A stretch of DNA of 64,000 nt, taken from positions 1 through 64,000 of the forward strand of contig NZ_WKJD01000012.1 in NCBI RefSeq assembly GCF_009674665.1. Reading direction: 5' to 3'. The stretch is from Agromyces kandeliae. GTDB lineage: Bacteria; Actinomycetota; Actinomycetes; Actinomycetales; Microbacteriaceae. Both the position numbers and the translations under genes were made by a program. Below the pieces are notes generated by a model. The model was not told where the DNA came from, did not search any database, and saw nothing but the letters and a program-made list of their open reading frames with translations. This document shows positions 1-64,000 of this stretch, piece by piece (positions within the stretch are counted from its first letter, which is position 1; each line of letters starts with the position of its first letter).

Positions 1-80
1 TGGGTCGGGCTGGCCCGGCGTCGCCGATCGCGCTGAGCGCCGCCGCCGACCGCCTCGCACCCCACCCCGCCCCACCGCGC

Positions 81-117
81 CCCACCCCACCGCACCCACC
101 CCACCGCACCCACCGCG
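81..117. repeat. C-rich 14-bp tandem repeat
   Basis: The 14-base unit CCCACCCCACCGCA occurs twice in perfect tandem (81-94 and 95-108) and is followed by a partial copy. The flanks (from about 50) are also pure C/A-rich. The tract is strand-asymmetric, with C on the + strand and G on the other, and lies outside any gene. A slippage-prone simple repeat is the plainest reading. Confidence 0.7.
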
Positions 118-377
118 GCGCACCCACCGCGTGCTGCCCGCGCTCGGGAGGAACTTCCGGCCGACACGCCGGCAGCTCCGGGTGCCGAGCCCGCGTGTCC
201 TCGGGAACTTCCTCCCGAGGGATGGTGAGCCCGACTTCCGCGGCACGGCGGTCGGCGGTGATGGGCACCGGCCGCAGCGCAACGGGGGCGGATGCCGGGC
301 CGTGGGCCCGAGGCATCCGCCCCCGTCGTGCCGGCGACGAGGTCGTGGGCAGGCGGTCCCACCCCGTCGCAGTCGTG

Positions 378-417
378 TCCGGCGGCCGCCGCTCCCCCAT
401 CCCGGGCGGCCGCCGGA
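378..417 (-). terminator. hairpin terminator of the actP-like gene
   Basis: A perfect 13-bp inverted repeat (378-390 with 405-417, arm TCCGGCGGCCGCC) surrounds a 14-base loop. It begins 5 bases past the TAG stop of the leftward symporter gene. There is no T-run, which is common for actinobacterial terminators. Confidence 0.75.
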
Positions 418-421
418 GTCT

Positions 422-2035
422 CTAGTGGCTTACCGCCTTCTCGGCGCCGAGGCCGGTGAGCGAGCGGACCTCCATCTCGGCCTGCTTCTCGGGGCTCTCG
501 ACCGTCTTGTCCATGACGCTCACGATCCACCCGAGGAGGAAGGCCAGGGGGATCGAGACGATGCCCGGGTTCGACAGCGGGAAGATCGCGAAGTCGATCG
601 CCTCGGTCTTCAGCATCGACGTCTCGGAGCCCGAGACCACCGGCGAGAAGACGATGAGCACGATCGCCGAGATCAGGCCGCCGTACATGCTCCAGAGGGC
701 GCCCTTGGTGGTGAACCCCTTCCAGAACAGCGAGTAGACGATCGTCGGCAGGTTCGCCGACGCGGCCACCGCGAACGCGAGCGCCACGAGGAACGCGACG
801 TTCTGGCCGTTCGCGCCGATACCGCCGATGATCGCGACGACGCCGATGATGACGACCGTGCGACGGGCCACCTTCACCTCGGCGCCCGGCTCGGGCTTGC
901 CCTTCTTCACGACCGACGCGTAGATGTCGTGCGCGAACGACGCGGCGGCCGTGATGGTGAGGCCCGCCACGACCGCGAGGATCGTCGCGAACGCGATCGC
1001 GGAGATCAGGCCGAGGAGCACCGGGCCGCCGAGCGCGAAGGCGAGCAGCGGGGCCGCCGAGTTCGGGCCGCCCGGGGCGCCGGCGATGACGGCGGGACCC
1101 ACGAGGGCGGCAGCGCCGTAGCCGAGCACGAGCGTGAACACGTAGAAGATGCCGATGAGCCAGATCGCCCAGACGACCGACTTGCGGGCTTCCTTGGCCG
1201 TGGGCACCGTGTAGAACCGCATGAGCACGTGCGGGAGCGCGGCGGTGCCGAGCACGAGCGCGAGGCCGAGCGACATGAAGTCGACCTTGCTGATCTCGGA
1301 GACGCCGTACTTCAGGCCCGGGTCGAGGATCGCCGGGTTCTCCGCCACGGCGACGGCCTTGTCGAGCAGCGCCGAGAAGTCGAAGCCGTTGAGCGCGAGC
1401 ACCCAGACCGTCATGACACCGGCGCCCGCGATGAGCAGCACCGCCTTGATGATCTGCACCCACGTGGTGCCCTTCATGCCGCCGACGAGCACGTAGAGGA
1501 TCATCAGCGCGCCGACCACCGTGATGACGACGGCCTGGCCGACCTGGTCGCCCACGCCGAGCAGCAGCGACACCAGGCCGCCGGCGCCCGCCATCTGCGC
1601 GAGCAGGTAGAAGAAGCACACCACGAGCGTGGTCGTCGCCGCGGCGATCCGGACGGGCCGCTGCTTCAGACGGAACGAGAGCACGTCGGCCATCGTGAAC
1701 TTGCCGGTGTTGCGGAGCAGCTCGGCGACGAGCAGCAGGGCGACGAGCCACGCGACGAGGAAGCCGATCGAGTAGAGGAACCCGTCGTAGCCGTTCAGGG
1801 CGATCGCGCCGACGATGCCGAGGAACGACGCCGCCGACAGGTAGTCGCCCGCGATGGCCGAGCCGTTCTGGCCGCCGGTGAACGAGCGTCCGGCCGCGTA
1901 GTAGTCGGCCGCGGTCTTGTTGTTCCGGCTGGCGCGGAACACGATGACCATCGTCACCGCGACGAACGCGCCGAAGATGCCGATGTTGAGCCAGGGGTTG
2001 CCGGGCGAGCTGGTCGCCGCTTCGAACGCGATCAT
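422..2035 (-). CDS. actP: cation/acetate-type symporter (solute:sodium symporter family)
   Basis: The 537-residue protein has about 13 hydrophobic segments and the SSS-family pattern, including an N-terminal FYAAGRS-like region (YYAAGRSFTGGQNG), AIAGDYLSAASFLG and a central GGMKGTTWVQ. Proteins of this type import acetate or related short monocarboxylates with a cation across the cytoplasmic membrane. The start is the ATG at 2033-2035, which overlaps the TGA of the preceding DUF485 gene (TGATG). This is the usual DUF485-actP arrangement and implies translational coupling. The substrate (acetate, pyruvate, propionate) is inferred from family and context. It ends at a perfect hairpin. Confidence 0.85.
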   Translation of the reverse strand: MIAFEAATSSPGNPWLNIGIFGAFVAVTMVIVFRASRNNKTAADYYAAGRSFTGGQNGSAIAGDYLSAASFLGIVGAIALNGYDGFLYSIGFLVAWLVALLLVAELLRNTGKFTMADVLSFRLKQRPVRIAAATTTLVVCFFYLLAQMAGAGGLVSLLLGVGDQVGQAVVITVVGALMILYVLVGGMKGTTWVQIIKAVLLIAGAGVMTVWVLALNGFDFSALLDKAVAVAENPAILDPGLKYGVSEISKVDFMSLGLALVLGTAALPHVLMRFYTVPTAKEARKSVVWAIWLIGIFYVFTLVLGYGAAALVGPAVIAGAPGGPNSAAPLLAFALGGPVLLGLISAIAFATILAVVAGLTITAAASFAHDIYASVVKKGKPEPGAEVKVARRTVVIIGVVAIIGGIGANGQNVAFLVALAFAVAASANLPTIVYSLFWKGFTTKGALWSMYGGLISAIVLIVFSPVVSGSETSMLKTEAIDFAIFPLSNPGIVSIPLAFLLGWIVSVMDKTVESPEKQAEMEVRSLTGLGAEKAVSH

Positions 2036-2403
2036 CAGCGCACCGCCTTCTCGGTCTCGAAGTCGCCGGACTCGATCTCGGTGCGGATCCGCTCCGACTG
2101 CGGGTCGAGCCGCTTGTTGGCGTAGTGGACGTACCACATCGTCACGGCGAAGGTGGTGACCACCTGTGCCAGCCCGAGCACCATCGCCACGTTCACGCTG
2201 CCGAACACGCGCGTCGACATGAAGTCGACCGCGTAGACGGCGAGGAGGACGTAGGCGAAGTACCAGACGAGGCACGCCGAGAGGACGGGGAAGACGAAAC
2301 TGCGGTGGGTCTTGCGGAGTTCCTGGAACTCCGGGGATTGCTGCACGGCGGGGTAGTCGACGTGACTCAGGTCGACTTCCGCACTCAGGGCGTCGTTGCC
2401 CAT
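2035..2403 (-). CDS. DUF485 family membrane protein (symporter partner)
   Basis: This 122-residue protein has a hydrophilic N-terminus (PEFQELRKTHRSFVFP) and two membrane segments around residues 50-70 and 85-105. The LRKTHRSFVFP-type region before the first segment is characteristic of DUF485. The start ATG at 2401-2403 follows AAGGAGAG by seven bases. DUF485 proteins are nearly always encoded directly upstream of acetate-type symporters, as here with a 1-base overlap. They are thought to assist the transporter; the mechanism is not known. Confidence 0.85.
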   Translation of the reverse strand: MGNDALSAEVDLSHVDYPAVQQSPEFQELRKTHRSFVFPVLSACLVWYFAYVLLAVYAVDFMSTRVFGSVNVAMVLGLAQVVTTFAVTMWYVHYANKRLDPQSERIRTEIESGDFETEKAVR

Positions 2404-2535
2404 GGCGTCTCTCCTTCGAGGGGATGCGGCCGGGGCAGGCCCCGCGCCGCTGCGGTCGCAATGCGTCCATGCTGACCGCGCGGATGCCTCGCATGGGGCC
2501 CGGACCGCTCGTCGTCGGTGAGCGGCGCCGACCGT

Positions 2536-2565
2536 GCGACGAACGGCGCGGGGCGGCGACGAACG
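2536..2565 (+). promoter_or_regulatory. 10-bp direct repeat upstream of the lytS-type kinase
   Basis: GCGACGAACG occurs at 2536-2545 and again at 2556-2565, 20 bases apart, so both copies lie on one face of the helix. The pair sits just upstream of the -10 box TACAGT (2571-2576) of the kinase gene. LytTR regulators bind paired direct repeats of about 9 bp separated by roughly one helical turn, so this may be an autoregulatory site. That assignment is inference; the repeat itself is seen. Confidence 0.45.
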
Positions 2566-2583
2566 ACGGCTACAGTGACGTGC

Positions 2584-3816
2584 ATGCCCGAGTCGATGCT
2601 GCTCGCCGCCGCTGCCGGCGTCGTCGCGGGCGCGCTCGCGGTGGGCGTCGTGGTGCTGCTCCGGCGCCTCGCCGTGCAGTCGAAGGACCTCGGCACCGAC
2701 GCCGAGCGGGCCACGTACGAGACGCTGCACCTGGCCTCCCGCGCCGCGAAGCACCTGCGGGGCGACATGACCGGGACGGATGCCGCGCGCGCCGCGCGGC
2801 ACCTCAAGGCGATGCTCGGCGCCGACACGCTCGCGCTCGTCATGACGGGCGGTCCGGTCGCGGTCGACGGCGACGAGACGCTGGTCTCCGCCGCGGAGCG
2901 GCTCGCCGACGAGGCCGTCGAGACCGGCCGGTCGCAGGTCGAGCGGCGCGTGCCGTCGCCGTCCGGCGAGACGGATGCCGCGGCCGCGCCGATCGTCGCC
3001 GACGGCGTCGCGGTCGGTGCGGTGGTCGCGTTCGCAGGGCGCGTCCGCGCGGGCCTCGTGCGTGCCACGGGGGAGGTCGCCGAGTGGGTCGCCGCGCAGG
3101 TCGAGCTCGGCGAGCTCGACGCCTCGCGTGCGGCGCTCGCCGAACTCGAGGTGCGTGCGCTCCGCGCGCAGATCAGCCCGCACTTCATCTACAACTCGCT
3201 GAACGCGATCGCGTCGTTCATCAACACCGACCCGGCGAAGGCGCGCGAGCTCGTGCTCGAGTTCGCAGACTTCACGCGCTACTCGTTCCGCCGGCACGGC
3301 GACTTCACGACCGTCGCCGAGGAGCTGCGCTCGATCGACTCGTACCTGAAGCTCGAGCGCGCACGGTTCGGCGACCGGCTGAAGGTGACCCTCCAGGTCG
3401 CGCCCGAAGTGCTCTCGACCGTCATCCCGTTCCTGTCGATCCAGCCGCTCGTCGAGAACGCCGTGCGGCACGGCCTCGAGGCGAAGGAGGGCGGCGGAAG
3501 AATCACGATCACGGCCGAGGACCGCGGCGCCGTCGCCGAGATCACCGTGGAGGACGACGGCGTCGGCATCGACCCCGAGGTCGCCGCGCAGGTGCTCGCG
3601 GGCGGCACGCCGGGCGAGCACGTCGGGCTGCGCAACGTCGACGCGCGGATGCGGCAGGTGTACGGCGACGAGCACGGGCTCGTCGTCGAGACGAACGTGG
3701 GCGCGGGCACCCTGGTGCGGATGAGCGTGCCGAAGTCGCAGCCCGGTCGCTCCGCGGCATCCGTCGACGTTCGCCCAGGCCGGCCCGCCGAACCCGATGG
3801 GAGACTGGTGCCGTGA
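2584..3816 (+). CDS. LytS-type sensor histidine kinase
   Basis: The 410-residue protein has one N-terminal membrane segment (about residues 5-27), a GAF-like middle part (about 50-180), the His_kinase motif ISPHFIYNSLNAI with phosphoacceptor His200, and an ATPase domain with N-box LVENAVRHG (around 290) and G-box DDGVGID. The chosen ATG follows TACAGT by 7 bases with no Shine-Dalgarno, which indicates a leaderless transcript. The stop overlaps the GTG of the response regulator (GTGA). Kinases of this class partner with LytTR regulators and in other bacteria sense pyruvate or related metabolites. The flanking acetate-type symporters suggest a carboxylate signal here. Confidence 0.88.
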   Translation: MPESMLLAAAAGVVAGALAVGVVVLLRRLAVQSKDLGTDAERATYETLHLASRAAKHLRGDMTGTDAARAARHLKAMLGADTLALVMTGGPVAVDGDETLVSAAERLADEAVETGRSQVERRVPSPSGETDAAAAPIVADGVAVGAVVAFAGRVRAGLVRATGEVAEWVAAQVELGELDASRAALAELEVRALRAQISPHFIYNSLNAIASFINTDPAKARELVLEFADFTRYSFRRHGDFTTVAEELRSIDSYLKLERARFGDRLKVTLQVAPEVLSTVIPFLSIQPLVENAVRHGLEAKEGGGRITITAEDRGAVAEITVEDDGVGIDPEVAAQVLAGGTPGEHVGLRNVDARMRQVYGDEHGLVVETNVGAGTLVRMSVPKSQPGRSAASVDVRPGRPAEPDGRLVP

Positions 3817-4550
3817 TCTCGGTCCTCATCGCCGACGACGAGCAGCCCGCCGTGGACGAGCTCGCGTTCCTGCTCGGCCAGGACCCGCGGATCGGGACCA
3901 TCCACCGCGCGACCTCGGGCGCCGAGGCCATCCGCATCCTCACGCGCGAGCCCGTCGACGCCGCCTTCCTCGACATCCACATGCCCGGGTTGTCGGGCTT
4001 CGACCTCGCCCGCGCACTGCAGCGCTTCGAGCACAGGCCGGCCTTCGTGTTCGTCACGGCCGACGAGGAGGGTGCGCTCGAGGCGTTCGACCTCGCCGCG
4101 GTCGACTACCTGCTGAAGCCCGTGCGCACCGAGCGACTGCACCGGTCGATCACGCGGGTCGTCGAGTCGATGGGCCAGGCGCAGGCGACGGATGCCGCGC
4201 CCGCGCGCCCCGAGATGGTCGCCGTCACGCTCGGCGGCACGACCCGCATGATCCGCCGCGACGACGTGCGCTACGTCCAGGCGCAGGGCGACTACGCCCG
4301 CCTGCACACCGACGAGGCGAGCTACCTCGTCCGCGTGCCCATGTCCGACCTCGAACGGCAGTGGGCGGAGGCCGGCTTCGTGCGCGTGCACCGGTCGTAC
4401 CTCGTCGCGCTCCCCCATGTCACGCGGGTCCGGCTGGGCGGCGATCGGCCGACGATCGTGGTCGGGCAGGCGGAACTGCCGGTGAGCCGGCGGCTGCTGC
4501 CCGGGCTCCGCGAACGACTCGAGGCGGCGACGCCGCGGGCCAGGCCGTGA
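3813..4550 (+). CDS. LytTR-family response regulator
   Basis: This 245-residue regulator has an N-terminal receiver (residues 1-120: acidic pocket ADDEQ near residue 8, phospho-acceptor Asp54 in FLDIHMPG, Lys in LLKPVRTER) and a C-terminal LytTR DNA-binding domain (about 135-240: VRYVQAQGDYARLHT, FVRVHRSYLVAL, LPVSRR). The start is GTG at 3813, overlapping the kinase stop by GTGA. Its stop overlaps the next GTG in the same way. It is the cognate partner of the kinase and probably controls the adjacent transporter genes; that target is inferred. Confidence 0.9.
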   Translation: MISVLIADDEQPAVDELAFLLGQDPRIGTIHRATSGAEAIRILTREPVDAAFLDIHMPGLSGFDLARALQRFEHRPAFVFVTADEEGALEAFDLAAVDYLLKPVRTERLHRSITRVVESMGQAQATDAAPARPEMVAVTLGGTTRMIRRDDVRYVQAQGDYARLHTDEASYLVRVPMSDLERQWAEAGFVRVHRSYLVALPHVTRVRLGGDRPTIVVGQAELPVSRRLLPGLRERLEAATPRARP

Positions 4551-4969
4551 GCGGGGGAGCGCCGGGCGGCGACGAGCACGCACCGGCGGCGCCGCCGCCC
4601 CGGGTGCGGGTGACCGCTCCGCGGAACGGCGGCCGCGCGGCATCCGACCGCCGACCCGCGGCGCGGGGGCGCAGGCCCGGGACCGACACCGGCCCGACCG
4701 ACATCCACTCGGTCTACGTGCGCTCGCTGATCCGGTCGCAGCTCCGTCTCGCGCTGATCTGCGCCGGCGGGTTCGTGCTCGCGACCGTCGTGTTCGTCCT
4801 CGCCGTCGTGGCGCCCGCGCTCGACGGCGCGTTCGTCGCCGGCGTGCCCGTCTCGTGGCTGCTCCTCGGCTTCGGGGTGTACCCGCTCGCGATCACCGTC
4901 GCCGCGCTGTACGTGCGCGCCGCATCGCGCAACGAGGCCCGGTACCGCTCCCTCGCGGAGGAGGAGTGA
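4547..4969 (+). CDS. DUF485-like membrane protein
   Basis: The 140-residue protein has a long proline/arginine-rich N-terminal tail (about residues 1-55) followed by two membrane segments (about 66-88 and 103-125) and a charged end rich in Glu. The order before the symporter gene and the two-helix layout match DUF485-type partners, although the tail is unusually long. The start is GTG at 4547 in a GTGA overlap with the regulator stop. The end overlaps the next GTG by GTGA, so four genes from 2584 to 6432 form one coupled operon. Confidence 0.7.
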   Translation: MSGGAPGGDEHAPAAPPPRVRVTAPRNGGRAASDRRPAARGRRPGTDTGPTDIHSVYVRSLIRSQLRLALICAGGFVLATVVFVLAVVAPALDGAFVAGVPVSWLLLGFGVYPLAITVAALYVRAASRNEARYRSLAEEE

Positions 4970-6432
4970 GCCCCGCGGTCGGCTACGCGGCGATCGTCGC
5001 CGTGGCCCTCGTGTCGGTGCTGATCGGGTTCTACGGGCTGCGGATCTCGCGCACGACGAGCGACTTCTACGTCGCGAGCCGCACGGTGCGGCCGTGGTGG
5101 AACGCGTCGGCCATCGGCGGCGAGTACCTCTCGGCGGCGTCGTTCCTCGGCATCGCGGGGCTGATCCTGCTCACCGGCGCCGGGGGCATGTGGTTCCCGA
5201 TCGGCTACACGGCCGGGTACCTCATGCTGCTGCTCTTCGTCGCCGCCCCCCTCCGGCGATCGGGCGCGTACACGATCCCCGACTTCACCGAGGCCCGGCT
5301 CGAGTCGGTCGCCGTGCGGCGCGTCACGAGCGTGCTCGTCGTGGTCATCGGATGGCTCTACATCGTGCCGCAGCTCCAGGGCGCGGCACTCACGGTCCGG
5401 ATCACCACCGGGCTGCCGAGCTGGGTCGGCTCGGTCGCCGTCGCGGCGCTCGTCGCGGTCGTCGTCGCGTCGGGCGGCATGCGCTCGATCACGTTCGTGC
5501 AGGCGTTCCAGTTCTGGCTGAAGCTCGCGGCCATCGCGGTGCCGGTCGTCGCCCTGCTCCTCGTCACGGGCGCCGTCGAACCCGAGCTCGCGCCGCCGCA
5601 GGCCTTCCCGGCCTCCGACGGACCCGGCGCGCTCGACGTGTACCGCACGGTCTCGCTCATGGTCGCGCTGCTCCTCGGCACGCTTGGCCTCCCCCACGTC
5701 CTGGTGCGGTTCTACACGAACCCCGACGGGCCCGCGGCCCGCCGCACGACCGTCATCGTGCTCGTGCTGCTCTCGGTGTTCTACGCGTTCCCGACCCTGT
5801 TCGGGCTGCTCGGCCGGGCGTTCGCCCCCGATCTCGCGACACCGGGCGACGCCGACGCCCTCGTGCTCGTGCTGCCCGACCGCCTGCTCCCGGGCGTCTG
5901 GGGCGACCTGCTCACCGCGCTCGTGATCGGCGGCGCGTTCGCGGCGTTCCTCTCGACGTCATCGGGCCTCGTGGTCTCGGTCGCGGGCGTCATCTCGCAG
6001 GACCTCCTCGGCGGGAGCGTCCGCGGCTTCCGCATCGCGGCGTTCGCCTCGACCGCGGTGCCGCTCGTCGTCGCGTTCGCGACCGAACCGGCAGGGCTCG
6101 CGGGCAGCGTGGGCCTCGTGTTCGCGTTCACGGCGTCGACGCTCTGCCCGGTGCTGCTGCTCGGCATCTGGTGGCGCGGGCTGACCGCGCGCGGCGCGAT
6201 CGCGGGCATGGCCACCGGTGCGACCCTGTCGGGCGCGGCGATCCTCGGCGGCGCCCTCATCACGGCGGCGGCTCCCGCCATCCGCCCGCTCATCGAGCAG
6301 CCCGCGGCCTGGACGGTGCCCATCGCCGTGCTCGTGACCGTGCTCGTCTCGCGAGCCGACCGTCGACGGATGCCGCGCGGCACCGACGCGTTCCTCGCGC
6401 GGTTGCACCTGCCGGAGCGCGATCGGAGCTGA
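4966..6432 (+). CDS. solute:sodium symporter family transporter
   Basis: This 488-residue membrane protein is a second SSS-family transporter. It shares the pattern of the actP-like gene at the left of the window: FYVASRTVRPWWNASAIGGEYLSAASFLG near the N-terminus, GGMRSITFVQAFQFW in the middle, LGLPHVLVRFYTNP, then FAAFLSTSSGLVVSVAG. The start is GTG at 4966, overlapping the previous stop and preceded by GGAGGAG. Its place behind a LytS/LytTR pair suggests regulated uptake of a small carboxylate. The substrate cannot be fixed from sequence alone. Confidence 0.82.
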   Translation: MSPAVGYAAIVAVALVSVLIGFYGLRISRTTSDFYVASRTVRPWWNASAIGGEYLSAASFLGIAGLILLTGAGGMWFPIGYTAGYLMLLLFVAAPLRRSGAYTIPDFTEARLESVAVRRVTSVLVVVIGWLYIVPQLQGAALTVRITTGLPSWVGSVAVAALVAVVVASGGMRSITFVQAFQFWLKLAAIAVPVVALLLVTGAVEPELAPPQAFPASDGPGALDVYRTVSLMVALLLGTLGLPHVLVRFYTNPDGPAARRTTVIVLVLLSVFYAFPTLFGLLGRAFAPDLATPGDADALVLVLPDRLLPGVWGDLLTALVIGGAFAAFLSTSSGLVVSVAGVISQDLLGGSVRGFRIAAFASTAVPLVVAFATEPAGLAGSVGLVFAFTASTLCPVLLLGIWWRGLTARGAIAGMATGATLSGAAILGGALITAAAPAIRPLIEQPAAWTVPIAVLVTVLVSRADRRRMPRGTDAFLARLHLPERDRS

Positions 6433-6464
6433 GGCGGTCGCGCCGCGGTGTCCACGCATGCCGC

Positions 6465-6492
6465 GGCCCCGCCCGCGGCGGCGGACGGGGCC
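6465..6492. terminator. possible bidirectional hairpin
   Basis: The short GC hairpin GGCCCCG (6465-6471) with CGGGGCC (6486-6492) lies in the 73-base gap between two convergent genes. The stem is 7 bp with a 14-base loop. It could end both transcripts, but there is no T-run. Confidence 0.4.
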
Positions 6493-6505
6493 CGGCACCC
6501 CCGGC

Positions 6506-7690
6506 CTAGTGGTGGACGGTGATGTTGCCGCGAAGCAGGTCGACCGCCGGGTCCATGCTCCAGACGACCGCTCCCGTGTCATCCATGATGACGATCGAGA
6601 TGGTGTCGGGCGCACCCTTCTTGGCCGCGTTGCCGTTGCGGTTGTCGACGACGGTCACCTCGAACGAGTAGCCGTCCTCGCCGTTGAAGCGCCCGTCGCC
6701 CGACCAGGTCGCCTCGCTGCCGCTCGTGGAGAACGCGAGCACGTCGTACCCGTGGAACCGGTCGCCCGTGCGGTGGTCGTTCACCTGCAGGTTGCCCCGC
6801 ATGCCCTGCTCGTCGTGGATCACGGTCGTCCCGAAGGTCACCGTGCCATCGGCGAGGTCGACGCGTCCGCCGCCGGTCACCTTGCCGCTGCCCGCGGGCG
6901 GCGTGATCGAGAGCGAGCCGGCCTCGATGAAGACCGCGCTGTCGAGGATCCGATCGCTCGCGTCGGCGATCGCCAGCTTCATGTGGTTCGTGATGTTCGG
7001 GTCGACCGGCGCCATGCAGGTCAGCGGGATCGTGAGCCCGTCGAGCTCGGTCGGGTACGGGTTCGGGCTGGCCGTGTTGTCCTTGAACAGGGCGCCGTTC
7101 ACGCCCGAGTTGATCGAGTTGACCGTCACCGGCAGCGTGCCGCCCGGCACGTTCGGGTCCGGTACGACGGCGCAGTTCACGCCGTTCACGAAGAAGGCGA
7201 AGGCATCGTTGTACGGGCTCCCGACCCACTCGTTGTACTCCTCCGACCCGAAGGCGTACCGGAAGTAGATGGTCGTCGCCCCGGCCGGGACCGTGAAGTC
7301 GAACTCCATCACGGCGGCGTCGTAGGTGGTGAATCCGGAGAGCGCATCCAGGTCGGCGTCTCCGCCGGCACCGGTCTGCGTCCCGGTGCCGCCGGCATCG
7401 TTGGTCGGGCCGACGGTGTCGGCGATGTCACCGCTGCCGAGCGTGACTCCCGAGTCGAATCCGACGGAGGCCGCGCCGCCGCTGAACGATCCGGCGCTGA
7501 CCGGATCGCCGACGTAGGTCACGTTCGAGATCCCCACTCCTGCCCCCACCAGCGTCTGGGCGAGCGCAGCCGGATCGACGGGATCGACGTAGGTGGTCGC
7601 GCCGATCGCGACCGCCGGCGTCGCGCCCCCGATGAGCGCGGCGATCGAGAATCCGGCGACCGCGATGGTCGCCGTTGTCGTGCGTTGCAT
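6506..7690 (-). CDS. secreted choice-of-anchor L domain protein
   Basis: The 394-residue protein has a Sec signal peptide (residues 1 to about 28, ending ATPAVA). It then carries the choice-of-anchor-L type domain with its hallmark FGSEEYNEWVGSPYNDAFAFFV (about residues 145-165). A C-terminal module (about 270-394: GKVTGGGRVDL..., FNGEDGYSFEVTVVDN) resembles the domain that often follows it. No LPXTG or other sorting signal is seen, so it is probably released or loosely bound. The function of this family is unknown; surface or matrix roles are guessed. The start ATG follows AAAGG. It stands alone, with large inverted repeats upstream. Confidence 0.75.
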   Translation of the reverse strand: MQRTTTATIAVAGFSIAALIGGATPAVAIGATTYVDPVDPAALAQTLVGAGVGISNVTYVGDPVSAGSFSGGAASVGFDSGVTLGSGDIADTVGPTNDAGGTGTQTGAGGDADLDALSGFTTYDAAVMEFDFTVPAGATTIYFRYAFGSEEYNEWVGSPYNDAFAFFVNGVNCAVVPDPNVPGGTLPVTVNSINSGVNGALFKDNTASPNPYPTELDGLTIPLTCMAPVDPNITNHMKLAIADASDRILDSAVFIEAGSLSITPPAGSGKVTGGGRVDLADGTVTFGTTVIHDEQGMRGNLQVNDHRTGDRFHGYDVLAFSTSGSEATWSGDGRFNGEDGYSFEVTVVDNRNGNAAKKGAPDTISIVIMDDTGAVVWSMDPAVDLLRGNITVHH

Positions 7691-7743
7691 GTTCGTGCCT
7701 TTCGACGTCGAACGGGCATGCGGATGCCGCCGGCATCCGCATC

Positions 7744-7868
7744 GCGAGCGTTCCCCCGAGCGCTCGCCCCCCGTGTCCGATGCCAGAGAGTCCCCCCTGA
7801 CACGGACTGCCTACTCCCGGCGATCCGGGGCGGCAATGCGGAGCGGAGCATTTCCCCCGTTCTGGGGG
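7744..7868. promoter_or_regulatory. cluster of inverted repeats upstream of the choice-of-anchor gene
   Basis: Three inverted repeats lie in the 207-base gap upstream of the leftward secreted-protein gene: GCGAGCG/CGCTCGC (7744-7750, 7761-7767), CCGTGTC/GACACGG (7771-7777, 7799-7805) and CCCCCgttctGGGGG (7854-7868). The clustering suggests regulator sites or a structured 5' leader. No known riboswitch class is recognised. Confidence 0.4.
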
Positions 7869-7897
7869 CGCGACCTCGGACGGCCCGGCCGGTGGGG

Positions 7898-8551
7898 CTA
7901 CTCGGAGCCGTTCGCACCGGCGAGGGTCATTGGTCGATCCCCCCACGCCGCGAGCCGCGCCTCGAGGCCGGCGCGCACGGCGGGCCACTCGTCGACGAGG
8001 ATCGCGTACACCGCGGTGTCGCGCCACGTGCCGTCGGGGCGACGCATCGCGCGGCGGTGGACGCCCTCGAAGCTCGCCCCGAGCTTCAGGATGGCGGCGC
8101 GCGAGCGCGAGTTCACGGCATCCGCCTGCAGCTTCACCCGGCCGAAGCCGTGGTCGAACGCGAGCCCGAGCATGAGCAGCTTGACCTCCGGGTTCACCAC
8201 GGTGCCCCACACGCGCGGGTCGAAGCCCGTCCAGCCGATGTGGGCGGACTCGTTCGGCAGGTCGAGGTCGCCGAGCTTGGTCGCGCCCACGAGGGCGCCG
8301 TCGTCGGGCCCGCCGCGCAGCCGCACCCCGAACGGGATCGCGTCGGCGGCGGGGGTGTAGGACGCGCGGGCGAAGGCCTCGAACGCCGCGTCATCGGCGG
8401 GCAGCCCGGACGGGCCGCCGCCGAACCCGCCGGCGAACACCTCGGGGCGTCCGATCGCCGTGCGCAGGGACGGGAAGTCGTGCTCGGTGATCGGCGTCAG
8501 CGCGAGGTAGCGGCCTTCGAGGGTGTGGACGAGCGGACGACTGGCGGGCAC
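7898..8551 (-). CDS. GNAT-family N-acetyltransferase
   Basis: This 217-residue protein has the RimJ/RimL-like acetyltransferase layout: an N-terminal LEGRYLALTPITEHD, a central strand with VGATKLGDLDL, IGWTGFDPRVWGTVVNPEVKLLMLGLAFDHGF (acetyl-CoA region) and LQADAVNSRSRAAILKLGASFEGV. Such enzymes acetylate protein N-termini or small amines; the substrate is unknown. The start is set at GTG 8551, where CAGACT precedes it by 6 bases and no ribosome site is present. It is divergent from the cargo-like gene at 8771. Confidence 0.78.
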   Translation of the reverse strand: MPASRPLVHTLEGRYLALTPITEHDFPSLRTAIGRPEVFAGGFGGGPSGLPADDAAFEAFARASYTPAADAIPFGVRLRGGPDDGALVGATKLGDLDLPNESAHIGWTGFDPRVWGTVVNPEVKLLMLGLAFDHGFGRVKLQADAVNSRSRAAILKLGASFEGVHRRAMRRPDGTWRDTAVYAILVDEWPAVRAGLEARLAAWGDRPMTLAGANGSE

Positions 8552-8770
8552 CCGGCAAGTCTGGCACGCGCCGACGCGGGGGGTCGGCCCCGCAGCACTC
8601 GGCGATCCACGACCCGCTCGCCTCGGCATCTCCGGGCGCGGCTCGCTCCGATTCGCAGGATGACGCGTGCCATGCCCACGCGCATTCCGCGGCCCGATCG
8701 GGCACCGCATGCGGCCGCGCATGCCCGTTCGGCCCTACCCTCGGCCGCGAGGGGGTCGTACTGTCGAGCC

Positions 8771-10171
8771 GTGCGCGGTTCCCGGCCGGCGCGAGCCGAT
8801 GCAGAAGCCATGGCCGCCGCCGACGGCATCCGGAGGCGGCCTCCGACTCCCGTCACGCCTCACGCGACACCGAGCGGAACCGACCTGCCCACGACGTCGG
8901 CGTCCACGTTGATGCGTCTGCAGCGAACCGCCGGCAACACCGCCGTGACCGCTCACATGCAACGCGACGACGGAGCAGCCCCGGCGGTCGCACCGGCGGC
9001 GCCCGTCGCAGCCCCCGTTCCCGCCACGGCGCCACCGAGGATCGACTACGTGTTCCTGATGGGGAGTTCGAGGCGGGACTCGTTCTACGCGGCGGCCGAC
9101 CTGTACTTCCGTCAGCACGAGCCGGGCGCCCAGATCAATCGCGACAAGCGCACGCTCGCGGACGTCATCGCCCACGTGAACGCCGGTGCGGCACCGGCGC
9201 TCAGGATCATCATCGTGTCCCACGCCAACGAGGAGGGAAACCTCGGATTCTCAGTCGACGCCGCCGACCTGCGGCGGGACACCCGTCGAGGCGACCGGAA
9301 GCCGAGGATCGAGTTCAAGGAGCTCCGGGATGCCGTCGCCGGAGGCGCGTTGCCGATCGCGGATGTCGCGAAGATCGACGGCTCTACGAGGGTCGAGATC
9401 CGCGGCTGCAATATCGGACGCTCCACGCGGATGCTGGACGCCCTCGATCAGGCATTCGGCGGCGCCACGCAGGTCACGGCTCCGACGCACAAGCAGGAGT
9501 ACTCCGCACGAAGCGGCGGCCGGGGCAGGCCGAGGGTCACCGATGAAGCCCTCTTCCAGTACTCGATCGAGGACCCCGGGCACCCGACGGTGAGTTCCGC
9601 CGACCGAGGGGCGCGCTTCCGGGCGAAGTACCCCGATGTACCGGCACGGCTGTGGCCGGCCCTGCTCGCCGCCGCCAGGGAGAGGCACGTGAAGCGGAAG
9701 GCCTACGAGTGGACCGGCGTGAACCCCCCGGCCGACGACGCGGCCTCCGTATTCGCGCGGCTCGGCACCAATCGGATGTTCCCGGCCCGGCGTGGTTGGG
9801 TCGTCACCTACAAGGGACGGACGACGGTCGGAGACAACTGGCGTTTCGAGGTGCAGGCCGACCGCGTGACGTCGACCGCCTCCGAAACGAGGACGAGCTT
9901 CGTCCAGACGGCCATCCCTCCCGACGGTGCAGTGCTGAGGGAGCGGGAGATGGCGGACTCGGGCCGACCCGATGCCGCCGACTGGACCGTCGTGGACCGC
10001 ATCGTCGGCAGGAGGCTCGTGCGAACGGTGTATGCGGAGCACACCGAGTGGGTCATCAATCGACGGATCGTCGGGGCATCGGGTACGGCGCACCCGCCGA
10101 TGACGGACCCCACCTTCTTCGGGCAGTCGACCTTCACCCCGACGGTGGCGCCGAACCCTCCATCGCCGTGA
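8771..10171 (+). CDS. orphan contractile-injection-cargo-like protein with putative His/Cys core
   Basis: The protein is 466 residues if it starts at GTG 8771, which lies 6 bases after TACTGT (8759-8764) and fits a leaderless start. Residues 49-66 (MRLQRTAGNTAVTAHMQR) match the short LQR-x-x-GN-x-AV segment typical of DUF4157/extracellular-contractile-injection-associated proteins. A proline/alanine linker follows (about 67-90). The core (about 91-245) alternates predicted strands and helices, with IIIVSHANEEG (His151) and VEIRGCNIGRS (Cys213), a spacing that resembles caspase-like cysteine peptidases. The C-terminal half (250-466) is not recognised. There is no signal peptide. Codon use is less GC3-biased than its neighbours (e.g. 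aatatc, tatgcg), which hints at transfer. No contractile-system structural gene is nearby. The cargo role and the dyad are inference. Confidence 0.6.
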   Translation: MRGSRPARADAEAMAAADGIRRRPPTPVTPHATPSGTDLPTTSASTLMRLQRTAGNTAVTAHMQRDDGAAPAVAPAAPVAAPVPATAPPRIDYVFLMGSSRRDSFYAAADLYFRQHEPGAQINRDKRTLADVIAHVNAGAAPALRIIIVSHANEEGNLGFSVDAADLRRDTRRGDRKPRIEFKELRDAVAGGALPIADVAKIDGSTRVEIRGCNIGRSTRMLDALDQAFGGATQVTAPTHKQEYSARSGGRGRPRVTDEALFQYSIEDPGHPTVSSADRGARFRAKYPDVPARLWPALLAAARERHVKRKAYEWTGVNPPADDAASVFARLGTNRMFPARRGWVVTYKGRTTVGDNWRFEVQADRVTSTASETRTSFVQTAIPPDGAVLREREMADSGRPDAADWTVVDRIVGRRLVRTVYAEHTEWVINRRIVGASGTAHPPMTDPTFFGQSTFTPTVAPNPPSP

Positions 10172-10204
10172 TCCCCGACTGACGTCCGCCGTCGACGCAC
10201 GCAT

Positions 10205-10225
10205 CGGCCGGCCCGCGCCCGGCCG
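10205..10225. terminator. hairpin between convergent genes
   Basis: CGGCCGG (10205-10211) pairs perfectly with CCGGCCG (10219-10225) around a 7-base loop, in the 85-base gap between the cargo-like gene and purA, which converge. It may end both transcripts. Confidence 0.4.
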
Positions 10226-10256
10226 CGATCCACACGGACCGTGGCGTCGGCGCCGG

Positions 10257-11543
10257 CTAGTCGAGCAGGTCGTGCAGCTGCACGATCTCCTCGCGGCCGG
10301 GGCCGACGCCGATCGCCGAGAAGCGCGCGCCCGACATCGCCTCGAGCTCGCGCACGTAGCTCTGGGCGTTCGCGGGCAGGTCCTCGAACGAGCGCGCTCC
10401 CGAGATGTCCTCGGTCCAGCCGGGGAACTCCTCGTACACCGGCTTGGCGTGGTGGAAGTCGGACTGCGAGACCGGGACCTCCTCCATGATCACGCCGTCG
10501 ACGTCGTAGGCGACCGCGACGGGGATCCGGTCGATGCCGGTGAGCACGTCGAGCTTGGTCAGGACGAAGTCGGTCACGCCGTTGACGCGAGCCGTGTATC
10601 GGGCGATGGGCGCGTCGTACCAGCCCGTGCGACGACGACGCCCCGTCGTGGTGCCGAACTCGTGGCCCTTCTCGGCGAGGAACTCGCCCCATTCGTCGAA
10701 GAGCTCGGTCGGGAACGGACCCGAGCCGACGCGGGTCGTGTACGCCTTCACGATCCCGATGACGCGGTCGATGCGGTTCGGCGCGATGCCCGAGCCCGTG
10801 ACCGCGCCGCCCGACGTCGCATTGGACGAGGTCACGAACGGGTACGTGCCGTGGTCGACGTCGAGCATGGTCGCCTGGCCGCCCTCGAACAGCACGGTCT
10901 GGCCGGCCTCGAGCGCGCGGTGCAGCAGCAGCGAGGTGTCGGTCACCATGGGGCGAAGGCGCTCGACGTAGCCGAGCAGGTCGTCGACGATCTCGTCGAC
11001 GCCGATGGCGCGGCGGTTGTAGACCTTGACGAGCAGGTGGTTCTTCTGGTCGAGGGCCCCCTCGACCTTCTGCCGCAGGATGTTCTCGTCGAAGAGGTCC
11101 TGCATGCGGATGCCGACGCGATTGATCTTGTCGGCGTAGCTCGGGCCGATGCCGCGGCCCGTCGTGCCGATCTGGCGCTTGCCGAGGAAGCGCTCGGTGA
11201 CCTTGTCGAGCGTGCGGTGGTACTGCGTGATCACGTGCGCGTTCGCCGAGATCTTCAGCTGCGACGTGTCGACGCCGCGCGACTCGAGTCCCTCGATCTC
11301 CTCGAAGAGCACCTCGATGTCGACGACGACGCCGTTCGCGATCACGGGCGTGACGCCCGCCGTGAGGATGCCGGAGGGCAGCAGGTGCAGGGCGTACTTC
11401 TCGTCGCCGACGACGACCGTGTGCCCGGCGTTGTTGCCGCCGTTGAACTTGACGACGTAGTCCAGGCGCGAGGAGAGCAGGTCGGTCGCCTTGCCCTTGC
11501 CCTCATCGCCCCACTGTGCTCCGATCAGCACGACTGCGGGCAT
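10257..11543 (-). CDS. purA: adenylosuccinate synthetase
   Basis: This 428-residue enzyme joins IMP and aspartate using GTP to give adenylosuccinate, the first step from IMP to AMP in the cytoplasm. Visible signatures are the N-terminal [14 protein letters not shown] (P-loop and catalytic Asp), NNAGHT (catalytic His), [22 protein letters not shown] and the C-terminal TKLDVL guanine-binding motif. The length is normal. The start ATG at 11541-11543 follows GAGAGGA and lies 1 base after the stop of the DUF3151 gene, a pairing common in actinobacteria. Confidence 0.97.
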
Positions 11544-11544
11544 G

Positions 11545-12084
11545 TCAGTCCTCTCGTGCCGCACCCGGCGCGGCGGATTCGTCGGACGGGTCGCCGTCCG
11601 TCGCCTCGGGCGACGGCAGGGGCGGCAGGGGATCCGTGATGACGCTGATGACCTGCGTGGGCGTGAACTCGGAGGCGATGCGCGCGGGCGCCTCGGCGTC
11701 GGCGGCCTCGAGGTCGGAGGCGGCGCGCGCGGCGCGCTCGTCGAGCCCGAGCCGCGCTGCGGCCCTGCGCTCGGCGTCGAGGGCGCGGAGGTACGCCCGG
11801 TTCGGCTCCTCGGACCACGAGACGGGCGAGCCCGGCTCCCAACCGGATGCCTCGAGCGAGCCGCGCGCGAGGTCGACGGCGACGACGGCGTACGCGAACG
11901 CGTCGAGCGCACGGCCCTCGGAGTCGGCGAGGTCGGCCAGTTCCGCCCAGGCGAGGGGCGATGACGGATGGTCGGCGACGACCCCGGCGACCGACGCCCG
12001 GTCGGCTTCGCTCAGTGCCCGCCTGACCTCGGGTTCGTCGGCGAGCACCGCCTCGGCCTCCGATGGGGTCTGTTCCTGAGTCAC
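11545..12084 (-). CDS. DUF3151 family protein
   Basis: This 179-residue soluble protein is acidic and alanine-rich. It contains [40 protein letters not shown] and [20 protein letters not shown], the repeat-like helical segments typical of actinobacterial DUF3151 proteins. The function is unknown. The start is placed at GTG 12084, which follows TACGGT (12095-12090) by 5 bases; a TTG six bases upstream falls next to the -10 box and is less likely. A single base separates it from purA, so the two are probably co-transcribed. Confidence 0.8.
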
Positions 12085-12145
12085 ACTCAACCGTAACGCA
12101 TGGGGTTCCGGCGGCCCGGGAGCGCGGCGCGGTCGTGCGCGCGCC

Positions 12146-12925
12146 TCAGGGCCTGCGCCGCACGACCGGCGTCACCTCGGCCAGCGCGGGCCCGAGCCCG
12201 AGGTCGACGAGGACGACCCGGCCGGCGAGCGCGGCGGCGGGGTCGAGCAGCAGGCCCGCCTTCACGGCGCCCATGGTCACGGTCACGTCGGCGGGCAGCA
12301 CCGTCGGGTCGGGCACGCGGCCGTCGTCGGGCGAGATCCCGCTCGGCAGGTCGACTGCGACGACGAGCGGATGCCGCGTGCCGCGCCCCGCACGCGCGAC
12401 CCATCCGGTGCCGAGCGTCGCGCGCACGCGCGCCACGACCTCGCGCGCCCTCCCCCGCAGCGCGGGGCTCGCGGCGGCGCCGATGCCGAGGATGCCGTCG
12501 ATGAGCACGTCGGCCGCCGCGACGACCTCGGAGAAGGTCACCGGGTCCGTGTCCGGGTCGAGGTCGCGGGCCCCCGCGGCGTGCGCGGCCTCGGCGCCGC
12601 CGTCGTGCAGGCGCGAGCCGATCGCCGCGATCCGGACGTCGGCGCCGCGTGCGGCGAGGTGCGCGCCCGCGAAGAGCGCGTCGCCGCCGTTGTCTCCGGA
12701 CCCGGCGAGCACGAGGACCAGCGGTCGCGCTGCGGCATCCGTCCCTCGGTCGCTGGTGATGCCGTTCGCGCCGAGGAGCCCGGAGACCTCGTCGGCGAGC
12801 GCCTCGGCCGCGCGCCGCATGAGGGGCTCGCCCGCCTCGAGCAGCGGTCGCTCAGCCGCGCGGACCTGCTCGGCCGTGTAGCCGTCGCGCGGCGACGGGG
12901 CGGCGGAGCGGGCATCGGCGTCCAT
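12146..12925 (-). CDS. nnrE: NAD(P)H-hydrate epimerase (YjeF N-terminal domain)
   Basis: The 259-residue protein covers only the YjeF N-terminal Rossmann-like domain. It shows YTAEQVRAAE, LVLAGSGDNGGDALFAGAHLAARG (nucleotide loop), DGILGIG and VAVDLPSGISPDDG. It would epimerise R- and S-NAD(P)HX, the damaged hydrated cofactors, in the repair pathway. The ADP-dependent dehydratase domain found in bifunctional Nnr proteins is missing, so the dehydratase must be elsewhere. The start is ATG 12925, 7 bases after TAGGCT (12938-12933), a leaderless start. Confidence 0.85.
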   Translation of the reverse strand: MDADARSAAPSPRDGYTAEQVRAAERPLLEAGEPLMRRAAEALADEVSGLLGANGITSDRGTDAAARPLVLVLAGSGDNGGDALFAGAHLAARGADVRIAAIGSRLHDGGAEAAHAAGARDLDPDTDPVTFSEVVAAADVLIDGILGIGAAASPALRGRAREVVARVRATLGTGWVARAGRGTRHPLVVAVDLPSGISPDDGRVPDPTVLPADVTVTMGAVKAGLLLDPAAALAGRVVLVDLGLGPALAEVTPVVRRRP

Positions 12926-12993
12926 GCGCCCGAGCCTACGCCGAGGCATCCGCATCGCCACCGGTTCGTGAGCTCGCGGGCCCGCGCACGCGA

Positions 12994-13023
12994 GAGGGGC
13001 CGGGCCGGTCGGCCCGACCCCTC
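12994..13023 (-). terminator. hairpin terminator of the subtilase gene
   Basis: Arms 12994-13006 and 13011-13023 pair at 12 of 13 positions around the loop GGTC. The hairpin begins 20 bases past the stop of the leftward protease gene. No T-run follows. Confidence 0.7.
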
Positions 13024-13043
13024 ACGGTCGATCGCTCAGCGCG

Positions 13044-14486
13044 TCACTGGACGACGTTGAACGCGTTGACGTTGCCGGCTCCGTAGAAGCCGTTGCGCTC
13101 GCCGCCGGTGCAGGTCGCCGGGTAGCCGGGACGCGGCTCGTAGACGCCCTCCGGGCACTCGAGTGCGGTGGCGGTGCGCTCGAGGAACGATGCGAGCTGG
13201 CCGACCTTCATGTCGGGGTGCGCCGAGATCGCCAGCGCCGCGACGCCGGCCGCGTGCGGCCCCGCCATCGACGTGCCCTGCGACCAGCCCCAGCCGCCCG
13301 GGACGGTCGAGAGCACGGCGTCCGTGATGGTGGACGACGCGCCACCGGTGCGGAAGCGCGTGTCACCGCCGGGTGCCGTCACGTCGACGACGCCCTGGCC
13401 GTACGAGGAGTAGTAGCTCTTCTGCTCGGTCGGGCCGACGGCCGACACGGTCACGACGCCGGGCGCCTCGGCGGGCAGGTCGCGGCACGCGCCGTTGACG
13501 GTGCGCTCCTCGACCGGGCCGCTGCCGTCGTTCGGGCTGCCGTCGTCGATGAACTTGTGCTGCAGGTCGACGTTGCTGTTGCCGGCCGAGGCGATCGTCA
13601 GGGTGCCCTTCGACTGCGAGTAGCTCAGTGCGCGCTGCACCGCCTGCCAGACCGGACGCTGGCGCGGGTCGTTCACGCAGTTGAACTCCCACGGGTCGAT
13701 GTAATAGCTGTTGTTCGTGATCGGCATGCCGTGGTCGGCCGCCCAGAGGTACGCGCAGACCGCGGCCTCGGGGAAGATGTAGCCGTCGTCGTTCACGACC
13801 TTCACCGAGGCGACCTTCACGCCGGGCGCGACGCCCGCGATGCCCACGCCGTTGATCGCCGCGGCGATCGTGCCGGCGACGTGCGTGCCGTGCGACGACG
13901 TCGTGTTCTTCCACGCGGCCGGGTCGGTGTCGACGACGCCGCCGAGGCACGAGGCGCTCTGGTCGAACGCGACCTGCGACGCGAGGTCGGGGTGCGTGTA
14001 GTCGATGCCCGAGTCGAGCACGCCGACGACGACCGACGGGTCGCCCGTGGTCACCGCGTGCGCCTCGGGCACGTCGATCTGCTCCATGTCCCACTGGTAG
14101 CTCCAGTAGGGCTCTGCCGTCGGGTCGCCGGTCGCCTCGAGGGCGGACTCGTCGAGCACCTCGATGGTCTCGTCGTCGATCAGCGTGGTGCCGAGCCCGT
14201 CGGTCGAGGCGACGGACTGCACGCCCGCCCCGACGACCGAGGTCTCGAACGACGTGTTCGTCGACGACGCGACGAGCACGCCGATCTGGTCGTAGCTGGC
14301 GACGACGGTGCCGCCGGCCGCCGCGACGCGCTTCGCGGCGGCCTTCGTGTTCGCGCCCTGCGGCGCGAGCACGAGGTAGGTGCTCTCCGGGCCGACCGCG
14401 GCGGCGGGCACGGCGGCCGCCGTCCCGACCAGGCCCACGGCCAGGGCGACGGCGGATGCCGCGCCGATCACCTTGTGGTTCCTCAT
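13044..14486 (-). CDS. secreted S8 (subtilisin-like) serine protease
   Basis: This 480-residue pre-pro-protease has a signal peptide (about residues 1-30), an inhibitor-like propeptide (about 35-110: TYLVLAPQG...GGTVVASYDQIGVLVAS), and a peptidase domain with the triad Asp158 (GVLDSGIDYTHPD), His199 (SSHGTHVAG) and Ser406 (GTSMAGPHAAG). Asn in ASAGNSN provides the oxyanion hole. Cysteines 180 and those near the C-terminus could form disulfides. There is no C-terminal anchor, so it is secreted. The ATG follows GGAGACAGG. It stands as a single gene between nnrE and argG and ends at a hairpin. Confidence 0.93.
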   Translation of the reverse strand: MRNHKVIGAASAVALAVGLVGTAAAVPAAAVGPESTYLVLAPQGANTKAAAKRVAAAGGTVVASYDQIGVLVASSTNTSFETSVVGAGVQSVASTDGLGTTLIDDETIEVLDESALEATGDPTAEPYWSYQWDMEQIDVPEAHAVTTGDPSVVVGVLDSGIDYTHPDLASQVAFDQSASCLGGVVDTDPAAWKNTTSSHGTHVAGTIAAAINGVGIAGVAPGVKVASVKVVNDDGYIFPEAAVCAYLWAADHGMPITNNSYYIDPWEFNCVNDPRQRPVWQAVQRALSYSQSKGTLTIASAGNSNVDLQHKFIDDGSPNDGSGPVEERTVNGACRDLPAEAPGVVTVSAVGPTEQKSYYSSYGQGVVDVTAPGGDTRFRTGGASSTITDAVLSTVPGGWGWSQGTSMAGPHAAGVAALAISAHPDMKVGQLASFLERTATALECPEGVYEPRPGYPATCTGGERNGFYGAGNVNAFNVVQ

Positions 14487-14640
14487 CCTGTCTCCGTTCG
14501 ATGTGCGTGGAGTGGTGCACCGACGGCAGCTTGGGCCGTCGGACCGGCGTGTCCAGTGGATGCGACGATCGGCGGCGTCGGTGTAGGGCCGCGCGGCCGG
14601 TTCGGCGAGCCTATCGGCGCGCCCCCCGTCCGGGGGATAG

Positions 14641-16122
<1,482 letters not shown>

Positions 16123-16225
16123 GGTCGCCCGACCCTCGCGCGCACGCCCGATCGGGTGGGATACTCGGGCGACATCCGCTGCCCCGCGCCGGGGCCGCGT
16201 GATCGCGACCGCTCGGGAGGCTGCG

Positions 16226-16264
16226 ATGGACGACCGATTCGACCGACGGGGTGGCCGGGCGTGA
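16226..16264 (+). CDS. 12-codon leader ORF overlapping the cardiolipin synthase start
   Basis: ATG at 16226 follows GGGAGG by a good spacing and opens a 12-residue frame (MDDRFDRRGGRA). Its TGA (16262-16264) overlaps the GTG start of cls in a GTGA arrangement. The cls start itself has no convincing ribosome site, so translation of this leader probably delivers ribosomes to cls. The peptide is Arg/Asp-rich and resembles nothing known. The coupling is inference from the overlap and the strong ribosome site. Confidence 0.5.
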   Translation: MDDRFDRRGGRA

Positions 16265-17736
16265 GCGGCGGGGAGTGGTCGGCGCTCATCGGCGGCATCG
16301 TGATCGTCGCCGACTGGGTGATCCGCATCGCGGCGCTCATCATCATCCCCCGGGAGCGGAAGCCGACGGCGGCGATGGCGTGGCTGCTTGCCATCTTCCT
16401 GATCCCCTTCATCGGCATCCTGCTCTACCTCCTCATCGGCAACATCCGCCTGCCGAAGCGACGGATGGAGCGCCAGGAGGAGGCCGACCGCATGATCGCG
16501 GAGCGGACCGCGAACGTCGACCTCGTCGCCGACCACGACGCCTGGCCGGCGTGGTTCGACTCGGCGGTCGCGCAGAACACCCGGCTGACCGGCCTCCCCG
16601 CGACGTCCGGCAACCGCGCGACCCTCATCGACGACTACCAGGGCTCGATCGACGCGATGGCGGCGGACATCGCGACCGCGACGCGCTTCGTGCACGTCGA
16701 GTTCTTCATCGTCGCGCTCGACGACACGACCCGGGGCTTCTTCGCGGCCATGGAGGACGCGGTGCGGCGCGGCGTGACGGTCCGGCTGCTCATGGACCAC
16801 ATCTCCTCGGCGAAGGTGCCGGTCCACAAGGAGACGATCGCCGAGCTCGACCGGATCGGGGTCGAGTGGCACTACCTGCTCCCGGTGCGGCCGTTCAAGG
16901 GCGAGTGGCAGCGGCCCGACCTGCGCAACCACCGCAAGATCGTGGTCGTCGACGGCCTGGTCGGGCACATGGGGTCGCAGAACCTCATCGACCGCAGCTA
17001 CGACTCGCCGAAGAACCTCAAACGCGGCCTGAAGTGGCAGGAGCTGGTCGCCCGGGTCACCGGTCCGGCCGTGGTCGAGCTCAACGCGGTCTTCCGCTCC
17101 GACTGGTTCGCGGAGACGGGCGTCGTGCTCGGCGACGAGGCCAACACCCGGGTGGAGGAACTGGCGATCGACACCTCGCCCGAGGCGCTCGATTGCCAGG
17201 TGGTCCCGAGCGGTCCGGCGTTCGAGGCCGAGAACAACCTCCGCCAGTTCCTCACGCTCGTGAATTCGGCCCAGGAGCGCGTCATCATCACCAGCCCCTA
17301 CTTCGTGCCCGACGAGGCGATGCTGTACGCGATCACGTCCGCGCGGCTGCGGGGGCTCGACGTCGAGCTGTTCGTCTCGGAGATCGGCGATCAGGGCGGG
17401 GTCTGGCACGCCCAGCGCTCGTACTACCGCGCCCTGCTGACCGCCGGCGTGCGGATCTGGCTGTACCCGGGCCCGTTCATCCTGCACGCGAAGCACCTGT
17501 CGATCGACGAGGACGTCGCGGTGATCGGCTCGAGCAACATGGACATCCGGTCGTTCGCGCTGAACTTCGAGGTCACGATGCTCGTGCGCGGGGCGTCGTT
17601 CGTGGCCGGCATGCGCGACGTCGAGGCGCGCTATCGAGAGCTCGGCCGCGAGCTCACGCTCGAGGAGTGGAACCGCCAGCCCGCATCCGCGACCTTCCTC
17701 GACGGCATCGCGCGGCTCACCTCGGCGCTGCAGTAG
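16261..17736 (+). CDS. cls: cardiolipin synthase (phospholipase D family)
   Basis: The 491-residue membrane enzyme starts with two hydrophobic segments (about residues 5-27 and 37-58). It has two phospholipase D motifs: HRKIVVVDG in the first half and HAKHLSIDED in the second, each followed by the expected GSQN/GSSNMD. It would join two phosphatidylglycerol molecules, or a related lipid pair, to cardiolipin at the cytoplasmic membrane. The start is GTG at 16261, overlapping a 12-codon leader. The length is usual for the bacterial family. A phosphatase- or nuclease-like activity is unlikely given the membrane segments. Confidence 0.9.
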   Translation: MSGGEWSALIGGIVIVADWVIRIAALIIIPRERKPTAAMAWLLAIFLIPFIGILLYLLIGNIRLPKRRMERQEEADRMIAERTANVDLVADHDAWPAWFDSAVAQNTRLTGLPATSGNRATLIDDYQGSIDAMAADIATATRFVHVEFFIVALDDTTRGFFAAMEDAVRRGVTVRLLMDHISSAKVPVHKETIAELDRIGVEWHYLLPVRPFKGEWQRPDLRNHRKIVVVDGLVGHMGSQNLIDRSYDSPKNLKRGLKWQELVARVTGPAVVELNAVFRSDWFAETGVVLGDEANTRVEELAIDTSPEALDCQVVPSGPAFEAENNLRQFLTLVNSAQERVIITSPYFVPDEAMLYAITSARLRGLDVELFVSEIGDQGGVWHAQRSYYRALLTAGVRIWLYPGPFILHAKHLSIDEDVAVIGSSNMDIRSFALNFEVTMLVRGASFVAGMRDVEARYRELGRELTLEEWNRQPASATFLDGIARLTSALQ

Positions 17737-17764
17737 GTCGTCGCCGATGCCGTGACGGATGCCG

Positions 17765-18133
17765 CTACGCCGGCGTCTGCTGGTGCGCGGCCACGTGCCA
17801 CGCGCCGTCGGCGTAGAGGTAGGTCGTCGACATCCTGAGGTCGGCGACGTCGTCGCCGCGCCGCGCGACCGCTCGGTAGGCGAGGATGCCGGCGCGGTCG
17901 CCGAGTCGGACGATCGCCGGCTCGCGGATCTCGTAGGCGTCCCACGGCGGGGCGCTCCGGAATGCGGCGATGACGTCGTCGCGGCCGAGGACCGCGCCCT
18001 CGACGATCATGAGCGCGTCACGGGTCATGGCGCGGGCGTAGTGCTCGCCGCCGTGGCCGTCGAGGATGGCGCGCCATCCGGCGTGCTCCTCGTGCAGGAG
18101 TCGGGCGGGCAGATCGTCGGTGATCTCGGTCAT
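17765..18133 (-). CDS. SnoaL/DUF4440-like NTF2-fold protein
   Basis: This 122-residue protein has the short alpha+beta cone layout of the NTF2-like group: a helical start (LHEEHAGWRAILDGHGGEHY), a middle LGRDDVIAAFRSAPPWDAYEI, and closing strands AGILAYRAVARRGD and STTYLYADGAWHVAAHQQTP. Such proteins are small enzymes or ligand binders with varied roles; none can be assigned. The start is ATG 18133, 7 bases after TAGCGT (18146-18141). The TetR gene lies upstream on the same strand, separated by a 109-base gap. Confidence 0.75.
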   Translation of the reverse strand: MTEITDDLPARLLHEEHAGWRAILDGHGGEHYARAMTRDALMIVEGAVLGRDDVIAAFRSAPPWDAYEIREPAIVRLGDRAGILAYRAVARRGDDVADLRMSTTYLYADGAWHVAAHQQTPA

Positions 18134-18242
18134 GGCAGCCACGCTACGCCCACATCCGCTCGCGGCGCTCGGAGATCGCGGAACGCGCCGCGGCGAGCAC
18201 GGCTCCGTCCGCGTGTGCGGCGCCGCGGAGCGCCGCGATCGG

Positions 18243-18875
18243 TCAGTGCGTGACGGCCCAGCGGCTCCGGTCCGGCGTGGCGCGCGAGCGGACGAGCATG
18301 CCCGGCTCGAGCCCGAGCCGCTCCTCGGCGGTACGGAAGGCGATGCGGTCGGACTCCTCCTCGTCGATGAGTCCGAGCGCGTGGTGCTGCACGGCGAGGC
18401 CGTCGATGAGGGCCGTGAGCGTGCGTGCGTCGGCGTCCGGGTCCGCGCTCGTGCCGTCGCCGGCGGCGACGATGCGACGGATGATCCCCGCCAGGCGCAG
18501 GTCCGACTCGCGGTGGTGGCGCGTGAGCGAGGCGTGCAGCTCCGGGTTGCGCGGTGCCTCGCTCCACGCGTCGATCCAGACGAAGTAGTGGTCGCGCGGG
18601 GTCGTCGAGAGCCAGTCGGCGAGCGCGGGGATCGGCTCGAGCCGCGTCGCGAGTTCCTCGTCCTCGGCGGCCTCGGCGAGCACGGCCGCGTCGAACGCCG
18701 CGGCGACGAGCTGCTCGCGCGTGGCGAAGTAGTGGCGGATGAGGCCGTGGACGACCCCCACCTCGGCGGCGACGTCGCGGAGGGTGACGCGCGCGAAGCC
18801 GTCGCGGGCGACCAGGCGGAGCGTCGCGGCGATGATCTGCTCGCGGCGCTCGGCGGGGTCCAGTCGGGTGGCCAT
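18243..18875 (-). CDS. TetR-family transcriptional regulator
   Basis: This 210-residue repressor-type protein has an N-terminal helix-turn-helix (about residues 8-55: RREQIIAATLRLVARDG, VTLRDVAAEVGVVHGLIRHYF) and a BetI-like C-terminal ligand domain. The start is ATG 18875, 6 bases after TACCAT. A GGAGG touches the ATG directly and is too close to act as a ribosome site, so leaderless initiation is preferred. Targets are unknown; the neighbouring NTF2-fold gene is one possibility. Confidence 0.88.
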   Translation of the reverse strand: MATRLDPAERREQIIAATLRLVARDGFARVTLRDVAAEVGVVHGLIRHYFATREQLVAAAFDAAVLAEAAEDEELATRLEPIPALADWLSTTPRDHYFVWIDAWSEAPRNPELHASLTRHHRESDLRLAGIIRRIVAAGDGTSADPDADARTLTALIDGLAVQHHALGLIDEEESDRIAFRTAEERLGLEPGMLVRSRATPDRSRWAVTH

Positions 18876-18922
18876 CCTCCGATGGTAGGCCGCTCTTGTC
18901 CGCGCGGCCAATCACTCCCGCG

Positions 18923-19615
18923 TCACGGGCGTGCGTGCCGCCTCGCCCATTCGTGCATGACGATCGCCGCCGCCGCGCTCGCGTTGATGGATCGGGTCGA
19001 CCCGTACTGCGTGATCTCGACCACGCGATCGGCGGCGGCCAGCGCCTCCTCGCTCAGGCCGGGACCCTCCTGCCCGAAGAGCAGCATGCACCGCTCCGGC
19101 AGCTCCACGAGATCGACGGGCTGCGAGCCCTCGACGTTGTCGACGGCGATGATCGGCAGCCCCTCGGCCTCCGCCCACGCGGTGAAGTCGGAGACGTCCG
19201 GATGGTGCATGAGGTGCTGGTACCGATCGGTGACCATCGCCCCGCGTCGGTTCCACCGGCGACGGCCGATGATGTGCACGGTCTCGGCGGCGAAGGCGTT
19301 CGCCGTCCGCACGATGGAGCCGATGTTGAGGTCGTGCTGCCAGTTCTCGATCGCGACGTGGAAGGGGTGCCGCCGGGTGTCGAGGTCTGCGACGATCGCC
19401 TCCAGCGACCAGTAGCGGTAGCGGTCCACGACGTTCCGGCGGTCGCCGTGCTCGAGCAGTTCGGGGTCGTAGCGCGGATCGTCGGGCCAGGCCGCGCGAC
19501 CGCCGGCCCAGGGGCCGACCCCGTGCAGCGGCAGTTGGGGCTCCTCGCGCGGCGCCTCGTCGTCCGCGCCGGGCGCGCCGGGCGCGGCAGCGCCATCCGC
19601 TCGCTCTTCGACCAC
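18923..19615 (-). CDS. SpoU/TrmH-family RNA 2'-O-methyltransferase
   Basis: The 230-residue protein has a charged, proline-rich N-terminal extension (about residues 1-60) and a SPOUT knot domain with its three motifs: NIGSIVRTANAF, LLFGQEGPGLS and YGSTRSINASAAAAIVMHEW. It would transfer methyl from S-adenosylmethionine to a ribose 2'-OH in tRNA or rRNA. The exact target is not set by the sequence. The start is GTG 19615, 6 bases after TAGCGT (19627-19622). It is divergent from the manganese importer, with 90 bases between the starts. Confidence 0.87.
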   Translation of the reverse strand: MVEERADGAAAPGAPGADDEAPREEPQLPLHGVGPWAGGRAAWPDDPRYDPELLEHGDRRNVVDRYRYWSLEAIVADLDTRRHPFHVAIENWQHDLNIGSIVRTANAFAAETVHIIGRRRWNRRGAMVTDRYQHLMHHPDVSDFTAWAEAEGLPIIAVDNVEGSQPVDLVELPERCMLLFGQEGPGLSEEALAAADRVVEITQYGSTRSINASAAAAIVMHEWARRHARP

Positions 19616-19671
19616 GCGACCACGCTAGCCGCAGGCGCACCCGAGCGCCGTGGCGCGTGAGCCCGAGGTGC

Positions 19672-19687
19672 TTTCGGGTCACCGAAA
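19672..19687 (+). promoter_or_regulatory. metal-regulator operator 1 (16-bp palindrome)
   Basis: TTTCGGGTCACCGAAA has perfect 6-bp arms around a 4-base centre. It covers the expected -35 position of the mntA promoter (-10 TACGAT at 19694-19699). A second copy with identical arms lies 27 bases downstream. The downstream gene set encodes a manganese-type importer and a DtxR-family regulator, which makes MntR the likely ligand. Confidence 0.7.
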
Positions 19688-19698
19688 AGACGCTACGA

Positions 19699-19714
19699 TT
19701 TCGGTATGCCGAAA
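19699..19714 (+). promoter_or_regulatory. metal-regulator operator 2 (16-bp palindrome over the start codon)
   Basis: TTTCGGTATGCCGAAA has the same 6-bp arms as operator 1. It runs from the last base of the -10 box through the mntA ATG (19706-19708). A bound dimer would cover the transcription start and the first codons of a leaderless message. Two sites 27 bases apart suggest binding of two dimers. Confidence 0.7.
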
Positions 19715-20623
19715 CGTGTCGCCGTCGCCACGACCCTGACCGCCGCCGCCCTCGCGCTGAGCGGGTGCTCCGGCCTGCCGGCGAACGGCGAGGACGACGG
19801 TCGACCCGTCGTGCTCACGACGTTCACGGTGCTCGCCGACATCGCCGACGAGGTGGCCGGCGGCCACCTGCGCGTCGAGTCCATCACCAAGGTCGGCGCC
19901 GAGATCCACGGCTACGAGCCGACGCCCGGCGACCTGCGACGCGCATCCCGGGCCGACCTCATCCTCGACAACGGGCTGAACCTCGAGGCGTGGTTCGAAC
20001 GGTTCGTCGCAGACCTCGACGTGCCGCACGTGGTCGTCAGCGAGGGCGTCGAGGTCATGTCGATCGCCGACGGCGAGGCCGAGGGCCTGCCCAATCCCCA
20101 CGCCTGGATGTCGGCGCTCAACACCCAGGTCTACGTCGACAACATGGTCGACGCCTTCTCCGAGCTCGACCCCGCGCACGCGGCGGACTTCGCCGCCAAC
20201 GGCGAGGCCTACCGGGCGGAGCTCCAGACCGTGCACGACGAGATGATCGCCGAGCTCTCGGCGCTGCCGCCGAACGAGCGCGCGCTCGTGACCTGCGAGG
20301 GCGCCTTCTCCTACCTCGCACGAGACGCCGGACTCACCGAGCAATACCTCTGGGCCGTGAACGCCGAGCAGCAGGCGACGCCGCAGCAGGTCGCCGCGAC
20401 GATCGAGTTCATCGACGACCAGGGCGTCCCCGCGGTGTTCTGCGAGTCGACCGTCTCCGACGAGGCCATGCAGCAGGTGGTCGAGGCGACGGATGCCGCG
20501 TTCGGCGGCGTCCTCTACGTGGACTCGCTCTCGGAGCCCGACGGCCCGGTGCCCACCTACCTCGACCTGCTCCGCCACGACGCGGACGTCATCACCGAGG
20601 CGCTCACCGGGGGCGCGCGATGA
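19706..20623 (+). CDS. mntA: manganese/zinc ABC importer, substrate-binding lipoprotein
   Basis: This 305-residue lipoprotein has a signal ending in the lipobox LALSGC (Cys21) and belongs to the cluster A-I metal-binding family. Candidate metal ligands are His68 (IHGYEPTP), His132 (NPHAWMS), Glu198 (CEGAFSYLA) and Asp273 (VDSLSEPDG). Glu rather than His at the third position, and the lack of a His-rich loop, favour manganese over zinc. The start ATG lies 6 bases after TACGAT, inside a regulator palindrome. The stop overlaps the ATPase start (ATGA). Confidence 0.87.
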   Translation: MPKRVAVATTLTAAALALSGCSGLPANGEDDGRPVVLTTFTVLADIADEVAGGHLRVESITKVGAEIHGYEPTPGDLRRASRADLILDNGLNLEAWFERFVADLDVPHVVVSEGVEVMSIADGEAEGLPNPHAWMSALNTQVYVDNMVDAFSELDPAHAADFAANGEAYRAELQTVHDEMIAELSALPPNERALVTCEGAFSYLARDAGLTEQYLWAVNAEQQATPQQVAATIEFIDDQGVPAVFCESTVSDEAMQQVVEATDAAFGGVLYVDSLSEPDGPVPTYLDLLRHDADVITEALTGGAR

Positions 20624-21408
20624 GCGGCCCCGCGACATCCGCCCGCCGCCCGGAGACGGGCGAGGCCGCGCTCGACGTGCACGGGATCACCGTGCACTAC
20701 GGCGACGTGCTCGCACTCGACGACGTGAGCCTGACGCTCCGCCGCGGCACGATCTGCGGACTCGTCGGCATGAACGGCTCCGGCAAGTCGACGCTCTTCA
20801 AGGCGATCATGGGCAACGTCCGCCCCGACCGCGGGACCGTCTCGATCGGCGGGAGGCCGCCGCGCCAGGCGCGGAGGGCGGGCGTCGTCGGCTACGTGCC
20901 GCAGAGCGAGGACGTCGACTGGTCGTTCCCACTCAGCGTGCACGACGTCGTGATGATGGGCCGGTACGGGTTCCAGGGGTTCACGAGGCGGCCCCGGCGC
21001 GCCGACCGCGAGGCCGTCGCCGAGGCGCTCGATCGCGTCGAGCTCGCCGACCTGGCCGACCGCCGCATCGGCGCGCTCTCCGGCGGGCAGCGCAAGCGCG
21101 CCTTCGTCGCCCGCGGCCTCGCGCAGGGGGCCGACCTGCTCCTGCTCGACGAGCCGTTCGCGGGCGTCGACAAGCGCAGCGAGGCGACCATCACCGACCT
21201 GCTGCGCGAGCTCGCGGACGGTGGCGCGACCGTGCTCGTGTCCTCCCACGACCTCGAGGCGCTGCCCCGCCTCGCCGACGAGGCGATCCTCCTCCTGCGA
21301 CGCGTGCTGCTCCACGGCACGCCGGCCGAGGCGCTGCAGCCGGAGCAGCTCGCCCGCGCGTTCGGGCTCGACCTCGCGACGCGACGACCGACCGACGGAG
21401 GCGACTGA
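20620..21408 (+). CDS. mntB: manganese/zinc ABC importer, ATP-binding protein
   Basis: The 262-residue ATPase has Walker A GMNGSGKST, Q-loop VPQSEDVDWSFP (the DVDW variant typical of metal importers), signature LSGGQRKRAF, Walker B LLLLDEPFAGVD and the switch His in VSSHD. It powers metal import with the lipoprotein upstream and the permease downstream. The ATG overlaps the lipoprotein stop (ATGA). GGAGG near its end serves the permease gene, two bases after its stop. Confidence 0.92.
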   Translation: MSGPATSARRPETGEAALDVHGITVHYGDVLALDDVSLTLRRGTICGLVGMNGSGKSTLFKAIMGNVRPDRGTVSIGGRPPRQARRAGVVGYVPQSEDVDWSFPLSVHDVVMMGRYGFQGFTRRPRRADREAVAEALDRVELADLADRRIGALSGGQRKRAFVARGLAQGADLLLLDEPFAGVDKRSEATITDLLRELADGGATVLVSSHDLEALPRLADEAILLLRRVLLHGTPAEALQPEQLARAFGLDLATRRPTDGGD

Positions 21409-21409
21409 G

Positions 21410-22306
21410 ATGCTGCTCGACCTGCTGCTCGAGCCGCTCGGCTACGACTTCATGCAGCGCGCCTTCCTCGTCACGATCACCGCCGCGATCGTGTGCGGCG
21501 TGCTCAGCTGCTGGCTCGTGCTCATCGGGTGGTCGCTCATGGGCGACGCGGTCTCGCACGCGGTCCTGCCCGGCGTCGTGATCGCCTACCTGCTGGGCAC
21601 GCCCTTCGCGGTCGGCGCGCTCGTGTTCGGCCTCGGGGCGGTCGCGCTGATCTTCCTCGTCCGCTCGACGAGCCGCGTCAAGGAGGACGCCGCGATCGGC
21701 GTCGTGTTCACGACGCTCTTCGCGCTCGGCCTGGTGCTCATCTCGGTCGTGCCGAGCCAGACCGACCTCGGGCACATCCTGTTCGGCAACCTGCTCGGGG
21801 TGAGCGCGGCCGACCTGGTGCAGGTGCTCGTGCTCGGCGCGTTCACGCTCGTCGTCCTCGTGCTCAAGCGCCGCGACCTCACGCTGTACGCGTTCGACCC
21901 GACGCACGCCCACGCGATCGGGCTCAACCCGAAGGTCCTCGGCGCGCTGCTGCTCGGGCTCCTCGCACTCACGGTCGTGGTGGCGCTGCAGGCCGTCGGC
22001 GTCGTGCTCGTCGTCGCCATGGTCATCATCCCGGGGGCGACGGCGTACCTGCTCACCGACCGCTTCGCACGGATGCTCGTGATCTCGCCGGCCATCGCCG
22101 CGGCGTGCGCGATCATCGGCATCTACGCCAGCTACTACCTCGACGCGGCGTCCGGCGGCATGGTCGTGCTGACGATGGGGGTCGTGTTCGCGCTCGTCTA
22201 CCTCTTCGCACCGCGGCACGGCGTCATCGGCCGGAGCCTGGCCGCCGCCCGCCGCCGACGGGCGAGCGCGGCGAGGACCGCCCAGGCCGAGCGCCAGCCC
22301 GCCTGA
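21410..22306 (+). CDS. mntC: manganese/zinc ABC importer, permease
   Basis: This 298-residue membrane protein has about eight hydrophobic segments. It carries the ABC-3 family pattern GDAVSHAVLPGVVIAYLLG, plus KEDAAIGVVFTTLFALG and MVIIPGATAYLLTDR. It forms the channel of the metal importer. The ATG at 21410 follows GGAGG and lies one base past the ATPase stop. The C-terminus is a short Arg/Ala tail. The next gene, mntR, has its own promoter. Confidence 0.92.
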   Translation: MLLDLLLEPLGYDFMQRAFLVTITAAIVCGVLSCWLVLIGWSLMGDAVSHAVLPGVVIAYLLGTPFAVGALVFGLGAVALIFLVRSTSRVKEDAAIGVVFTTLFALGLVLISVVPSQTDLGHILFGNLLGVSAADLVQVLVLGAFTLVVLVLKRRDLTLYAFDPTHAHAIGLNPKVLGALLLGLLALTVVVALQAVGVVLVVAMVIIPGATAYLLTDRFARMLVISPAIAAACAIIGIYASYYLDAASGGMVVLTMGVVFALVYLFAPRHGVIGRSLAAARRRRASAARTAQAERQPA

Positions 22307-22339
22307 CGCGCCGAGCCGACGCGGGTAGGGTTGGGGCCG

Positions 22340-22999
22340 ATGCCCGCGACCAGCAGCCCTGCCGTCGAGGATTACCTCAAGACGATCTACGGCCACACCG
22401 AGTGGCAGCCCGACGCGATCACGCCGTCCGGGCTCGCGGCGGCGCTCGGCATCGCCCCCTCGTCCGTCACCGAGATGGTGAAGAAGATGGCCGCGCAGGG
22501 CCTCGTGCAGCACGTGCCCTACGGCGCCATCCGCCTCACCGACGACGGCCGCGCCCGGGCGCTCGCCGTGGTCCGCCGCCACCGCCTCATCGAGACCTGG
22601 CTCGTCCGCGAGATGGGCTACGCGTGGGACGAGGTGCACGACGAGGCCGAGGTGCTCGAGCACGCGGTCTCCGACCGGCTCCTCGAGGCGATCGACGCCC
22701 GGCTCGGCCGGCCCGAGCGCGATCCGCACGGCGACGCCATTCCCCGCGCCGACGGCACGCTCGTGAGCGAGCCCGCCGTGCGCCTCGACGAGGCGGCCAC
22801 GGGACACGCGGGCCGGGTCATCCGCATCAGCGATCGCGACCCGGCTGTGCTTCGCGAACTCGAGACGGCCGGGGTCGGCCCGGGCAGCGAACTCCGGGTG
22901 ACGGATGCCTCGGCACCCGCCGCCGTCGGCGTCGCGCTCGACGGGGTCGACCACGCCATCCCGCGCACTGCGGCGGCCGGCATCTGGATCACCGCCTGA
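22340..22999 (+). CDS. mntR: DtxR/MntR-family metal-dependent regulator
   Basis: This 219-residue regulator has an N-terminal winged helix (about 1-65: VEDYLKTIYGHTEW, TPSGLAAALGIAPSSVTEMVKKMAAQGLV), a dimerisation and metal domain (about 70-140: RRHRLIETWLVREMGYAWDEVHDEAEVLEHAVSD, rich in His, Glu and Cys-less) and a C-terminal FeoA/SH3-like domain (about 150-219). The sequence EVHDEAEVLEHAVS supplies metal ligands. The start ATG follows TAGGGT by 8 bases. Its place after the importer makes it the probable regulator of the twin palindromes at 19672-19714. Confidence 0.88.
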   Translation: MPATSSPAVEDYLKTIYGHTEWQPDAITPSGLAAALGIAPSSVTEMVKKMAAQGLVQHVPYGAIRLTDDGRARALAVVRRHRLIETWLVREMGYAWDEVHDEAEVLEHAVSDRLLEAIDARLGRPERDPHGDAIPRADGTLVSEPAVRLDEAATGHAGRVIRISDRDPAVLRELETAGVGPGSELRVTDASAPAAVGVALDGVDHAIPRTAAAGIWITA

Positions 23000-23051
23000 G
23001 CAGTCGCTGAACCCCCTCCCGCACGCGCCTTCCGTCGGCGAGGATGGGGGG

Positions 23052-24695
23052 ATGGGCGGTGCCGGCGAGAAGATCACCCCGGAACTCACTGACGCGCAGT
23101 GGTCGCGACTCAGACGCTACGGCGTGCCGCAGGACGTCGCCGAGGGCGACGTCCTCTTCGCGGCCGGCGACCGGTCGTACGACCTGATCCTCGTCGAGAC
23201 CGGCGAGGTGGAGGTCGTCCGCGAGGCGCTGTGGTGGACCGAGGAGACGCAGCTCGCGCGCCTCGGCCCCCGCACGTTCGTCGGCGAGCTCGGCCTGCTG
23301 AACGGGCAGCGCGCGTTCCTCACCGCGCGCGTCATCGAGCCCGGGCGGGTGCTTCGCATCGACCACGACGCGCTGCAGAGGATGATGGCCGAGGACGACG
23401 AGCTCTGCGACCTCATGCTTCGGACGCTCTGGGCCCGCCGCGAGCTGCTCCGGCACGGCCCGGCAGCGTGGACGCTGAAGCTCGTCGGCTCCCAGTCGCA
23501 GGAATCGCAGGCCCTCCGCCGCTACGCCGAGCGGCTCGAACTCGTGCACACGTGGATCGACGTCGACGACCCCGAGCTCTCCCACGACATCTGGTCGCAC
23601 GGCTACACGCGCGACGACCTGCCCGTCGCCATCGTGCAGGGCGAGATCGTCCGCAACGCCACGCCGGGCCAGGTCGCCGAGATGCTGGGACTCGCCTACG
23701 CCTCGGAGGACGACACGGAGTTCGACCTCGCGGTCGTCGGCGCCGGGCCCGCGGGCCTCGCCGCGGCGATCTACGGCGCCTCGGAGGGGCTCCGCACCGT
23801 GCTGCTCGACGCCGTCGCGCCGGGCGGCCAGTCGGCGACGACGTCGCGCATCGAGAACTACCTCGGCTTCCCGTTCGGCGTGAGCGGCGACGCGCTGACC
23901 TCGCAGGCCTCGCTCCAGGCGTTCAAGTTCGGCGTGCGCATCGCGGCGCCGTGCCCGGTCGTGAAGCTCGATGCCGAGGCCGGCGTGCACCGACTGCTGC
24001 TCGCCGACGGCGCGATCGTCCGGGCACGGGCGGTCGTGGTCACCACCGGCGTCGCGTACCGCGGCCTCCCGATCGCCCGATGGGACGAGTTCGAGGGGGC
24101 GGGCATCCACCACGCTGCGACGGCGCTCGAGGTCCGGCAGGCCTCCGGGTCCGACGTCGTGGTCGTCGGCGGCGCGAACTCGGCCGGGCAGGCCGCGCTC
24201 GCGCTGGCGCAGGGCGGATGCCGCGTGCGGCTCGTGGTGCGCTCCGGCGAGCTCGGCGACCGGATGTCGAGCTACCTCGTCGATCGGATCCGCGAGGACC
24301 CGCGCATCGACGTGCACACGGGCACGCAGGTGTCCGCGCTCGACGGCGACGAGACGCTCGCGCGCGTGACGCTCACCGGCGCCGTCGACGAGACGGTCGA
24401 CTGCCGGGCGCTGTTCTGCTTCATCGGCGCGGTCCCCGCCACCGACTGGCTCGCCGACCTCGAGCGCGACGACGACGGCTTCGTCCGCACCGGTGCCGAC
24501 GTGCTCGCCCTCGGCGACGCGTGGCGCACGGCGGGGCGGATGCCGCTGCCGTTCGAGACCTCGGTGCCACGCGTCTTCGCGGCCGGCGACGTGCGCCGCG
24601 GGTCGATGAAACGCGTCGCCGCCGCGGTCGGCGAGGGCTCGAGCGCGGTAGCGTCGGTCCATCGGGCGCTCGCCACGGCGGAGGTGTACGCATGA
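23052..24695 (+). CDS. cNMP-binding domain fused to a thioredoxin-reductase-like flavoprotein
   Basis: The 547-residue protein has a cyclic-nucleotide-type effector domain (about 1-125: EGDVLFAAGDRSYDLILVETGEVEVV, GPRTFVGELGLLNGQRAFLTARV) and a glutaredoxin-like stretch without a cysteine pair (about 140-215). A two-dinucleotide-fold reductase follows (about 225-547: VVGAGPAGLAAAIYGASEG at 228, GGQSATTSRIENYLGFP, VVVVGGANSAGQAALALAQGG, FAAGDVRRGSMKRVAAAVGEGSSAV). The CxxC redox motif of thioredoxin reductases is replaced (HHAATALE region), so electrons must go elsewhere. The start ATG 23052 is chosen from a weak -10 (GAGGAT). The stop overlaps the UBP zinc-finger gene (ATGA). Confidence 0.8.
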   Translation: MGGAGEKITPELTDAQWSRLRRYGVPQDVAEGDVLFAAGDRSYDLILVETGEVEVVREALWWTEETQLARLGPRTFVGELGLLNGQRAFLTARVIEPGRVLRIDHDALQRMMAEDDELCDLMLRTLWARRELLRHGPAAWTLKLVGSQSQESQALRRYAERLELVHTWIDVDDPELSHDIWSHGYTRDDLPVAIVQGEIVRNATPGQVAEMLGLAYASEDDTEFDLAVVGAGPAGLAAAIYGASEGLRTVLLDAVAPGGQSATTSRIENYLGFPFGVSGDALTSQASLQAFKFGVRIAAPCPVVKLDAEAGVHRLLLADGAIVRARAVVVTTGVAYRGLPIARWDEFEGAGIHHAATALEVRQASGSDVVVVGGANSAGQAALALAQGGCRVRLVVRSGELGDRMSSYLVDRIREDPRIDVHTGTQVSALDGDETLARVTLTGAVDETVDCRALFCFIGAVPATDWLADLERDDDGFVRTGADVLALGDAWRTAGRMPLPFETSVPRVFAAGDVRRGSMKRVAAAVGEGSSAVASVHRALATAEVYA

Positions 24696-25087
24696 GCCAC
24701 ACGGAGCACGGCGACGGTCGCGGCAGCGACGCCGAGGTGACCGCCGACCCGGCGCCCGAGCTCGCGCCCGCGCCATCGGGCACGGGCTGCACCGAGTGCC
24801 TCGACCTCGGGGGCTGGTGGTGGCACCTGCGGCGCTGCGTCGAATGCGGGCACATCGGGTGCTGCGACGCCTCACCCGGGCAGCACGCGCGCCGGCACGC
24901 CGAGGAGACGGGACACGTCGTCGCGGCGTCCTTCGAACCCGGCGAGGAGTGGTTCTGGGACTACGCGGCCGAGCGCGGGGCGCGGCACGTGCCCCTCGCC
25001 CCGCCGCGCTGGCGGCCGGAGGACCAGGCCTGCCCCGGTCCGAACGGCAGCGTCCCCGAGAACTGGCAGGAACTGCTCCACCCGTGA
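24692..25087 (+). CDS. UBP-type zinc-finger protein
   Basis: This 131-residue protein has a disordered acidic N-terminus (1-30) and one ZnF-UBP domain with apparent ligands Cys33, Cys36, Cys49, Cys52, Cys57/58, His65, His69 and His75. Tryptophans (GGWWWHL, WFWDYA) lie around the finger. In eukaryotes this fold grips a free C-terminal Gly-Gly of ubiquitin. In bacteria the ligand is unknown. It overlaps the flavoprotein stop by ATGA, so the two are translationally coupled and probably act together. Confidence 0.82.
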   Translation: MSHTEHGDGRGSDAEVTADPAPELAPAPSGTGCTECLDLGGWWWHLRRCVECGHIGCCDASPGQHARRHAEETGHVVAASFEPGEEWFWDYAAERGARHVPLAPPRWRPEDQACPGPNGSVPENWQELLHP

Positions 25088-25164
25088 CCCCAGCCCCGTC
25101 GAGCGTCGCGCACGCGGCATCCGCCGTTCATCGCGCTGTGATGCGCGCGGCCTAGGCTGTGCCC

Positions 25165-25962
25165 ATGGCGAAACGCGAAGAGGTCGAGGCCTGGCTCACC
25201 GACATGGACGGCGTGCTGGTGCATGAGAACCACGCCCTCCCCGGTGCGGCGGACCTGCTGCAGCAGTGGGAGGACTCCGGCACGCCCTACCTCGTGCTCA
25301 CCAACAACTCCATCTTCACGGCACGCGACCTGTCCGCGCGCCTGCGCTCGTCGGGGCTGCACGTGCCGGAGCACCGCATCTGGACGTCGGCGCTCGCGAC
25401 GGCGGACTTCCTCAAGCAGCAGGTGCCCGGTGGATCCGCGTTCGTCATCGGGGAGGCCGGCATCCTCACCGCGCTGCACGAGGCCGGCTTCATCATGACC
25501 GAGACCGACCCCGACTTCGTCGTCGTCGGCGAGACCCGCAACTACTCGTTCGATGCGATCACGAAGGCCATCCGGCTGATCGGCGCGGGCGCCCGGTTCA
25601 TCGTGACGAACCCGGATGCCACGGGGCCGAGCGCCGACGGGCCGCTGCCCGCGACCGGCGCGATCGCCGCGCTCATCACCAAGGCGACCGGACGGGAGCC
25701 GTACGTCGTCGGCAAGCCCAACCCGATGATGTTCCGCTCGGCGCTGAACAAGATCGGCGCGCACTCCGAGCACACCGCGATGATCGGCGACCGCATGGAC
25801 ACCGACATCGTGGCGGGCATCGAGGCGGGGCTGCACACCGTCCTCGTGCTCACCGGCATCAGCGACCAGCGCGAGATCGAGAAGTACCCGTTCCGGCCCG
25901 ACGAGATCCTCGACGGCGTGTTCGAGCTCGTCGCAAGCGAGCCCGTCGAGTCCGACCTGTAG
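25165..25962 (+). CDS. HAD-superfamily (NagD-like) sugar-phosphate phosphatase
   Basis: This 265-residue enzyme has the HAD motifs: DMDGVL (nucleophile Asp near residue 14), LTNNS, KPNPMMF (Lys) and IGDRMDTDI. A C2-type cap between motifs II and III is typical of the NagD/phosphoglycolate phosphatase group. It would hydrolyse a small sugar phosphate or nucleotide in the cytosol. The start is ATG 25165, 6 bases after TAGGCT (25153-25158). A GTG six bases upstream touches the -10 box and is rejected. Confidence 0.9.
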   Translation: MAKREEVEAWLTDMDGVLVHENHALPGAADLLQQWEDSGTPYLVLTNNSIFTARDLSARLRSSGLHVPEHRIWTSALATADFLKQQVPGGSAFVIGEAGILTALHEAGFIMTETDPDFVVVGETRNYSFDAITKAIRLIGAGARFIVTNPDATGPSADGPLPATGAIAALITKATGREPYVVGKPNPMMFRSALNKIGAHSEHTAMIGDRMDTDIVAGIEAGLHTVLVLTGISDQREIEKYPFRPDEILDGVFELVASEPVESDL

Positions 25963-25966
25963 GCGG

Positions 25967-26674
25967 TCAGGCGAGGTCGATCTCGCGGCGACGGTCCCAC
26001 GGCTCGGTCCACGCGAGCGCCTCGAACATCACGTCGAGCACCATCGCCGTGAAGCCCCAGACCAGCCGGTCGGCGCCGCCCGACGTGACGAGGAAGCCGG
26101 GCCCGCGCCACTCCTCGCCGTCGCGGCGGAGCACCGTCGTCCGCCGGTTCTCCGGGTCGAGCAGGTCGGCGACCGGGGTCCGGAACACGGCCGACGACTC
26201 GGCGACGTCGACGGCGTGCACCGGGCTCGGCTGCGCCCACCACCCGAGCACCGGGGTCACCAGGTGGCGCGAGTAGGCGAGCGGGATGGGATCCAACTCG
26301 CCGAGCACCTCGACCCCCGTCGGGTCGAGCCCCGTCTCCTCGCGCGCCTCGCGGAGCGCCGCGGCGACGATGTCGGCGTCGCCGGGCTCCACGCGTCCGC
26401 CGGGGAACGCGATCTGCCCCGCATGGGAGCGCAGCGTGTCGGCGCGCGCGAGCAGCAGCACGTCGAGGTCGCGGGAGACGGCCGCGGCCTGCGCCTCGTG
26501 GTCGCTCGGCAGGCCGTCGAGCACGCCGAAGAGCACCAGGACCGCCGCCGCACGGGCGGCCTCGGGGTCGAGCGGCGGCCGAGCCGACCGCCAGAGCTCG
26601 CGCAGCTCCTCGTCGCCGACGAGCGCGGTCAGCTGCGTGCGCGCCGATCGGATCGCGCCGTCGCGAGAGGTCAC
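25967..26674 (-). CDS. Nudix hydrolase, coenzyme A pyrophosphatase type
   Basis: The 235-residue protein carries the coenzyme A diphosphatase signature LRSHAGQIAFPGG directly before a Nudix box (GRVEPGDADI...REAREETGLD). It would cleave CoA or its derivatives to phosphopantetheine and 3',5'-ADP. The start is GTG 26674, 6 bases after TACGCT (26686-26681). It converges on the HAD gene with a 4-base gap. Confidence 0.86.
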   Translation of the reverse strand: MTSRDGAIRSARTQLTALVGDEELRELWRSARPPLDPEAARAAAVLVLFGVLDGLPSDHEAQAAAVSRDLDVLLLARADTLRSHAGQIAFPGGRVEPGDADIVAAALREAREETGLDPTGVEVLGELDPIPLAYSRHLVTPVLGWWAQPSPVHAVDVAESSAVFRTPVADLLDPENRRTTVLRRDGEEWRGPGFLVTSGGADRLVWGFTAMVLDVMFEALAWTEPWDRRREIDLA

Positions 26675-26702
26675 CCGACGAGCGTAGCCCGGGTCGTCGT
26701 GG

Positions 26703-26906
26703 TCAGCGCGACCGGTCGTCGTCGGCCGACCCGTTCGGGGGCGGATCGGACGGCGGATCGCCGGGGGAGTCGTCGCCCGACGCCTCCGCGTCGACCTGCT
26801 CCTCGTCGCGCGGCCGGCGCGACCACCGGCTCTCGTGGAAGAAGACCTGCGTCACGATCACGAGCCCGACGATGACGATGCCGGCCACCCAGAACGTCCA
26901 GTCCAT
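26703..26906 (-). CDS. small single-pass membrane protein
   Basis: This 67-residue protein begins MDWTFWVAGIVIVGLVIVTQVFF, one membrane helix from the N-terminus. A positively charged turn (SRWSRRPRDEE) and an acidic, proline-rich tail (SPGDPPSDPPPNGS) follow. The topology is probably N-out with a cytosolic tail. It starts 10 bases after the nucleoside hydrolase stop and closes the pyrE-led operon. It is not recognised. Confidence 0.65.
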   Translation of the reverse strand: MDWTFWVAGIVIVGLVIVTQVFFHESRWSRRPRDEEQVDAEASGDDSPGDPPSDPPPNGSADDDRSR

Positions 26907-26916
26907 GCGCGCCCCC

Positions 26917-27864
26917 TCAGGCCAACCGTGCCACGGCGGCCTCGACGCCCGCCCAGAACCGCTCGACGTCGATCCCGACGGCGACGAACGCATTCGGTTC
27001 GCGTCCGAGCATGCCGTCGAGGTCGACGCTCGTCGCGCCGACCGTCTCGGACCCGATCAGCTCGACGTCGAGTCGCGTGCGCGCGACCTCCACCGAACCG
27101 GGATCGGCGAGCACGGCGACCGCGACCGGGTCGTGCAGGGGACCGTCGGGCATGCCGAAGACCTCGTCGTTGGTCCGGCAGAAGAACTCGAGCAGCTCGT
27201 CGCCGAACGCCGCCGTGCGAGTGCCGATCGCCGCGAGGCGCTCGCGCACGCCCGCCGTGACGAGCGCGCGGTGCGTGACGTTGAGTCCCACCATCGTGAA
27301 CCGGATGCCGCTCTGCAGGACCAGGTCGAGCGCCTCGGGGTCGACCCACGCGTTGAACTCGGCGTAGGGCGTCGCGTTGCCCCGTTCGGTCGAGCCGCCC
27401 ATCCACACGACCTCGCGGATCCGCGGGACGAGGTCGGGCCGTTCGCGAAGCAGCACGGCCACGTTGGTGATCGGTCCGGTCGCGATGATCGCGACGGGCT
27501 CGGATGCCGCGGCGAGCGTGTCGGCGATGAGCTCGGTCGCGCCGCGCGGATCGAGCGGGACCGGCGACGCGCCCGCGTCGGGATCGGGCAGGTCGGGTCC
27601 GCCGAGGCCGTTCTCGCCGTGGATCCACTCGGCCGTCGACAGCTCGCGGGCGAGCGGGCCGGGAGCGCCGGCCGCGACGGGCACGTCGGTCACGCCGGCG
27701 ACCGAGAGCGCGATGCGCGCGTTGCGACTCGTGTGCTCGAGCGGCACGTTGCCGCCGACGGTGGTCACGGCGAGCAGGTCGAGCGCGGGGTGCCCCGCGG
27801 CCAGCCAGAGCGCCATGACGTCGTCGTGGCCCGGGTCGCAGTCCACGATCACGGGCACGGTCAT
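26917..27864 (-). CDS. inosine/uridine-type nucleoside hydrolase
   Basis: This 315-residue enzyme has the calcium-binding DCDPGHDDVMALWLA at its N-terminus, TTVGGNVPLEHTSRNA, the catalytic-site region VVWMGG and EFNAWVDPEA, and HDPVAVAVL near the C-terminus. It releases ribose from purine or pyrimidine nucleosides. The start ATG 27864 overlaps the stop of the ribokinase-type gene (ATGA), so the freed ribose would be phosphorylated by its neighbour. GGAG lies upstream. The specificity (uridine, inosine or both) is not readable. Confidence 0.9.
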   Translation of the reverse strand: MTVPVIVDCDPGHDDVMALWLAAGHPALDLLAVTTVGGNVPLEHTSRNARIALSVAGVTDVPVAAGAPGPLARELSTAEWIHGENGLGGPDLPDPDAGASPVPLDPRGATELIADTLAAASEPVAIIATGPITNVAVLLRERPDLVPRIREVVWMGGSTERGNATPYAEFNAWVDPEALDLVLQSGIRFTMVGLNVTHRALVTAGVRERLAAIGTRTAAFGDELLEFFCRTNDEVFGMPDGPLHDPVAVAVLADPGSVEVARTRLDVELIGSETVGATSVDLDGMLGREPNAFVAVGIDVERFWAGVEAAVARLA

Positions 27865-28799
27865 CGGAGCTCCGTCCGGTCGGCGAGGGCGAGGACGTCG
27901 GCACGCCCCGCATACGAGTCCACGGTGCCGCGGGACTGCACGGCGATGGCGCCGGCGGCGACCGCGATCCGGACGGCCTCGGGCAACGACCTGCCCTCCG
28001 CGAGCATCGCGGCGAGCGCCCCGGTCGCGGCATCCCCCGCACCCGTCGTGTCGACGGCCTCGACCTCGGGCGCCGCCACGACCCACGAACCGTCGGCGTC
28101 GGCCGCGACCGCGCCGCGCGCGCCGAGGGTCACCACGATCGATCGCGCCAGGTCGCCGACGACGGATGCCGCGGCATCCCGCCACGCCTCGGCCGGCGCC
28201 TCGTCGGACAGGGCCGCACCGATGCCCACCGCGCGTGCCTCGTGGACGTTGACGACGAGCGGATCCGCGATCGCGACGGCCGCGGCCGCCACCCCGACGG
28301 GGGGCGCGAGGTTCAGCGCGAACCGGGTGCCCGCCGCCCGGCACGCGGCGGCCAGCGACTCGATCGTCGGCACGGGCAGCTCGCCCTGCGTGAGGACGAG
28401 GTCGGCGGCGGCGATGCGCTCGTGCTCGGCGGCGATCAGGTCGGCTCCGATCGCGGCGTTCGCGCCCGCCGTGACCACGATCGTGTTCTCTCCCGACGCG
28501 GCCACGGTGATCTGGGCCACCCCGGTCGGCGTTCCGGGCACGGTCGCGACGGCCCCCGCCGGAAGCCCGAAGCGGGCGAACGCCGCACGGGCCACGTCGG
28601 CCGCGGCGTCGTCGCCGAGGCGCGCGAGGAACTCGACGTCGGCCGAGCAGAGGTGCGCCGCGATGGCCTGGTTCGCGCCCTTGCCGCCGAGCGCGATGCG
28701 GTGGCCGTGCGAGTGGATCGTCTCGCCGGGCTGCGGGAAGGCGTCGACGTAGCTCGTCGCGTCGATGTTCACCGACCCGACGACGACCAGCCGGCTCAC
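27861..28799 (-). CDS. rbsK: ribokinase (PfkB family)
   Basis: The 312-residue kinase has the PfkB signatures: an N-terminal VVGSVNIDATSYVDAFPQPGETI and GGKGANQAIAAHLC, and a C-terminal VDTTGAGDAATGALAAMLAEG with catalytic Asp and anion hole. GGKGANQA is typical of ribokinase. It would make ribose 5-phosphate. The start is GTG 28799, overlapping the stop of the 930-residue membrane protein gene. With the nucleoside hydrolase it forms a salvage pair, placed in one transcript with pyrE. Confidence 0.88.
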   Translation of the reverse strand: MSRLVVVGSVNIDATSYVDAFPQPGETIHSHGHRIALGGKGANQAIAAHLCSADVEFLARLGDDAAADVARAAFARFGLPAGAVATVPGTPTGVAQITVAASGENTIVVTAGANAAIGADLIAAEHERIAAADLVLTQGELPVPTIESLAAACRAAGTRFALNLAPPVGVAAAAVAIADPLVVNVHEARAVGIGAALSDEAPAEAWRDAAASVVGDLARSIVVTLGARGAVAADADGSWVVAAPEVEAVDTTGAGDAATGALAAMLAEGRSLPEAVRIAVAAGAIAVQSRGTVDSYAGRADVLALADRTELR

Positions 28800-31588
28800 G
28801 GCGCGGCGGGTCCGGCGCCGGCGAGGCTGACCGTGAGCGGCTCGCCGCTCACCTGCTCGACGAAGCAGTAGTAGCTCCGCTGGCCCGCATCCCACTGCTC
28901 GGCGGTCACCGGGAACGCGGTGAGCATCTGCAGCTCGCCGACTCCGCCGGCCGCGGCCGGATCGATGACGCCCTCGGCGGCGCAGAGCTCCTGCGACTGC
29001 GTCGCCAGCGCCTCCTCACCCGGGAACTCGGTCGCCTCGTCACCTGCGAAGGTGCCGCGGTAGGCGAGTTGCGCCGTGTGCGGGCTCGCGCAGTCGACGA
29101 CGGTGAACTCCTCGGCCCACGCCGAGTCGAAGGGCTCGAGGCACTCGGTGCCGTACAGCGCCTGCCACGAATGCACGCCGGCCGGCTGCGGCGCCGTCGG
29201 AGCCGCGACGGGCTCCTCGGTCGCCACGGGTGCGGCCGTGCCGGCATCGCCGGGCGCGAGGAATCGCGTGCCGAACGCCACCACGGCGACGATGAGCACC
29301 ACGAGGGCGAGCGCACCGGCCGCCCACGTCAGGATCCTGACGGGAGACCGGTCGCGACCGGCGTCGTCGGTGCGTGCGGCCGGGGTCGCGCGGTATCCCC
29401 CGCGGTCGTCGTCGCCGGCTCGAGGCCGCGCCGCGCGTGCATCACCGGAGTCGTCCCAGCCGCCGCGCTCGTCGCGCGCGAACGGATCGTCGGCGACGGC
29501 CCCGTAGCCGTACCCCGTCTCGCGGGCGTGCGGCCGATCGTATTCGGTCTCGACGGCGGATGCGTCGACCACCGACATGGGCCCCGTCGCTCCGAAGCCC
29601 GCGCCGCCGAAGAGCGCTGCGAGACCGTCGTCGCGCGTTCCGTCCGCCTCGGTCCCGGGGCGACCCTGGACTTCGGTCGTGCGCTCGTCGACGTCGTACG
29701 CGGCCCAGGGGTCGTCGAAGGCCGGCCGACCGGCGTCGGCGGCTCGCTCGTCTCGGGCGCCGAGGCCGAACGGGTCGTCACCCGGGTCGTCGGCGGCGAC
29801 CGGAGCACCGGCGCCGCGACGCGGGCCGGGCGCCTGCTCGTCGTCCGCCGCCTCCTCGGTCGGGACCTTCGGGTCACGACCGGCGGGGTCCGGGGTCAGG
29901 TTCCAGAGAAAGCCCGCCTGCGCGAACTCGCGCGCGCGGGGCGACTCGTCGGCGTTCCACGGGTCGTCCCCGGACGGCGCGTCGGCGGACGGCCGGTCGG
30001 ACGCGGGGCCGCCTCGCCGGTCGTCGAGGTCGTCGGCGTACCAGCGCACGTCGTCGGCCGGATCAGCGGCCGGCCGGCCGACATCCTCGCGCCAGTCCGT
30101 CGGCTCGTCGGACCAGGTCCCGTCCGACTGCGCACCGCCGCCCTGGCGCCACAGCTCGCGCAGGTCGTATCCGTCGTCGTGCGCCGAGGCCTCGTCGTGC
30201 GCGCCGAACTGCTCCTCGCCGAACGCCCCGGTGTCCGCGTAGGCGTCCGGGCCGAACCCGTCCTCGTCGAGGGGGCCGTTCGCGTCGCCACCCTCGTCGT
30301 ACCCGTACGCGCGACCGTCGTAGCCGCCGTTCTCGTCGTAGGCGGGGGCATCGTAGGCCTGCCGGGCATACCCCTGTCGGTCGTATCCGTCGCGGTCGTA
30401 GCCGTCCTGGTCGTACCCGTCGCGGTCGTAGCCCTGGCGGTCGAAGCCCTGGCGGTCGAACCCGTCGCCGTATCCGCGGTCGCCGCCGCGGCCGGCATCG
30501 CCGTCGTGCCCGCCCCCGCGCGCGGCGAAGTCCTGGACGTACCCGGCCGGTCCGACGCCGGCCGAGCCGGTGCCCACCGCCTCGCCCGGGCCGACGGGGT
30601 CGGCGAAGCCGGCGCCATCCGTCCAGCCGGGCGCGTAGCCGCCCTGCTCGTACCCGCCTCGGTCGTGGCCGCCCTGCTCGTAGGCGCGCTGTTCCGCATA
30701 GGCGCCCTGCTCGGCGTACGCCGCGCGGTCGTCGAACGCCTGCTGGTCGGCGTACCCGTCGAGGTCGTGTCCGACCGACTCCTGCTCGGTTCCTGCGGGC
30801 TGGTCGTCCTCGTGCAGCGCCGACCAGAGCTCCTCCGCGAAGTCGTCCGGCGCACCCGGCGCAGCGGACGGCGACACGGGCGTGAAGGAGCGACGTGCGA
30901 CCGGCGGCGGCGCGAATCCGGCGAACGGCGATTCGTCCCCGTACTGCTCCGGTCCCGGCCCGGAGTTCGGATCGGGCTGTCGGGCGGGCGGGGTGTTCGA
31001 GGGGTCGGCGAGCCGGCGGAAGGCCGCGCGCAGCCCCTCCTCGGTGTCGAGCGGCTGCTGCTCCTGCTGCTCGCCCCAGGTCAGGGCGAAGTTCGCGGGC
31101 GGGGTGACCGGCCCGGGCGGAGCAGGCGGGGGCTCGGGCTGTCGCGTGAACGCGGGCGGCACGGTGCCGCCGACGGGCGGCTCGACGGAGGTGAGGCGAT
31201 CGTCGGCCGGCGGCTCGGCGGGAGCGCTGCTCCACGCGGGCGCATTCCACGACGGCTGGTTCCAGGCGGGCGCCGCGGGCGGCTCGGCGGGGGCGGGCGC
31301 GGTGCGCTCGATCGGCTCGCCCACGACGGGCAGCGCCCGGGTCGGCGCGTCGTCGACCGGTGCGGGTTCGGCCACCGAGAACCAGTCGAGCGACTCCTCG
31401 CTGCGACGGCGGGGACGTGACTGGGGCGCCGGCTCCGCCCGCGGTGGCTCGGGAGCGGGTGCGACGGGCGGCTGCGTGGCCTGACGGCCCTCGAGGTCGG
31501 GTCGACGACCGCTGCCGAGCTGGCTCATGAGCCAGTCGGTGTCGTCGTCGAATCCGTTCGCGTCGTAGCGTCCGTCGCGTTCCGTCAT
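28796..31588 (-). CDS. 930-residue single-pass protein with septum-formation-like ectodomain
   Basis: Most of the protein (about 1-765) is low-complexity: acidic, proline-rich, and in the middle Gly/Tyr/Asp-rich with a run of five-residue repeats. One membrane helix follows (ILTWAAGALALVVLIVAVVAF, about 770-790). The C-terminal ectodomain (about 815-930) has four cysteines (TECLEPF, VVDCASPH, ELCAAEG, YYCFVEQ) and resembles the septum-formation domain of actinobacterial membrane proteins. The ATG overlaps the pyrE stop (ATGA). It is probably a long intracellular disordered tail tethered to the membrane. Its role is unknown. Confidence 0.75.
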   Translation of the reverse strand: MTERDGRYDANGFDDDTDWLMSQLGSGRRPDLEGRQATQPPVAPAPEPPRAEPAPQSRPRRRSEESLDWFSVAEPAPVDDAPTRALPVVGEPIERTAPAPAEPPAAPAWNQPSWNAPAWSSAPAEPPADDRLTSVEPPVGGTVPPAFTRQPEPPPAPPGPVTPPANFALTWGEQQEQQPLDTEEGLRAAFRRLADPSNTPPARQPDPNSGPGPEQYGDESPFAGFAPPPVARRSFTPVSPSAAPGAPDDFAEELWSALHEDDQPAGTEQESVGHDLDGYADQQAFDDRAAYAEQGAYAEQRAYEQGGHDRGGYEQGGYAPGWTDGAGFADPVGPGEAVGTGSAGVGPAGYVQDFAARGGGHDGDAGRGGDRGYGDGFDRQGFDRQGYDRDGYDQDGYDRDGYDRQGYARQAYDAPAYDENGGYDGRAYGYDEGGDANGPLDEDGFGPDAYADTGAFGEEQFGAHDEASAHDDGYDLRELWRQGGGAQSDGTWSDEPTDWREDVGRPAADPADDVRWYADDLDDRRGGPASDRPSADAPSGDDPWNADESPRAREFAQAGFLWNLTPDPAGRDPKVPTEEAADDEQAPGPRRGAGAPVAADDPGDDPFGLGARDERAADAGRPAFDDPWAAYDVDERTTEVQGRPGTEADGTRDDGLAALFGGAGFGATGPMSVVDASAVETEYDRPHARETGYGYGAVADDPFARDERGGWDDSGDARAARPRAGDDDRGGYRATPAARTDDAGRDRSPVRILTWAAGALALVVLIVAVVAFGTRFLAPGDAGTAAPVATEEPVAAPTAPQPAGVHSWQALYGTECLEPFDSAWAEEFTVVDCASPHTAQLAYRGTFAGDEATEFPGEEALATQSQELCAAEGVIDPAAAGGVGELQMLTAFPVTAEQWDAGQRSYYCFVEQVSGEPLTVSLAGAGPAAP
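30371..30460 (-). repeat. six 15-bp tandem coding repeats
   Basis: Six consecutive 15-base units (30371, 30386, 30401, 30416, 30431, 30446) encode [Y/F]D[R/Q][Q/D]G blocks in the disordered part of the 930-residue protein. Two neighbouring units are identical (gccctggcggtcgaa). The reading frame is preserved, so unit number can change without breaking the gene. Confidence 0.85.
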
Positions 31589-32154
31589 GACAATCCCAGA
31601 TCCTTCAAGCCGATGGCCGCGAGGTAGGGGACTCCCGCGGCTTCGATGACCTCGCGTGCGCCCGTGTCGCGGTCGACGACCACCGCGACGGCGGCGATCT
31701 CGGCACCGACGGCGCGGAGCGCCTCGATGGCCTTGAGCGGCGAACCGCCCGTCGTCGACGTGTCCTCGAGCACGATGACGCGCTTGCCTGCGACGTCCGG
31801 CCCCTCGACCTGCTTGCCGCGGCCGTGGTCCTTCGGCTCCTTGCGCACGACGAACGCGTCGTAGGCGAGGCCGCGCGCGGCGCCCTGGTGGAGCACGGCG
31901 GTCGCGATGGGGTCGGCACCCATCGTCATGCCGCCGACGGCGACCACGTCGGGGACCTCGGCGATGAGGTCGATCATCACCTGGCCGATGAGCGGCGCGA
32001 CGCGGTGGTCGAGGCTCACCTTGCGGAGGTCGACGTAGTACGAGGCCTTCTTGCCGCTGGTCAGCGTGAAGTCGCCGTGGAACACCGCCTCGTTCGAGAT
32101 GTGCTCGATGAGCTGTCGGCGGGCCTCGGCGGACTGGGGATTCCGGGACGTCAC
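31585..32154 (-). CDS. pyrE: orotate phosphoribosyltransferase
   Basis: The 189-residue enzyme adds orotate to PRPP to give OMP in pyrimidine synthesis. Visible are HGDFTLTSGKKASYYVDLR, the flexible loop VRKEPKDHGRGKQVEG and the PRPP loop VIVLEDTSTTGGSPL. The start is GTG 32154, 6 bases after TAGAGT (32166-32161), leaderless. Its stop overlaps the next gene. It leads the operon pyrE - 930-residue protein - rbsK - nucleoside hydrolase - small membrane protein, separate from other pyr genes. Confidence 0.95.
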   Translation of the reverse strand: MTSRNPQSAEARRQLIEHISNEAVFHGDFTLTSGKKASYYVDLRKVSLDHRVAPLIGQVMIDLIAEVPDVVAVGGMTMGADPIATAVLHQGAARGLAYDAFVVRKEPKDHGRGKQVEGPDVAGKRVIVLEDTSTTGGSPLKAIEALRAVGAEIAAVAVVVDRDTGAREVIEAAGVPYLAAIGLKDLGLS

Positions 32155-32205
32155 CCGAATACTCTAAGTCTCCACCGCCTGAGAGGAACGTGCGGATGTC
32201 CCGGT

Positions 32206-32237
32206 GGACGCTCCGGCGCCCTCGACCGGGCGCGTCC
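32206..32237 (-). terminator. hairpin downstream of the ThrE-type gene
   Basis: GGACGC (32206-32211) can pair with GCGTCC (32232-32237), and inside it GCGCCC (32216-32221) with GGGCGC (32228-32233). The two stems compete at their bases. It lies between the stop of the leftward exporter gene and the pyrE promoter. Confidence 0.4.
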
Positions 32238-32255
32238 GCGACCGCCTCGGCGCGC

Positions 32256-33662
32256 TCAGGCGTCCGGGTCGCGCCGCGGCGGCGTCGGCGCGGCGTCGGT
32301 GTCGCGCCGGGGCGGCTTCGGCGCGGCGTCCGTGATCCGCGAGAGCACCGAGTCCTCCGACGGGCCCAGCACGGACGGGAGGTCGATGTGGAACTCGGCG
32401 ATCCCCGCCGCGCTGCGTCGGATGAACCGGTAGATCGCCGAGCCGATGAAGACGCCGAGCGCGATCGACATCACCGTGACGAAGGCGGCGGCGACGTCGT
32501 CGATGCCCGCCGACTCCTCGACGGCGCCCTCCGTCAGCCCGATGAGCCCGGCGGCTCCGGGCACGAGCACCCAGAACGCGGGCAGGAAGGTGATCTGCGA
32601 CGGCACGCCCCGAGGCAGGTCCTCGATCCAGAGCACGAACGGCGTGACCACGAGCGCACCGAAGAAGCCGCTGACGGGCGCGCCGAGCAGGAACACGCCG
32701 AGCTGCTGCGCGCCGTACGCGACGACGAGCGCGAGGATCACCCAGCCGTACGATCGCCCGGGGGCGGCGAAGTGCAGGTACACGCCGATGCCGTAGAGCA
32801 CGAGCCCGATCCCGGCGATCCACCAGGGCAGCGTCTGCTGCACCTCGCGCGGCACGTACTCGTCGTCTCCGATCCCCACGACGGTGCCGGCCGCGAGGAT
32901 GCCGAACGCGAGCAGGGCGAGCTGGACGATGCCCGCGCCGAGTCGCGACGTCCCGGCGACCATCTGCCCGGCCGCGAGCTCGCGCACGCCGGTGGTGAGG
33001 AGGGCCCCCGGGAGGAAGGTCGCGAGCGGCGCGATCAGCACCCGCAGCGGATCGCCGATCTGGACGACGGGCGCGAGCAGGAACACGATCACGGCGCAGG
33101 CGAACGAGGCCGCGACCGGCAGCACGAGCGAGAGCGTCTGGGAACGCGTCAGCTTCGCGACGCCGATGAGGACGCCGAGCCCGAAGCCCACGACGACGCC
33201 CTGCCAGCTGGGAGCGAGGAGCAGCGCCAGGCCGGCGGTGAGGAGGGCGTGGCCCAGGGTGCGCATGAACCAGTGCCGGGTCGGCGGCATGGCGCCGATC
33301 TCGTTGAGGCGGCGGATGCCGTCCGCCGGGCTGATCCCGGCCGATCGCGCGGATCGGACGAGGGCCGCCATGGCGGCGATCTGGTCGAACCGGAACGACG
33401 CCCGGACGGAGGTCAACGAGATGCGCCCGGTCTCGCCCTGGCCCGTCTGCACGAGCGCGATCGTCGGGAGCACGACGACGTCGACCTCGTCGACCCCGTA
33501 CGCGTGCGCGACGTCGACGATCTCGGCGCGGATGCGGTCGGTGGACTCGGCCGAGGCCGTGAGGCCCTCCGCGAGGCCGAGCAGGAAGGTCCGGATCAGG
33601 GTCCGGTCGCCGGGCGGGGGTTCGGTCTCGCGGGACTCGGGCGGCGTCGGGGTCGTCGGCAT
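32256..33662 (-). CDS. ThrE-family threonine/serine exporter
   Basis: This 468-residue protein has a soluble N-terminal hydrolase-like domain (about 20-140: LIRTFLLGLAEGLTASAESTDRIRAEI, VVLPTIALVQTG, AGISPADGIRRLNEI) followed by about ten membrane helices in two groups (ThrE and ThrE2 regions fused). Proteins of this family export threonine and serine. The C-terminus carries two near-identical copies of a DAAPxPPRRD segment. The start ATG 33662 follows GAGGAGCG. It stands alone and ends near a hairpin. Confidence 0.83.
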   Translation of the reverse strand: MPTTPTPPESRETEPPPGDRTLIRTFLLGLAEGLTASAESTDRIRAEIVDVAHAYGVDEVDVVVLPTIALVQTGQGETGRISLTSVRASFRFDQIAAMAALVRSARSAGISPADGIRRLNEIGAMPPTRHWFMRTLGHALLTAGLALLLAPSWQGVVVGFGLGVLIGVAKLTRSQTLSLVLPVAASFACAVIVFLLAPVVQIGDPLRVLIAPLATFLPGALLTTGVRELAAGQMVAGTSRLGAGIVQLALLAFGILAAGTVVGIGDDEYVPREVQQTLPWWIAGIGLVLYGIGVYLHFAAPGRSYGWVILALVVAYGAQQLGVFLLGAPVSGFFGALVVTPFVLWIEDLPRGVPSQITFLPAFWVLVPGAAGLIGLTEGAVEESAGIDDVAAAFVTVMSIALGVFIGSAIYRFIRRSAAGIAEFHIDLPSVLGPSEDSVLSRITDAAPKPPRRDTDAAPTPPRRDPDA

Positions 33663-33814
33663 CCGTTCGCTCCTCGGTTCGCGTCGGAGCGCGGTGCAGG
33701 GCGGGCGCCGCGGCGCCCCGGCGGTGCGGTCACGCTATCCCCGGACGCGATCGGATGTCGAGGGCCGACGCGACGCGCGGCGAAGCCCGAGGTGCGGCCG
33801 GAGGGACATGCGAA

Positions 33815-33854
33815 GGGCCGCCCTGCGGGGTGTCCCTCCCCCGCACGGCGGCCC
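33815..33854 (-). terminator. strong hairpin terminator of the 40-residue peptide gene
   Basis: Arms 33815-33830 and 33839-33854 pair at 15 of 16 positions around an 8-base loop. It begins 33 bases past the stop of the small leftward gene and is the longest stem in this part of the window. Confidence 0.78.
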
Positions 33855-33886
33855 TGCTCGGAGCCTCCGGCTCCGCGACGCGCGAC

Positions 33887-34009
33887 CTAGACGGTGCGTG
33901 CGAAGGTCTCGCGCGGCTGGCGACGGTATCCGTCGCGCGCGGTGACGACGATGGAGCTGACGATGCCGGCGATCGAGGCGGCGGCGAGCATGGCGAAGAC
34001 GGTGAACAC
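33887..34009 (-). CDS. 40-residue single-pass membrane peptide
   Basis: GTG at 34009 follows AAAGGA by a good spacing and opens a 40-codon frame. The peptide has a hydrophobic helix (VFAMLAAASIAGIVSSIVV, about residues 4-22) and a basic tail (RDGYRRQPRETFARTV). It ends 33 bases before a strong terminator, so it has a ribosome site, a membrane helix and a terminator of its own. It is divergent from the LysR gene across an unusually AT-rich gap. It is not recognised as a named family. Confidence 0.62.
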   Translation of the reverse strand: MFTVFAMLAAASIAGIVSSIVVTARDGYRRQPRETFARTV

Positions 34010-34121
34010 GGCGGTTCCTTTCGAGGAGTTCGTTGGAATGTCGGGCGACCGGGTGCGCCCTTGCACGTGTCCGACATCACCTATTGTGCCCTCGAAAACC
34101 GTTCAGCACAATTCCACAGAA

Positions 34122-34149
34122 CTACATGAACAATGTAGCATCACTACAT
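34122..34149 (+). promoter_or_regulatory. LysR-type operator: palindrome plus third half-site
   Basis: CTACAT-gaaca-ATGTAG (34122-34138) is a perfect 6-bp-arm palindrome of LysR type, and CTACAT recurs at 34144-34149, overlapping the LysR ATG at 34148. The half-sites on the same strand are 22 bases apart. The stretch is far more AT-rich than its surroundings, which fits a divergent promoter for the LysR gene and the 40-residue peptide gene. Confidence 0.6.
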
Positions 34150-35095
34150 GGATGTGCGCCGACTCGACCTCCTCCGCGAACTCGCCGAACGCGGCAGCGT
34201 GACCGCGGTCGCCGAGGCGACCGGGCGGACCCCGTCCGCCGTCTCACAGCAGCTCAAGGTGCTCGAGCGCGAGGCCGGGATGCCGCTCACCGAACGGAGC
34301 GGTCGCGGGGTCGTGCTGACGAGCGCCGGGCACGCGCTCGCACGCAGTGCGACCGAGGTCGCCATCGCACTGGAGCGCGCCTCGTCGCTCTGGGACCAGT
34401 TCCGCAACCACCCGAGTGGCGAGGTCACGCTGCTGACCTTCCCCACGATCGGCGCGACGCTGCTGCCGCAGGTGCTCGCCGACCTCCGCTCGGTCGCGGG
34501 ACTCGTCGTGCGCGCCACCGACCTCGATCCCGAACTCGCCGAGTTCCCCGACCTCACGAACGAGTACGACATCGTGCTCGCCCACACCATGCCCGGCGAG
34601 CTCCCGTGGGGCGGGCGGGGCCTCCGCGCCCTCCCCCTGCTGACCGAGCCCCTCGACATCGGACTGCCCGCCGATCACCGACTCGCGTCGCGCTCGCACG
34701 TGACCCCCGCCGACCTGGTCGAGGAGACCTGGCTCGGCGTGCCGGCGGGCTTCCCCTTCGAGCGGATCCTGCACGCGATCGAGCAGGCCGGCGGCCGGCG
34801 CGTCGAGGTGAGCCAGCGCTTCAGCGACATGCGCATCGTCGAGGCGTTCATCGGCGCCGCCCTCGGCATCGCGTTCGTGCCCCGCTACACGTCGGGCGTC
34901 CTCCCCGAGAACATCGTGCTGAAGCCCCTGCGGGGCGTCGCGTCCGTGCGCCAGATCTTCGCGCTCGTGCGGCCGGATGTCGCGGAGCGGCTCGCCGTGC
35001 GGACGGTGCTCGAGGTCCTGGTGGACCGGGCCGCGCGTCTCCAGGAGTCCCACGAGACCGCCGCGCGCGACCTGGCCGCGGCGGCCTCCTCCTGA
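34148..35095 (+). CDS. LysR-family transcriptional regulator
   Basis: The 315-residue regulator has an N-terminal winged helix (about 1-60: LDLLRELAERGSVTAVAEATGRTPSAVSQQLKVLEREAG) and a periplasmic-binding-like effector domain (about 90-290). The ATG at 34148 overlaps a copy of its own probable half-site, which suggests autoregulation. Its nearest divergent partner is the 40-residue membrane peptide. The target of the regulator is otherwise unclear; the downstream crotonase has its own promoter. Confidence 0.88.
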   Translation: MDVRRLDLLRELAERGSVTAVAEATGRTPSAVSQQLKVLEREAGMPLTERSGRGVVLTSAGHALARSATEVAIALERASSLWDQFRNHPSGEVTLLTFPTIGATLLPQVLADLRSVAGLVVRATDLDPELAEFPDLTNEYDIVLAHTMPGELPWGGRGLRALPLLTEPLDIGLPADHRLASRSHVTPADLVEETWLGVPAGFPFERILHAIEQAGGRRVEVSQRFSDMRIVEAFIGAALGIAFVPRYTSGVLPENIVLKPLRGVASVRQIFALVRPDVAERLAVRTVLEVLVDRAARLQESHETAARDLAAAASS

Positions 35096-35102
35096 CCCTC
35101 CG

Positions 35103-35210
35103 TCAGGAACCCGACGCCAGCGCCTTCGCCTTCAGCGCGTCGAACTCCGCCTGGGTGATCGTCCCCGCGTCCAGCGATGCCGCGACGGCCGGCGAGTAGC
35201 ATCCGATCAT
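35103..35210 (-). pseudogene. SHOCT-like C-terminal remnant
   Basis: A 35-codon frame (ATG 35210 to TGA 35103) ends with SLDAGTITQAEFDALKAKAL, a close match to the short C-terminal oligomerisation (SHOCT) domain. Nothing upstream belongs to such a gene: the frame would run antisense into the crotonase gene. Most likely it is the surviving end of a deleted gene, although a tiny SHOCT peptide cannot be excluded. Its ATG overlaps the crotonase start on the opposite strand. Confidence 0.4.
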
Positions 35211-36003
35211 GCCCGACGACGTGATCCTGTTCGATGTGCGCGACGGCCTCGCGCACGTGACGCTGAACCGCCCGGCCCGGCTCAACGCGGTCGACCCCGA
35301 GGCCATCGCGAGGTGGCAGGAGCTGGCGCACGAGATCGCCGGGCGCGACGACATCGGCGCAGTGCTCTTCGATGCGGCGGGTCGCGCGTTCTGCGCGGGC
35401 GGCGACGTGGTCGCGATGTCGCGGCTCGCGGAGTCCGGCGCCGGCGGGGCGAGCCCGGCCGAGGTCGTCCGCGGGCTCGCCGACCGGATCCACGACGGGC
35501 ACCGCGCGCTGCGCGAGAGCACGAAGCCCATCGTCGCCGCCGTGCAGGGGCCCGTCGCCGGTGGCGGCCTCGGGTTCATGCTCGTGGCCGACCTGGTGAT
35601 CGCGTCGGAGCGCGCGACCTTCGCGAGCCGCTACAGCGACATCGGGCTCACGCCGGACTGCGGCGTGAGCACGCTGCTTCCCGAGGCGGTCGGGGTGCGC
35701 CGCGCGCTCGAGCTCACGCTCACCTCGCGCACGCTCTCCGCGACCGAGGCCCTCGACTGGGGCCTCGTCGCCGAGGTCGTCGCACCCGAGGCGCTCGAGG
35801 CGCGGGCGCGCGAGATCGCGGACGGATGGCTCGCCGGCGCGACGCACGCGTTCGGCCAGGCCAAGCGGCTCGTGCACGCCGGCGGGGCACGGTCGTTCCA
35901 GGCGTCGCTCGACGACGAGGCCGCGACGATCGGGGCGGCGATCGAGACGGCGGACGCCCGCACCGCGATCGCTCGGTTCGCCGCCGGCTCGGCCTCCCGC
36001 TGA
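35209..36003 (+). CDS. enoyl-CoA hydratase/isomerase family protein
   Basis: This 264-residue crotonase has the oxyanion-hole segments AFCAGGDVVAMSRLA and GPVAGGGLGFMLVADLVIA, and SRYSDIGLTPDCGVSTLLP. Asp in PDCG replaces the second hydratase glutamate, and no clear first glutamate is seen, which points to an isomerase (PaaG-like) rather than a hydratase. The start ATG 35209 lies 6 bases after TAGCAT (35197-35202). It stands as a single gene between the LysR regulator and the convergent dha operon. Confidence 0.83.
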   Translation: MPDDVILFDVRDGLAHVTLNRPARLNAVDPEAIARWQELAHEIAGRDDIGAVLFDAAGRAFCAGGDVVAMSRLAESGAGGASPAEVVRGLADRIHDGHRALRESTKPIVAAVQGPVAGGGLGFMLVADLVIASERATFASRYSDIGLTPDCGVSTLLPEAVGVRRALELTLTSRTLSATEALDWGLVAEVVAPEALEARAREIADGWLAGATHAFGQAKRLVHAGGARSFQASLDDEAATIGAAIETADARTAIARFAAGSASR

Positions 36004-36017
36004 CCACGCGCCGGCGC

Positions 36018-36045
36018 GGCGGGCCGACGGTGCTGTCGGCCCGCC
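36018..36045. terminator. bidirectional hairpin terminator
   Basis: GGCGGGCCGAC (36018-36028) pairs perfectly with 36035-36045 around a 6-base loop, in the 59-base gap between the convergent crotonase gene and dhaM. Confidence 0.75.
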
Positions 36046-36062
36046 GTGCCCCGGCGGTCGGC

Positions 36063-36827
36063 TCAGGGTGCGACGGACTCCGGCACCTCGCCGAACCCGT
36101 CGGCGAGCAGCCGTCGCAGCGCATCGACCGCCGTGGCGGCGTCGGGCCCGCTGCCGTCGAACCTCACCGCGTGACCCTGCTTCGCGCCGAGCGACATCAA
36201 CCCGATCATGCTCCTCGCGGGCACCGGTCCGGTGCCCGTCGTGAGGTTCGTCACGTCGACGACGGCGTCGAACCCGCCGACCGCCTGGACCAGGAGCGCC
36301 GCCGGCCGGGCGTGCAGCCCCTCGGGATTGACCACCACCTCGTCCGCCGTCCGCGGCTCGATCGGCTCGGCGGGCGCCTCGGCGGGCACCGGATCGGCCT
36401 GCTCCGCGGGCGGCGCCGCGGGCGCCGGAGCGACCTGTTCCCGCTTCGCGTCGAGCGCCGCCGCGGACTCGCGGGCGACCTCGTCGAGCGGTGCGCCCGT
36501 CGCGGCCAGCACCAGGCCCGCGGTGATGCCTTCCACGAACGGACCCGCACCGACCACGACCTCCGTCGACGACTCCCTGAGGTCGAGGGCGAGCCCGGCG
36601 CTCAGCACGGCCGAGCCGAGGTCGGTGACGACGAGCACGCCCGGGACTCCCTGCCCGGCGAGATCGTCGATCGCCGCGGCGACCGCGGTCGCATCCGTGC
36701 CGAAGCGGCCGTCGGAACCGGCGGCGATGCGCACGGGCGGCGCATCGCCGTGCACCATCTGCAGGCCCAGGTCGACCGCGGCCTCGGCGAGCGCCGGGCT
36801 GTGCGAGACCACGACGAGCCCGATCAT
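36063..36827 (-). CDS. dhaM: dihydroxyacetone kinase phosphotransfer subunit DhaM
   Basis: The 254-residue protein joins an EIIA-mannose-like domain (1-130, His9 in VVSHSPALAEA) to an Ala/Pro linker (about 130-165) and an HPr-like domain (about 166-254, active His in NPEGLHARPAALLVQ). It passes phosphate from the PTS to ADP bound on DhaL. The EI domain of the longer DhaM forms is absent, so it depends on a general EI. The ATG overlaps the dhaL stop (ATGA). It is the last gene of the operon. Confidence 0.88.
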   Translation of the reverse strand: MIGLVVVSHSPALAEAAVDLGLQMVHGDAPPVRIAAGSDGRFGTDATAVAAAIDDLAGQGVPGVLVVTDLGSAVLSAGLALDLRESSTEVVVGAGPFVEGITAGLVLAATGAPLDEVARESAAALDAKREQVAPAPAAPPAEQADPVPAEAPAEPIEPRTADEVVVNPEGLHARPAALLVQAVGGFDAVVDVTNLTTGTGPVPARSMIGLMSLGAKQGHAVRFDGSGPDAATAVDALRRLLADGFGEVPESVAP

Positions 36828-37483
36828 CCGACGCGCTCCGATCGCGCGTCGGCGAGGGCCTGGACGAGGATCGCGGCCGAGGTCGCGCCGGGATCGAGGT
36901 GATCGGCGCTCCGCTCGCCGAGGTAGCTCGCCCGCCCCTTGCGGGCGACGAGCGGGATGGTCGCGTCGCGCCCGACGGCCGCGGCGGCGGCCGCGGCGCG
37001 GAGCGACTCGAGGAGCGGGCGACCGCCGGCCGCGGCGACGCTCAGCGCCTCGGCGGCCGGCTGGAGCGCGTCGACCATGGTCTTGTCGCCGGGCTCGGCC
37101 CGGCCGCGGGCCACGACCCCGGCCACGCCGGCGCGGAACGCGTCGGCGAGGACGGCGGTGTCGAGCTCCGGAGCCGGTCCGACGGACTTGGCCATCTCGA
37201 GGAACAGCGTGCCGTAGAGCGACCCGCTCGCACCCCCGACGGTCGACACGAGCGCCATTCCGGAGGACTTCAGCAGCGCGCCGGCGTCGCCGGGCGGTGC
37301 GTCCGCGAGACGCCGGCGCACCGCCCCGGTGCCACGGGCGATGTTGGTGCCGTGATCGGCGTCGCCGATGGCGGAGTCCAGCTCGGTCAGGTGCTCGGCC
37401 TCGGCGGCGATCCGCTCGTCGAAGCGGAGCATCCACGCCGTGAGGTCGTCGACCGTCAGGCGGCCGTCCTCGGTTCCCGTCAT
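36824..37483 (-). CDS. dhaL: dihydroxyacetone kinase subunit DhaL
   Basis: This 219-residue nucleotide-binding subunit has the acidic metal motif ELDSAIGDADHGTNI (three Asp), GGASGSLYGTLF and PGDKTMVDAL. It holds ADP/ATP that DhaM recharges and that phosphorylates dihydroxyacetone on DhaK. The start ATG 37483, preceded by GGGGAG and two bases after the dhaK stop, is preferred to a GTG 15 bases upstream that overlaps dhaK. Confidence 0.9.
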   Translation of the reverse strand: MTGTEDGRLTVDDLTAWMLRFDERIAAEAEHLTELDSAIGDADHGTNIARGTGAVRRRLADAPPGDAGALLKSSGMALVSTVGGASGSLYGTLFLEMAKSVGPAPELDTAVLADAFRAGVAGVVARGRAEPGDKTMVDALQPAAEALSVAAAGGRPLLESLRAAAAAAAVGRDATIPLVARKGRASYLGERSADHLDPGATSAAILVQALADARSERVG

Positions 37484-37485
37484 GG

Positions 37486-38478
37486 CTACGCTCCCCACCG
37501 GAGCGCCGCGGTGCTCACGGGAGCGTCCCAGAGCCGCAGCATCTCGTCATCCGCGCGCAGCAGGGTGAGGGAGCATCCGGCCATGTCGAGGCTCGTGATG
37601 TAGTCGCCCACGAGCACCCGGGCGACCGTGATCCCGCGCTGCTCGAGCAGGGAGGCGACGGCGCCGTACACCAGGTAGAGCTCGATGAGCGGCGTGCCGC
37701 CGAGTCCGCTGAGCATCGCGATCACGGGCGCCCCGGTGAAGTCGTGGTCGGCCAGGATCGCCGAGACGAGCGTGTCGGCGATCTCCGAAGCCGGGGCCAA
37801 CGGGGCGCGCGTGCGTCCGGGTTCGCCGTGGATGCCCACGCCCATCTCGATCTCGTCCTCGGGGAGGTCGAAGCTCGGCTTGCCCACCGACGGCAGCGTC
37901 GCGCTCGTGAGCGCCACGCCCATCGACCGGCCGTTCTCCGCGACGCGCGTCGCGACGGCGTGCACGGCGTCGAGGTCGGCGCCCTCCTCCGCGGCGGCGC
38001 CGGCGATCTTCTCGACGAGCACGGTCGTGCCGACGCCGCGACGGCCGGCGGTCCAGGTCGAGTCCTCGACGGCGACGTCGTCGGCGACGAGCACGGTCTT
38101 GACCGCGATGCCCTCCGCGTCGGCGAGTTCGGCGGCCATCTCGAAGTTGAGCACGTCGCCCGTGTAGTTCTTGACGATGAACAGCGCCCCGGCGCCGGTG
38201 CTCACCGTCTGCGCGGCGGCGAGCATCTGATCGGGCGTCGGCGAGGTGAAGACCTCGCCGGCGCAGGCGGCGTCGAGCATCCCGGGGCCGACGAAGCCGC
38301 TGTGGAGCGGTTCGTGGCCCGAGCCGCCGCCCGAGATCAGGGCGACCTTGCCGGGCTTCGGCGTCGCTCGCGCGACCACCCGAGCGGCGAAGTCGACGGC
38401 GAGTTCGGGATGGGCCGCCGCGACGCCCTTCAGTGCGTCGGCGAGCACCTCCGACGGTGCATCGATGAGCTTCTTCAT
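37486..38478 (-). CDS. dhaK: dihydroxyacetone kinase subunit DhaK
   Basis: The 330-residue subunit binds dihydroxyacetone covalently through a histidine, here in MGVGIHGEPG. Also visible are GGGSGHEPLHSGFVG near residue 50, FIVKNYTGDVLNFEMAAELA and MLSGLGGTPLIELYL. It gives dihydroxyacetone phosphate, which enters glycolysis. The ATG 38478 follows GAGGAGG and overlaps the facilitator stop (ATGA). Confidence 0.94.
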   Translation of the reverse strand: MKKLIDAPSEVLADALKGVAAAHPELAVDFAARVVARATPKPGKVALISGGGSGHEPLHSGFVGPGMLDAACAGEVFTSPTPDQMLAAAQTVSTGAGALFIVKNYTGDVLNFEMAAELADAEGIAVKTVLVADDVAVEDSTWTAGRRGVGTTVLVEKIAGAAAEEGADLDAVHAVATRVAENGRSMGVALTSATLPSVGKPSFDLPEDEIEMGVGIHGEPGRTRAPLAPASEIADTLVSAILADHDFTGAPVIAMLSGLGGTPLIELYLVYGAVASLLEQRGITVARVLVGDYITSLDMAGCSLTLLRADDEMLRLWDAPVSTAALRWGA

Positions 38479-39230
38479 GCGCGTGCCTCCTCTTCGACGA
38501 GCGCTTCGGTCAGGGTGGTGCGGTCGGCCCGGGTCCGGGAGACCAGGCCGAAGGCGAGGCCGGCGAGGACGCCGCCCGCGAGTTCGGCGATGACGTAGAC
38601 CGGCCACTGCTCCCACTGCACGGTGCCCCCCAGGAGCTGCTGCACGAGCATCGGTCCGGTGGTGCGGGCGGGGTTGATGGACGCGCCGGTCGCGGGCGCC
38701 ACGGGGATGATCGCGGCGAACACCACGAGGCCGATGACGAGCCCGGCGAAACCGGGAGCGGCCTTGCGGTGGATCACGCCGAAGACGGTGAAGACGAGCA
38801 GGAACGTGCCGAGGAACTCGGCCGTGAACGCCTGCCAGATCGGGATGTCGCCGTAGGAGGCGACGCCGAGTCCGAGCTCGCTCGCCCGCGGGCCGAGGGC
38901 CCCGACGATCGCGAACGCCCCGACGGTCGCGCCCAGGAGCTGCGCGATCACGTACCCGGGCACGTCGCGCCAGGCGAACTTGCCGGTCACCGCGAGGGCG
39001 AGGGTCACCGCCGGGTTGATGTGGTTGCCCGAGATGTAGCCGAACACGTACACCGTCGCGATGACGATGGTGCCGAAGGCGAGCGAGATGAAGCCGAGAT
39101 CGGCGGGGGCGAAGGGCGCGTCGCCCCTCACCAGAGCGAAGGCCGGCACGGAGCCGACGCCGACGAACACGAGGAAGGCGGTACCGAGGAACTCGGCGGC
39201 GAGCCGCTGCCAAGTCCGGTTGTCATCCAT
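38475..39230 (-). CDS. MIP-family channel (glycerol facilitator/aquaporin)
   Basis: The 251-residue channel has six membrane helices and two NPA half-helices (NHINPAVTLALAV, ASINPARTTGP). It probably admits glycerol or dihydroxyacetone for the downstream kinase. The Asp that follows NPAR in typical GlpF (NPARDxGP) is Thr here, and the selectivity is therefore open. The ATG 39230 follows AAGGGAGA; a second ATG lies three codons upstream. It opens the four-gene dha operon opposite the IclR gene. Confidence 0.85.
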   Translation of the reverse strand: MDDNRTWQRLAAEFLGTAFLVFVGVGSVPAFALVRGDAPFAPADLGFISLAFGTIVIATVYVFGYISGNHINPAVTLALAVTGKFAWRDVPGYVIAQLLGATVGAFAIVGALGPRASELGLGVASYGDIPIWQAFTAEFLGTFLLVFTVFGVIHRKAAPGFAGLVIGLVVFAAIIPVAPATGASINPARTTGPMLVQQLLGGTVQWEQWPVYVIAELAGGVLAGLAFGLVSRTRADRTTLTEALVEEEARA

Positions 39231-39268
39231 GATCTGCGTTCTCCCTTGAACGAGGTTGCCACCAGACG

Positions 39269-39305
39269 ATTCGGTATTATCGAATGGCTTTCGGTAATAC
39301 TGAAT
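39269..39305. promoter_or_regulatory. paired operators between dha operon and IclR gene
   Basis: Two related 17-base palindromes, ATTCGGTATTATCGAAT (39269-39285) and TTTCGGTAATACTGAAT (39289-39305), have centres 20 bases apart, two helical turns. They sit in the AT-rich divergent promoter region. IclR-type regulators bind such sites, so the adjacent regulator is the likely ligand for both directions. Confidence 0.65.
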
Positions 39306-39357
39306 GTTGGACCACCCGTCCCGCGCTGTCAAGAACCAGACAGAATGGGGATGCACC

Positions 39358-40152
39358 GTGGGCGCGATGACGGAGGGGGAGTCGGTGATCCAGTCGATCG
39401 ACCGCGCGGCGAAGATCCTCGCGCTGTTGCAGGGCTCGCGCCGCATGGGCATCTCCGAGCTCGCCGCCGCGCTCGACCTGCCGCCCTCGACCGTGCACGG
39501 CATCGTGAAGTCGCTCCAGGCGCACGGGCTCGTGGCCCAGCAGCCGAGCGGGAACCGCTACGTGCTGGGGCCGGCGCTCCTGAAGCTGTCGAGCGTCTAC
39601 CTCGACACCCTGGACGTCCGTGCGCGCGCGATGCGCTGGATGCACGAGCTCTCCAGCCGCACCGGGTTCGCGACCCGCCTCGGCGCGGAGCTGTTCGGCG
39701 AGGTCATCGTCATCCACCACGACCGCCGCCCGGACGGCACGGAGCAGATGCCCGAGACGGGCCTGACGATCCCGAGCCATGCATCGGCGCTCGGGAAGGT
39801 GCTGCTCGCGTACGACGCGGCGCACGCGACGGACGCCCTCTCGCGCCCGCTCGCGGCGCTGACCGCGGACACCGTCACGGACCCCGACCGCGTCCGGGAG
39901 GGTCTCGAGGAGGTCAGGCGGCAGGCGCTCGGCTTCGAGAACGAGGAGGCCGTCATCGGCGAGTCATCCGTCGCCGCACCGATCTGCGCGGAGGACGGCG
40001 AGGTCGTCGCCGCCGTCGCCGTCGTCATGCCCTCGAACGAGTGGCCGCCCACGGACGCCGTCGTCGGCGCGCTCCGCGACGCCGCACGGAGCATCTCGCG
40101 CGACCTCGGCGCGCCGACCTGGCCGCCGCGCCCGCCCGCTCCGGCGGGCTGA
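39358..40152 (+). CDS. IclR-family transcriptional regulator
   Basis: This 264-residue regulator has an N-terminal winged helix (about 10-70: IQSIDRAAKILALLQGSRRMGISELAAALDLPPSTVHGIVKSLQAHGL) and an IclR effector domain (about 85-255: MHELSSRTGFATRLG, IPSHASALGKVLLAY, GFENEEAVIGESSVAAPI). Its position suggests control of glycerol/dihydroxyacetone use. The start GTG 39358 has GGGGA six bases upstream; ATG 39367 is the alternative. Confidence 0.88.
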   Translation: MGAMTEGESVIQSIDRAAKILALLQGSRRMGISELAAALDLPPSTVHGIVKSLQAHGLVAQQPSGNRYVLGPALLKLSSVYLDTLDVRARAMRWMHELSSRTGFATRLGAELFGEVIVIHHDRRPDGTEQMPETGLTIPSHASALGKVLLAYDAAHATDALSRPLAALTADTVTDPDRVREGLEEVRRQALGFENEEAVIGESSVAAPICAEDGEVVAAVAVVMPSNEWPPTDAVVGALRDAARSISRDLGAPTWPPRPPAPAG

Positions 40153-40177
40153 CGCGGCGGAGCGCGCCGACAGCCGG

Positions 40178-41713
40178 TCAGTCGTGCTGCGGGAAGCCCA
40201 GGTTCAGCCCGCCATGGCTGGGGTCGAGCCAGCGCGACGTAATCGCCTTCTCCTGCGTGAAGAAGTCGAAGCCGCGCGGGCCGTACGCCTTGGCGTCGCC
40301 GAAGAGCGAGTCCTTCCACCCGCCGAACGAGTGGTAGGCCACGGGCACGGGGATCGGCACGTTGATGCCGACCATGCCGACCGTCACCTCGCGCTGGAAG
40401 CGCCGCGCGGCGCCGCCGTCGTTCGTGAAGATCGCCGTGCCGTTGCCGTAGCGCGACGAGTTGATCAGCTCGAGGCCGTCCTCGTAGCCGTCGACGCGCA
40501 CGACCGAGAGCACCGGCCCGAAGATCTCGTCGCGGTACACGGCCGACGACGTCGGCACCCTGTCGATGAGCGTCGGGCCCATCCAGAACCCGTCGGGCTC
40601 GCCGTTCACCTCGGGGTCGCGGCCGTCCACGACGACGGATGCCCCGTCCTCGCCGGCCACGTCGAGGTACCCGGCGACCTTGTCGCGGTGCTCGCGCGTG
40701 ATGAGCGGACCCATGTCGCAGCCGCGGGTGCCGTCGCCCGTGACGAGCCGCGACATCCGCTCGCTGATCTTCGCGACGAGCTCGTCGGCGATCGAGTCGA
40801 CCGCGACGACCGCCGAGATGGCCATGCAACGCTCGCCGGCCGAGCCGAAGCCCGCGTTGACCGCGGCATCGGCCGCGAGGTCGAGGTCGGCGTCGGGCAG
40901 CACGAGCATGTGGTTCTTCGCGCCGCCGAGCGCCTGGACCCGCTTGCCGTTCGCCGTGGCCGTCGCATAGATGTACTGCGCGATCGGGGTCGAGCCCACG
41001 AACGAGATCGACCGGACGGTCGGGTGCTCGAGCAGCGCGCCGACCGCGACCTTGTCGCCGTGCACGACGTTGAAGACGCCGTCGGGCAGCCCCGCCTCCT
41101 GGAACAGCCGTGCGAGCCAGACGGAGGCCGACGGGTCCTTCTCCGACGGCTTCAGCACGACCGTGTTGCCCGTCGCGATCGCGAGCGGGAAGAACCACAG
41201 CGGCACCATCGCCGGGAAGTTGAACGGGCTGATGATGCCCACGACGCCGAGCGGCTGGCGCAGCGAGTAGACGTCGATGCCGGTCGAGACGTTCTCGGAG
41301 TACTCGCCCTTCGTGTAGGCGGGCATCGCGCAGGCGAGCTCGACGACCTCGAGGCCGCGGGCGATCTCGCCGAGCGCGTCGGCCGTCACCTTGCCGTGCT
41401 CGCTGGTGAGGATCGCGGCGAGCTCCTCCGTCCGCGACGCGAGCAGCTCGCGGAAGCGGAACATGACCTGCTGGCGCTTGGCGATCGACGCGTCGCGCCA
41501 GGCCGGGAACGCGCGCGCGGCGGCCTGCACCGCGACGTCCACGTCGTCGGTCGAGGCGAAGCGCACGCGTCGCTGCTCGACGCCGTGCGCGGGGTTGTAC
41601 ACGGGGCCGGTGCGGTCGGAGTCGCCCGCGGCCGGCGCGCCGTCGATCCAGTGCTCGACGAGCTCGGCGGTCGCGGTGCCCCCGGCGCTGGGGGCGGTCT
41701 GTGTGTCGGTCAT
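40178..41713 (-). CDS. mmsA: methylmalonate-semialdehyde dehydrogenase (CoA-acylating)
   Basis: This 511-residue aldehyde dehydrogenase has PLGVVGIISPFNFPAMVPLWFFP, SFVGSTPIAQYIY, and the nucleophile Cys in GSAGERCMAIS. Those features, with GGAKNHMLVLPDADLD and the C-terminal FGGWKDSLFGDAKAYG, fit the MmsA/IolA group. It converts malonate or methylmalonate semialdehyde to acetyl- or propionyl-CoA. After the aminotransferase next door this completes uracil or thymine breakdown through beta-alanine or 3-aminoisobutyrate. The ATG follows GGAAGGAA. Confidence 0.92.
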   Translation of the reverse strand: MTDTQTAPSAGGTATAELVEHWIDGAPAAGDSDRTGPVYNPAHGVEQRRVRFASTDDVDVAVQAAARAFPAWRDASIAKRQQVMFRFRELLASRTEELAAILTSEHGKVTADALGEIARGLEVVELACAMPAYTKGEYSENVSTGIDVYSLRQPLGVVGIISPFNFPAMVPLWFFPLAIATGNTVVLKPSEKDPSASVWLARLFQEAGLPDGVFNVVHGDKVAVGALLEHPTVRSISFVGSTPIAQYIYATATANGKRVQALGGAKNHMLVLPDADLDLAADAAVNAGFGSAGERCMAISAVVAVDSIADELVAKISERMSRLVTGDGTRGCDMGPLITREHRDKVAGYLDVAGEDGASVVVDGRDPEVNGEPDGFWMGPTLIDRVPTSSAVYRDEIFGPVLSVVRVDGYEDGLELINSSRYGNGTAIFTNDGGAARRFQREVTVGMVGINVPIPVPVAYHSFGGWKDSLFGDAKAYGPRGFDFFTQEKAITSRWLDPSHGGLNLGFPQHD

Positions 41714-41801
41714 GGTCTCGTTCCTTCCGAATCGAGGTGTCCGGGTCGTTTCGTAGGGTGCGGCTGCCGCGGCGCCCCGGACGGAGGCCGCGGCATCCGG
41801 C

Positions 41802-43121
41802 TCACACGGCGACGGTGCCGAGCACCTCGTCGTAGATCTGGGTCGCCTGCTCGACCTCCTCGGCCGTGACCACGCAGGGCGGCACGACGTGGATCCGGTT
41901 CTCGGCGACGAACGGCAGCAGGCCGCGCTCGACGAGCGCGCCCTTGATGCGACCGACCTCGGCGGCGGGCAGCGGCGCACGAGACTCGGGGTCGGCGACG
42001 AGGTCGAGCGCCCAGAAGACGCCCTCGCCGCGCACCTCGCCGATCACGGCGTGCTTCTCGGCGAGTTCGGTGAGCGCGGGCGCGATCGACTCGGCTCCGA
42101 CGCGGCGCGCATGGTCGACGATGCCCTCGGACTCCATCGCGTCGAGCGCGCCGACGATCGAGGCCATCGCGAGCGGGTGGCCCGAGTAGGTGAGCCCGCC
42201 CGGGAAGATCCGCTCGTCGAAGTCGGCGGCGATCTCGTCGGAGATGACGACGCCGCCGACGGGCACGTAGCCCGAGTTGACGCCCTTCGCGAAGCTGATG
42301 AGGTCGGGCCGCACGTCGTAGCCGTCGAACGCGAACCAGCGCCCGGTGCGCCCGAAGCCGCACATCACCTCGTCGAGGATGAGCAGGATGCCGTGGCGGT
42401 CGCACAGTTCGCGGACGCCGGCCAGGTAGCCGGGCGGCGGCACGAGCACGCCGGCCGTGCCGGGCACGGTCTCGAGCAGCACGGCCGCGATCGTCGCGGG
42501 GCCCTCGGACTCGATGACGCGGCGCAGGTGCTGCAGCGCGCGCGCCGACTCCTCCTCGGGCGTCGTCGCCCAGAACTCGGAGCGGTACAGGAAGGGGCCG
42601 AAGAAGTGCACGTGTCCGCGTGCGAACTCGTTCGGGATGCGCCGCCAGTCGCCGGTCGAGACGATCGCGGCACCGGTGTTGCCGTGGTACGACCGGTACG
42701 TCGAGAGCACCTTGTCGCGGCCGGTGTGCAGGCGTGCCATCCGGATCGCGTTCTCGTTCGCGTCGGCGCCGCCGTTGGTGAAGAACACCTTGGACATGCC
42801 GCTCGGGGCATGCGACACGATCCGCTTCGCGGCCTCGCCGCGGGCGAGGTTCACGGTCGGCGGGCCGATGGTGGTGAGGAGCTCGGCCTGCTCCCGGATC
42901 GCCGAGACGACGGCGGGGTGCTGGTGGCCGATGTTGACGTTGACGAGCTGGCTCGAGAAGTCGAGGTACTCGCGGCCGGAGTGGTCCCAGACGCGGGTCC
43001 CGCGGCCGCTCGCCACGACGAGCTGCGGCGGGCTCCCCTGCGCCGACCAGGAGTGGAAGACGTGTGCTGCGTCGAGGTCGCGCGCGAGCGCGTCGAGGTC
43101 GGCGGTGAGGTTCTCGGTCAT
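41802..43121 (-). CDS. class III aminotransferase (beta-alanine/3-aminoisobutyrate type)
   Basis: The 439-residue PLP enzyme has NGGADANENAIRMARLHTG, YHGNTGAAIVSTGDWRR, ILDEVMCGFGRTGRWFAF and the PLP lysine in ISFAKGVNSGYVPVGG. It would move the amino group of beta-alanine or 3-aminoisobutyrate to a keto acid, giving the semialdehyde used by MmsA. The substrate is inferred from neighbours on both sides. The start is ATG 43121. A 15-bp hairpin separates it from the importer genes upstream. Confidence 0.87.
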   Translation of the reverse strand: MTENLTADLDALARDLDAAHVFHSWSAQGSPPQLVVASGRGTRVWDHSGREYLDFSSQLVNVNIGHQHPAVVSAIREQAELLTTIGPPTVNLARGEAAKRIVSHAPSGMSKVFFTNGGADANENAIRMARLHTGRDKVLSTYRSYHGNTGAAIVSTGDWRRIPNEFARGHVHFFGPFLYRSEFWATTPEEESARALQHLRRVIESEGPATIAAVLLETVPGTAGVLVPPPGYLAGVRELCDRHGILLILDEVMCGFGRTGRWFAFDGYDVRPDLISFAKGVNSGYVPVGGVVISDEIAADFDERIFPGGLTYSGHPLAMASIVGALDAMESEGIVDHARRVGAESIAPALTELAEKHAVIGEVRGEGVFWALDLVADPESRAPLPAAEVGRIKGALVERGLLPFVAENRIHVVPPCVVTAEEVEQATQIYDEVLGTVAV

Positions 43122-43145
43122 GGGCGTCGTCGCCTTTCGTGGGGT

Positions 43146-43189
43146 GGATGCCGCGGGGCGGGGCGTGCGGGCCGCGCCCCGCGGCATCC
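43146..43189 (-). terminator. 15-bp perfect hairpin between importer and aminotransferase genes
   Basis: GGATGCCGCGGGGCG (43146-43160) pairs perfectly with CGCCCCGCGGCATCC (43175-43189) around a 14-base loop. It lies just past the stop of the solute-binding gene and before the aminotransferase start, so it may end or attenuate the upstream operon. Confidence 0.65.
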
Positions 43190-43194
43190 GTCGG

Positions 43195-44337
43195 TCAGTT
43201 GCCGCCCTCGGTGAGGGTGACCTCGATGGGCTCGTAGTCCTCGCCCTGGATGTCGACGCCGTCGGCCTCGAGGTTCGCGAGGGCCTCGTCGACGTACTCG
43301 TTGGTGTACGAACCGTCCGGCGGGTCGGTCGTGATGACCTGCGCGCCGTCCTGGTTCTTCGTCATGAGGGCCATCTCGACCGTGGCGTCCCACTGGTCCT
43401 CGTTGATGTGGCCGATGCCGCTGGTCGAGGGCCAGATGAGCTTGTTGATCTCGTTGGCCATCCACAGCTGGTGGCTCGTGCCGAGCGTCGACCCGGCGGC
43501 GGTGACCGCGTCGGCCGCGGCCTGCGGGTCGTCGCGCTGGTCGATCCAGCCGAGGATCGCGCCCTGGATCAGCTTGACCGCGGTCTCGGCGTACTCGGGG
43601 TCGGACTCGAGCCGCTCGCTGTTGGCCCAGATCGCGTCCTGGAGCATGGCCGTGCCGACCTCGTTCCAGTCGATGACCGAGAAGTCCTCGGGCTGGTAGA
43701 GCTCGCCCGTCTCGGGGTTCACGGCCTCGAGCAGCTGCGCGTACTCGTTGTAGGTCATCGCCTGCGCGGCGTCGATCTCCTTGTTGAGCAGCGCGTTCAT
43801 GTCGAAGTTCTGCTGCACGATCGTGTAGCCCGACGCGTCGACCTCGGTGAGGCCCGCGAAGAGCTCCCACTCGTTGCCGAAGCCCCAGCTGCCGATCTGC
43901 TTGTCCGAGAGGTCCTCCGGCCCCTCGATGCCGCTGTCGGCCCACGCGACCTGCAACGTGCCGCTGCGCTCGAAGATCTGCGCGATGTTCGTGATGTTCG
44001 CGCCGGCCTCGATCGAGGCGAGCGCCTTCGGCACCCACGCGATCGCGAAGTCGACGTCGCCGGCGGCGAGCACGTCCTGGGGGACGATGTCGACCGCGCC
44101 CGGGATGATCTCGACGTCGAGGCCGAGCTCCTCCCAGTAGCCGTTCGCCTCGGCGAGGTAGTAGCCGCCGAACTGGGCCTGCGTGAGCCACTGCAGCTGC
44201 AGGGTCACGGGTGTGAGCTCGCCGTCGGCGGTGTCGCCGCCGTCGCCCGAGTCGCTGCTCCCGCTGGAGCAGCCGGCGAGCACGAGCGCGGTCGCGGCTG
44301 CTGCCGCCGCGCCCGCGAGGATCCGGTTGCGCTTCAT
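43195..44337 (-). CDS. NMT1/THI5-type substrate-binding lipoprotein
   Basis: This 380-residue lipoprotein has a signal with lipobox LVLAGC (Cys 23) and then the NMT1/THI5-like fold: LQLQWLTQAQFGGYYLAEANGYW, DFAIAWVPKALASIEAG, GSWGFGNEWELFAGL. Family members bind pyrimidine-type ligands or sulfonates. With dihydropyrimidinase in the operon a pyrimidine or hydantoin is the likely ligand. ATG 44337 is chosen over an ATG two codons upstream because AGAGAGGA is better spaced. Confidence 0.85.
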   Translation of the reverse strand: MKRNRILAGAAAAAATALVLAGCSSGSSDSGDGGDTADGELTPVTLQLQWLTQAQFGGYYLAEANGYWEELGLDVEIIPGAVDIVPQDVLAAGDVDFAIAWVPKALASIEAGANITNIAQIFERSGTLQVAWADSGIEGPEDLSDKQIGSWGFGNEWELFAGLTEVDASGYTIVQQNFDMNALLNKEIDAAQAMTYNEYAQLLEAVNPETGELYQPEDFSVIDWNEVGTAMLQDAIWANSERLESDPEYAETAVKLIQGAILGWIDQRDDPQAAADAVTAAGSTLGTSHQLWMANEINKLIWPSTSGIGHINEDQWDATVEMALMTKNQDGAQVITTDPPDGSYTNEYVDEALANLEADGVDIQGEDYEPIEVTLTEGGN

Positions 44338-44456
44338 GTGCATTCCTCTCTTGGTGGTGGTGCTCGTGGTGCGGGTTCCGACCGGCGATGCCGGTGGCTG
44401 GGGCCGGACGGCGTCGGCCGGCGGGGTCGGGGTCCCGGGTTCGGCCGGGGTCGGGG

Positions 44457-45332
44457 TCATCGGTGACGCGAGGCGATCCTCTCGATCAGGCTGGTGAGGA
44501 CGAAGAAGACGAGGCCGAGCAGGATGGCGCCGATGACGAACGCCCACGCACGGGCGTACGCGCTCGATGCGGCGGCGGTCGTGATCGCCGAGCCGAGGCC
44601 CTGGCGCGGCCCGCCGAAGTACTCGGCGACGAGGGCGGAGATGACCGCGAGCGACGAGGCGATGCGGAGACCCGTGAAGAAGTGCGGCAGCGCCGACGGG
44701 ATCGTGACGAGCCGGGTCAGCTGCGACGGCGTCGCCGCGTACGACCGCATGAGGTCGCGATGCACGGGCCGCACCTGACGGAGTCCGCGCAGCGTATTCA
44801 GGAACACGGGCACGAACGCGGCGATCGACGCGATCAGGATGCGCGCGACCTCCGACGTCGAGCCGAACAGCGTGTAGAACACCGGGGCGAGCGCCACGAT
44901 CGGCACGACCGCGACCGCGGCGACGACGGGGGCGAGCATGCCGTCGATCGGCCTGGCGACGGATGCCGCGATCGCGAGCAGCACCCCGATGATCGCGCCG
45001 ATCAGGAGGCCGATGAGGGCGTTCAGGCCGGTCGCGAGGGTCGCCGCGAGCACCTGCGGGGCGTACTGCACGAGCTGGTCGAAGATCGCGGAGGGGCTGG
45101 CGAGCACGAACGGCGGGATGCCCGCGGCGACCACGACGAGCTCGACGAGCACCACGAGCACCACGAAGAGGGCGATCGGCGGCAGGACGAGCTTCGCGAA
45201 GGTCGCGAGCGGCCCGTCGCCGACGGGGCGACGGCGGCGCGGCGGGGCGGATGCCTCGAGCCCGGGCATCGCGACCGTCGGGTCCGCCTGCGACGGCGCG
45301 GCCTCGACGCGCTCCGGCGCTGCGCTCGTCAT
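44457..45332 (-). CDS. ABC importer permease
   Basis: The 291-residue permease has a hydrophilic N-terminus (about 1-45), six membrane segments and the EAA-type loop LMRSYAATPSQLTRLVTIPSALPHFFTGLRI. It belongs to the SsuC/TauC-like group. The ATG overlaps the ATPase stop (ATGA). It is the second permease of this importer, which has two non-identical permease subunits on either side of the ATPase gene. Confidence 0.9.
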   Translation of the reverse strand: MTSAAPERVEAAPSQADPTVAMPGLEASAPPRRRRPVGDGPLATFAKLVLPPIALFVVLVVLVELVVVAAGIPPFVLASPSAIFDQLVQYAPQVLAATLATGLNALIGLLIGAIIGVLLAIAASVARPIDGMLAPVVAAVAVVPIVALAPVFYTLFGSTSEVARILIASIAAFVPVFLNTLRGLRQVRPVHRDLMRSYAATPSQLTRLVTIPSALPHFFTGLRIASSLAVISALVAEYFGGPRQGLGSAITTAAASSAYARAWAFVIGAILLGLVFFVLTSLIERIASRHR

Positions 45333-46222
45333 CGCACGTCCACCCCCCGGGCCGCACCGGCGGCGGGCGTCGCCTCCGGGCCGTGCAGCGCCTCGCGCAC
45401 GGCGGTCACGCCGGCGAAGAACGCCGCGTCCTCGCGAAGGTCCTCCCCGCGCTCCGCCGCGCCGCCGAGGCGCACGTCGATCTCATCGGTGATGCGGCCG
45501 GGGCGGGGCGACATCACGACGACGCGGTCGGAGAGGTAGACCGCCTCGGGGATCGAGTGCGTCACGAACACGACCGCGGCGCCGGTCTCGGCGCGGATCT
45601 TCAGGAGCTCGGTCTGCATGCGCTCGCGGGTCATCTCGTCGAGCGCGCCGAACGGCTCGTCCATGAGGAGCAGCCGGGGCTGCTCGGCGAGCGAGCGGGC
45701 GATCGCGACGCGCTGCTGCATGCCGCCCGAGAGCTGGTCGGGGTAGTGCTTGGCGAAGTCGGCGAGGCCCACGAGCTCGAGCAGCTCGGCGACACGTGCG
45801 CGGCGGGTCGAGGCATCCGCCCCGTGCAGTTGGAGCGGCAGCTCGATGTTCGCCGCGACGGTTCGCCACGGCAGGAGGCCGGCCTGCTGGAACGCGATGC
45901 CGTACGACTGGTCGATGCGGGCCTGGCGGGAGGTCTTGCCGAAGACCCGGATCTCGCCCGCGGTCGGTTCGTCGAGGTCGGCGATGAGCCGGAGCAGGGT
46001 CGACTTGCCGCAGCCGGACGGGCCGATGAGCGACACGAACTCGCCGTCGTGCACCGTGAGCTCGATGCCCGTGAGCGCGGTCACCTCGGCGCCCTTGGCG
46101 CCCGTGAAGACGCGCTCGACGCCCCGGGCGACGACGGCCTCGGTCGCGTCGGCGGTGGCCGTCGTCGCGCCGCCGGAGGCCGAGGGATGGGGGGCGGGCG
46201 TGCTCGGGTTCGGGGTGCTCAT
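45329..46222 (-). CDS. ABC importer ATP-binding protein
   Basis: The 297-residue ATPase of the nitrate/sulfonate/pyrimidine group has Walker [11 protein letters not shown]-loop [12 protein letters not shown], signature [15 protein letters not shown], Walker [13 protein letters not shown] and switch His in VTHSIPEA. A 30-residue Ala/Pro/Thr extension precedes the domain. The ATG overlaps the upstream permease stop, and its own stop overlaps the next permease. Confidence 0.93.
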
Positions 46223-47148
46223 GCGACGGTCTCCTGTCGGCGGAACGGGCTGAGGAAGGCGGCGAGGAGGGCGACGAACCCGGCTGCGACGAGGCCGAGC
46301 AGCACCGCGCCGAGGATCGGGGCCCAGGGCTTCGCCGGGTCGCTCGACGCGGCGACCGCGGTCTCGAGGATGAGCCGGCCGATGCCGCCCGTGAACCCGA
46401 CCGAGATCTCGGCGACGACGGTGCCGACGACGGCGTTGGCGGCGGCGAGCCGCAGCGCCGGGATGAGGAACGGGACGCTCGCGGGCAGGCGGAGCCGGAA
46501 CAGCGTCGTCCACCACCCCGCCGCATAGCTGCGCATGAGGTCGAGGTGCGCGGCATCCGGCGACTGCAGGCCCCGCAGGGCGCCGACGGCGACCGGGAAG
46601 AACGCGAGGTAGCTCGCGATGATCACGACCGACATCCAGCTCTCCCACGAGAACGCGCCGAACTCGAGGCGCGAGCCCCAGTTGCGGATGAGGGGCGCGA
46701 GCGCGATGAGCGGAACGGTCTGGCTGAGGATGACGAAGGGGAGCACCGCGCGCTCCGCGATGCGGAAGCCGAGCATCAGCAGCGCGAGCACGAAGCCGAC
46801 GACGACGCCCACGAGCCAGCCGAGCGCGGCGACGCCGAGGCTCGTGAGCGCCGCGAGCAACACGACCACGCCGAGCGGCAGCGCGCCCGACGCCCGGGTC
46901 ACGGGCTCGACGATGCGCGCGAACATCTCCCAGATGTGCGGCATCGCCAGGTCGCTCGTGCGCGGCAGCAGGCGGATGCCGCTGCCCGTCACGCCCTCCT
47001 GCGCGCCGACCAGCCACCCGTCGGCTGGGCCGACGAGCTTGTACAGCTCCCAGAGCGCGGCGAGCGCGATGACGCCGACCACGCCCCAGGCCACCGCGCG
47101 CCAGCGGTGCGCGCGCCTGGCCCGGGGGGTCGTCGCGGTCGTCGTCAT
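46219..47148 (-). CDS. ABC importer permease
   Basis: The 309-residue permease has a first helix at about 17-37, then a long loop (about 38-90) and five further helices. The EAA-type loop reads LMRSYAAGWWTTLFRLRLPASVPFLIPALRL. It differs from the other permease, so the channel is a heterodimer. The ATG overlaps the stop of the LLM oxidoreductase gene (ATGA). Confidence 0.9.
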   Translation of the reverse strand: MTTTATTPRARRAHRWRAVAWGVVGVIALAALWELYKLVGPADGWLVGAQEGVTGSGIRLLPRTSDLAMPHIWEMFARIVEPVTRASGALPLGVVVLLAALTSLGVAALGWLVGVVVGFVLALLMLGFRIAERAVLPFVILSQTVPLIALAPLIRNWGSRLEFGAFSWESWMSVVIIASYLAFFPVAVGALRGLQSPDAAHLDLMRSYAAGWWTTLFRLRLPASVPFLIPALRLAAANAVVGTVVAEISVGFTGGIGRLILETAVAASSDPAKPWAPILGAVLLGLVAAGFVALLAAFLSPFRRQETVA

Positions 47149-48161
47149 GCCTTCGCCGTGAGGTGCTCGGTCATGGCGGGGATCACGGTCTCGCCGTACA
47201 CCCGCATCGTCTCCTCCTTGTTGTCGTGCTGGAGGTAGCCGGCGAACTGGTCGACGCCGAGCTCGGCGAGCTGCTTGAGCTTCTCGATGTGCTCCTCGGC
47301 GGTGCCGAGGACGCAGAAGCGCTCGACGATCTCGTCGGGCACGAAGTCGACGTGGTCGTTGTCGGCCTTGCCGTGGGTGTTGTAGTCGTAGCCCTCGCGA
47401 CCGCGGATGTACTCGGTGAGCGCGTCGGGCACGCTGCCGTGCTCGCCGTACTTGGCCACGATGTCGGCCACGTGATTGCCGACCATGCCGCCGAACCAGC
47501 GCGACTGGTCGAGCATGTGCGCGCGGTCCTCGCCGATGTAGAACGGCGCGGCCACGCAGAACTTGATCGACATCGGGTCGCGCCCGACGGCCTCCGCGGC
47601 GTCCCGCACGGTCTTGATCATCCACGCGGCGATGTCGACGTCGGCGAGCTGCAGGATGAAGCCGTCGCCGACCTCGCCGGTGAGCTTCAGGGCCATCGGG
47701 CCGTACGCGGCGACCCAGACCTCGAGCTCGGAACCCGTCGACCACGGGAACCGCAGCGTCGAGCCCTTGTACTCGACGGCCCGCGAGTTCGCGAGCTCGC
47801 GGATGACGTGGATCGACTCGCGCAGCTCGCGCATCGTCACCGGCTTGCCGTTGGTGACGCGCACGGCCGAGTCGCCGCGGCCGATGCCGCAGACGGTGCG
47901 GTTGCCGTACATCTCGTTGAGCGTCGCGAACGTCGACGCGGTGACGGTCCAGTCGCGCGTGGCCGGGTTGGTCACGAACGGGCCGACGGTCACGCGCCGC
48001 GTCTCGGCGAGGATCTGCGAGTGGATGACGTACGGCTCCTCCCACAGCAGGTGCGAGTCGAAGGTCCAGACGTGGCTGAACCCGAACTGCTCCGCGAGCT
48101 TGGCGAGGTGGACCGCCCGCGAGGCGGGCGGGTTGGTCTGCAGGACGACTCCGAAGTCCAT
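47145..48161 (-). CDS. LLM-class F420-dependent oxidoreductase (hydantoinase-cluster type)
   Basis: This 338-residue luciferase-like TIM-barrel protein contains SHVWTFDSHLLWEEPYV, GPFVTNPATRDWTVTASTFATLNE, GIGRGDSAVR, WVAAYGPMALKLTGEVGDGFILQ and the C-terminal VDQFAGYLQHDNKEETMRVYGE. That pattern matches the F420-dependent subfamily that recurs in dihydropyrimidinase gene clusters. The reaction is not established. It could carry out an unusual reductive or oxidative step on the pyrimidine ring. It overlaps the permease start and follows the dihydropyrimidinase by 19 bases. Confidence 0.85.
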   Translation of the reverse strand: MDFGVVLQTNPPASRAVHLAKLAEQFGFSHVWTFDSHLLWEEPYVIHSQILAETRRVTVGPFVTNPATRDWTVTASTFATLNEMYGNRTVCGIGRGDSAVRVTNGKPVTMRELRESIHVIRELANSRAVEYKGSTLRFPWSTGSELEVWVAAYGPMALKLTGEVGDGFILQLADVDIAAWMIKTVRDAAEAVGRDPMSIKFCVAAPFYIGEDRAHMLDQSRWFGGMVGNHVADIVAKYGEHGSVPDALTEYIRGREGYDYNTHGKADNDHVDFVPDEIVERFCVLGTAEEHIEKLKQLAELGVDQFAGYLQHDNKEETMRVYGETVIPAMTEHLTAKA

Positions 48162-48180
48162 GGCGGGGTTCCTCTCCCGA

Positions 48181-49617
48181 TCAGATGAGGTATTGGCTCA
48201 GGCCGCGCTTGAGGTAGCGCCCGTCGCCCTTGGCGCCGACGTAGGCGTCGCCATCGACGACGACCTTGCCCCGGCTCATGACCGTGTCGACCTTGCCGTC
48301 GATCTCGTAGCCCTCCCACGCGGAGTAGTCCATGTTCATGTGGTGGGTCTTGTCGAGCCCGATCGACGTGTGGCCGTTGGGGTCGTAGACGACGATGTCG
48401 GCGTCGGCGCCGGGCTGGATGACGCCCTTGGTGCCGTACAGGCCGAACATGCGCGCCGGCGTCGTGCTCGTGAGCTCGACCCAGCGCTCGAGCGTGATCT
48501 CGCCGGTCACGACGCCCTGGTACATGAGGTCCATGCGGTGCTCGATCGAGCCGATGCCGTTCGGGATCTTCCGGAAGTCGCCGAGGCCGAGCTCCTTCTG
48601 GTCCTTCATGCAGAAGGGGCAGTGGTCGGTCGAGACCATCTGCAGGTCGTTCGTGCGGAGGGCCTGCCACATCGAGTCCTGGTGGCCCTCGGCGCGCGAG
48701 CGGAGCGGCGTCGAGCAGACCCACTTCGCGCCCTCGAAGGCGCCCCACTGGTCGCTCCGTGCACCGAGCTGGTCCTCCAGCGAGAGGTACAGGTACTGCG
48801 GGCACGTCTCGCCGTAGACGTTCTGGCCCTTGTCGCGAGCCCAGGCGAGCTGCTCGACGGCCTGCTTCGCCGACACGTGCACGACGTAGAGGGGCGCGCC
48901 CGTGAGCTTCGCGAGCATGATCGCGCGGTGCGTCGCCTCCTCCTCCATCTCCCAGGCCCGGGCGATGCCGTGGTAGTACGGGTCGGTCTTGCCCTGGTCC
49001 ACCAGCTGCTGGGCGAGCACGTCGATGGCGGGACCGTTCTCGGCGTGCATCATCGTGAGCATGCCGGTGTCGCGCGAGACCTGCATGGCCTTCAGGATCT
49101 GCGCGTCGTCGGAGTAGAAGACGCCCGGGTAGGCCATGAACATCTTGAAGCTCGTGACGCCCTCGTCGGGCAGCTTCTTCATCGCCTCGAGCGACGCCTC
49201 GTTGACGTCGCCGACGATCTGGTGGAACCCGTAGTCGATCGCGCAGTTGCCGCCGGCCTTCTCGTGCCAGGCGGCCAACCCGTCTTCGAGTCGCTGGCCG
49301 AACGTCTGCACGGCGAAGTCGATGATCGAGGTCGTGCCGCCGTGGGCGGCGGCGATCGTGCCCGACTCGAAGGTGTCGGACGCCTCGGTGCCGCCGAACG
49401 GGAGCTGCATGTGGGTGTGGGCGTCGATGCCGCCGGGGATGACGTACTTGCCGGTGGCGTCGACGACGCGGTCGACGGATGCCGCGACATCCGTGCCGAA
49501 CAGCTCGCTGCCGGGCTGCAGGACGGCGACGATCTTCTCGCCGTCGACGAGCACGTCGGCCGCGGAACGGCCGGTGGCGCTGACGACGGTGCCGCCGGAG
49601 ATGAGGGTGGTGGCCAT
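48181..49617 (-). CDS. hydA: dihydropyrimidinase/hydantoinase
   Basis: The 478-residue cyclic amidohydrolase has metal ligands His67 and His69 (GGIDAHTHMQLP), the carboxylated Lys158 (GVTSFKMFMAYPG), MMHAENG, VVHVSAKQAVEQ and STDHCPF. It opens dihydrouracil, dihydrothymine or a hydantoin to the N-carbamoyl amino acid. The length is typical. The ATG follows GGAGCGAAG. It lies between the ureidopropionase-type gene and the LLM gene in the same operon. Confidence 0.93.
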   Translation of the reverse strand: MATTLISGGTVVSATGRSAADVLVDGEKIVAVLQPGSELFGTDVAASVDRVVDATGKYVIPGGIDAHTHMQLPFGGTEASDTFESGTIAAAHGGTTSIIDFAVQTFGQRLEDGLAAWHEKAGGNCAIDYGFHQIVGDVNEASLEAMKKLPDEGVTSFKMFMAYPGVFYSDDAQILKAMQVSRDTGMLTMMHAENGPAIDVLAQQLVDQGKTDPYYHGIARAWEMEEEATHRAIMLAKLTGAPLYVVHVSAKQAVEQLAWARDKGQNVYGETCPQYLYLSLEDQLGARSDQWGAFEGAKWVCSTPLRSRAEGHQDSMWQALRTNDLQMVSTDHCPFCMKDQKELGLGDFRKIPNGIGSIEHRMDLMYQGVVTGEITLERWVELTSTTPARMFGLYGTKGVIQPGADADIVVYDPNGHTSIGLDKTHHMNMDYSAWEGYEIDGKVDTVMSRGKVVVDGDAYVGAKGDGRYLKRGLSQYLI

Positions 49618-49644
49618 GGACTTCGCTCCTTCGCGTCTCGTCGG

Positions 49645-50493
49645 CTACGGCTTCGGGATGGACGTGTACGACTCGGGCCGGCGGTCGCGGTAGAACTGCC
49701 ACGCGTTGCGGACCTGGCGGATCATGTCCATGTCGAGGTCGCGGACCACGACCTCCTCATCGGTCTCCGATCCGTACTCGCCGACGATGTTGCCCTGCGG
49801 GTCGACGAACTGGCTCTTGCCGTAGAAGTTCACGGCGAGGTCGCCGTACTCGTTGTCCTCGAGGCCGACGCGGTTCGCGGCGCCGATGAAGTAGCCGTTC
49901 GCGGCGGCCGCCGCCGGCTGCTCGATCTCCCAGAGGCGGTTCGAGAGGCCCGGCTTGGTCGCGTTGGGGTTGAACACGATCTGCGCGCCGTTCAGGCCGA
50001 GCTCGCGCCATCCCTCGGGGAAGTGCCGGTCGTAGCAGATGTAGACGCCGATGGGGCCGACGGCGGTCTGGAAGACCGGGTAGCCGAGGTTGCCGGGCCG
50101 GAAGTAGAACTTCTCCCAGAACTTGTCGAGGTTCGGGATGTGGTGCTTGCGGTACGAGCCGAGGATCGTGCCGTCGGCGTCGACGACGACCGCGGTGTTG
50201 TAGTAGACGCCGGGCTGCTCCTCCTCGTAGATGGGCAGCACCATGACCATCTCGAGCTCCTTGGCGAGGGCCGCGAAGCGCTGGACGATCGGGCCATCGG
50301 CGGGCTCGGCGTAGTCGTAGTACTTCACGTCCTCCGTGATGCCGAAGTAGGGCCCGTAGAAGAGCTCCTGGAAGCAGATCACCTGGGCGCCCTGCTCCTT
50401 CGCCTGGCGCGCGAACTGCTCGTGCTTGTCGAGCATCGACTCCTTGTCACCCGTCCACGTGGTCTGGGTGATGGCCGCTCGAACGATCGTCAT
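49645..50493 (-). CDS. nitrilase-superfamily N-carbamoyl amino acid amidohydrolase (beta-ureidopropionase type)
   Basis: This 282-residue enzyme has the nitrilase triad Glu43 (CFQELF), Lys116 (YRKHHIP) and Cys153 (YICYDRHFPEG). It removes the carbamoyl group from N-carbamoyl-beta-alanine or similar products of the dihydropyrimidinase, releasing ammonia and CO2. Features such as NPNATKPGLSNRLWEIEQPAAA fit the ureidopropionase subgroup. The ATG follows CAGGAGG. It is the first gene of the leftward operon, opposite the MocR gene. Confidence 0.9.
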   Translation of the reverse strand: MTIVRAAITQTTWTGDKESMLDKHEQFARQAKEQGAQVICFQELFYGPYFGITEDVKYYDYAEPADGPIVQRFAALAKELEMVMVLPIYEEEQPGVYYNTAVVVDADGTILGSYRKHHIPNLDKFWEKFYFRPGNLGYPVFQTAVGPIGVYICYDRHFPEGWRELGLNGAQIVFNPNATKPGLSNRLWEIEQPAAAAANGYFIGAANRVGLEDNEYGDLAVNFYGKSQFVDPQGNIVGEYGSETDEEVVVRDLDMDMIRQVRNAWQFYRDRRPESYTSIPKP

Positions 50494-50661
50494 GGTGCCT
50501 CCTGAGTCGGTCGGCGTCGTTGCCGCCAGCGGTGCAGGCGTGGAGCTCAGTGCCTGCCGTGCGCGCGGTGACGCCGAGCAGTGGTGCCGAGAATCGACGC
50601 CGGGTGGGGACCGGCGGCGGGTGCCAGATCGGGGTTGCGACCCGTTCTGTTATTCTTCGGC

Positions 50662-50685
50662 GTGAACATTTCCCTTTTGTTTCAC
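50662..50685. promoter_or_regulatory. candidate operator in the divergent pyrimidine-cluster promoter
   Basis: GTGAA (50662-50666) and TTCAC (50681-50685) form an inverted repeat with a 14-base AT-rich centre in the 241-base gap between the ureidopropionase-type gene and the MocR gene. The gap is much richer in A/T than the surroundings. Binding by the MocR regulator is a guess. Confidence 0.35.
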
Positions 50686-50734
50686 TCTGTGACGTGGTGG
50701 TTAAACATCCTGTCCCTTGCTTCGTGAGGAGGCA

Positions 50735-52153
50735 ATGGTGCGATCAGGTATTCGAGTGGATGTCTCCGAGCTGACCTCGCTCGCGCCCTTCGCCGACACG
50801 ACCCCGCGCGGCATCGCCGCCGACCTCGCGCGGCTCGTGAACAACGGGGAACTCGAGGCGGGAGTCCGCCTGCCCACGGTGCGAGAACTCGCCTCGTCGC
50901 TCGGCGTGAGCCCCGCCACCATCAGCCAGGCGTGGCAGGCGCTCGCGCGGGCCGGGCTCATCGAGTCGCGCGGCCGGGCGGGCAGCTTCGTACGACGGGA
51001 CGCCTCGGCCGGCCCCGCGATGCGCATGCGCGGCATGGCCCCGCCCGACGACCCCGTGCGGCTCGACCTCTCGCGCGGCACGCCCGACCCGCTGCTGCTG
51101 CCGGCGCTCGGCCCCGCACTCTCGCGCGTGTCGGCACGGGCCGACGTCGGGAGCTACCAGGCCGAACCCGTGATCCCCGCGCTCGCGGCGGTCCTGCGCC
51201 GGTCCTGGCCCAGCGAGGCCGAGTCGATCGTCGTCGTCGACGGTGCGCTCGACGCCATCTCGCGCACGCTCGACCAGGTCGTGCGATTCGGCGACCGCGT
51301 CGTCGTCGAGCACCCCGGCTTCCCACCGTTCCTCGACCTCCTCGACCTGCTCGGCGCCGAGGCCGTGCCGGTCGCGATCGACGAGCAGGGCATGTCTCCG
51401 GAGGGGCTCGCCGTCGCGCTGCGTCGCCGGCCCGCGGCCATCCTGCTGCAACCTCGCGCCCAGAACCCGACGGGCGCGTCGATGACGCCGGCCCGTGCCG
51501 CGGCGCTCGCGGGAGTCATCCGCTCGGCCGTCGACGAGCACGGCCTCGACCTCGTCGTCGTCGAGGACGACCACTCGGGACTCATCTCGACCGAGGGCGA
51601 CGTCACGCTCGGCACGCACCTGCCCGACCGCGTCGTGCACGTGCGCAGCTTCTCGAAGTCGCACGGCCCCGACCTGCGCATCGCCGCCGTCGGCGGCCCG
51701 CGCGACCTCATCGGCCGGATCATGGCGCGGCGCATGCTCGGCCCGGGGTGGACGAGCCGGATGCTCCAGTCGATCCTGCTCGACCTGCTGACCGACGGCG
51801 CGGCCATCGACGCCGTCGCCGAGGCGCGCCGCGCGTACTACACGCGCCAGCGCGCGCTCGGGGACGCGCTGCGGTCGCGCGGCATCCCGGTGATGCACGC
51901 CGACGGCATCAACCTGTGGATGCCCGTGCTCTCGGAGCGGTCGACGCTCGTGCAGCTCGCGGCGGCCGGCATCCGCGTGGCGGGCGGGACCCCGTTCCTC
52001 GCGGCGGCCAACGGTGCACCCGTCGCCGGCGCCTCCCGCCGGAACGGCCACGAGTTCGTGCGCGTGACGGTGGGCGCGGTGCGCGAGGACGCCGCGGCGG
52101 TCGCGGACGCCCTCGCCGTCGCAGGGCAGCACCTGGCGGCGGGCGGGTACTAG
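50735..52153 (+). CDS. MocR-type regulator (GntR helix-turn-helix fused to aminotransferase domain)
   Basis: The 472-residue regulator has an N-terminal GntR winged helix (about 15-85: GIAADLARLVNNGELEAGVRLPTVRELASSLGVSPATISQAWQAL) and a class I aminotransferase-like domain (about 110-470) with PLP lysine in VRSFSKSHGPDLRI, QPRAQNPTGASM and VEDDHSG. It probably responds to an amino compound, perhaps beta-alanine or 3-aminoisobutyrate, and controls the divergent operon. AGGAGG lies only 2 bases before ATG 50735 but 5 before GTG 50738, so the latter may be the true start. Confidence 0.9.
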   Translation: MVRSGIRVDVSELTSLAPFADTTPRGIAADLARLVNNGELEAGVRLPTVRELASSLGVSPATISQAWQALARAGLIESRGRAGSFVRRDASAGPAMRMRGMAPPDDPVRLDLSRGTPDPLLLPALGPALSRVSARADVGSYQAEPVIPALAAVLRRSWPSEAESIVVVDGALDAISRTLDQVVRFGDRVVVEHPGFPPFLDLLDLLGAEAVPVAIDEQGMSPEGLAVALRRRPAAILLQPRAQNPTGASMTPARAAALAGVIRSAVDEHGLDLVVVEDDHSGLISTEGDVTLGTHLPDRVVHVRSFSKSHGPDLRIAAVGGPRDLIGRIMARRMLGPGWTSRMLQSILLDLLTDGAAIDAVAEARRAYYTRQRALGDALRSRGIPVMHADGINLWMPVLSERSTLVQLAAAGIRVAGGTPFLAAANGAPVAGASRRNGHEFVRVTVGAVREDAAAVADALAVAGQHLAAGGY

Positions 52154-52166
52154 CCCCCGGCCCCGA

Positions 52167-54227
52167 TCACGCGCGCGCCGCGCTCGGCGCCTTCGCGTAG
52201 TGGTCGGGCGTGATCGTCAGCTCGGCCTGGCCGGCCGTGATCGATCGGAGGTCGAGCACGTACCGCGTGAGCTCGGCCTCGGGCACGTGCGCCACGACCC
52301 GCGCACGGCCGTCGCTCGCCGCCTCGGTCGCGCTCACGCGACCTCGACGCCCCGACAGGTCGGTGAGCACGGCGCCCTGCAGGTCGTTCGGCACGGTCAC
52401 GGTCACGCTCGAGACCGGTTCGAGCAGCACCGTCCCGGCCTCGGCGAGCGCCGCCTTGACGCCGATCGACGCAGCGGTGCGGAACGCCATGTCCGACGAG
52501 TCGACCGAATGCGACTTGCCGTCGGTGAGCTCGACCCTCACGTCGACGACCGGGTGCCCCTGCGGGCCGCCCGAGGCGAGCGCATCGCGCGCGCCCTTCT
52601 CCACCGCGCTGATGTACTGCCGCGGCACCGCGCCGCCCGTGACCGAGTCCACGAACTCGAACCCCTCGCCGGGCGGAAGCGGCGAGACGTTCAACTGCAC
52701 GACCGCGAACTGGCCGTGCCCGCCCGACTGCTTCTTGAGCTTCCCCTCGACCGAGGCCGACCCCGCGATCGTCTCCCGGAACGCCACCGGCGCCGGCGCG
52801 GTCTCGACGTGCACGCCGAACACGCGCGCGAGCCGTTCGACCGCGACCGCGACGTGCGTGTCGCCGAGCCCGCGGAGCACCGTGTACTCGCCAGCCCGGT
52901 CGACGACGAGCGTCGGATCCTCGGCGGTGAGCCGCGCGAGCGCGACCGGCAGCTTCTCGTCGTCGGACTGCGACGCCGGCTCGAGCGCGACCGCGTAGAC
53001 GGGCGGGCGGGGCGGCATCGCCGCCGGTCGGGCCGTGCCCGACGACCGCGTCCAGAGCAGCGAGCCCGACGGCGACCCCGTGAGCTTCGCCACCGCACCG
53101 ACCTCGCCCGCGGCGAGCGTCCCGGCGGTCACGTGCTCCGCCCCCCGGAGCCGGAACAGTCCGTGGATCCGCTCGTCGGCGCCGGTCGTCGCGTTCCGCA
53201 GCTTGTCGCCGGTGCGGAGCGTGCCGGAGAGCACCTTGAGCATCGAAACCTGGCCGACGAACGGGTCGGCGACCGTCCGGAAGACGTGCACGAGCGTGTC
53301 CCCGTCCTCCTTGGGCGCGACCTTCAGCTCCGACCCGCCCGACCCCTCCCCGACGAGGATGCGCCCGTCGCGTTCGGTCGCGGCGGGCGTCAGTTCGCAG
53401 ACGAGGTCCGCGACCCGGTCGACGCCCGTCCCGCTGGCCCCCGAGCACACGAGCACCGGCACCGCCTCGCCCTCGGCGACCTCGCGCGCGAACGTCCGCT
53501 CGAGCTCCGCGGCCGACGGCTCCTCGCCCTCGAGGTACGCCTCGAGCTGCGCGTCGTCGTGCGAGACGATGTCCTCCGTCACCTCGACGTGCATCGCGTG
53601 CTCCTCGGCCTCGGCCTCGGGCGGGAGCGGCTCGTCGTGGTGCGTCCCGTCGCCGTCGTAGACGTGCGCCTCCTCGCTCAGCACGTCCGCGATCGCCCGG
53701 AACGCCGCCTCCTCGCCGATCGGCAGCTCGAGCGCCCAGAGGTGCTCGCCGAACTCCGAGCGGAGCTGCGCGAGCGCGCCGCGGAAGTCCGCCCGCGCCT
53801 TGTCCTCCTGCGTGACGACGACGACGCGCGGCACGCCCGCGGCCTCGGCGGCGTCCCACGCCGAACGCGTCCCGGCGACGACGCCGTCGACCGCGCTGAC
53901 CGCGATGAGCGCGACGTCCGCCACCGACAGCGCCGCGTCGACGGCGCCCACGAAGTCCGGGTGCCCGGGGGTGTCGGCGAGGGTCACCGTGTACGCGGTG
54001 CCGTCGGGACCCGTCCAGTCGAGGTGGGCGAGCGAGAGCCCGAGGCTCGTATGGCGGGCGATCTCCTCGGGCTCGTGGTCGCAGACGGTGTTCCCCTGTT
54101 CGACGGATCCCGTCCGCGGGATCGCGCCGGCGCGATGCAGGAGCGCCTCAGCGAGTGTGGTCTTCCCCGAGCCCGAAGCGCCCACGAGGGCGACGGTCCG
54201 GTGGGTCTGGGGCGATGCCGAGTTCAT
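52167..54227 (-). CDS. elongation factor G-like GTPase (EF-G2 type)
   Basis: This 686-residue protein has the EF-G domain order: GTPase (1 to about 280, G1 GASGSGKTTLAEAL, G3 LADTPGHPDFVGA, G4 TQEDKARAD in place of NKxD), a beta-barrel domain (about 300-385), then domains III-V with GEYTVLRGLGDTHVAVAVERL and KKQSGGHGQFAVVQL. It matches the EF-G-like paralogue found in actinobacteria, whose ribosomal role is unclear. The changed G4 motif is notable. The ATG 54227 follows GGGAGG. It converges with the MocR gene, 13 bases apart. Confidence 0.88.
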   Translation of the reverse strand: MNSASPQTHRTVALVGASGSGKTTLAEALLHRAGAIPRTGSVEQGNTVCDHEPEEIARHTSLGLSLAHLDWTGPDGTAYTVTLADTPGHPDFVGAVDAALSVADVALIAVSAVDGVVAGTRSAWDAAEAAGVPRVVVVTQEDKARADFRGALAQLRSEFGEHLWALELPIGEEAAFRAIADVLSEEAHVYDGDGTHHDEPLPPEAEAEEHAMHVEVTEDIVSHDDAQLEAYLEGEEPSAAELERTFAREVAEGEAVPVLVCSGASGTGVDRVADLVCELTPAATERDGRILVGEGSGGSELKVAPKEDGDTLVHVFRTVADPFVGQVSMLKVLSGTLRTGDKLRNATTGADERIHGLFRLRGAEHVTAGTLAAGEVGAVAKLTGSPSGSLLWTRSSGTARPAAMPPRPPVYAVALEPASQSDDEKLPVALARLTAEDPTLVVDRAGEYTVLRGLGDTHVAVAVERLARVFGVHVETAPAPVAFRETIAGSASVEGKLKKQSGGHGQFAVVQLNVSPLPPGEGFEFVDSVTGGAVPRQYISAVEKGARDALASGGPQGHPVVDVRVELTDGKSHSVDSSDMAFRTAASIGVKAALAEAGTVLLEPVSSVTVTVPNDLQGAVLTDLSGRRGRVSATEAASDGRARVVAHVPEAELTRYVLDLRSITAGQAELTITPDHYAKAPSAARA

Positions 54228-54337
54228 GGGGCCTCCCGCGCCGGTGCGGTTCCGTGCGTCCATCGTTGCGCGCCGAGGCCGCGAGGTCCAGAGGGCGGAG
54301 GTCCCGATCGCGGTGGATGCCGGATTCCGCGCGCGGT

Positions 54338-55207
54338 TCAGCCCGCCGCGGCCCGCCGTTCGGCGACGATCGCCCGGGTCTCCGGGGCGATCCGGGCCCC
54401 GAGCTCCTCGATGAGCGCCTCGTCGTCGCCGACGACGACGAACGTGTCCACGCCGTGCCGGGTCGCCAGCTCGGCGAGCGTCTCCGGGTCGGTGGTGCGA
54501 GGCCCGACGTTGAGCAGGCGACGGATGCTCCGGGGCTCGCGTCCCGCGGCGCGCGCCGCGCCGTCGATGACCTCGTGCCCCGCATCGAGGGAGTCCGCGC
54601 CGTGCTCGAGGCGCCCGAGCGACGGCAACCACCCGTCGGCAGCGCTCCCGAGGAGCCGGAGGCCCTTCGGCCGGAGCACGCCGAGCCAGATCGGCATGGG
54701 CCGCTGCACGGGGGCGGGCCCGCGCTTGGCGCCGCGGATCGGATAGTGCTCGTTGTGCAGGAACACGCCGCCCGAGGCATCCGTGTCCTGCAGTTCGCGG
54801 ATGACGGTGATCGCCTCGCCCAGCGCGCCGACCTGCTCGGCGGGCGTGCGGCTCGGCGCGCCCATCGCGACCGCGGCCGGTGCGAACCCGCCCGCGCCGA
54901 GGCCGAGCACGACGCGACCGCCCGTGAGCAGGTCGAGGGATGCCGCGGCGCGGGCGAGCACGGCCGGCGGCCTGAGCAGCAGGTTGTGCACGTTCGCGGA
55001 GATGCGGATGCGACTCGTCCGTGCGCCGACCCAGCTCATGAGCGTCCAGGTGTCGAGGAACCGCGGCTGGTACGGGTGGTCCTGGAACGTGACGAACTCG
55101 AGCCCGGCCCGCTCGCTCGCGAGCGCGAGCTCGACCGTGTGCTCGGGCTCGAGGGCCGAGGGCGTGATGAACGTTCCGAACTCGATCGGGCGGCCGTAGT
55201 CGGGCAT
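54338..55207 (-). CDS. LLM-class flavin/F420-dependent oxidoreductase
   Basis: The 289-residue luciferase-like protein has FGTFITPSALEPEHTVELALASERAGLEFVTFQDHPYQPRFLDTW, VHNLLLRPPAVLARAAASLDLLTGGRVVLGLGAGG and PIWLGVLRPKGLRLLGSAADGW. It is a TIM-barrel oxidoreductase, probably using F420 or FMN; the substrate is unknown. The start ATG 55207 lies 6 bases after TAGCGT. That -10 box contains the TAG stop of the upstream phosphoribosyltransferase gene. Confidence 0.83.
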   Translation of the reverse strand: MPDYGRPIEFGTFITPSALEPEHTVELALASERAGLEFVTFQDHPYQPRFLDTWTLMSWVGARTSRIRISANVHNLLLRPPAVLARAAASLDLLTGGRVVLGLGAGGFAPAAVAMGAPSRTPAEQVGALGEAITVIRELQDTDASGGVFLHNEHYPIRGAKRGPAPVQRPMPIWLGVLRPKGLRLLGSAADGWLPSLGRLEHGADSLDAGHEVIDGAARAAGREPRSIRRLLNVGPRTTDPETLAELATRHGVDTFVVVGDDEALIEELGARIAPETRAIVAERRAAAG

Positions 55208-55216
55208 GCGGCCACG

Positions 55217-55864
55217 CTACGCGAGACCCGACCGACGCGCCCGGGCCGCCTCGAGGAGCGCGAGGACCTCCTCGTCGGTCGTTTGCCGGAAGTCGGCGTA
55301 GGCCTGCCCGACCGCCATGAACCAGTCCGGGACCTCGACCGCGACGAGGGCGTCGGCCGACGGCACGCGGGACGCGGCATCCTTCGGCGCCACCGGGACC
55401 GCGAGCACGACGCGACGGGCGCCGCGGGCGCGGGCCACCTCGCACGCGGCCTCGGCGGTCGCACCGGTGGCGAGGCCGTCGTCGACGACGAGCGCCGTGC
55501 GGCCCGCGAGCGGCTCGGGTTCGCGGCCGCCCCGCAGCTGCGCGACGCGGCGGTCGAGGGTCCGCTGCTCCTCGCGCTCGACATCGGCGAACCGCCGATC
55601 CGACACGCGCGCGCGCCGCACGAGGCCGTCGTCGACGACCCGCACGCCACCCTCGCCGATGGCCCCCATCGCCACCTCGGACTGCCCCGGGATGCCGAGC
55701 TTCCGGACGACGATCACGTCGAGCGGCGCGTCGAGGCCCTCGGCGACCGCGGCGGCGACCGGCACGCCCCCGCGCGGCAGCCCGAGGACCACGACGTCCT
55801 CGTCGCGGAACGCCTCGAGCCGCTCCAGCAGGGCGGCCGCCGCGTCGGCGCGGTCACGGAACAT
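55217..55864 (-). CDS. phosphoribosyltransferase-domain protein
   Basis: The 215-residue protein begins FRDRADAAAALLERLEAFRDEDVVVLGLPRGGVPVAAAVAEGL and has the PRPP loop ALVVDDGLATGATAEAA. These features match the predicted phosphoribosyltransferases often found near stress or dienelactone-hydrolase genes. The actual substrate is unknown. The C-terminal region VPDWFMAVGQAYADFRQTTDEEVLALL is typical. The start ATG 55864 has GGAGG one base upstream, a poor spacing, so the start is tentative. Confidence 0.83.
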   Translation of the reverse strand: MFRDRADAAAALLERLEAFRDEDVVVLGLPRGGVPVAAAVAEGLDAPLDVIVVRKLGIPGQSEVAMGAIGEGGVRVVDDGLVRRARVSDRRFADVEREEQRTLDRRVAQLRGGREPEPLAGRTALVVDDGLATGATAEAACEVARARGARRVVLAVPVAPKDAASRVPSADALVAVEVPDWFMAVGQAYADFRQTTDEEVLALLEAARARRSGLA

Positions 55865-56047
55865 GCCTCCAGCATGCGCGCCCGTCGCCGCGGACGCGAG
55901 GCCGTTGGTCCTCGCCATCGAGCCGGTCCGGGCGGATGCCGCGGGGTGACCTTCGTCCCCGACGCGCGCCGCCGTCCGGCGCACGCTGGCAGTCGAGGCG
56001 ACGGGCGACGGCCCGACCGCCGCCCGAGCCGGGAGGGGGACCGGGAG

Positions 56048-57037
56048 ATGGATGCCTGGACGACGTACGGCGACGGACGGCTGATGCCCTCGACGCTGCC
56101 CGAACCGGAGCCCCTCGGGGACGAGCTCGTCGTCGAGGTCACCGCGTGCGGCGTCTGCCGCACCGACCTGCACGTGATCGACGGCGAGCTCGAGGCGCAT
56201 CGGAGCCCGGTCGTCCCGGGGCATCAGGTCGTCGGCCGGGTGGTCGCGACCGGACCCGGCGTGCGGCGCAGTGCGGTCGGCGACCTCGTCGGGATCGCCT
56301 GGCTGCGCGGGACGTGCGGTGCGTGCCGGTGGTGCCGGTCGGGCCGGGAGAACCTCTGCCCCGACGCGCGGTTCACGGGATGGGACGCCGACGGCGGCTA
56401 TGCGCGGTTCGCCACCGTGCCCGAGGCGTTCGCGTACGCGTTGCCGTCCGACGCGGACCCCGTCGCCGTCGCCCCGCTGCTCTGCGCGGGCATCATCGGC
56501 TACCGCGCGCTCCGCCGCGCGAACCTGCCGCCCGGCGGTCGACTCGGGCTCTACGGCTTCGGGTCGAGCGCGCACCTGACCGCGCGGCTCGCGATGGCAG
56601 CGGGAGCCGACGTGGTCGCGATGACCCGCGGCGAGGCGAACCGACGGCTCGCGCACGAGCTGGGCCTCGGGTTCGTGGGCGACGAGCGGGATGCTCCGCC
56701 CGAACCGCTTGACGCGGCGATCGTGTTCGCGCCGGCGGGCGACCTGGTCCCGGTCGCCCTCGAGGCGACGACGCGCGGCGGCACGGTGGTGCTCGCGGGC
56801 ATCCACATGACCGACGTCCCGTCGATGACCTACGCCGACCACCTCTTCCTCGAGCGCGACCTGCGGACGGTCACCGCGAACACGCGGGCCGACGGCGACG
56901 AGTTCCTGCGGCTCGCGCTGCGACTCGGCATCGGGCCCACGGCGACGCCGTACGGGTTCGAGCGGGCGGATGCCGCGGTCGACGACCTCCGCTCCGGGCG
57001 CGCGTCGGGCTCGCTGGTGCTGGTTCGCGACGCCTGA
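56048..57037 (+). CDS. zinc-dependent alcohol dehydrogenase
   Basis: This 329-residue medium-chain dehydrogenase has the catalytic zinc region (TACGVCRTDLHVIDGE with Cys37, and GHQVVGRV with His59) and four structural-zinc cysteines (GTCGACRWCRSGRENLC). The dinucleotide loop reads LGLYGFGSSAHLTARLA, with a changed glycine pattern. It oxidises an alcohol or reduces an aldehyde with NAD(P). AdhA-like features (WLRGTCGACRWC, DARFTGWDADGGYA) are present. The ATG 56048 follows a purine-rich GGGAGGGGGA stretch. Confidence 0.88.
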   Translation: MDAWTTYGDGRLMPSTLPEPEPLGDELVVEVTACGVCRTDLHVIDGELEAHRSPVVPGHQVVGRVVATGPGVRRSAVGDLVGIAWLRGTCGACRWCRSGRENLCPDARFTGWDADGGYARFATVPEAFAYALPSDADPVAVAPLLCAGIIGYRALRRANLPPGGRLGLYGFGSSAHLTARLAMAAGADVVAMTRGEANRRLAHELGLGFVGDERDAPPEPLDAAIVFAPAGDLVPVALEATTRGGTVVLAGIHMTDVPSMTYADHLFLERDLRTVTANTRADGDEFLRLALRLGIGPTATPYGFERADAAVDDLRSGRASGSLVLVRDA

Positions 57038-57066
57038 GCCGCGCCCGCCGGCGCTAGCGTGGAACG

Positions 57067-58128
57067 GTGAAGATCACGGTGCTCGCGGGCGGGGTCGGTG
57101 GAGCGCGGTTCGTCCGCGGGGTTCGCGAGGAGTGCGCACGACGGTGGCCGGCGGAGGCAGGCGCCGAACCCGCCGCCGACGGCACGGCGGCGACCTCGGC
57201 CGACGTGACCGTCGTGGTGAACACCGGCGACGACCTGTGGCTCTCGGGCGTGCGCCTCATGCCCGACTTCGACTCGCTGCTCTACGCGCTCGCGGGCGTC
57301 AACGACGCCGAACGGGGCTGGGGTCGCGCGGGCGAGTCCGAGCGGGTCGCCGCGGAGCTGCGCGAATGGGGCGTCGGCTGGCCCTGGTTCACCCTCGGCG
57401 ACCTCGACCTCGGCACGCACCTCGCGCGCACGTCGTGGCTGCGGGACGGGCTCACCCCCTCGCAGGTCGCCGAGCGCCTTCAGCGACGCTGGCGACTCGG
57501 CGTCCGGCTGGTCCCCGCGACCGACGCCGAGGTCGACACGCAGGTGCGCATCGACCCCGGCCACCCCGATGCCGGCGGGCGCGCCGAACTCCACTTCCAG
57601 GAGTGGTGGACGCGCTACCGCGCCTCCATCCCGGCGCTCGGCTTCGCGCAGCGCGACCTCGCCGACGCCCGGCCGGCACCCGGCGTCGAGGCCGCGATCG
57701 CCGAGGCCGACGTCGTACTCCTCGCCCCGTCGAACCCGGTCGTCTCGATCGGCACGATCCTCGCGATCCCGGGCGTCCGCGGGGCGCTCGCCGCGACGCG
57801 CGCGCCCGTCGTCGGCGTCTCCCCCATCATCGGCGGACGCGTCGTGCGCGGCATGGCCGACGCCTGCCTGTCGGCGATCGGCGTCGAGACGGATGCCGCG
57901 GCGGTCGCGCGGCACTACGGGGCCCGCACGGCGGGCGGCGTGCTCGACGCGTGGCTCGTCGACGAGGCGGATGCCGCGGCGGTGCCGGGGCTCGTCGCCG
58001 ACGGGTTCGCCGCGGCATCCGCCCCGCTCTGGATGCGCGACACGGACACCTCGGCCGCGCTCGCGGGTGCGGCGCTCGACCTGGCCGTGGAGGCCGCGGC
58101 CGGCACCGCACCCGAGGGTCGCGACTGA
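57067..58128 (+). CDS. cofD: 2-phospho-L-lactate transferase (F420 biosynthesis)
   Basis: This 353-residue enzyme starts with ITVLAGGVGGARFVRGV and has VVNTGDDLWLSGVRLMPDFDSLLYALAG, TLGDLDLGTHLAR and LAPSNPVVSIGTIL, all CofD/FbiA signatures. It joins the phospholactate/phosphoenolpyruvate-derived moiety to the deazaflavin Fo in F420 synthesis. Start GTG 57067 lies 6 bases after TAGCGT (57055-57060). No other F420 synthesis gene is in the window, but two LLM enzymes that may use F420 are. Confidence 0.93.
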   Translation: MKITVLAGGVGGARFVRGVREECARRWPAEAGAEPAADGTAATSADVTVVVNTGDDLWLSGVRLMPDFDSLLYALAGVNDAERGWGRAGESERVAAELREWGVGWPWFTLGDLDLGTHLARTSWLRDGLTPSQVAERLQRRWRLGVRLVPATDAEVDTQVRIDPGHPDAGGRAELHFQEWWTRYRASIPALGFAQRDLADARPAPGVEAAIAEADVVLLAPSNPVVSIGTILAIPGVRGALAATRAPVVGVSPIIGGRVVRGMADACLSAIGVETDAAAVARHYGARTAGGVLDAWLVDEADAAAVPGLVADGFAAASAPLWMRDTDTSAALAGAALDLAVEAAAGTAPEGRD

Positions 58129-58129
58129 C

Positions 58130-58603
58130 TCAGCCGCCGCTCCGCGGCAGCGGGATCACCGGGCACTCGAAGTACCGGAGCACCCCGCCCACGGCGAGGT
58201 CGCCCGCGTCGGCCGCCGCCCACAGCTCCTCGTCGGAGTCGAGCACGCCGTCGCCGTCGAGGTCGCCGGAGGCGAGCGCCGCCGGATAGCCGTTCGGCAG
58301 CAGCACCTCGGTGACGACCCAGCGCCCGCCGCGGTACCCCGGGTCGCCCGGCGCGGCCGTCGCGACGTTGGTCTGCGTCCCCTCCGGGAAGGCGTAGATC
58401 GGCTGGAAGGATCCGGCGGGCGCGCCGGTTCCCGAGAAGTCGGTCGGCGTGCCGACCGTGCGGTACTGGGTGCCGTCGACCCAGAACGACGCCCCGCCCA
58501 CGCCCGCGGCGTTCGCGGCCGGGGCCGCGGCCAGGACCCCTCCGACGGTGAGGGCGGCAGCGGCCGCCGCACCGAGCAGCTGGCGGATCCGAGTGGTGTG
58601 CAT
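58130..58603 (-). CDS. small secreted protein with one EF-hand-like loop
   Basis: This 157-residue protein has a signal peptide (about 1-32, ending PAANA), a beta-rich middle (ASFWVDGTQYRTVGT, RGGRWVVTEVLLPNGYP) and one calcium-type loop DLDGDGVLDSDEE (about 115-128). A single Cys lies near the C-terminus. The function is unknown. The ATG 58603 follows GGAAGGGG. Direct repeats of response-regulator type lie about 95 bases upstream. It converges with cofD, one base between stops. Confidence 0.72.
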   Translation of the reverse strand: MHTTRIRQLLGAAAAAALTVGGVLAAAPAANAAGVGGASFWVDGTQYRTVGTPTDFSGTGAPAGSFQPIYAFPEGTQTNVATAAPGDPGYRGGRWVVTEVLLPNGYPAALASGDLDGDGVLDSDEELWAAADAGDLAVGGVLRYFECPVIPLPRSGG

Positions 58604-58696
58604 GAGGTTCCCCTTCCGTTCGACCGCCGGTTCCGACGGCCTTCCAGCAGTCAATGCCCGACCGGTCGCGGCGGCGACGGGGAAGCGGTGACGGTG

Positions 58697-58725
58697 CGCT
58701 TACCGTCCGCTTACGCGCGGATTAC
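58697..58725 (-). promoter_or_regulatory. three 11-bp-spaced direct repeats
   Basis: CGCTTAC (58697-58703), CGCTTAC (58708-58714) and the degenerate GGATTAC (58719-58725) recur at exactly 11-base steps upstream of the small secreted-protein gene. Direct repeats at one helical turn are typical of OmpR/PhoP-type regulator sites. The regulator is not identified. Confidence 0.45.
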
Positions 58726-58761
58726 GGCGATCGCCGGGGCCGCCGTGCCCGATCGGCGGGT

Positions 58762-59109
58762 TCAGGGGATGTAGTCGACGAGCCCCTGCGGTGCGACGGC
58801 GGCACGGTAGCGCTCGACGAGCTCGCGCCATCCGAAGCCCTCGGTGTACTCGTGCTCGTAGACGGCCTCGGTGAAGTGCCACAGGAGGTACGGGTGCGCG
58901 CCGAGCGAGTACAGCGCCCCGAAGTCGCGCGCGGCGAACGCGGCGCGCTCGGCCTCGGTGAGCACCCGGTCGTCGGTCGGCCCGGCGGGCGTCCCGCCGC
59001 CCGCGAGCCAGCGTTCGACGAACGCGGGCGGATCGGCGACGTACTCGGCGACGGTCGCGTCGCCGAGCTCGACCGCCCGGATGAACTTGTCGACCATGTA
59101 CCTGCTCAT
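58762..59109 (-). CDS. LigA-like small subunit of an extradiol ring-cleavage dioxygenase
   Basis: This 115-residue helical protein (MVDKFIRAVELGDATVAEYVADPPAFVERWL, LTEAERAAFAARDFGALYSLGAHPYLLWHFT) resembles the LigA-type alpha subunit of protocatechuate 4,5-dioxygenase-like enzymes. It contacts the substrate pocket of the LigB-type catalytic subunit. Its ATG overlaps the ligB-like stop by one base (TGATG), so the two are coupled. It closes the operon. Confidence 0.8.
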   Translation of the reverse strand: MSRYMVDKFIRAVELGDATVAEYVADPPAFVERWLAGGGTPAGPTDDRVLTEAERAAFAARDFGALYSLGAHPYLLWHFTEAVYEHEYTEGFGWRELVERYRAAVAPQGLVDYIP

Positions 59110-59951
59110 CAGTGGGTGCTCCAGAGGAAGAACGGGCTCGTGGAGAAGCGCGACTCGGGCACGTCGACGACATCGGCGGCGCGGCCGCCCATCGCCGCGA
59201 GCGCCGCGACCGCGTTCAGGAACTGCGAGGTCATGCTGCCGGCCTCCGTCAGGCGGTCGACCTCGCTGCACACTCGGATCGCGCCGTCGAGGTCGCCGTC
59301 GCGCATCCATCCGGCGGCGAGCGCGTCGAACGCGGGGTCCGGTGACCCGGCGAACGTGCGCGGGCCGCCCACGTCGTTCGCCATGTGTCCGGACGTGAGG
59401 ATCCCGACCCGCGCATCCGAGTCCCACTCGTCGATCGCGCGTCGCAGGTGCTCCCCCAACGCGACGAACCGGCGCACCGACGGCACGGGCGGCATCGACG
59501 CGTTCGCATGGATGGGCACGACCGGGATGTCGAGTTCCGGCCGCACGTACTGCAGCGGGATGACGAACGCGTGGTCGAGGCGCCACTCCAGGCTCACCGA
59601 GAAGTCGATCGCGTCGGGCTGCACGCTGCGCCCCGCGATCCGATCCGCGAGCTCGCGGTGGCCGGTCAGCTCGGCGTACTCCATGCCGAACGTGCGCACC
59701 TCGTTCTCCCAGGTGCCGTGGTAGGCGTCGGCCTTCCCGATGGCGAAGGCGGGGGAGTTGTCGTAGAAGAACTGCCGGAGATGGTCGGTGCCGATGACGA
59801 CGAGCACGTCGATCTCGTGCGAGACGACCGCCTCGCGGATGCGGGCGAAGTTCGCCGCGATCGGCTGCAGGTCGTCGGGCACGGGATCGGTCATGGCCCG
59901 CCAGAGGAGCGGGTTGTGCGGCGTAACCGCAGCGAGCACGAGCTCGGCCAT
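59109..59951 (-). CDS. LigB-like catalytic subunit of an extradiol ring-cleavage dioxygenase
   Basis: The 280-residue protein has LigB-family iron ligands at the N-terminus (VTPHNPLLW, His12) and further on IGTDHLRQFFYDNSPAF, DHAFVIPLQYV, VPIHANASMPP and TSGHMANDVGGP. It would open a catechol-type ring next to its two hydroxyls with O2. The substrate is unknown; protocatechuate-, gallate- or aminophenol-like compounds are options. The ATG 59951 follows GGAAAGGAA. It is followed by the LigA-like gene. Confidence 0.85.
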   Translation of the reverse strand: MAELVLAAVTPHNPLLWRAMTDPVPDDLQPIAANFARIREAVVSHEIDVLVVIGTDHLRQFFYDNSPAFAIGKADAYHGTWENEVRTFGMEYAELTGHRELADRIAGRSVQPDAIDFSVSLEWRLDHAFVIPLQYVRPELDIPVVPIHANASMPPVPSVRRFVALGEHLRRAIDEWDSDARVGILTSGHMANDVGGPRTFAGSPDPAFDALAAGWMRDGDLDGAIRVCSEVDRLTEAGSMTSQFLNAVAALAAMGGRAADVVDVPESRFSTSPFFLWSTH

Positions 59952-59983
59952 CGGGTTCCTTTCCTCGGTCGCGGGGTCGGGTC

Positions 59984-60847
59984 TCAGATCCCGAACAGCC
60001 CGCGGGCGTTGTCCAGCAGGATCTTCCGCCGCGACTCGTCCTTGAAGGGCAGCTCGGCGAACTCGTCCATCCAACGATCGGCGGTCATCACGGGCCAGTC
60101 CGAGCCGAACAGGACGCGGTCGGTGATGAGCGAGTCGGCGTAGCGCACGACCTCGGGCGGCAGGTACTTCGGCGCCCAACCGGACAGGTCGAGGTAGACG
60201 TTCGACTTGTGCCACACCATCGCGAGGTTCTCGAGGTGCCACGGCCAGGCCGGGTGCGCGCTGATGATCTTCAGCTCGGGGAACTCGGCGGCCACGTCGT
60301 CGATGTAGGGCACGGGCCTGGCGTTCTCGAGCCGGTAGCCGCCACCGCCCGGAGTGCCGGCGCCAGCGCCCGGGAAGCCCGAGTGGAACATGACGACGAG
60401 CCCGAGCTCGGCGCAGGCCTCCCAGATCGGGAAGAACCGCGCATCGTTCGCGAGGAACTTCTGCCGCGACGGGTTGAGCTCGCCGACGCCCTTGATGCCG
60501 TACTCGTCGTGCATGCGCCGGATCTCGGCGATCGCCGCCTCGCCCTTCCACGGGTCGATGCCCGCGAACGCGAGGAACACGTCGGGGTGATCGGCCTGCG
60601 CGCGCCCGAGCAGGTCGTTGGGCGCTCCCTTGATGCCCGACGTGGTCTCGGAGTCCGAATTCACGATGACGGCCATCATGCGCCGCTCGCGGTACTGATC
60701 GGCCTGCTCGGCGAACGAGACCACGGGCCGCTCACGCCCGAAGTGCTTCGCCATCTGCTGGTGGCGCTTGCCCATCGCGGCGAGGAACTCCTCGGTCTGC
60801 GGGTGGGTGTGCACGTCGATGGCGACGAGGTCGTCGGGGCTGGTCAT
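59984..60847 (-). CDS. amidohydrolase family 2 protein (ACMSD/LigJ-like)
   Basis: The 287-residue TIM-barrel metal enzyme has the HxH motif (AIDVHTHPQT), PWKGEAAIAEIRRM, VVMFHSGFPGAG, IISAHPAWPWH and the catalytic Asp in LFGSDWPVMT. This family includes decarboxylases (ACMSD, gamma-resorcylate) and the hydratase of the protocatechuate 4,5-cleavage route. Either activity would suit the neighbouring ring-cleavage genes. The ATG overlaps the CoA-transferase stop (ATGA). Confidence 0.85.
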   Translation of the reverse strand: MTSPDDLVAIDVHTHPQTEEFLAAMGKRHQQMAKHFGRERPVVSFAEQADQYRERRMMAVIVNSDSETTSGIKGAPNDLLGRAQADHPDVFLAFAGIDPWKGEAAIAEIRRMHDEYGIKGVGELNPSRQKFLANDARFFPIWEACAELGLVVMFHSGFPGAGAGTPGGGGYRLENARPVPYIDDVAAEFPELKIISAHPAWPWHLENLAMVWHKSNVYLDLSGWAPKYLPPEVVRYADSLITDRVLFGSDWPVMTADRWMDEFAELPFKDESRRKILLDNARGLFGI

Positions 60848-62064
60848 GCGCGGGTCCCTTCCGGTGCGAGGTCGTGGGCGGGGGCGACGGATGTCGCCCC
60901 GCGGGCGAGCGAATCGGCGTCGCCCGCGCCGAGCATCGGCGCCGCCCGCAGCGCGGGCCGTCCGCTGACGTGGAACACGGTGCTCGGTGCGGGAACGCGC
61001 AGCGGCGCGCCATCCGGCCCCTCGATCTCCTCGACGAGGCCCATCGAGGCGATCTGCGGGTCGTCGAACAGGTCGGCGACGGTGTTCAGCGGCCCGTGCG
61101 GGATGTCGTGCGCGGCGAGCCGGTCGAGCCAGTGCTGCCGCGGCATCCGCTCGGTGATCGCCTTGAGCTCGGCGTCGAGCTCGTCGTAGTTGCGAACGCG
61201 GGCCTCGCGCGTCGCGAAGCGCGGGTCGTGCGCCAGTTCGGGTCGTTCGAGCACGTCGAGGAGGCCCGTCCAGAACTTCTCGGGCACCGACATGTGGATG
61301 ACGAACGCCTTGCCGTCGGAGCCGACGCAGGCATACGCCTGGGCGCGTCGCGGGCGCGAGTCCGGCCCGGCGACCTGCCCGGTCTCGAGGTAGGTCGACG
61401 CGGCCTCGGTGAGGAAGTCGATGAGCGAGCCGACCATCGACACCTCGACGTGCTCGCCCCCGCCGCCCGGGCGCCGCCCGCGGGCGTGGAGCGCCGCGAG
61501 GATCGCCTGCGACGCGGAGAGACCCGAGAGCAGGTCGGAGAACGCCGGGCCGAGCGGGCGGAGCGTGTCGGCCGGCACGACCTGGCTGTACATCGCGCCG
61601 ACGGCCGAGATGACCGTGTCGTACGCGGGCCGCGCGGCGTAGGGCCCGTCGGGGCCGAAGCCCGTGATCGAGCAGGTGATGATGCTCGGGTTCAGCTCGC
61701 GCAGCGCGTCGGGGCCGAATCCGAGCCGGTCGGCGACGCCGGGACGGAAGTTCTCGATGAGCACGTCCGCCCCGCCCGCGAGCTCGCGCAGTGCGGCGAG
61801 CCCCTCGTCGCTCTTCAGGTCGAGCGACACCGCGCGCTTGCCGCGGTTGTACGCGGCGAACTGCGGGCTCATCGCCCCGCGACCCTCCCAGCGCCGCATG
61901 GGGTCGCCGTCCGGCGACTCGACCTTCACCACGTCGGCGCCGAGGTCGGCGAGGAGCTTGGCCGCGTAGGGCCCGGAGATGTACTGGCCGAGTTCGATGA
62001 CGCGGATGCCCGCCAGCGGGCCCGCGCCGTTCACCCCGTCGCCGGTGTCGTGATCGCGATTCAT
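60844..62064 (-). CDS. CaiB/BaiF-type (class III) CoA-transferase
   Basis: The 406-residue enzyme has GIRVIELGQYISGPYAAKLLADLGADVVKVESPDGDPMRRW, SLDLKSDEG, LIENFRPGVADRLGFG and PSIITCSITGFGPDGPYAARPAYD, all typical of class III CoA-transferases. It moves CoA between carboxylic acids, here perhaps activating an aromatic or dicarboxylic acid. The ATG overlaps the stop of the OsmC-like gene. The acceptor is unknown. Confidence 0.9.
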   Translation of the reverse strand: MNRDHDTGDGVNGAGPLAGIRVIELGQYISGPYAAKLLADLGADVVKVESPDGDPMRRWEGRGAMSPQFAAYNRGKRAVSLDLKSDEGLAALRELAGGADVLIENFRPGVADRLGFGPDALRELNPSIITCSITGFGPDGPYAARPAYDTVISAVGAMYSQVVPADTLRPLGPAFSDLLSGLSASQAILAALHARGRRPGGGGEHVEVSMVGSLIDFLTEAASTYLETGQVAGPDSRPRRAQAYACVGSDGKAFVIHMSVPEKFWTGLLDVLERPELAHDPRFATREARVRNYDELDAELKAITERMPRQHWLDRLAAHDIPHGPLNTVADLFDDPQIASMGLVEEIEGPDGAPLRVPAPSTVFHVSGRPALRAAPMLGAGDADSLARGATSVAPAHDLAPEGTRA

Positions 62065-62657
62065 CGGGCCTGCTCCTCTCGGTGCTCGTTCCTGAGGTCG
62101 TCGGGGCGGGTGTCGAGCACCGTCCAGCCGCGCTGGACGAGCACGAGGTGCAGCGGCACGGCCTTCGACACGAGCGACGTCGTCGGGCACCGCCGCGCCG
62201 CCTCGCGCAGCAGCGCAACGGCCTGCTCGGGCGGAGCGTCGTCGTCGATGCGGAGCTCGACCACGAACCAGAGCGGATGCGCCGGCGCGCCCTCGACGAG
62301 GTGCTCGCCCCGGAGGTCGAGGCACGTCCGCACCTCGGCCTCGAGCGAGCGCACCGCGACATCCGCCGCCGCCCAGGTCTTCGCCGCCCAGCCGAGCATG
62401 CAGAACGCGATCGAGCTGAGGAGGTACCGCATCGGACTCGGTGCGGAGTCGTGCCCGCCGCGCTCGGCGGACTCGTCGGATCGGAACGAGTAGTGCGTGC
62501 CGTACTGCTCGAACTCGGAGATCGACGCGACGTCGCCCTCGAGTCGCGCGGCGACCCAGGGGCGCATGCGGGCGGATGCCGCGTCGGCGCGGGTGCGCTC
62601 GGAGATGCGCTGCAGCGAGGCGCGCAGTCGCGGTCGGTCGATGAGGTCAGCGGACAT
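62061..62657 (-). CDS. OsmC-like protein
   Basis: This 198-residue protein has the OsmC-family core: HYSFRSDESAERGGHDSAPSPMRYLLSSIAFCMLGWAAKTWAA (about 53-95) and VELRIDDDAPPEQAVALLREAARRCPTTS. Two cysteines (in AFCML and RRCPT) sit where the peroxidase cysteines of OsmC/Ohr lie. The spacing fits redox activity on an organic peroxide or reactive intermediate. Its presence in a ring-cleavage operon is uncommon. ATG 62657 overlaps the upstream dehydrogenase by 11 bases. Confidence 0.78.
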   Translation of the reverse strand: MSADLIDRPRLRASLQRISERTRADAASARMRPWVAARLEGDVASISEFEQYGTHYSFRSDESAERGGHDSAPSPMRYLLSSIAFCMLGWAAKTWAAADVAVRSLEAEVRTCLDLRGEHLVEGAPAHPLWFVVELRIDDDAPPEQAVALLREAARRCPTTSLVSKAVPLHLVLVQRGWTVLDTRPDDLRNEHREEQAR

Positions 62658-63654
62658 CGAGGATCACCTTGCCGGGGGTCGTGGTCGGGAACTCGCGGTA
62701 CGCGCGCCGGACGTCGTCGAGTGGGTACCGGGCCCCGATGCGCGGTCGGACGGCCCCGGCGCGCACGAGGTCGAGCGCGCGGCGCACCTGGTCGAGGTCG
62801 GCGCTCGCGACGCCTGCGAGGCGCTTGCGGGCGAGGTAGAACTCGCGCGCGTCGATCGAGAGACGCGTGTCGACGGATGCCGCGCAGAAGGCCGCGCGAC
62901 CGCCCCACCCGAGCGCGGCGATCGCCTGGCCGAGGAGCGCGGCACTGCCGCTCACGTCGACGACCGCGTCGAAGCCGTCGGCGGGAGCCAGCGCTCCGGT
63001 CAGGTCGGCGTCGGGTCCGGTGACGAGCACCCGCACCCCGTCGGGCGCGTCGTCGAGCGGATGCCGCGTGGCCGCGGTGACCTCGGCGCCGAGGTGTACG
63101 GCGTACTCGAGGGCGGCCCGGCCCAACACGCCGCCCGCGCCCGTGACCAGGAGGCGATCACCGGCGCGGACGGCGGCGGCGTCGAACGCGTTGACGACGA
63201 TGGGGAGGCTGTGCACGGTCGCCGTGGCGACCTCGGCGGGGAGCCCCGTGCGGTCGAATGCGACCTCGGCCGGGACGGTGACGAACTCGGCCGCGCCGCC
63301 GTCGCGATGCACGCCGACCACGCGCTGGGCCGGGCAGGTCGACTCGCGGCCCTCGGCGCAGGCGTCGCAGCGACCGCAGGGGATGTTCGGCTTGACGACC
63401 ACCGCTTCCCCCACGCGGTCGCCCGCCACGCCGTCGCCGACGGCGACGATCACGCCGGCGGGGTCGATCCCGAGCACGCGCGGGAGCGTGGCGGCTGCGC
63501 CGGGCCCGTGGCCCGCGATGACGTTGAGGTCGAGCTGGTTCACGCCGACGGACTCGACCCGGATGAGCACCTCGCCCGCGCCAGGCTCGGGCACGTCGAC
63601 TCGCGCGACGTCGAGTCCGTCGAGGCCATGGGCCTGGAGGAGGGCTGCACGCAC
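62647..63654 (-). CDS. zinc-binding alcohol dehydrogenase/quinone reductase family protein
   Basis: The 335-residue medium-chain protein has an N-terminal GroES-like domain (VESVGVNQLDLNVIAGHGPGAAATLPRVLGIDPAGVIVAVG), structural-zinc cysteines (NIPCGRCDACAEGRESTC) and a dinucleotide loop VTGAGGVLGRAALEYAVHLGA. NQ in place of the catalytic Cys suggests that the catalytic zinc is missing, as in quinone reductases. The start GTG 63654 follows GAGGCGAAC. It is the first gene of the leftward catabolic operon, 41 bases from operator 1. Confidence 0.85.
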   Translation of the reverse strand: MRAALLQAHGLDGLDVARVDVPEPGAGEVLIRVESVGVNQLDLNVIAGHGPGAAATLPRVLGIDPAGVIVAVGDGVAGDRVGEAVVVKPNIPCGRCDACAEGRESTCPAQRVVGVHRDGGAAEFVTVPAEVAFDRTGLPAEVATATVHSLPIVVNAFDAAAVRAGDRLLVTGAGGVLGRAALEYAVHLGAEVTAATRHPLDDAPDGVRVLVTGPDADLTGALAPADGFDAVVDVSGSAALLGQAIAALGWGGRAAFCAASVDTRLSIDAREFYLARKRLAGVASADLDQVRRALDLVRAGAVRPRIGARYPLDDVRRAYREFPTTTPGKVILDVR

Positions 63655-63694
63655 GGTTCGCCTCGTTTCCGGTCGGTCGCGGCATCCGCGCCGC

Positions 63695-63713
63695 TTTGGA
63701 TACCGTATCCAAA
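63695..63713 (-). promoter_or_regulatory. GntR-type operator 1
   Basis: TTTGGATACCGTATCCAAA is a perfect 19-base palindrome (9-bp arms). It lies 41 bases upstream of the leftward catabolic operon start. Palindromes of this TGGATAC-N-GTATCCA type are bound by FCD-subfamily GntR regulators. The regulator gene is outside the window. Confidence 0.75.
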
Positions 63714-63796
63714 AATGGCCGAGTTCGTCCAGACCGATGTCGCTCCCATCGTCCTCCGAAGACGAACGTCAGGAAACCGTGGACAGCAGCGCGCGT

Positions 63797-63815
63797 TTTG
63801 GATACGGTATCCACC
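63797..63815 (+). promoter_or_regulatory. GntR-type operator 2
   Basis: TTTGGATACGGTATCCACC repeats operator 1 with the core TTGGATAC-G-GTATCCA and an imperfect right end. It lies 67 bases upstream of the rightward solute-binding lipoprotein gene. The centres of the two sites are 102 bases apart, so uptake and catabolism are probably switched together. Confidence 0.72.
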
Positions 63816-63882
63816 AATTCGCGAGAGGCTCCGCTCTCCGCGGGACGCCGACCGCGAGTCAACCCGCCAAGAATGGAGAGTC

Positions 63883-64000
63883 ATGCGCAGATCCATCCCT
63901 CGCTCCGGCCTCGCAGCGGCCGCCGGCATCGCAGTGTTCGCACTGCTCACCGGCTGTGCCGCGGGCGCGCCCGCAGCAGACAACGACACCGAACCGGTCG
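63883..64000 (+). CDS. solute-binding lipoprotein (5' part only)
   Basis: ATG 63883 follows GGAGAG and opens a frame still running at the window end (39 codons). The peptide MRRSIPRSGLAAAAGIAVFA leads to a lipobox LLTGC (Cys 25) and a short acidic linker. This is a lipoprotein signal, most likely of a transporter substrate-binding protein. It is divergent from the catabolic operon and carries its own copy of the operator. The family cannot be named from this fragment. Confidence 0.6.
   Translation, partial: MRRSIPRSGLAAAAGIAVFALLTGCAAGAPAADNDTEPV

Follow-up and report, generated by a model that had tools for sequence, protein, structure and literature searches.

The window analysed here is a 64,000-nucleotide stretch of Agromyces kandeliae DNA, and one of its genes encodes an orphan protein with a short N-terminal segment resembling one in proteins of extracellular contractile injection systems (eCIS). 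The question raised by this locus is whether the protein is cargo of an eCIS encoded elsewhere in the genome and, if so, what it would do to its target. The features concerned are as follows.

8771..10171, + strand: orphan protein of 466 residues, candidate eCIS cargo; GTG start, uncertain
8906..8968, + strand: N-terminal tag, residues 46-66, including a second QR (residues 64-65); profile match at 8909-8947, E 5.4e-4
9032..9601, + strand: core domain, residues 88-277, possibly a caspase-like cysteine hydrolase; invariant residues in 5/5 family members
9221..9223, + strand: codon of His151, from the translation and the family alignment
9407..9409, + strand: codon of Cys213, from the translation and the family alignment
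9488..9490, + strand: codon of His240, invariant in the family alignment; alternative catalytic partner for Cys213
9692..10045, + strand: C-terminal alpha/beta domain, residues 308-425, from an AlphaFold model

The window gene and its family

Nucleotides 8771-10168 translate into 466 residues. The GTG start is a choice and is undemonstrated, because the reading frame is open upstream to at least 6458. Ala, Pro and Thr are abundant in the first 87 residues, which contain LMRLQRTAGNTAVTAHMQRDD; STLMRLQRTAGNTAV occupies residues 45-59. The gene is flanked, on the minus strand in both cases, by what we take from sequence to be a GNAT-like acetyltransferase gene (7898-8551) and an adenylosuccinate synthetase gene (10257-11543). 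No small partner or immunity gene is found beside it among the gene calls. Two remarks of a preliminary description of this locus are borne out by these surroundings. None of the called window genes, inspected by eye, resembles an eCIS gene, as expected from the remark that no sheath, tube or baseplate gene is near. The codon use, described there as foreign, is indeed unusual: the window gene has a GC3 of 0.850, compared with a median of 0.951, and ranks below each of the 55 window genes with 150 residues or more, a set that includes a shorter call of the window gene itself (GC3 0.866). The GC3 of the Amycolatopsis homologue is also below that of its 17 neighbours; around each of the other three homologues, genes with lower values occur.

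The closest relative found is in Amycolatopsis rifamycinica (56% identity), while three further Agromyces genomes encode proteins with 33-34% identity, bringing the family to 4/60 genomes of the genus when A. kandeliae itself is counted. The three same-genus relatives share one conserved place by rplL- and rplJ-like genes, with a transporter gene near; the window gene lies elsewhere. In the Amycolatopsis set, genome G831 contains decayed fragments of the C-terminal part of the family only (L042, ~9000-10100, minus strand). More distant searches returned little. A 396-genome sample of the phylum yielded the window gene alone, and a family profile run against a 394-genome sample of the class yielded two weak additional matches; in both samples about four candidates were scored per genome, and relatives may escape. 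The two weak matches (L038, L039) were rejected, as no listed frame resembles the family by eye, and so was a match in genome G027 (E 3e-5) that crosses the stop codon ending a called 139-residue gene. Searches of plasmids and phages by tblastn gave no relative of the window protein, and 0/19 pattern matches in IMG/VR was a relative. Pfam, NCBIfam and PADLOC searches with the protein and its homologues gave nothing or sub-threshold chance matches, and the Pfam scan detected no DUF4157 domain (HExxH) in the window protein or its four homologues.

In the alignment of the five members, the invariant positions of the N-terminal segment are Ala54, Gly55, Asn56, Val59, Gln64 and Arg65. Those of the core are Ser150 and His151, the run Gly212-Cys213-Asn214-Ile215-Gly216-Arg217-Ser218, and Thr239 and His240. 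It had been proposed that loss of His151, Cys213 and the LQR-GN segment from close homologues would count against the idea of a tagged peptidase. Both residues and the AGN..V part of the segment are retained in 5/5 members; the leading LQR is a feature of the window protein only, being missing in the four homologues.

A contractile injection system on another contig

To look for contractile-injection genes in the same genome had been suggested as a check, and an eCIS cluster is indeed present, on contig C22 (~C22:112,958-133,027), the window being on contig C4. According to the gene calls and to matches in PHROGs and Pfam, this cluster encodes a sheath (E 5.1e-89), a tube, two baseplate wedge proteins, an ATPase, a tail protein (probably the spike), a small DUF4157 protein and, adjoining the sheath, a protein of 1318 residues; 1/8 of the cluster proteins tested was without a match in PHROGs. 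The DUF4157 domain (eCIS_core, PF13699) occurs once in the A. kandeliae genome, on this contig. A second, different contractile-system cluster was seen on contig C39 (L048) of genome G012, a member of the genus; a called protein of 764 residues there matches DUF4157.

Two proteins of the C22 cluster carry the segment in question. The small DUF4157 protein, in a frame of 253 residues, has LQREAGNGAV before its domain, and the 1318-residue protein (L003:3256-7212, minus strand) has LQRAAGNAAV at about residue 55. The latter also shows a C-terminal APOBEC_N match at residues 1222-1288 (E 1.3e-6; 29.0 bits versus a cut-off of 25). To judge from this match, the AID/APOBEC-like deaminase end is likely a toxin tip on a tape-measure-like cargo.

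All five host genomes of the window-protein family carry DUF4157. The family gene is unlinked to it in each case, lying on another contig in 4/5 (in draft genomes, where this leaves the distance unproven) and separated from it by about 195 kb in G028. Most known eCIS-associated toxins (EATs) are encoded within about ten genes of their cluster, a typical position that the window gene does not share.

Distribution of the N-terminal tag

A profile of 22 columns was built from 12 segments, with the window family excluded: 10 from DUF4157 proteins of the genus, one from A. rifamycinica and one from the large protein of A. kandeliae. In the A. kandeliae genome (3.78 Mb), this profile retrieves the DUF4157 protein (4.0e-14), the large protein (2.2e-11) and the window gene (5.4e-4). 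The first two top the ranking by construction, because both supplied profile rows. The window gene is third of seven matches at E<=10, the other four being at 0.03 and above; the LQR-GN segment to which the preliminary description had drawn attention thus exceeds chance, being recovered by a profile made from other proteins. Two further tagged genes of this genome encode peptidoglycan-binding domains, one on C14 (L125/L160:7925-9220, plus strand; profile E 0.032) and one at C22:27965 (L130:2708-4549, minus strand; profile E 0.074). The A. kandeliae genome encodes five tagged proteins in total.

Among 60 genomes of the genus, the tag was detected at E<=0.05 in 18, all of them within the 21 that are DUF4157-positive, and in 0/39 negatives (Fisher p 1.4e-12). 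This count is partly built in, since the tag is a feature of the DUF4157 protein itself, and 10/18 genomes supplied profile rows. The three untagged positives comprise G038 and G056, with weak DUF4157 matches (23.2 and 33.5 bits), and G021, whose match is in a 175-residue frame. The probability that we assign to the cargo reading is unaffected by the built-in part, because it rests on the distal matches, i.e., those on another contig or far from the cluster. Sorted by reading the individual matches, these number 33 in the genus, including the window gene. The other 32 were fetched for a check of the reading frame, along with L130. In 30/33 distal cases, the window gene included, the best coding score is in the frame of the tag, as it is in L130; these calls derive from a simple purpose-made codon score, which is weak in some cases and just below zero in L115. 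Of the fetched in-frame cases, 29/30 have a potential start codon no more than 60 residues before the tag, the exception, L119, being cut by a contig end. Three matches (L121, L124, L128) were rejected as tagged genes, the other strand scoring best as coding sequence. They represent one recurrent gene whose antisense frame mimics the tag in three genomes, a trap for searches of this kind.

A distal in-frame tagged gene is thus present in 14/21 DUF4157-positive genomes and 0/39 negative ones (p 6.7e-9). When only the 11 positive genomes that supplied no profile row are considered, the contrast is 5/11 versus 0/39 (p 2.2e-4). Because genomes within a genus are related, these Fisher p values overstate independence and are only indicative. 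The seven positive genomes without a distal in-frame match include G028, which hosts a member of the window-protein family.

Amycolatopsis provides the better check, having contributed a single profile row, versus 11/12 from Agromyces, in which the main test was run. Of 80 Amycolatopsis genomes, 46 have DUF4157 and 27 have the tag at E<=0.05, namely 24/46 DUF4157-positive and 3/34 negative genomes, the latter at E values of 0.014-0.036, approximately as expected by chance. At E<=0.01 the tag is present in 22/46 positive and 0/34 negative genomes, and 24/46 positives are thus without it. In 19 of the 22 tagged genomes the DUF4157 frame is 249-291 residues long, versus 253 in A. kandeliae. The tag therefore accompanies some DUF4157 systems and not all. 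All 22 distal Amycolatopsis matches at E<=0.01 were fetched; 21/22 are in frame and have a potential start codon no more than 60 residues before the tag, and L157 was rejected, its best coding score falling on the other strand. The distal tagged genes are spread over 12 genomes, i.e., 12/46 positive versus 0/34 negative (p 8.7e-4, again among related genomes). The Amycolatopsis member of the window-protein family itself scores weakly against the profile (E 0.25).

A second QR, outside the profile, occurs within 42 residues after the tag in 28/33 distal representatives from both genera, versus 35/270 control windows; the controls are windows from the same proteins, and a few representatives share local similarity, so that not all are independent. 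Given this enrichment, the tag extends beyond the profile, with the consensus hhxLQRxAGNxAVxxLh, then QR. We infer from these sequence comparisons that the LQRxAGNxAV segment serves for loading or docking; the QR that follows might mark a processing site or a second docking site.

The proteins that follow the tag are diverse. By BLAST, the 30 fetched in-frame proteins of the genus form some 16 families that share little beyond the tag, an exception being a peptidoglycan-binding stretch common to three of them. One tagged family, with five members of 1174-1312 residues, appears to resemble the large cluster protein. Pfam scans of distal representatives, 17 from the genus and 16 from Amycolatopsis, detected no DUF4157 at E<=0.01. 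Matches above the Pfam cut-off were obtained for 6/33 of these representatives, to PG_binding_1 (L125, L123, L130), OmpA (L104, L148) and SLT (L159), and for the remaining 27/33 there were none. Below the cut-off are HNH, M15 peptidase, GmrSD_C and apolipoprotein matches, and, in an unlinked tagged protein of A. rifamycinica (L149:3192-4217, minus strand), an APOBEC_N match that just misses it (E 1.5e-4). These domains, some of them enzyme-like, fit a toxin-and-envelope repertoire, although they prove none.

Core domain, proposed role and known systems

Peptidases of clan CD are recognised by a His-Gly dipeptide and by a catalytic His that precedes the Cys, each after a hydrophobic stretch. 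In the window-protein family, an invariant His followed by an invariant Cys is found in 5/5 members, and the context of His151 is SHG in 3/5 and SHA in 2/5, the window protein among the latter. As in CHAT- and caspase-like peptidases of the clan, such as SAVED-CHAT (8tl0), the His comes before the Cys and each follows a predicted strand; unlike them, the window protein has no sequence match to the clan, and the structural match is that of a poor model. Specifically, two-sequence AlphaFold models of the core are of low confidence (pLDDT 48.0 and 39.8), and a Foldseek search with the latter, in a set of searches that did not discriminate, gave a SAVED-CHAT filament (8tl0) as its top match (E 5.2e-3, Foldseek probability 0.87). 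Searches against Pfam, NCBIfam and PDB profiles returned no peptidase family, the PDB matches being chance ones, so that any homology to one would be remote. Of the caspase-like layout proposed in the preliminary description, the order and invariance of His and Cys agree with clan CD, but family searches gave no match and both models are poor; a caspase-like core is only suggested. It is also quite possible, if somewhat doubtful, that the core is not a clan CD peptidase, with Cys213 paired to the invariant His240 in a Cys-before-His arrangement, or that it uses other chemistry. Against this possibility stand the His-then-Cys order after hydrophobic stretches, the SHG of three members, and the SAVED-CHAT structure as the best Foldseek match of the poor model. 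In the C-terminal domain, a block at residues 327-376 is modelled at pLDDT 86-91 and the remainder at 54-77, and no convincing match to a known fold was obtained.

We consider it reasonably probable that the window gene encodes unlinked cargo of the eCIS on the other contig, docked through its tag and ejected, with a His/Cys core that cleaves a target protein. Through its tag, the protein would attach to the loading machinery of the eCIS; the likeliest docking site is the small DUF4157 adapter or its partner, both of which bear the same tag. Such a shared docking step is plausible because, in Streptomyces lividans, Sle2 (DUF4157) attaches to its cargo Sle1 at the N-terminal region of the latter. 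The eCIS particle would then carry the docked protein and eject it on contraction, upon which the core, probably a His/Cys hydrolase and most likely a cysteine peptidase of the clan CD type, would cleave the target protein; binding of the substrate or target would fall to the C-terminal domain. That the protein might be an effector loaded by a system elsewhere had been proposed at the outset, and at the level of sequence the proposal gains support from the C22 cluster, from the DUF4157 of all five family hosts, and from the confinement of distal tags in the genus to DUF4157-positive genomes. Counting against this reading are the lack of DUF4157 in the protein, the distance of the gene from the cluster, the homologues without the leading LQR, the weak profile score of the Amycolatopsis member, and the DUF4157-positive genomes in which no tag (24/46 in Amycolatopsis at E<=0.01) or no distal in-frame tag (7/21 in the genus) was detected. 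The searches that returned no peptidase match, and the gene calls with no immunity gene beside the window gene, weigh against it as well.

Other readings were weighed against the same data. The protein may be cargo with another target, namely a peptidase for regulated death of the producer or its siblings, delivered by a cytoplasmic contractile injection system as in Streptomyces, for which such systems and cell death have been reported in the accessible text of PMC10066040 and PMC12237407. The gene calls, with no immunity gene next to the window gene, are in line with this proposal, which we regard as somewhat unlikely. Less likely still is that the tag serves docking on the producer side only, to an adapter, chaperone or scaffold, and that the tagged proteins function in biogenesis, storage or firing and are not ejected. 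The adapter-like DUF4157 protein is itself tagged, and some tagged proteins have peptidoglycan-binding, OmpA-like or SLT domains, for which the wall of the producer is a conceivable substrate; however, the AID/APOBEC-like domains of the 1318-residue protein and, below cut-off, of the distal A. rifamycinica protein look like toxin payloads. Finally, the lowest GC3 of the window, and a nearest relative in Amycolatopsis at 56% identity with same-genus relatives at just 33-34%, could indicate a foreign gene of recent acquisition, whose tag arose by chance and which has no link to the eCIS. This seems very improbable, given the third rank of the window gene in a whole-genome search, the invariance of AGN..V and QR in the family, and the presence of DUF4157 in 5/5 hosts.

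The preferred reading, cargo that is tagged and ejected, can be extended to Sle1/Sle2-type actinobacterial eCIS as a class, a proposition that we see as evenly balanced. A single N-terminal tag (LQRxAGNxAV, then QR) would be shared by the adapter, the tape-measure-like cargo and dozens of dispersed proteins, forming an exchangeable effector repertoire in which the window gene would supply a caspase-like peptidase. According to the available text of PMC13277306, Sle2 of the S. lividans system SLP binds the N-terminal region of Sle1, and a link to the baseplate core is proposed. The order large protein, small DUF4157 protein, sheath is that of the A. kandeliae cluster as well. In contrast to the window protein, which is unlinked and of another make-up, Sle1 is described there as a coiled-coil, tape-measure-like cargo encoded next to the sheath; the same portion of text makes no mention of an LQR..AGN segment.

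Like the EATs (PMC8213781, Geller 2021; PMC11297309, Danov 2024), as far as the accessible text of these sources describes them, the window protein is encoded in an eCIS genome and has a possible N-terminal loading segment; unlike them, it has neither DUF4157 nor an annotated Pfam domain and lies far from the cluster. By the account available in PMC11297309, 88% of known eCIS toxins are encoded near the cluster, within about ten genes, and the eCIS signal peptide is scored there from N-terminal biochemical features, whereas the tag is a sequence motif. The cargo of PVC, as outlined in the accessible part of PMC11495950, has N-terminal signal peptides of 50-70 disordered residues and is loaded via Pvc15. 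These signals are likewise N-terminal and can be grouped by sequence, and the A. kandeliae cluster also encodes an AAA-type ATPase; the difference is that here one short conserved segment is common to the candidate cargo and the DUF4157 adapter. The tag is undescribed in the contractile-injection literature searched, mostly open-access and seen in part, including PMC12691689 and PMC11126660, and no report combining a contractile injection system with a caspase-like protein was found in it.

As the tag marks many unrelated, scattered genes, it may expose a hidden repertoire of injected proteins. If cargo can be located genome-wide in this manner, the known eCIS repertoire would be widened and a portable loading signal gained; one eCIS machine would serve a dispersed and exchangeable set of effectors. 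MIX and FIX are marker domains of T6SS effectors. RIX is an N-terminal marker domain of such effectors as well, in the available description (PMC10435454). In all of these, one N-terminal marker is found on many unrelated effectors, as the tag is here on many unrelated candidate effectors; the machine is a different one, and the marker in the present case is a segment of about 20 residues.
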